From NCBI GenBank assembly GCA_029940235.1, contig JAOZRI010000047.1, positions 1 through 11,900 on the forward strand: a stretch of 11,900 nt of DNA, written 5' to 3'. Both the position numbers and the translations under genes were made by a program. Within the stretch, counting starts at the first letter, position 1; each line of letters opens with the position of its first letter. Under the pieces are notes generated by a model that was not told the DNA's origin, made no database searches, and saw nothing but the letters and a program-made list of their open reading frames with translations. Shown piece by piece: positions 1-11,900 of the stretch. Origin of the DNA: Desulfobacula sp. Lineage in GTDB: Bacteria > Desulfobacterota > Desulfobacteria > Desulfobacterales > Desulfobacteraceae.

Positions 1-25
1 TAAATCCCTGGCCGCAGAAGAATGA
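1..25 (+). CDS. fliN: 3' end of an upstream gene, probably fliN (partial)
   Basis: Reading in the frame of position 2, the codons give KSLAAEE followed by TGA at 23-25, and that stop overlaps the fliO ATG at 22 as ATGA. Many FliN proteins (C-ring switch component) end in a sequence such as ERIKSL, and fliN commonly precedes fliO, so fliN is the best guess. Only seven residues are visible, so the identity rests mainly on gene order. The rest of the gene lies outside the window. Confidence 0.5.
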
Positions 26-423
26 ATACCTCTTCAGATATCTGGTTTGCCTTTATCAAAACTTTTTCCATGCTGTTTCTGGTTCTGGCAGTTATTATTC
101 TTGTTTTTTATTTTATCAGAAAATTCTCCACAGCAAAAGGTGTTAAGGGGGGTAAAGATTTTATTAAAGTTCTCTCAATGCATCATCTTTCACCAAAAGA
201 AAAACTTGTATTGCTTGATGTTCTCGGTGATACCATCCTCATAGGTGTTACCCCTACCAATATTTCAAAAATATCTTCCATTGACACTGATATGGATTTC
301 TCAGGCCAGGGCAGTGAGGCACCTTTAAACTTTAAGGACTTTCTATCTCGCAAACTTGGTAAACCCATGTCAAATAAAAATAGGGCAGACAAAAACCTGA
401 CAACTCAAACAAAGGAAGGTTGA
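22..423 (+). CDS. fliO: Flagellar biosynthesis protein FliO
   Basis: This 133-residue protein has one strongly hydrophobic membrane segment at about residues 8-33, followed by RKF and a small soluble domain. That layout is typical of FliO, a poorly conserved factor that helps assemble the FliP-FliR export-gate complex in the inner membrane. The soluble part contains VLSMHHLSPKEKLVLLDV (about residues 50-67) and a following ILIGVTP. This matches the usual FliO pattern in which a beta-rich segment with KEKLVLVDVG is followed by LLLGVT. The start overlaps the preceding stop as ATGA, which implies translational coupling, and the stop TGA overlaps the fliP ATG at 423. The position directly before fliP supports the call. 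The low-complexity, charged C-terminal tail (from about residue 115) is normal for the family. Confidence 0.88.
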   Translation: MNTSSDIWFAFIKTFSMLFLVLAVIILVFYFIRKFSTAKGVKGGKDFIKVLSMHHLSPKEKLVLLDVLGDTILIGVTPTNISKISSIDTDMDFSGQGSEAPLNFKDFLSRKLGKPMSNKNRADKNLTTQTKEG

Positions 424-1175
424 TGAAGGTTAAAATAACTCTTTTTGTCTGTTTTTTATTATTTTGCATGGGTTCATCTGCTTTTGCCATAACATTTCCT
501 ATTCCCTCTTTGCAGTTAAATGTTGAAACAGCCAAAACTCCTGAAGAAGTTGCTGTTGTCCTTGAAATTATTGCTCTTTTAACTATTCTTGCCCTTGCTC
601 CGGCCATCTTGATTTTAATGACACCTTTTACAAGACTTGTTGTTGTCTTCCATTTTTTAAGGCAGGCCATGGGAACCCAGACAAGTCCTCCTAATCAGGT
701 GATTGTTGGTCTGGCACTGTTCATGACTTTCTTTATTATAAAACCTGTGGCACAAGAAATTTATAATGACTCTTTAAACCCATATCTTGAACGACAAATC
801 ACATATGACATTGCCTTTGAACAGGCCCAAAAACCCATTAGAAAATTTTTGCTCCTTAATACCAGAGAGAGTGATCTTGCTCTTTTTGTAAAGGGCGCTG
901 ATATGAAAAAACCTGAAACAAGGAGTGATGTATCTTTGCTGGTTCTTATTCCAGCCTATGTAATAAGTGAGCTTAAAACAGCTTTTATTATAGGATTTGT
1001 TTTATATATTCCCTTTCTTGTAATAGATATGGTGGTGGCTTCTGTGCTTCTTGCTATGGGTATGATGATGCTGCCTCCTATTATGATTTCCTTACCGTTT
1101 AAACTTATGTTATTTGTGCTTGTGGATGGATGGCATCTTATTTCAAGTTCTCTATTAAAAAGTTTTGGAGTATAA
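423..1175 (+). CDS. fliP: Flagellar export gate protein FliP
   Basis: FliP forms the pentameric core of the flagellar type III export gate with FliQ and FliR. The 250-residue product (E. coli FliP is 245) begins with a cleavable signal peptide, about residues 1-22 ending in AFA, as is usual for FliP. Family hallmarks follow: PFTRLVVVFHFLRQAMG and TQTSPPNQV at about residues 68-93, then a C-terminal membrane block at about 152-200 with LIPAYVISELKTAF and GMMMLPP. The ATG at 423 is preferred over an in-frame TTG at 420. The TTG would sit directly against the AGGAAGG ribosome-binding sequence at 413-419, whereas the ATG overlaps the fliO stop as TGATG. The acidic and charged loop between the two membrane blocks is the periplasmic part. 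Confidence 0.97.
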   Translation: MKVKITLFVCFLLFCMGSSAFAITFPIPSLQLNVETAKTPEEVAVVLEIIALLTILALAPAILILMTPFTRLVVVFHFLRQAMGTQTSPPNQVIVGLALFMTFFIIKPVAQEIYNDSLNPYLERQITYDIAFEQAQKPIRKFLLLNTRESDLALFVKGADMKKPETRSDVSLLVLIPAYVISELKTAFIIGFVLYIPFLVIDMVVASVLLAMGMMMLPPIMISLPFKLMLFVLVDGWHLISSSLLKSFGV

Positions 1176-1177
1176 TC

Positions 1178-1447
1178 ATGACCCCTGAATTTGTTGTTGA
1201 ATTTGCAAAGCAGGCCATAATACTGACTATTTCTCTCTCCATGCCCATGCTTGGGTTAGGGTTGCTCGCAGGATTGATTATAAGTGTATTCCAGGCTGTT
1301 ACGCAGATTCAGGAGATGACCCTGACATTTGTTCCAAAAATTATTGCAGTTTTCCTTGGACTTTTATTTGCAGCACCATGGATGTTGGATAAATTGACCA
1401 CCTTTACTGTGAATATATTGGAAAATATTCCCATGTATATCAGGTAG
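1178..1447 (+). CDS. fliQ: Flagellar export gate protein FliQ
   Basis: FliQ is a small hairpin membrane protein that wraps around the FliP-FliR core of the export gate. The product is 89 residues, the normal family length. It has two membrane segments (about residues 12-40 and 50-75) separated by the signature FQAVTQIQEMTLTFVPKI (about 38-55). The longer open frame begins at 1130 inside fliP, but the ATG at 1178 gives the canonical N-terminus MTPEFVVEFAKQAI and has a GGAG ribosome-binding site at 1167-1170 with a 7-base spacer. It lies 2 bases after the fliP stop. Confidence 0.97.
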   Translation: MTPEFVVEFAKQAIILTISLSMPMLGLGLLAGLIISVFQAVTQIQEMTLTFVPKIIAVFLGLLFAAPWMLDKLTTFTVNILENIPMYIR

Positions 1448-1460
1448 GAGAGAATACGGC

Positions 1461-2264
1461 ATGGATATCCTTAATGTCATTGATCCTGTGCAGTTTCGAA
1501 CATATATGCTTGTTTTAATAAGGGTAAGCATTATGCTGTTCATGTTTCCTGTATTCTCTTCAAAGGTTTTTCCAAACACACTTAAAATGGGTTTTGCCCT
1601 TGTTGTCTCTCTGTTGTTATATTCAGTGGTTGACATTGACCTTTCAAGGTTCCCCATGGGTGTTGTGGGAACAGGGCTTCTCATCATAGCAGAGGCAATG
1701 ATCGGTTTGACTCTGGGCTTATGTTTAAGAATATTTTTTGCTTCGGTTCAGCTTGCAGGACAGATAATAGGATTTCAGATGGGGTTTGCAATGATCAATG
1801 TTGTTGATCCCCAGACCGGAGCCAATGTGTCCATTATGGATCAGCTCGGGTATTGGGTGTGTGTTCTTGTTTTTCTTTTGCTCAATGGCCATCACATTAT
1901 GTTCATGGCAATGATCGATAGTTTTAAACTTGTCCCCATGGGTTTTTTTATGATGCACGAAGCAATGATGGTCAAATTCATATCGCTTGGATCTGAGCTG
2001 TTTTTGATGTCAATAAAAATCGGAGCCCCTGTAATTGCGTCACTTGTATTTGTCAGTGTTGGATTTGGGCTGGTCTCAAAATTTTCACCCCAGATGAACG
2101 TAATGATAGTGGCATTTCCCCTGAAAATTGTAGCGGGCCTGGCTCTTTTCGGCCTGTCCCTTCAAATTATTCTTCTTGTAACAAGAACTTATGTCTCAGA
2201 GTTTAAGGAATTATTAATGTATTTTCTTTTTTATATTGGCGGGTCTGGTATGGCCGGAGCATGA
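1461..2264 (+). CDS. fliR: Flagellar export gate protein FliR
   Basis: FliR completes the FliP5Q4R1 export gate in the inner membrane. The 267-residue length is standard, and the protein is almost entirely hydrophobic with about six membrane segments. Family features include the early R-S-I-M-L-F-M-F-P run (about residues 21-31), EAMIGLTLGL (about 78-87), and QLAGQIIGFQMGFAMINVVDP (about 97-117), which ends in the usual VDP followed by polar residues. The C-terminus has the FPLKIVAGL stretch. The ribosome-binding site GGAGAG (1447-1452) overlaps the end of the fliQ stop codon and has an 8-base spacer. In some lineages FliR is fused to FlhB. Here the two are separate, with 56 bases between them. 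Confidence 0.96.
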   Translation: MDILNVIDPVQFRTYMLVLIRVSIMLFMFPVFSSKVFPNTLKMGFALVVSLLLYSVVDIDLSRFPMGVVGTGLLIIAEAMIGLTLGLCLRIFFASVQLAGQIIGFQMGFAMINVVDPQTGANVSIMDQLGYWVCVLVFLLLNGHHIMFMAMIDSFKLVPMGFFMMHEAMMVKFISLGSELFLMSIKIGAPVIASLVFVSVGFGLVSKFSPQMNVMIVAFPLKIVAGLALFGLSLQIILLVTRTYVSEFKELLMYFLFYIGGSGMAGA

Positions 2265-2320
2265 CTGGTTTAAATATTATAAAGCATCAAAAAAATATTT
2301 TTAGATAGGGGTAGAATAGT

Positions 2321-3394
2321 ATGGCTGAAGATCCGGAAAGTGGTGGGGAGAAAACCGAAGACGCATCGTCGCGTAAGCTTTCCAAAGCAAGGGAAGAAGG
2401 GCAGGTTGCAAAAAGCATTGAGATTCCTTCTGTTTTTGTCCTTGTTGGAGGTGTTACTGCTTTATATGCTTCTGCATTTTATATTTATAATAATCTGGTT
2501 TCTGTATTTCATTTTAATTTCAATTTTACACAAGTCCCTTTATTGACCGATCTTGAAGTTGTCAGGCTGCTTGCATATCATACTCAGAAAATTATTTTCA
2601 CCTTAATTCCAGTCATGGTTCCGATTATCATAATTGCCCTGCTTGCAAATATTGCCCAGGTGGGATTTGTTATTTCATGGAAAGCCATTGAACCAAAGTT
2701 GTCCAAGCTTAACCCCATTAATGGATTTAAACAGAAATTCTCTTCAAGGGCGGTTGTTGAATTTGTAAAAACTTTGTTGAAAGTTGGTGTTATTTCAATG
2801 GTTGCCTATTATGCTATTAAAGGCGAACTTACACAGATATCAAAATTGTATGACCATAGTATTGGGTATATCCTTTTATTTATCCTTAAAATTTCTTTCT
2901 GGATTTTCATCAAAGTATGTCTGATCATGCTGGTTGTTGCTGCTTTAGACTATGCTTATCAGAGATGGAAATTTCTCGATGAACAGAAAATGACAAAAAA
3001 AGAGGTTAAGGATGAGACAAAACAGACAGAAGGTGATCCAATGGTTAAATCCAGGATCAGGCAGCTCCAGCAGGAGGCAGCAAGAAAAAGGATGATGGCT
3101 GATGTGCCCGAGGCTGATGTGATTGTCACAAACCCGACCCGTCTTGCCGTTGCCATAAAATATGACAGTGCCCAGATGGATGCTCCTGCTGTGCTTGCAA
3201 AAGGAGCCGGGCCTGTTGCTAAAAATATAAGAGAGATAGCAAGGCAAAATGATATTCCCCTTGTTGAAGATAAACAATTGGCTCGAAATTTGTATAGTAG
3301 TGTAGATATAGGCGGCCAGGTTCCAGGTGAACTATACCAGGCAGTAGCGGAAGTACTGGCTTATGTCTATAAATTAAAGGGAAAAAAGCTGTAA
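2321..3394 (+). CDS. flhB: Flagellar export switch protein FlhB (NPTR variant)
   Basis: FlhB regulates the export gate and switches substrate class from rod/hook to filament, usually after autocleavage between N and P of an NPTH motif. The 357-residue product has the normal architecture. It opens with a charged N-terminus (EKTEDASSRKLSKAREEGQV, about residues 10-29). Four membrane segments follow at about 33-56, 90-115, 145-167 and 183-209. Next come the linker with KKEVKDETKQTEGDP (about 226-240) and the cytoplasmic domain. The autocleavage motif reads N271-P272-T273-R274 instead of NPTH. Asn and Pro, which carry out the cleavage chemistry, are present, and the flanking AVAIKYD is canonical. 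Downstream GAGPVAKNIREIA and the EDKQLARNLY region are intact. The ribosome-binding site is ATAGGGG at 2305-2311. The 56-base gap before the gene is AT-rich, with no promoter I can support. Confidence 0.97.
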   Translation: MAEDPESGGEKTEDASSRKLSKAREEGQVAKSIEIPSVFVLVGGVTALYASAFYIYNNLVSVFHFNFNFTQVPLLTDLEVVRLLAYHTQKIIFTLIPVMVPIIIIALLANIAQVGFVISWKAIEPKLSKLNPINGFKQKFSSRAVVEFVKTLLKVGVISMVAYYAIKGELTQISKLYDHSIGYILLFILKISFWIFIKVCLIMLVVAALDYAYQRWKFLDEQKMTKKEVKDETKQTEGDPMVKSRIRQLQQEAARKRMMADVPEADVIVTNPTRLAVAIKYDSAQMDAPAVLAKGAGPVAKNIREIARQNDIPLVEDKQLARNLYSSVDIGGQVPGELYQAVAEVLAYVYKLKGKKL

Positions 3395-3450
3395 ATATAC
3401 GACAATAAATTGGCGGTTTGTGTCAAAGATATTTTAGGTTTGGAGTTTAA

Positions 3451-5562
3451 ATGGCAGCAGTTGAAACAGGTTTTTTAGCAGGAGTAAAAAGAGAGTCTTC
3501 AGATATACTGATGGTTGTTGCCTTTATTGGTATTCTCATGGCAATGATCCTGCCTTTGCATCCCATTATTCTTGACTTTTTCCTTGCTTTGAATATCTCC
3601 TTTGCCATTGTTGTATTAATTACAACTATGTACACAACAGCTCCACTAGAGTTTGCTATTTTCCCATCACTTCTGCTTGTGTTGACACTGTTTCGTCTCT
3701 CTTTAAATGTTGCATCCACACGATTAATTCTTTTACACGGCAGTGAAGGTCAGAGTGCAGCAGGGTCTATCATTCAATCTTTTGGCAGCTTTGTTGTGGG
3801 TGGAAACTATGTTGTAGGTCTGGTTATTTTTATTATTCTTGTTTTGATCAATTTCATGGTTATTACCAAAGGTGCAGGTAGAATAGCAGAAGTTGCCGCT
3901 AGATTTACCCTTGATGCCATGCCTGGAAAACAGATGGCCATTGATGCTGATCTTAATGCAGGCATGATAGATGAAGTTGAGGCAGGTGAAAGACGTGCCG
4001 CAATTGCCAGGGAATCAGAGTTTCATGGTGCCATGGATGGTGCTTCAAAATTTGTCCGCGGGGATGCCATTGCAGGTATTGTAATAACACTGATTAATAT
4101 AGTGGGTGGTTTTGTAATTGGTGTACTTCAGCAGGGTATGGAGATGAAGGAAGCTTTGACAAACTATACTCTTTTAACTGTTGGCGATGGTCTTGTATCA
4201 CAGATCCCGGCTCTTTTGATTTCAGCAGCAGCAGGTCTTCTTGTCTCAAGATCCGGTTCCAACATGAAAATGGGTCAGGAGTTTGCAAAACATCTTCTTG
4301 CAAGCTCAACTCCGGTTTTTATAGGGTCAGTAATTATTTTTTGCATGGGACTTGTACCGGGTCTGCCATCCATACCATTTATGACTCTTGGACTGGTCTT
4401 AGGAACCCTTGCATGGTATTTTTTACGACAGGAAGAGACAAGTGAAGAGGAAAAACTTGCAGATGAGCAGGCACAGATAGAAGAGGAGGCAGCAGGTGCT
4501 CCTGAAGATGTTGATCATCTTTTAAATCTTGATACCATTGAACTTGAGGTCGGCTATGGTTTGATTCCCCTTGTGGATAAACAGCAGGATGGCACTCTGC
4601 TTGGAAGAATCAGGGCAATCAGAAGACAATTTGCCACGGAAATGGGGATTATTATTCCTCCCATTCACATCCGGGACAATCTGAATTTAAATCCCGCACA
4701 ATACAGGCTTATGATAAAAGGAGTGGAAGCTGCCGGTACCGAGTTAATGGTAAATCATTTTCTTGCCATGGATCCTGGAGGAACAGCCCAGGATATTGAG
4801 GGCATAGATACCACAGAACCAGCATTTAACCTGCCGGCAAAATGGATTCCCATGGATCGTGAAGAGGAGGCAAAATTTGCAGGATATACAGTTGTGGATA
4901 ATTCAACGGTTATTGCGACACACTTGACTGAAATTGTTAGAAACAATGCCCATGATCTTCTTGGAAGACAGGATGTTCAACATCTTCTCGATAATCTTGC
5001 CAAATCTAATCCAAAAGCTGTGGAAGAGCTGGTGCCAGGTCTTTTAAGTCTTGGCGTTGTACAAAAAGTACTTCAAAATTTATTAAGGGAGCGAATTTCC
5101 ATAAGAGATATGCTTACAATTGTAGAAACTCTCGCTGATTTTGCACCAATGGGAAAAGATCCAGACCTTTTAACTGAATATGTAAGGCAGAGATTGGCAA
5201 AAGGCATGCTTGTTCCCTATCTTCAGGAGGGAAAGGTATTGCAGGTAACAACCCTTGATAGAGAAATAGAAGAGATATTAACTAAAAATATAAGGCATAC
5301 TGAACATGGATCATATCTGACCCTTGATCCGGGCCTGGTGGAAGAGATAGTTCAGGCAGTTTCAAAAGAGGTGCAACAGCAGGTAGCTCTTAATGCACAA
5401 CCTGTCATCATGACATCGCCGAGTCTGCGCCGTCATGTCAGAAAACTCATTGAGCCAACTCTACCCACTGTGATGGTTGTATCCCATGCAGAGATAGTGG
5501 ATGATATTAATTTACAGGCAAGTGGAAAGGTAAGTTTAATAAATGAACAAGAGAATCTATAG
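3451..5562 (+). CDS. flhA: Flagellar export gate protein FlhA
   Basis: FlhA forms the nonameric ring of the flagellar type III export apparatus. Its cytoplasmic domain docks chaperone-substrate complexes and its membrane part uses the proton motive force. The 703-residue length fits the family (E. coli FlhA is 692). The N-terminal half (to about residue 330) has eight predicted membrane segments. It contains the FHIPEP-family hallmarks FRLSLNVASTRLIL (about 81-94) and GKQMAIDADLNAG (159-171), the latter in the conserved cytoplasmic loop. An acidic linker rich in Glu at about 330-350 leads to the C-terminal domain (about 360-695), which is intact, with LIPLVDKQQDG, a RRQFATEMGIIIPPIHIRDN-like segment and MVVSHAEI near the end. 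The start has GGAG at 3442-3445. The last 20 bases overlap the start of flhF. Confidence 0.98.
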   Translation: MAAVETGFLAGVKRESSDILMVVAFIGILMAMILPLHPIILDFFLALNISFAIVVLITTMYTTAPLEFAIFPSLLLVLTLFRLSLNVASTRLILLHGSEGQSAAGSIIQSFGSFVVGGNYVVGLVIFIILVLINFMVITKGAGRIAEVAARFTLDAMPGKQMAIDADLNAGMIDEVEAGERRAAIARESEFHGAMDGASKFVRGDAIAGIVITLINIVGGFVIGVLQQGMEMKEALTNYTLLTVGDGLVSQIPALLISAAAGLLVSRSGSNMKMGQEFAKHLLASSTPVFIGSVIIFCMGLVPGLPSIPFMTLGLVLGTLAWYFLRQEETSEEEKLADEQAQIEEEAAGAPEDVDHLLNLDTIELEVGYGLIPLVDKQQDGTLLGRIRAIRRQFATEMGIIIPPIHIRDNLNLNPAQYRLMIKGVEAAGTELMVNHFLAMDPGGTAQDIEGIDTTEPAFNLPAKWIPMDREEEAKFAGYTVVDNSTVIATHLTEIVRNNAHDLLGRQDVQHLLDNLAKSNPKAVEELVPGLLSLGVVQKVLQNLLRERISIRDMLTIVETLADFAPMGKDPDLLTEYVRQRLAKGMLVPYLQEGKVLQVTTLDREIEEILTKNIRHTEHGSYLTLDPGLVEEIVQAVSKEVQQQVALNAQPVIMTSPSLRRHVRKLIEPTLPTVMVVSHAEIVDDINLQASGKVSLINEQENL

Positions 5563-6679
5563 AGCTGAAAATATTCAATTAGCCATTGCAAATATTAAAC
5601 AGGAGCTTGGATCCGATGCCATGATTCTAAGTACCCGGAAAATTGCACCAAAATCCATTGGCTCATATTCAAAACGTGCAAGAACAATGTTTGAGGTTGA
5701 AGCATCTGTTCCAGAATATTCAGATGTGAAAACTGAATATAACAAAGCAGGCCTGGGAATTAATCAAAAAGAGCTTACTGATTCCATTAAAGATGATATT
5801 GCTGATATCAAGGATATGATTTCAATTGCCAGTTTTGGAAACGGGATGAAGAATATGGTCTGCAACCATTTTGAGTCTGTTGGCATTCTGGCTTCTCTTT
5901 TGCGGGCAGGTATCAGTGAAGCAGGGTCAAGTTCCATAATAAAAAAAGCAAGTTTATCCATGGATAAAAATAGTGTCAAAGGTTCAAATATTAAATCCTT
6001 AAAAAAATATGTGATGCAGCAATGTCTTAATCAAATTAGCACAAAAGATTTCTTTAATAGAGATAACAGCTCAGGAGTTCCCCATGTGGCAGCTTTTGTG
6101 GGTCCCACGGGAGTCGGTAAAACAACTACTATTGCAAAACTTGCAGCTCTGCTGACATTTGAAAGAAAAATGAAAATTGGTCTGATTTCCATTGATAATT
6201 ATCGGGTGGGTGCATTTGAACAGCTAAAAGCTTATGCCTCCATTATGGGATTGCTGTGTGTGCCTGCATTCAGCTCTCAAGACCTAACTTGCGCTCTGGA
6301 CAGAATGAAATCGATGGACATGGTATTGATAGATACTGCAGGGCACAGCCACTTTGATAAAGTAAAAATTGATGAAATATTGAAATTAATTCATACAGAT
6401 TTTGCGATTTCTACTCATTTGGTCTTGAGTGTTACCTCTGAATCTACTATTATGAAAGATGCAGCAGCAGCTTTTTGTGCTTTTAATCCTGATACGCTTG
6501 TATTTACAAAGATTGATGAAACAAAAAGATGTGGTAAGATACTGGATCAGGTAAGTGATATTAAACTGCCTGTTTCTCTGATAACAAATGGTCAAAGAGT
6601 CCCTGAGGATTTAATTGTACCGGACAGAGGAAAACTGCTCAAGATAATTCTGGGCAATGGACAACAGGTTGTTGCATAA
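5543..6679 (+). CDS. flhF: Flagellar placement GTPase FlhF
   Basis: FlhF is an SRP-type GTPase that recruits early flagellar components to the assembly site, typically the cell pole, and is antagonised by FlhG. The 378-residue protein starts with the family N-terminus (RIYRAENIQLAIANIKQELG, then DAMILSTRKI). It has a variable middle region and an NG GTPase domain from about residue 150. Visible GTPase motifs are the P-loop GPTGVGKT (187-194), the SRP-like DNYRVGAFEQLK (about 219-230), DTAG (264-267), TKID (322-325) and a C-terminal NGQRVPEDL. The usual Arg after DTAG is His here (DTAGHSHF), while other motifs look normal. The ATG lies inside the end of flhA (20-base overlap), so translation is probably coupled. 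Confidence 0.96.
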   Translation: MNKRIYRAENIQLAIANIKQELGSDAMILSTRKIAPKSIGSYSKRARTMFEVEASVPEYSDVKTEYNKAGLGINQKELTDSIKDDIADIKDMISIASFGNGMKNMVCNHFESVGILASLLRAGISEAGSSSIIKKASLSMDKNSVKGSNIKSLKKYVMQQCLNQISTKDFFNRDNSSGVPHVAAFVGPTGVGKTTTIAKLAALLTFERKMKIGLISIDNYRVGAFEQLKAYASIMGLLCVPAFSSQDLTCALDRMKSMDMVLIDTAGHSHFDKVKIDEILKLIHTDFAISTHLVLSVTSESTIMKDAAAAFCAFNPDTLVFTKIDETKRCGKILDQVSDIKLPVSLITNGQRVPEDLIVPDRGKLLKIILGNGQQVVA

Positions 6680-6739
6680 TGAAAATTTTTCCAGTGTAGT
6701 AATTGAGAAAATTGGCGTTTTATAACAGCGTGTCAAGAG

Positions 6740-6764
6740 ATGAAAAAAATGAGGTAATATATTG
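6740..6764 (+). promoter_or_regulatory. Translation start element of flhG, deciding a TTG start
   Basis: GAGGT at 6751-6755 is spaced 6 bases from the TTG at 6762 and supports that start. It lies inside the 16-base string ATGAAAAAAATGAGGT (6740-6755), which recurs exactly before the gene at 8471 with the same spacing. The string itself opens a five-codon frame (MKKMR, stop TAA at 6755-6757) that ends just before the real start, so terminating ribosomes could re-initiate there. The ribosome-binding role is well supported. Use of the mini-frame is speculation. Confidence 0.6.
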
Positions 6765-7649
6765 AATCAGGCACAAGGCCTTCACAAAGCCGTTAAAGAC
6801 CGGGCACTTTCAAGGAAAAAAGCAAATATGTCATCAAACAATCTTCCAAGAGTTATTGCAGTTACCAGCGGTAAGGGAGGTGTCGGTAAAACCAATCTGG
6901 TGGGTAATATGGCTGTTGCCTTAAGTCGTATGGGTAAAAGGGTGGTTATCATTGATGCTGATGTGGGACTTGCCAATATTGACATTATTTTTAATTTAAG
7001 ACCTGAATATAATATCAGGCATATTATCAATGCCCAAAAAACATTGAACCAGGTCATGGTAACTTCAGAACATGGTATCAAAATTCTCCCTGGAGGTTCT
7101 GGATTCGCCGATTTAACTCAACTTGGCGAAGGTGAAAAACTCAATCTTTTAAGTGAATTTGAAACTCTCTCTGACCAGGCCGATATTATTTTTGTTGACA
7201 CAGGGGCTGGAATTTCATCAAATGTATTATATTTTAACTCTGCCTGTGATGAATGTATTGTTATTGCAACAAGAGAACCCACATCCATTACCGATGCCTA
7301 TGCAATGATAAAAGTTTTATCATCGGATTATGGAACCAGATATTTTAAACTGATTGTTAACATGGTGGATTCCGAAGCCCAGGCAAAAAATGTCTATGCA
7401 AGTTTAAGTGCAGCACTTGATAAATACCTGAACAATGTTGTATTGGAATATACAGGATATATCCCTTTTGACAGGAAATTACAGGCAGCAGTGCAAAAAA
7501 GAGGACTTGTTATGGATAGTTTTCCTGACTCAGTGGCTGCTAAAGCCATTGAAGATATCTCGTTAAATCTTGGGAATACCCCTGCAAGAAGTAATGCAGA
7601 TGGGAGCTTAACATTTTTTATGAACAAGGTATTTCAAGCAGCAGATTAA
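6762..7649 (+). CDS. flhG: Flagellar number regulator FlhG (MinD-like ATPase, also called FleN/YlxH)
   Basis: FlhG is a MinD/ParA-family ATPase that limits flagellar number and stimulates the FlhF GTPase through an N-terminal helix. The 295-residue product has the deviant Walker A motif GKGGVGKTN (37-45), the switch segment DADVGLANID (65-74) and DTGAG (146-150). A TTG start is chosen because GAGGT at 6751-6755 lies 6 bases upstream. It also yields the N-terminus MNQAQGLHKAV, matching the DQAxxLR activation motif of FlhG. The next ATG (codon 23) would remove that motif. The 82 bases between flhF and this gene carry no clear sigma-70, sigma-54 or sigma-28 promoter that I can defend. The C-terminus (TFFMNKVFQAAD) resembles the short membrane-targeting tail of MinD-like proteins. 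Confidence 0.95.
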   Translation: MNQAQGLHKAVKDRALSRKKANMSSNNLPRVIAVTSGKGGVGKTNLVGNMAVALSRMGKRVVIIDADVGLANIDIIFNLRPEYNIRHIINAQKTLNQVMVTSEHGIKILPGGSGFADLTQLGEGEKLNLLSEFETLSDQADIIFVDTGAGISSNVLYFNSACDECIVIATREPTSITDAYAMIKVLSSDYGTRYFKLIVNMVDSEAQAKNVYASLSAALDKYLNNVVLEYTGYIPFDRKLQAAVQKRGLVMDSFPDSVAAKAIEDISLNLGNTPARSNADGSLTFFMNKVFQAAD

Positions 7650-7663
7650 CCGCCATCTGGCGG
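7650..7663 (+). other. Intercistronic hairpin after flhG
   Basis: CCGCC (7650-7654), ATCT loop, GGCGG (7659-7663) forms a perfect 5-bp GC stem with a 4-base loop immediately after the flhG stop. It can be extended by two A-T pairs if G7664 is bulged. No run of T follows (the next bases are GTTGTAAAAATAAC), so it does not look like an intrinsic terminator. It may stabilise or process the transcript between flhG and fliA. It is the only strong GC stem I noticed between genes in this AT-rich window. Confidence 0.5.
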
Positions 7664-7698
7664 GTTGTAAAAATAACAGGGATGTTTTATCTTAATTT

Positions 7699-8448
7699 AT
7701 GAAAGGCAAAAACTGGGCAAATAAAGAGGAGTGGGAATTGTGGCGTGAAAACTCCATTATTGAATACTCTTATCTTGTAAAGCATATTGCTGCAAGATTT
7801 GCCATGCGCCTTCCTTCCACTGTTTTTTTTGATGAATTGGTTTCAGCAGGATCTCTTGGTCTTATTGATGCCGTGGATAAATTTGACCATTCAAAACATG
7901 TCACTCTTAAAACCTATGCCCAGTACAGGATTAAAGGAGCAATCCTTGATGAGTTGAGAAGCATGGATCCCTATTCAAGATCCATGAGAAAAAAAATTCA
8001 GGATATTACCAGAGCAGTCAAGACAATTGAAGAGAGAAAAGGTTCAACTGCCATGGATGAAGAGATATGCAAAGAGCTTGGCGTAACTCTGGAAGGCTAT
8101 TATGATATGCTTACAGGCATTCATGGTGCATCTGTTTTAAGTCTTGATGAATTCATAAAAACAAAGAAAAACGATTCATATTCAAATACAAGATTCCAGG
8201 CTGCCATTGAAGGAGGAGATAATCCTGCTGTCTGTTTTGACAAAGAAGAATTTAAATTTGTCCTGGCAAAAACCATTAAACTTTTGAGTAAAAAAGAGCA
8301 ATTGGTGGTGTCTTTGTATTATTATGATGAATTGACATTAAAAGAGATTGGTGCAGTCCTCTCTTTGACAGAATCGCGTATATGCCAGATTCATACCGCA
8401 ATTCTTGTGAAACTGAAAGTAAGGCTAAAAGATTACTTTAATGATTGA
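7699..8448 (+). CDS. fliA: Flagellar sigma factor FliA (sigma-28)
   Basis: FliA directs RNA polymerase to late flagellar and chemotaxis genes and is normally held by FlgM until the hook is complete. The 249-residue product has the expected domains. Region 2 spans about residues 19-95, with DELVSAGSLGLIDAVDKFD and KTYAQYRIKGAILDELRSMD. Region 3 spans about 96-170. Region 4 spans about 195-247, with the helix-turn-helix LKEIGAVLSLTESRICQIH at about 214-232. The start is not certain. The ATG at 7699 has only a distant AGGGA (7678-7682, 16 bases away). The in-frame TTG at 7738 (codon 14) has a strong GAGGAG at 7726-7731 with a 6-base spacer, and would give a 236-residue protein that still contains all conserved regions. 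The gene sits 49 bases after flhG, as in many Deltaproteobacteria and Pseudomonas relatives. Confidence 0.95.
   Translation: MKGKNWANKEEWELWRENSIIEYSYLVKHIAARFAMRLPSTVFFDELVSAGSLGLIDAVDKFDHSKHVTLKTYAQYRIKGAILDELRSMDPYSRSMRKKIQDITRAVKTIEERKGSTAMDEEICKELGVTLEGYYDMLTGIHGASVLSLDEFIKTKKNDSYSNTRFQAAIEGGDNPAVCFDKEEFKFVLAKTIKLLSKKEQLVVSLYYYDELTLKEIGAVLSLTESRICQIHTAILVKLKVRLKDYFND
7726..7740 (+). promoter_or_regulatory. Internal ribosome-binding site and possible alternative TTG start of fliA
   Basis: GAGGAG at 7726-7731 precedes an in-frame TTG at 7738-7740 by 6 bases. This is a better initiation signal than that of the ATG at 7699. Starting here removes 13 residues (MKGKNWANKEEWE), which lie before the first conserved sigma region. 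Many sigma-28 proteins begin at about this point. Either or both starts could be used. Confidence 0.4.
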
Positions 8449-8473
8449 ATGAAAAAAATGAGGTTCTCAAATG
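8449..8473 (+). promoter_or_regulatory. Translation start element of the FliL-like gene (second copy of the 16-base string)
   Basis: GAGGT at 8460-8464 lies 6 bases before the ATG at 8471. The string ATGAAAAAAATGAGGT at 8449-8464 is identical to that at 6740-6755 and starts right after the fliA stop codon. Here the embedded frame reads MKKMRFSNV and stops at 8476-8478, overlapping the real start. Confidence 0.6.
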
Positions 8474-10348
8474 TCTGATCCAAGCATAGAAGAAGATAGT
8501 TTAATATCCCAGGGTGATATTGATAAACTTTTAGAGTCATCTTCCATTGAAGAAGCAGAAGACAAACTTACCTCAAATTCAGACTCAAATGATTCTAACG
8601 ATGTTGAAGAACTTGGTGAACTCTCCCAGGACGATATTGATGCTCTTATGAATGGCAATATATCTGACCCGGAGGGGGAAGACGATGCAGGAGAACTTTC
8701 CCAGGATGATATTGATAAGATGATGAATTCAAATACATCTGATTCTGATGATGATCTCGATTATGACGATGATGATATGGAGTTGATCTCCCAGGACGAT
8801 ATTGATTCTCTTATGAATTCCAGTGAACCGGATGAGCCTCCAGATGTTGCAGAGAATGAAGATGCACAAGAGGCTGGTTCAGAGGATGATGCAGGAGAAC
8901 TTTCCCAGGATGATATTGATAAGATGATGAATTCAAATGCATCGGATGTCCAGGAAGTGGAAGAGGATGAAGCTGGAGAACTATCTCAAGAGGATATTGA
9001 TAAAATGATGAATGCCGGCTCAGATGATGAGCCGTCTTCATCTGGTGATGACGAAGAACTTGAGATGATTTCCCAAGATGATATACGTAATCTGATAAAC
9101 CATGAGATAGAGGATAATAAAGAGTCTTTAGCAGACACAAACAAAGCAAACCCATCCAGTGGCAACCAGCCAGATAAAGAAAACCCTGACCTTAATGGTG
9201 AAGATAAAGCAGAGGCATCTGACAAGGGCGAGGAAATAGTTGAAGAAAAAGTAGAAGAGCCTATGGCAAGTGTAACAATAGAAGAAGATAATTCTATTAT
9301 TGAAGAATCTGAAGCCGTTGATGTCACAGAATGCCTTGTGACCCAGGAAACAATAGATGACTTGATAAAAAAATTTGGCAGTGAACCTGATCCCGAAGCT
9401 GAGCCTGCACCGGAACCGGTAATCTTAGATGAAGAGCCAATCCCTGATTCAGAAGAGCAGATCTCATCAGAAGATGAACTGTCTGCTGATTCTGATTTAC
9501 TTGACATGGATGGGGAAGATGAAGATATTGCCCAGGAAGAGATTGATGCTCTTTTACTTGATTCTGACGATGATGAAGATTATGAGGAAGATGACGATCT
9601 TCTTATTTCCCAGGATGATATTGATACTCTTTTAATGGCAGCAGATCAGGAAGATGAAGATGTCCTTGGTGATTTAATGGATGAAGAGTCTGATGATGAC
9701 ATGGAAGAAGATTTAAATGATGAAGTCATATCAGATGAGGATGAAGATTTTCAAGGGGATGACGAAGATCAGGTTGTCCTTGAAGATGATGACAGTGAAG
9801 AGGTGGCAGATGCTGAACCCGAAACTGCAGCAAAGACCAAATGGTATAAATCAAAACTTGTCATTGCCTGTGCATCTGGATTGATTGCCATGGGTATTAT
9901 TGTCCCTGCAGTATATTTTTTCTTTTTTTCAGGTGATCCAGGCCAGCCCCAGAATAATATGCAGCAATATGCTGTTGAAGAATCAAGGGCAATCACAGTA
10001 GAGACAGTTGATATCAATATTAAAAGTCAGGGAGATATAAATCAAGCAGGAAATATGGTGCTGGAAAATTTTGTTATACTTGCATCTGATCAGTCAAAAG
10101 ATATGGCCTATGTCACTGTAGATATCTCAATTGATTATTCAGATCAGAGAGCTTATCATGAAATTCAGAATAATTTATCATTTTATCGGGATTTGATTTA
10201 CGACTCCATAAATAAAAGCTTTGTTTCAGAAAAACGAGAAGAGATTACAGAGGCAGATATTCTATGGCAAGTTGAAACAAGTTTAAAAAAAGTATTACCC
10301 GGAACTTATATTAATCGGGTGAGCTTTAAATCTTTTAAAGCAAGTTAG
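8471..10348 (+). CDS. FliL-like membrane protein with ten FliM/FliN-type N-terminal peptide repeats
   Basis: This 625-residue protein has three parts. Residues 1-454 are extremely acidic (about four in ten residues are Asp or Glu, more near the end), predicted disordered, and carry ten motifs of the form (L/I)SQDDIDxLM. These begin at about residues 11, 51, 76, 106, 144, 171, 200, 290, 353 and 379. Residues 455-462 are basic (KTKWYKSK) and are followed by one membrane segment at about 463-486, so the N-terminus should be cytoplasmic. Residues 505-625 resemble the FliL domain: MVLENFVIL (like LDxFxVNL), AYVTVDISIDY, a helix with FYRDLIYDSINKSF, EITEADILWQVETSLKKVL and a closing INRVSFKSF. FliL is normally about 150-200 residues with a short cytoplasmic tail, and forms a ring around the stator. 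The motif matches the FliM start (E. coli MGDSILSQAEIDALLNG), which binds CheY-P. Function is unknown. The FliL assignment is moderate, and the motif similarity is clear by eye. Confidence 0.85.
   Translation: MSDPSIEEDSLISQGDIDKLLESSSIEEAEDKLTSNSDSNDSNDVEELGELSQDDIDALMNGNISDPEGEDDAGELSQDDIDKMMNSNTSDSDDDLDYDDDDMELISQDDIDSLMNSSEPDEPPDVAENEDAQEAGSEDDAGELSQDDIDKMMNSNASDVQEVEEDEAGELSQEDIDKMMNAGSDDEPSSSGDDEELEMISQDDIRNLINHEIEDNKESLADTNKANPSSGNQPDKENPDLNGEDKAEASDKGEEIVEEKVEEPMASVTIEEDNSIIEESEAVDVTECLVTQETIDDLIKKFGSEPDPEAEPAPEPVILDEEPIPDSEEQISSEDELSADSDLLDMDGEDEDIAQEEIDALLLDSDDDEDYEEDDDLLISQDDIDTLLMAADQEDEDVLGDLMDEESDDDMEEDLNDEVISDEDEDFQGDDEDQVVLEDDDSEEVADAEPETAAKTKWYKSKLVIACASGLIAMGIIVPAVYFFFFSGDPGQPQNNMQQYAVEESRAITVETVDINIKSQGDINQAGNMVLENFVILASDQSKDMAYVTVDISIDYSDQRAYHEIQNNLSFYRDLIYDSINKSFVSEKREEITEADILWQVETSLKKVLPGTYINRVSFKSFKAS
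8684..8734 (+). repeat. 51-base perfect direct repeat, copy 1
   Basis: The bases from GATGCAGGAGAACTTTCCC to GATGAATTCAAAT are identical to those at 8888-8938, 204 bases (68 codons) downstream and in the same frame. It encodes DAGELSQDDIDKMMNSN, the third motif of the array. Identity includes third codon positions, which points to a recent duplication. Confidence 0.9.
8888..8938 (+). repeat. 51-base perfect direct repeat, copy 2
   Basis: This is the second copy of the 51-base repeat at 8684-8734 and encodes the fifth motif of the array. Both flanks diverge from copy 1 within a few bases, apart from short similar acidic codons. Confidence 0.9.
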
Positions 10349-10362
10349 AGAGGTTTTTAATA

Positions 10363-10665
10363 ATGACCACTGTACCTGGACATAATATTGTTATCCAACA
10401 GTCCGGGGCTGCCCAGGAGCTGATACATCAGACCACCACCCCTAAACCTTCTCCGGAACAGGCGGCAGCACAGCAGCAGGCCAATGCACTTGCCCAGGGC
10501 ACGACAGTCCAGGGGACAGAAGAGTCAGAAAAACTTAAATCTAAAAAAGAGAAAGAGGCATTAAGAAGAAAAAAATTATTGGAAGAGGCAAAAAAAAAGA
10601 GAAAGCAAAAGGAACTGGACCTGGATCCTGACGCTCCAGGAAGGCTGCTGGATACAACTATATGA
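10363..10665 (+). CDS. Small disordered basic protein of a flagellar cluster, unknown function
   Basis: I do not recognise a named family with confidence. The 100-residue product has no membrane segment. Residues 1-50 are rich in Gln, Ala and Thr. Residues 55-85 are rich in Lys, Glu and Arg (KKEKEALRRKKLLEEAKKKR) and probably form a charged helix. It ends in DPDAPGRLLDTTI. Short proteins with a charged helix and a C-terminal G-(R/H)-L-(L/I)-D tail recur, from memory, in flagellar clusters of Deltaproteobacteria. The ribosome-binding site AGAGAGG (10347-10353) overlaps the end of the preceding gene and sits 9 bases from the ATG. The stop TGA overlaps the next gene's ATG (ATGA at 10662-10665). 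Codon use matches the neighbours. It is very likely a real gene given the tight coupling on both sides. Confidence 0.8.
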   Translation: MTTVPGHNIVIQQSGAAQELIHQTTTPKPSPEQAAAQQQANALAQGTTVQGTEESEKLKSKKEKEALRRKKLLEEAKKKRKQKELDLDPDAPGRLLDTTI

Positions 10666-11228
10666 CAGAATCGTTTTCAATAGAATTTTGGATTGCAACA
10701 CTTTTTATTATTAATTTTATCGTTGTTGTTGTTTTATTTCTGTTTGTTAAAAGAGTTAATCGTCTTAATGTTAATTTAGATCATGCCCAGTCAAATCAAA
10801 ATGAGTATGACGAACGTTTTGAATACTCTGGGCAGGTTACAGATTCAACTGTAGATATAGTGGAAAGGCTTGAACCCCTTGTCAAAGAATCTCAAAAAAC
10901 TGCCCTGAGCTTTGATAAACAGATCAAAGAGAAAAAAAGATTAATCAAAGAGTTAAACGATGCCTTGGATTCGAGAATTATCAGTATTAATCTTCTTTTA
11001 TCCCGTTCAGACGTATTGCACAAAAAAATTCAGGAAAAGCAAAACCAGCCTGATTTAAATTTGTCTTCAAATGCTGTGTTTGATCAGCAAAATCAAATTA
11101 TTGAGATGTATAATCAAGATTATGATGTTAATTCCATTGCTCAAGAGTTGTCAATTCCCAAGGGCGAAGTTCTATTGGTAATTGATCTTAAAAAAAGATT
11201 TATGGCAATGGAGAAAAATGGTAGATGA
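10662..11228 (+). CDS. Membrane-anchored coiled-coil protein with HTH-like C-terminus (SwrB / DUF6115 / DUF2802-like)
   Basis: This 188-residue protein has one N-terminal membrane segment at about residues 9-29 followed by KRVNR, placing the rest in the cytoplasm. A long charged helix, probably coiled coil, runs from about 60 to 127. A small C-terminal domain at about 144-180 reads QIIEMYNQDYDVNSIAQELSI then PKGEVLLVIDLKKR. This C-terminal pattern (hydrophobic helix, short turn, IAxxLxIxKGEVxLxxxL) is shared by small membrane proteins in flagellar and chemotaxis clusters, such as SwrB of Bacillus and the DUF6115 and DUF2802 families. SwrB promotes activation of the flagellar export apparatus. 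The homology is judged by eye from layout and motif, so the family label is tentative. The gene overlaps both neighbours by 4 bases (ATGA), so it is firmly part of the operon. Confidence 0.85.
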   Translation: MTESFSIEFWIATLFIINFIVVVVLFLFVKRVNRLNVNLDHAQSNQNEYDERFEYSGQVTDSTVDIVERLEPLVKESQKTALSFDKQIKEKKRLIKELNDALDSRIISINLLLSRSDVLHKKIQEKQNQPDLNLSSNAVFDQQNQIIEMYNQDYDVNSIAQELSIPKGEVLLVIDLKKRFMAMEKNGR

Positions 11229-11900
11229 TTTCAGGCATCCATATTTCATCCTCCCAGGTGGTTATCAAAAAGGGTGATGGCAGTAATAAACATAGCCTTC
11301 CGGAATTAAAAAACAACCAGGTAATCAAAGCTAAAATTTTACAATTAATGCCCAATGGGAAGACTCTTATTGAGGTTAATAATCAAAAAATTGTGGCAAA
11401 ATCAGCCATGCTTTTAAACCCTGGAGAGGAAGTCCAGCTTAAAGTGCTCTCACAAAAAGATGCCACCATTTTAAAACTTATTAACCCGATTCAGAAAATG
11501 ACAACAAGACAGATCTCTTCTCTTGTCACTCTTTTTACAAAAAAAGATTCAATCCTTAATATTCCTGACTACAAAACAGGGAATACTAAAGAGATTTTGC
11601 ATGGGATATCATTAAAATCCGGCAAAGCAGATAAGACATTTTTACCCAGATTAATAGATAAAAGCGGTATATCCCTTGAAAATAAAATTGCAAATATTTT
11701 ATTGGATCCAAAACCTGGACAAAATGTAAAGATTATTTTGAATACTCTATTAAAACAAGATATTAAAGGAAATATTCTTCAAGAGCTTTTATCCATGGAT
11801 TTACAAAATCCCAAGGCTGTGGAATCGATGAAAGTTGCCATATCTTTTCTGGAAACCATGGAAAATTTTCAACTGCTCAATCACCAGAGTTCAGATTCAG
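11225..11900 (+). CDS. FliK-like flagellar hook-length control protein (partial, runs off the window)
   Basis: The ATG at 11225 overlaps the previous stop as ATGA and opens a frame that stays open to the window end (225 codons visible). Residues 33-87 read VIKAKILQLMPNGKTLIEVN, a short QKIVAKS, LLNPGEEVQLKVLSQKDATI. This is a small beta-barrel-like segment of the type VxAxVLQxLPxGxxLVxVxGxxLxAxxxxPLxPGxxVxLxV, seen at the start of FliK-type proteins in many Gram-negative bacteria. The following residues are polar and low in recognisable features, like the variable ruler region of FliK. The conserved FliK C-terminal domain would lie beyond the window. FliK measures the hook and signals FlhB to switch export specificity. 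Confidence in a real gene is high, and in the FliK-like assignment moderate. Confidence 0.75.
   Translation, partial: MISGIHISSSQVVIKKGDGSNKHSLPELKNNQVIKAKILQLMPNGKTLIEVNNQKIVAKSAMLLNPGEEVQLKVLSQKDATILKLINPIQKMTTRQISSLVTLFTKKDSILNIPDYKTGNTKEILHGISLKSGKADKTFLPRLIDKSGISLENKIANILLDPKPGQNVKIILNTLLKQDIKGNILQELLSMDLQNPKAVESMKVAISFLETMENFQLLNHQSSDS

Follow-up and report, generated by a model that had tools for sequence, protein, structure and literature searches.

The window analysed here, an 11,900-nt stretch of DNA from Desulfobacula sp., encodes a FliL paralogue of 625 aa, designated X, that carries ten peptides resembling the N terminus of FliM ahead of a single membrane helix and a FliL-like domain. 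Judging from its sequence, X, an additional FliL of sulfate-reducing bacteria, probably gathers CheY or FlhG at the membrane beside the flagellar motor. We see about an even chance that it is a membrane-anchored multivalent mimic of the FliM peptide that concentrates CheY-P at the motor or pole, and FlhG is perhaps concentrated as well. X bears on the arrival and retention of CheY-P at the motor, on the influence of stator load on switching, and on flagellar counting by FlhG, and it links all three. In addition, it is a deletable part for which natural versions with 0, 1 to 2, and 10 to 15 copies can be compared. No description of an array on FliL was found among the titles and abstract starts of the openly licensed PMC literature, where absence is weak evidence.

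The peptide array and its FliL-like carrier

The features of the window that concern X and its neighbors are as follows.

5543..6679, + strand: flhF (SRP54-type GTPase; Pfam)
6762..7649, + strand: flhG (MinD/ParA-type ATPase), candidate peptide ligand (domain search; literature)
7699..8448, + strand: fliA (sigma-28; TIGR02479)
8471..10348, + strand: X, array-bearing FliL paralogue, 625 aa (uninterrupted ORF, family search)
8471..9835, + strand: acidic N-terminal region with the array, residues 1-455, net charge -165, mostly low-confidence (disordered) (model, composition)
8504..8533, + strand: copy 1, ISQGDIDKLL (motif pattern)
8621..8650, + strand: copy 2, LSQDDIDALM (motif pattern)
8696..8725, + strand: copy 3, LSQDDIDKMM (motif pattern)
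8786..8815, + strand: copy 4, ISQDDIDSLM (motif pattern)
8900..8929, + strand: copy 5, LSQDDIDKMM (near-duplicate of copy 3)
8981..9010, + strand: copy 6, LSQEDIDKMM (motif pattern)
9068..9097, + strand: copy 7, ISQDDIRNLI, D to R (motif pattern)
9338..9367, + strand: copy 8, VTQETIDDLI, degenerate (Q292 and L298 invariant in 50 aligned members)
9527..9556, + strand: copy 9, IAQEEIDALL, degenerate (I358, D359, and L362 invariant in 50 aligned members)
9605..9634, + strand: copy 10, ISQDDIDTLL, followed by the well conserved MAADQEDED (motif pattern, alignment)
9839..9928, + strand: single membrane helix, residues 457-486 (structure model)
10049..10345, + strand: FliL/SPFH-like domain, residues 527-625 (model, fold and profile comparison)
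10363..10665, + strand: H100, conserved small protein of 100 aa, MTTVPGHN... (conserved ORF)
10662..11228, + strand: FipA-like gene with an N-terminal hydrophobic stretch and a C-terminal DUF6115/DUF2802-like region (PF19610, PF10975)

The preliminary description of this DNA had reported a ten-copy array before a single membrane segment, which was confirmed here: eight copies are strict (1 to 7 and 10) and two are degenerate (8 and 9). Composition shuffles gave an expectation of 0.00015 strict copies, against the eight observed. In an AlphaFold2 model built from an alignment of 50 sequences, each of the ten copies was a short predicted helix within a low-confidence region, and residues 527-625 formed a confident domain (block pLDDT 72-93) of the order strand-strand-three helices-strand. 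Three K/R residues precede the membrane helix and none follow it, and this charge bias supports an array facing the cytoplasm, in agreement with the earlier placement of the peptides on the cytoplasmic side near the motor.

The assignment to FliL held by predicted fold and profile comparison and not by Pfam. Against PF03748, X scored 11.7 bits, below the gathering cut-off of 24.6; at an E value of 0.05, none of 50 close members of its family matched, and two distant members passed the cut-off. Pfam alone failed as proof of FliL identity, which was retained through profile and fold. Profile-profile alignment of X with canonical FliL, membrane helix included, gave an hhalign probability of 97.8 (E 8.2e-13, 151 columns), and the predicted C-terminal fold was FliL/SPFH-like, with H. 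pylori FliL (7sgn) as the best structural match. The family profile searched against solved structures returned four chance low-complexity matches and no FliL, and a Pfam search of X found neither PF02154 nor PF01052. By profile and predicted fold, X is a FliL paralogue, separate from canonical FliL. It had previously been described as FliL-like; it occupies another operon slot, after fliA, and is not adjacent to fliM/fliN, a place that canonical fliL fills, upstream of fliM, in relatives. The other FliL match in the same genome (C381) lies in a 281-aa ORF with a lipoprotein-like N terminus, and no fliM was seen in the 2.8 kb covered there.

Conservation of the peptide was assessed by a leave-one-out procedure, each position being freed in turn, over approximately 950 copies from 159 proteins, which are related and not independent. 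Q8 (97%), I11 (99%), D12 (92%), L14 (91%), L or M at position 15 (97%), S7 (88%), and D10 (90%) were strongly held, position 6 was I, L, or V, and position 13 was free (2.94 bits). The published table of CheY-FliM contacts lists L6, Q8, I11, D12 (with K119), L14, and L15, in addition to positions 3, 4, and 16 (PMC3774744). Compared with this table, the constrained array positions comprise the core CheY contacts together with S7 and D10, which are not among the listed contacts; the exceptions are positions 3, 4, and 16, which were not conserved (3.20, 2.63, and 3.09 bits) although they are listed. The core contact residues L6, Q8, I11, D12, L14, and L15, by which a FliM-type peptide was recognized, are found in the array. 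Conservation of this core supports the earlier reading in part, as does the CheY with a matching face that the same genome encodes.

FliM in the genomes that carry the array retains its own peptide, usually LSQDEVDSLL or near it. At the position of DDID in the array it has DEVD; thus, the ligand or its affinity may differ. The FliM peptide of the window's own genome was not seen because the contig, part of an assembly of 78.7% completeness, starts at fliO; a search of this assembly gave one FliMN_C match of 12.7 bits, below the cut-off, and none to PF02154. When seven complete or near-complete genomes were scanned with a degenerate DNA motif, 64 matches were obtained: X accounted for 40, FliM for 7 (one each), and other places for 17, the last sorted by position only. 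These 17 exceed the 2 matches of the reversed-pattern control, and single motifs may therefore be present in other genes. A motif scan of the window's own genome yielded 11 matches, of which 7 lie in X and 4 outside it. Two of these four lie in ORFs resembling glutamyl-tRNA reductase and aminopeptidase (named by eye) and were taken as chance; the other two are L004 and L005.

The peptides had been likened to the N termini of both FliM and FliN. The FliM part of this claim stands. Among the loci listed, no FliN ORF matched the motif pattern, and one (L100) begins with a partial motif; FliN is thus not the likely source. One FliN, in a distant genome (L213, 7273-7923), nevertheless carries a pair of FliM-type peptides in its N-terminal part.

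A very improbable alternative is that the array is an acidic low-complexity tail whose repeats were spread by slippage or duplication and have no specific ligand. Copies 3 and 5 are 94% identical over 66 nt and by this measure are a recent duplication, relatives have anywhere from 0 to 15 exact-class copies, and the core codons are near-uniform within the X gene (D10 is GAT in 8 of 8, S7 is TCC in 7 of 8), so that the copies in this gene alone are no proof of long selection. However, all other copy pairs are at most 64% identical over 90 nt, and six positions are held at 88 to 99% across the approximately 950 related copies, amid free linkers and in many lineages.

Operon slot, distribution, and origin

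Domain searches and BLAST names gave the gene order fliO-fliP-fliQ-fliR-flhB-flhA-flhF-flhG-fliA-X-H100-DUF2802-like in the window. The last gene scored 33.1 bits against PF19610 (DUF6115; cut-off 27) and 22.7 bits against PF10975 (DUF2802; below the cut-off of 33.5). Many same-family loci have H100 in this position, separating X from the FipA-like gene, and a domain search gave it no confident family assignment. Among the loci listed, the order is common to 20 same-family relatives; canonical fliL-fliM-fliN precede fliO wherever the sequence extends to them, and some loci have inserted genes. Of the 45 loci with a called X, 43 have fliA and 42 the DUF2802-like gene at a distance of at most two genes, and 42 contain flhG.

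Several relatives show rearrangements. In L056 (G021), L063 (G050), and L055 (G014), genes are inserted between or inside fliP-flhB/flhA, and G021 also has an interrupted X gene. In G060 (C1 1196585-1198999; L052), fliM lies in two pieces approximately 1.8 kb apart, as if interrupted by an insertion, with X intact. A short gene resembling the FlhB C terminus (approximately 90 to 100 aa), which we take to be of the FlhX type, is found downstream of X in L073, L074, L080, L088, L091, L096, L098, and L143; that of L143 matches Pfam Bac_export_2.

A survey for the same fusion, suggested in the preliminary description, found a homologue of X in 61 of 86 family genomes and in 79 of 242 genomes of the class (own genome included, all others at least 90% complete); the 79 include some non-array homologues. 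FliM was found in 138 of the 242 and both in 74 (Fisher p 1.5e-17, kinship ignored). Carriers include Desulfospira joergensenii, Desulfobacter vibrioformis, D. latus, and Desulfamplus magnetovallimortis, all from a set of 59 loci, as well as Desulfobacula toluolica; Desulfoluna species, also from that set, have an X with few copies. The number of exact-class copies ranges from 0 to 15 among relatives, and the non-array homologues sit in the same post-fliA slot.

A tree of 92 rows, which has long branches, separates the 46 X rows from canonical FliL as one supported group (100/95). The arrays lie within a 38-row group (94/88) whose members have 1 to 15 exact-class copies, one C-terminal piece of an interrupted gene excepted; zero-copy rows (families f6, f46, and f47) and the one-copy rows L086 and L087 fall outside it. 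On the simplest account, which the tree suggests, a FliL duplicate first came to occupy the position after fliA and acquired its array afterwards, the cytoplasmic tail of the paralogue thereby becoming a multivalent mimic of the FliM N terminus. Loss of the array is a possible alternative, the root of the tree not being fixed.

Candidate ligands of the array

CheY-P is the most likely main ligand from the sequence comparisons, with a probability that we put near one half. In the proposed mechanism, the FliL-like domain would lie in the periplasm, form a ring, and position X around the stators or at the flagellated pole, leaving the tail in the cytoplasm. Each SQDDIDxLL peptide would fold and dock, in the manner of FliM, on the alpha4-beta5-alpha5 face of CheY-P as a short helix. 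Known FliL rings are decameric; if X were likewise, ten weak sites per chain would give approximately 100 per ring. These sites would raise the residence of CheY-P beside the C-ring, as an antenna or buffer that tunes switching. Stator recruitment has been reported to promote CheY-P binding (PMC8440544).

With E. coli CheY as the query, 13 chosen genomes were searched, and an E. coli-type CheY (53 to 61% identity) was found in 11: the window's own genome (G000), nine others that carry an array, and G099, whose homologue has zero copies. None was found in G049 or in G162, which lacks X. A90, K92, Y106, V108, and K109 are retained in all 11 of these proteins, K119 likewise (three by eye from translations), and K122 in 10 of 11; K91 is replaced by Q, I95 by V, and A99 by V. 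These three replacements count against the CheY reading, as do the variable array positions 3, 4, and 16 and the conservation of S7 and D10.

A ligand other than CheY-P or FlhG seems unlikely. In a related and still less probable reading, the array binds neither of the two, and instead competes with FliM, chaperones it (as a tether to the C-ring or an aid to assembly), or has a different CheY-like receiver domain as its partner. The 13 genomes contain 3 to 27 receiver matches each at an E value of 1e-12, the last copies of the array (residues 290, 353, and 379) lie in individually conserved contexts, as if they had distinct roles, and similar arrays occur on other membrane proteins. Against another receiver, the E. 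coli-type CheY has the FliM-binding face, whereas five other aligned receivers (G002b, G055b, G049, G162, and G162b) each show at least two differences from it among positions 90, 95, 99, 106, 108, and 119.

CheW was found in 76 of the 79 homologue-bearing genomes. Of the three without it, G049 has five copies, G220 has two, and G094 belongs to the zero-copy group f6. Genomes with one to three copies and CheW also exist (G128 and G131), and the link between copy number and chemotaxis is suggestive only. Zero-copy homologues coexist with chemotaxis genes, for example in G095, G096, G099, and G101; thus, the array is dispensable for chemotaxis.

CheY had been the only ligand named in the preliminary description. 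A matching CheY is indeed encoded, but a published second ligand of the FliM N terminus, FlhG, was left out, and flhG lies two genes upstream of X. FlhG is a MinD-like ATPase reported to use the FliM N terminus in C-ring assembly (PMC12826062). From its sequence context, FlhG is the next most likely ligand, clearly less probable than CheY-P, and both may bind. As a rival to CheY-P capture, the array would be a membrane dock by which X captures or stores FlhG at the motor or pole, together with FlhF and the FipA-like protein, and so sets flagellar number and placement; we regard this as somewhat unlikely. It fits the place of X within the flhF-flhG-fliA-X-DUF2802-like slot, with flhG in 42 of 45 loci. 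It also fits the nearby FipA-like gene: FipA is reported to be a DUF2802 membrane protein that binds FlhF, its gene lying directly downstream of an operon with flhA, flhF, flhG, and fliA in gammaproteobacteria (PMC11620751). On the other side, the array is best conserved at the core positions of the published CheY contact set, and flhF and flhG also accompany zero-copy versions of X.

The relict cluster of G049 (97% complete; L142, G049:C124:1-20000) bears on both candidates. It retains fliF, fliG, and fliH (confirmed with Pfam), fliL, fliM with its peptide, fliN, flhF, flhG, the DUF2802-like gene, and an X of 408 residues with five copies, four of them exact. The export gate genes fliO-R, flhB, and flhA, as well as fliA, are missing from between the kept genes, and no match to FlhA, CheW, or an E. 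coli-type CheY was found in the assembly. A C-ring without an export gate would be odd in itself. As flhG and a five-copy X are kept where CheW, an E. coli-type CheY, and FlhA were not found, FlhG stays a plausible ligand and an exclusive role for CheY is argued against, unless the loss is recent; the G049 array is, however, shorter than that of the window (5 versus 10 copies). CheY-P capture nevertheless stays our preferred reading.

Related arrays and comparison with known systems

Similar peptides occur in arrays on other proteins. L199 (9092-11362) and L202 (24-1457) combine a QDDIDALL array, a membrane helix, and a FliL-like domain, and in L199 a zinc ribbon (ZitP-like) is seen ahead of the array. 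Both adjoin gatB (confirmed with Pfam), and no flagellar gene was recognized within the fetched stretch. Further array proteins with similar peptides are L205 (7797-9755), L206, L207, L094 (3300-6173), L208 (7828-9120), and L203 (9995-10918). Some of these are Ig/cadherin-type membrane proteins and one is a DUF3999 protein; for two others Pfam gave no meaningful assignment, the L208 protein (430 aa) having only a low-complexity Pup match. The preliminary description had held that its reading would fail if the motif docked to no CheY and matched instead an unrelated linear motif widespread in non-flagellar proteins. Similar arrays on membrane proteins unrelated to X, in whose fetched stretches no flagellar gene was seen, touch on this condition.

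A broader, doubtful proposal is that arrays of FliM peptides anchored in the membrane are a device that recurs, in part by convergence. The Desulfobacterales X would make each stator ring an antenna of approximately 100 sites for CheY-P (and FlhG), directly coupling stator occupancy to switching or flagellar counting, and the zinc-ribbon/FliL-like (Nitrospinota-type), DUF3999, and Ig/cadherin-type arrays would act likewise for receiver proteins.

Among known systems, the C-terminal peptide of CheZ is similar and binds the same CheY face. CheZ differs from X in having a single peptide copy and in being a phosphatase. It matched in 18 of the 242 class genomes and in 11 of the 79 homologue-bearing ones (9 over the cut-off, 68 with none at E 1e-3); CheZ as an explanation of X was set aside, no general link being seen either way.

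FliY of Bacillus, Helicobacter, and Campylobacter carries EIDAL motifs (PMC12826062, PMC6946799) and is likewise a second protein bearing a FliM-type peptide in some lineages. Unlike X, it is a FliN-like C-ring protein, and the available parts of these two reports describe no array. FipA resembles the X system in that a FipA-like gene lies two genes downstream of X and in serving as a membrane scaffold for FlhF, but no domain was found in common between X and FipA or the polar factors HubP/FimV.

FliL (PF03748; H. pylori 7sgn, fragments 6ahp/6ahq) shares with X the C-terminal fold, the preceding single membrane helix, and a flagellar operon. X differs in coexisting with canonical FliL, in its 455-residue N-terminal array tail, in its sub-cut-off Pfam score, and in its slot, which follows fliA, whereas that of canonical fliL precedes fliM. 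With the CheY/FlhG-binding N-terminal peptide of FliM (EIDAL motif), the array shares the ten-residue core and its core contact residues; in X, by contrast, the peptide is present in many copies, on a membrane protein without a FliM/SPOA domain, and reads DDID instead of DEVD.
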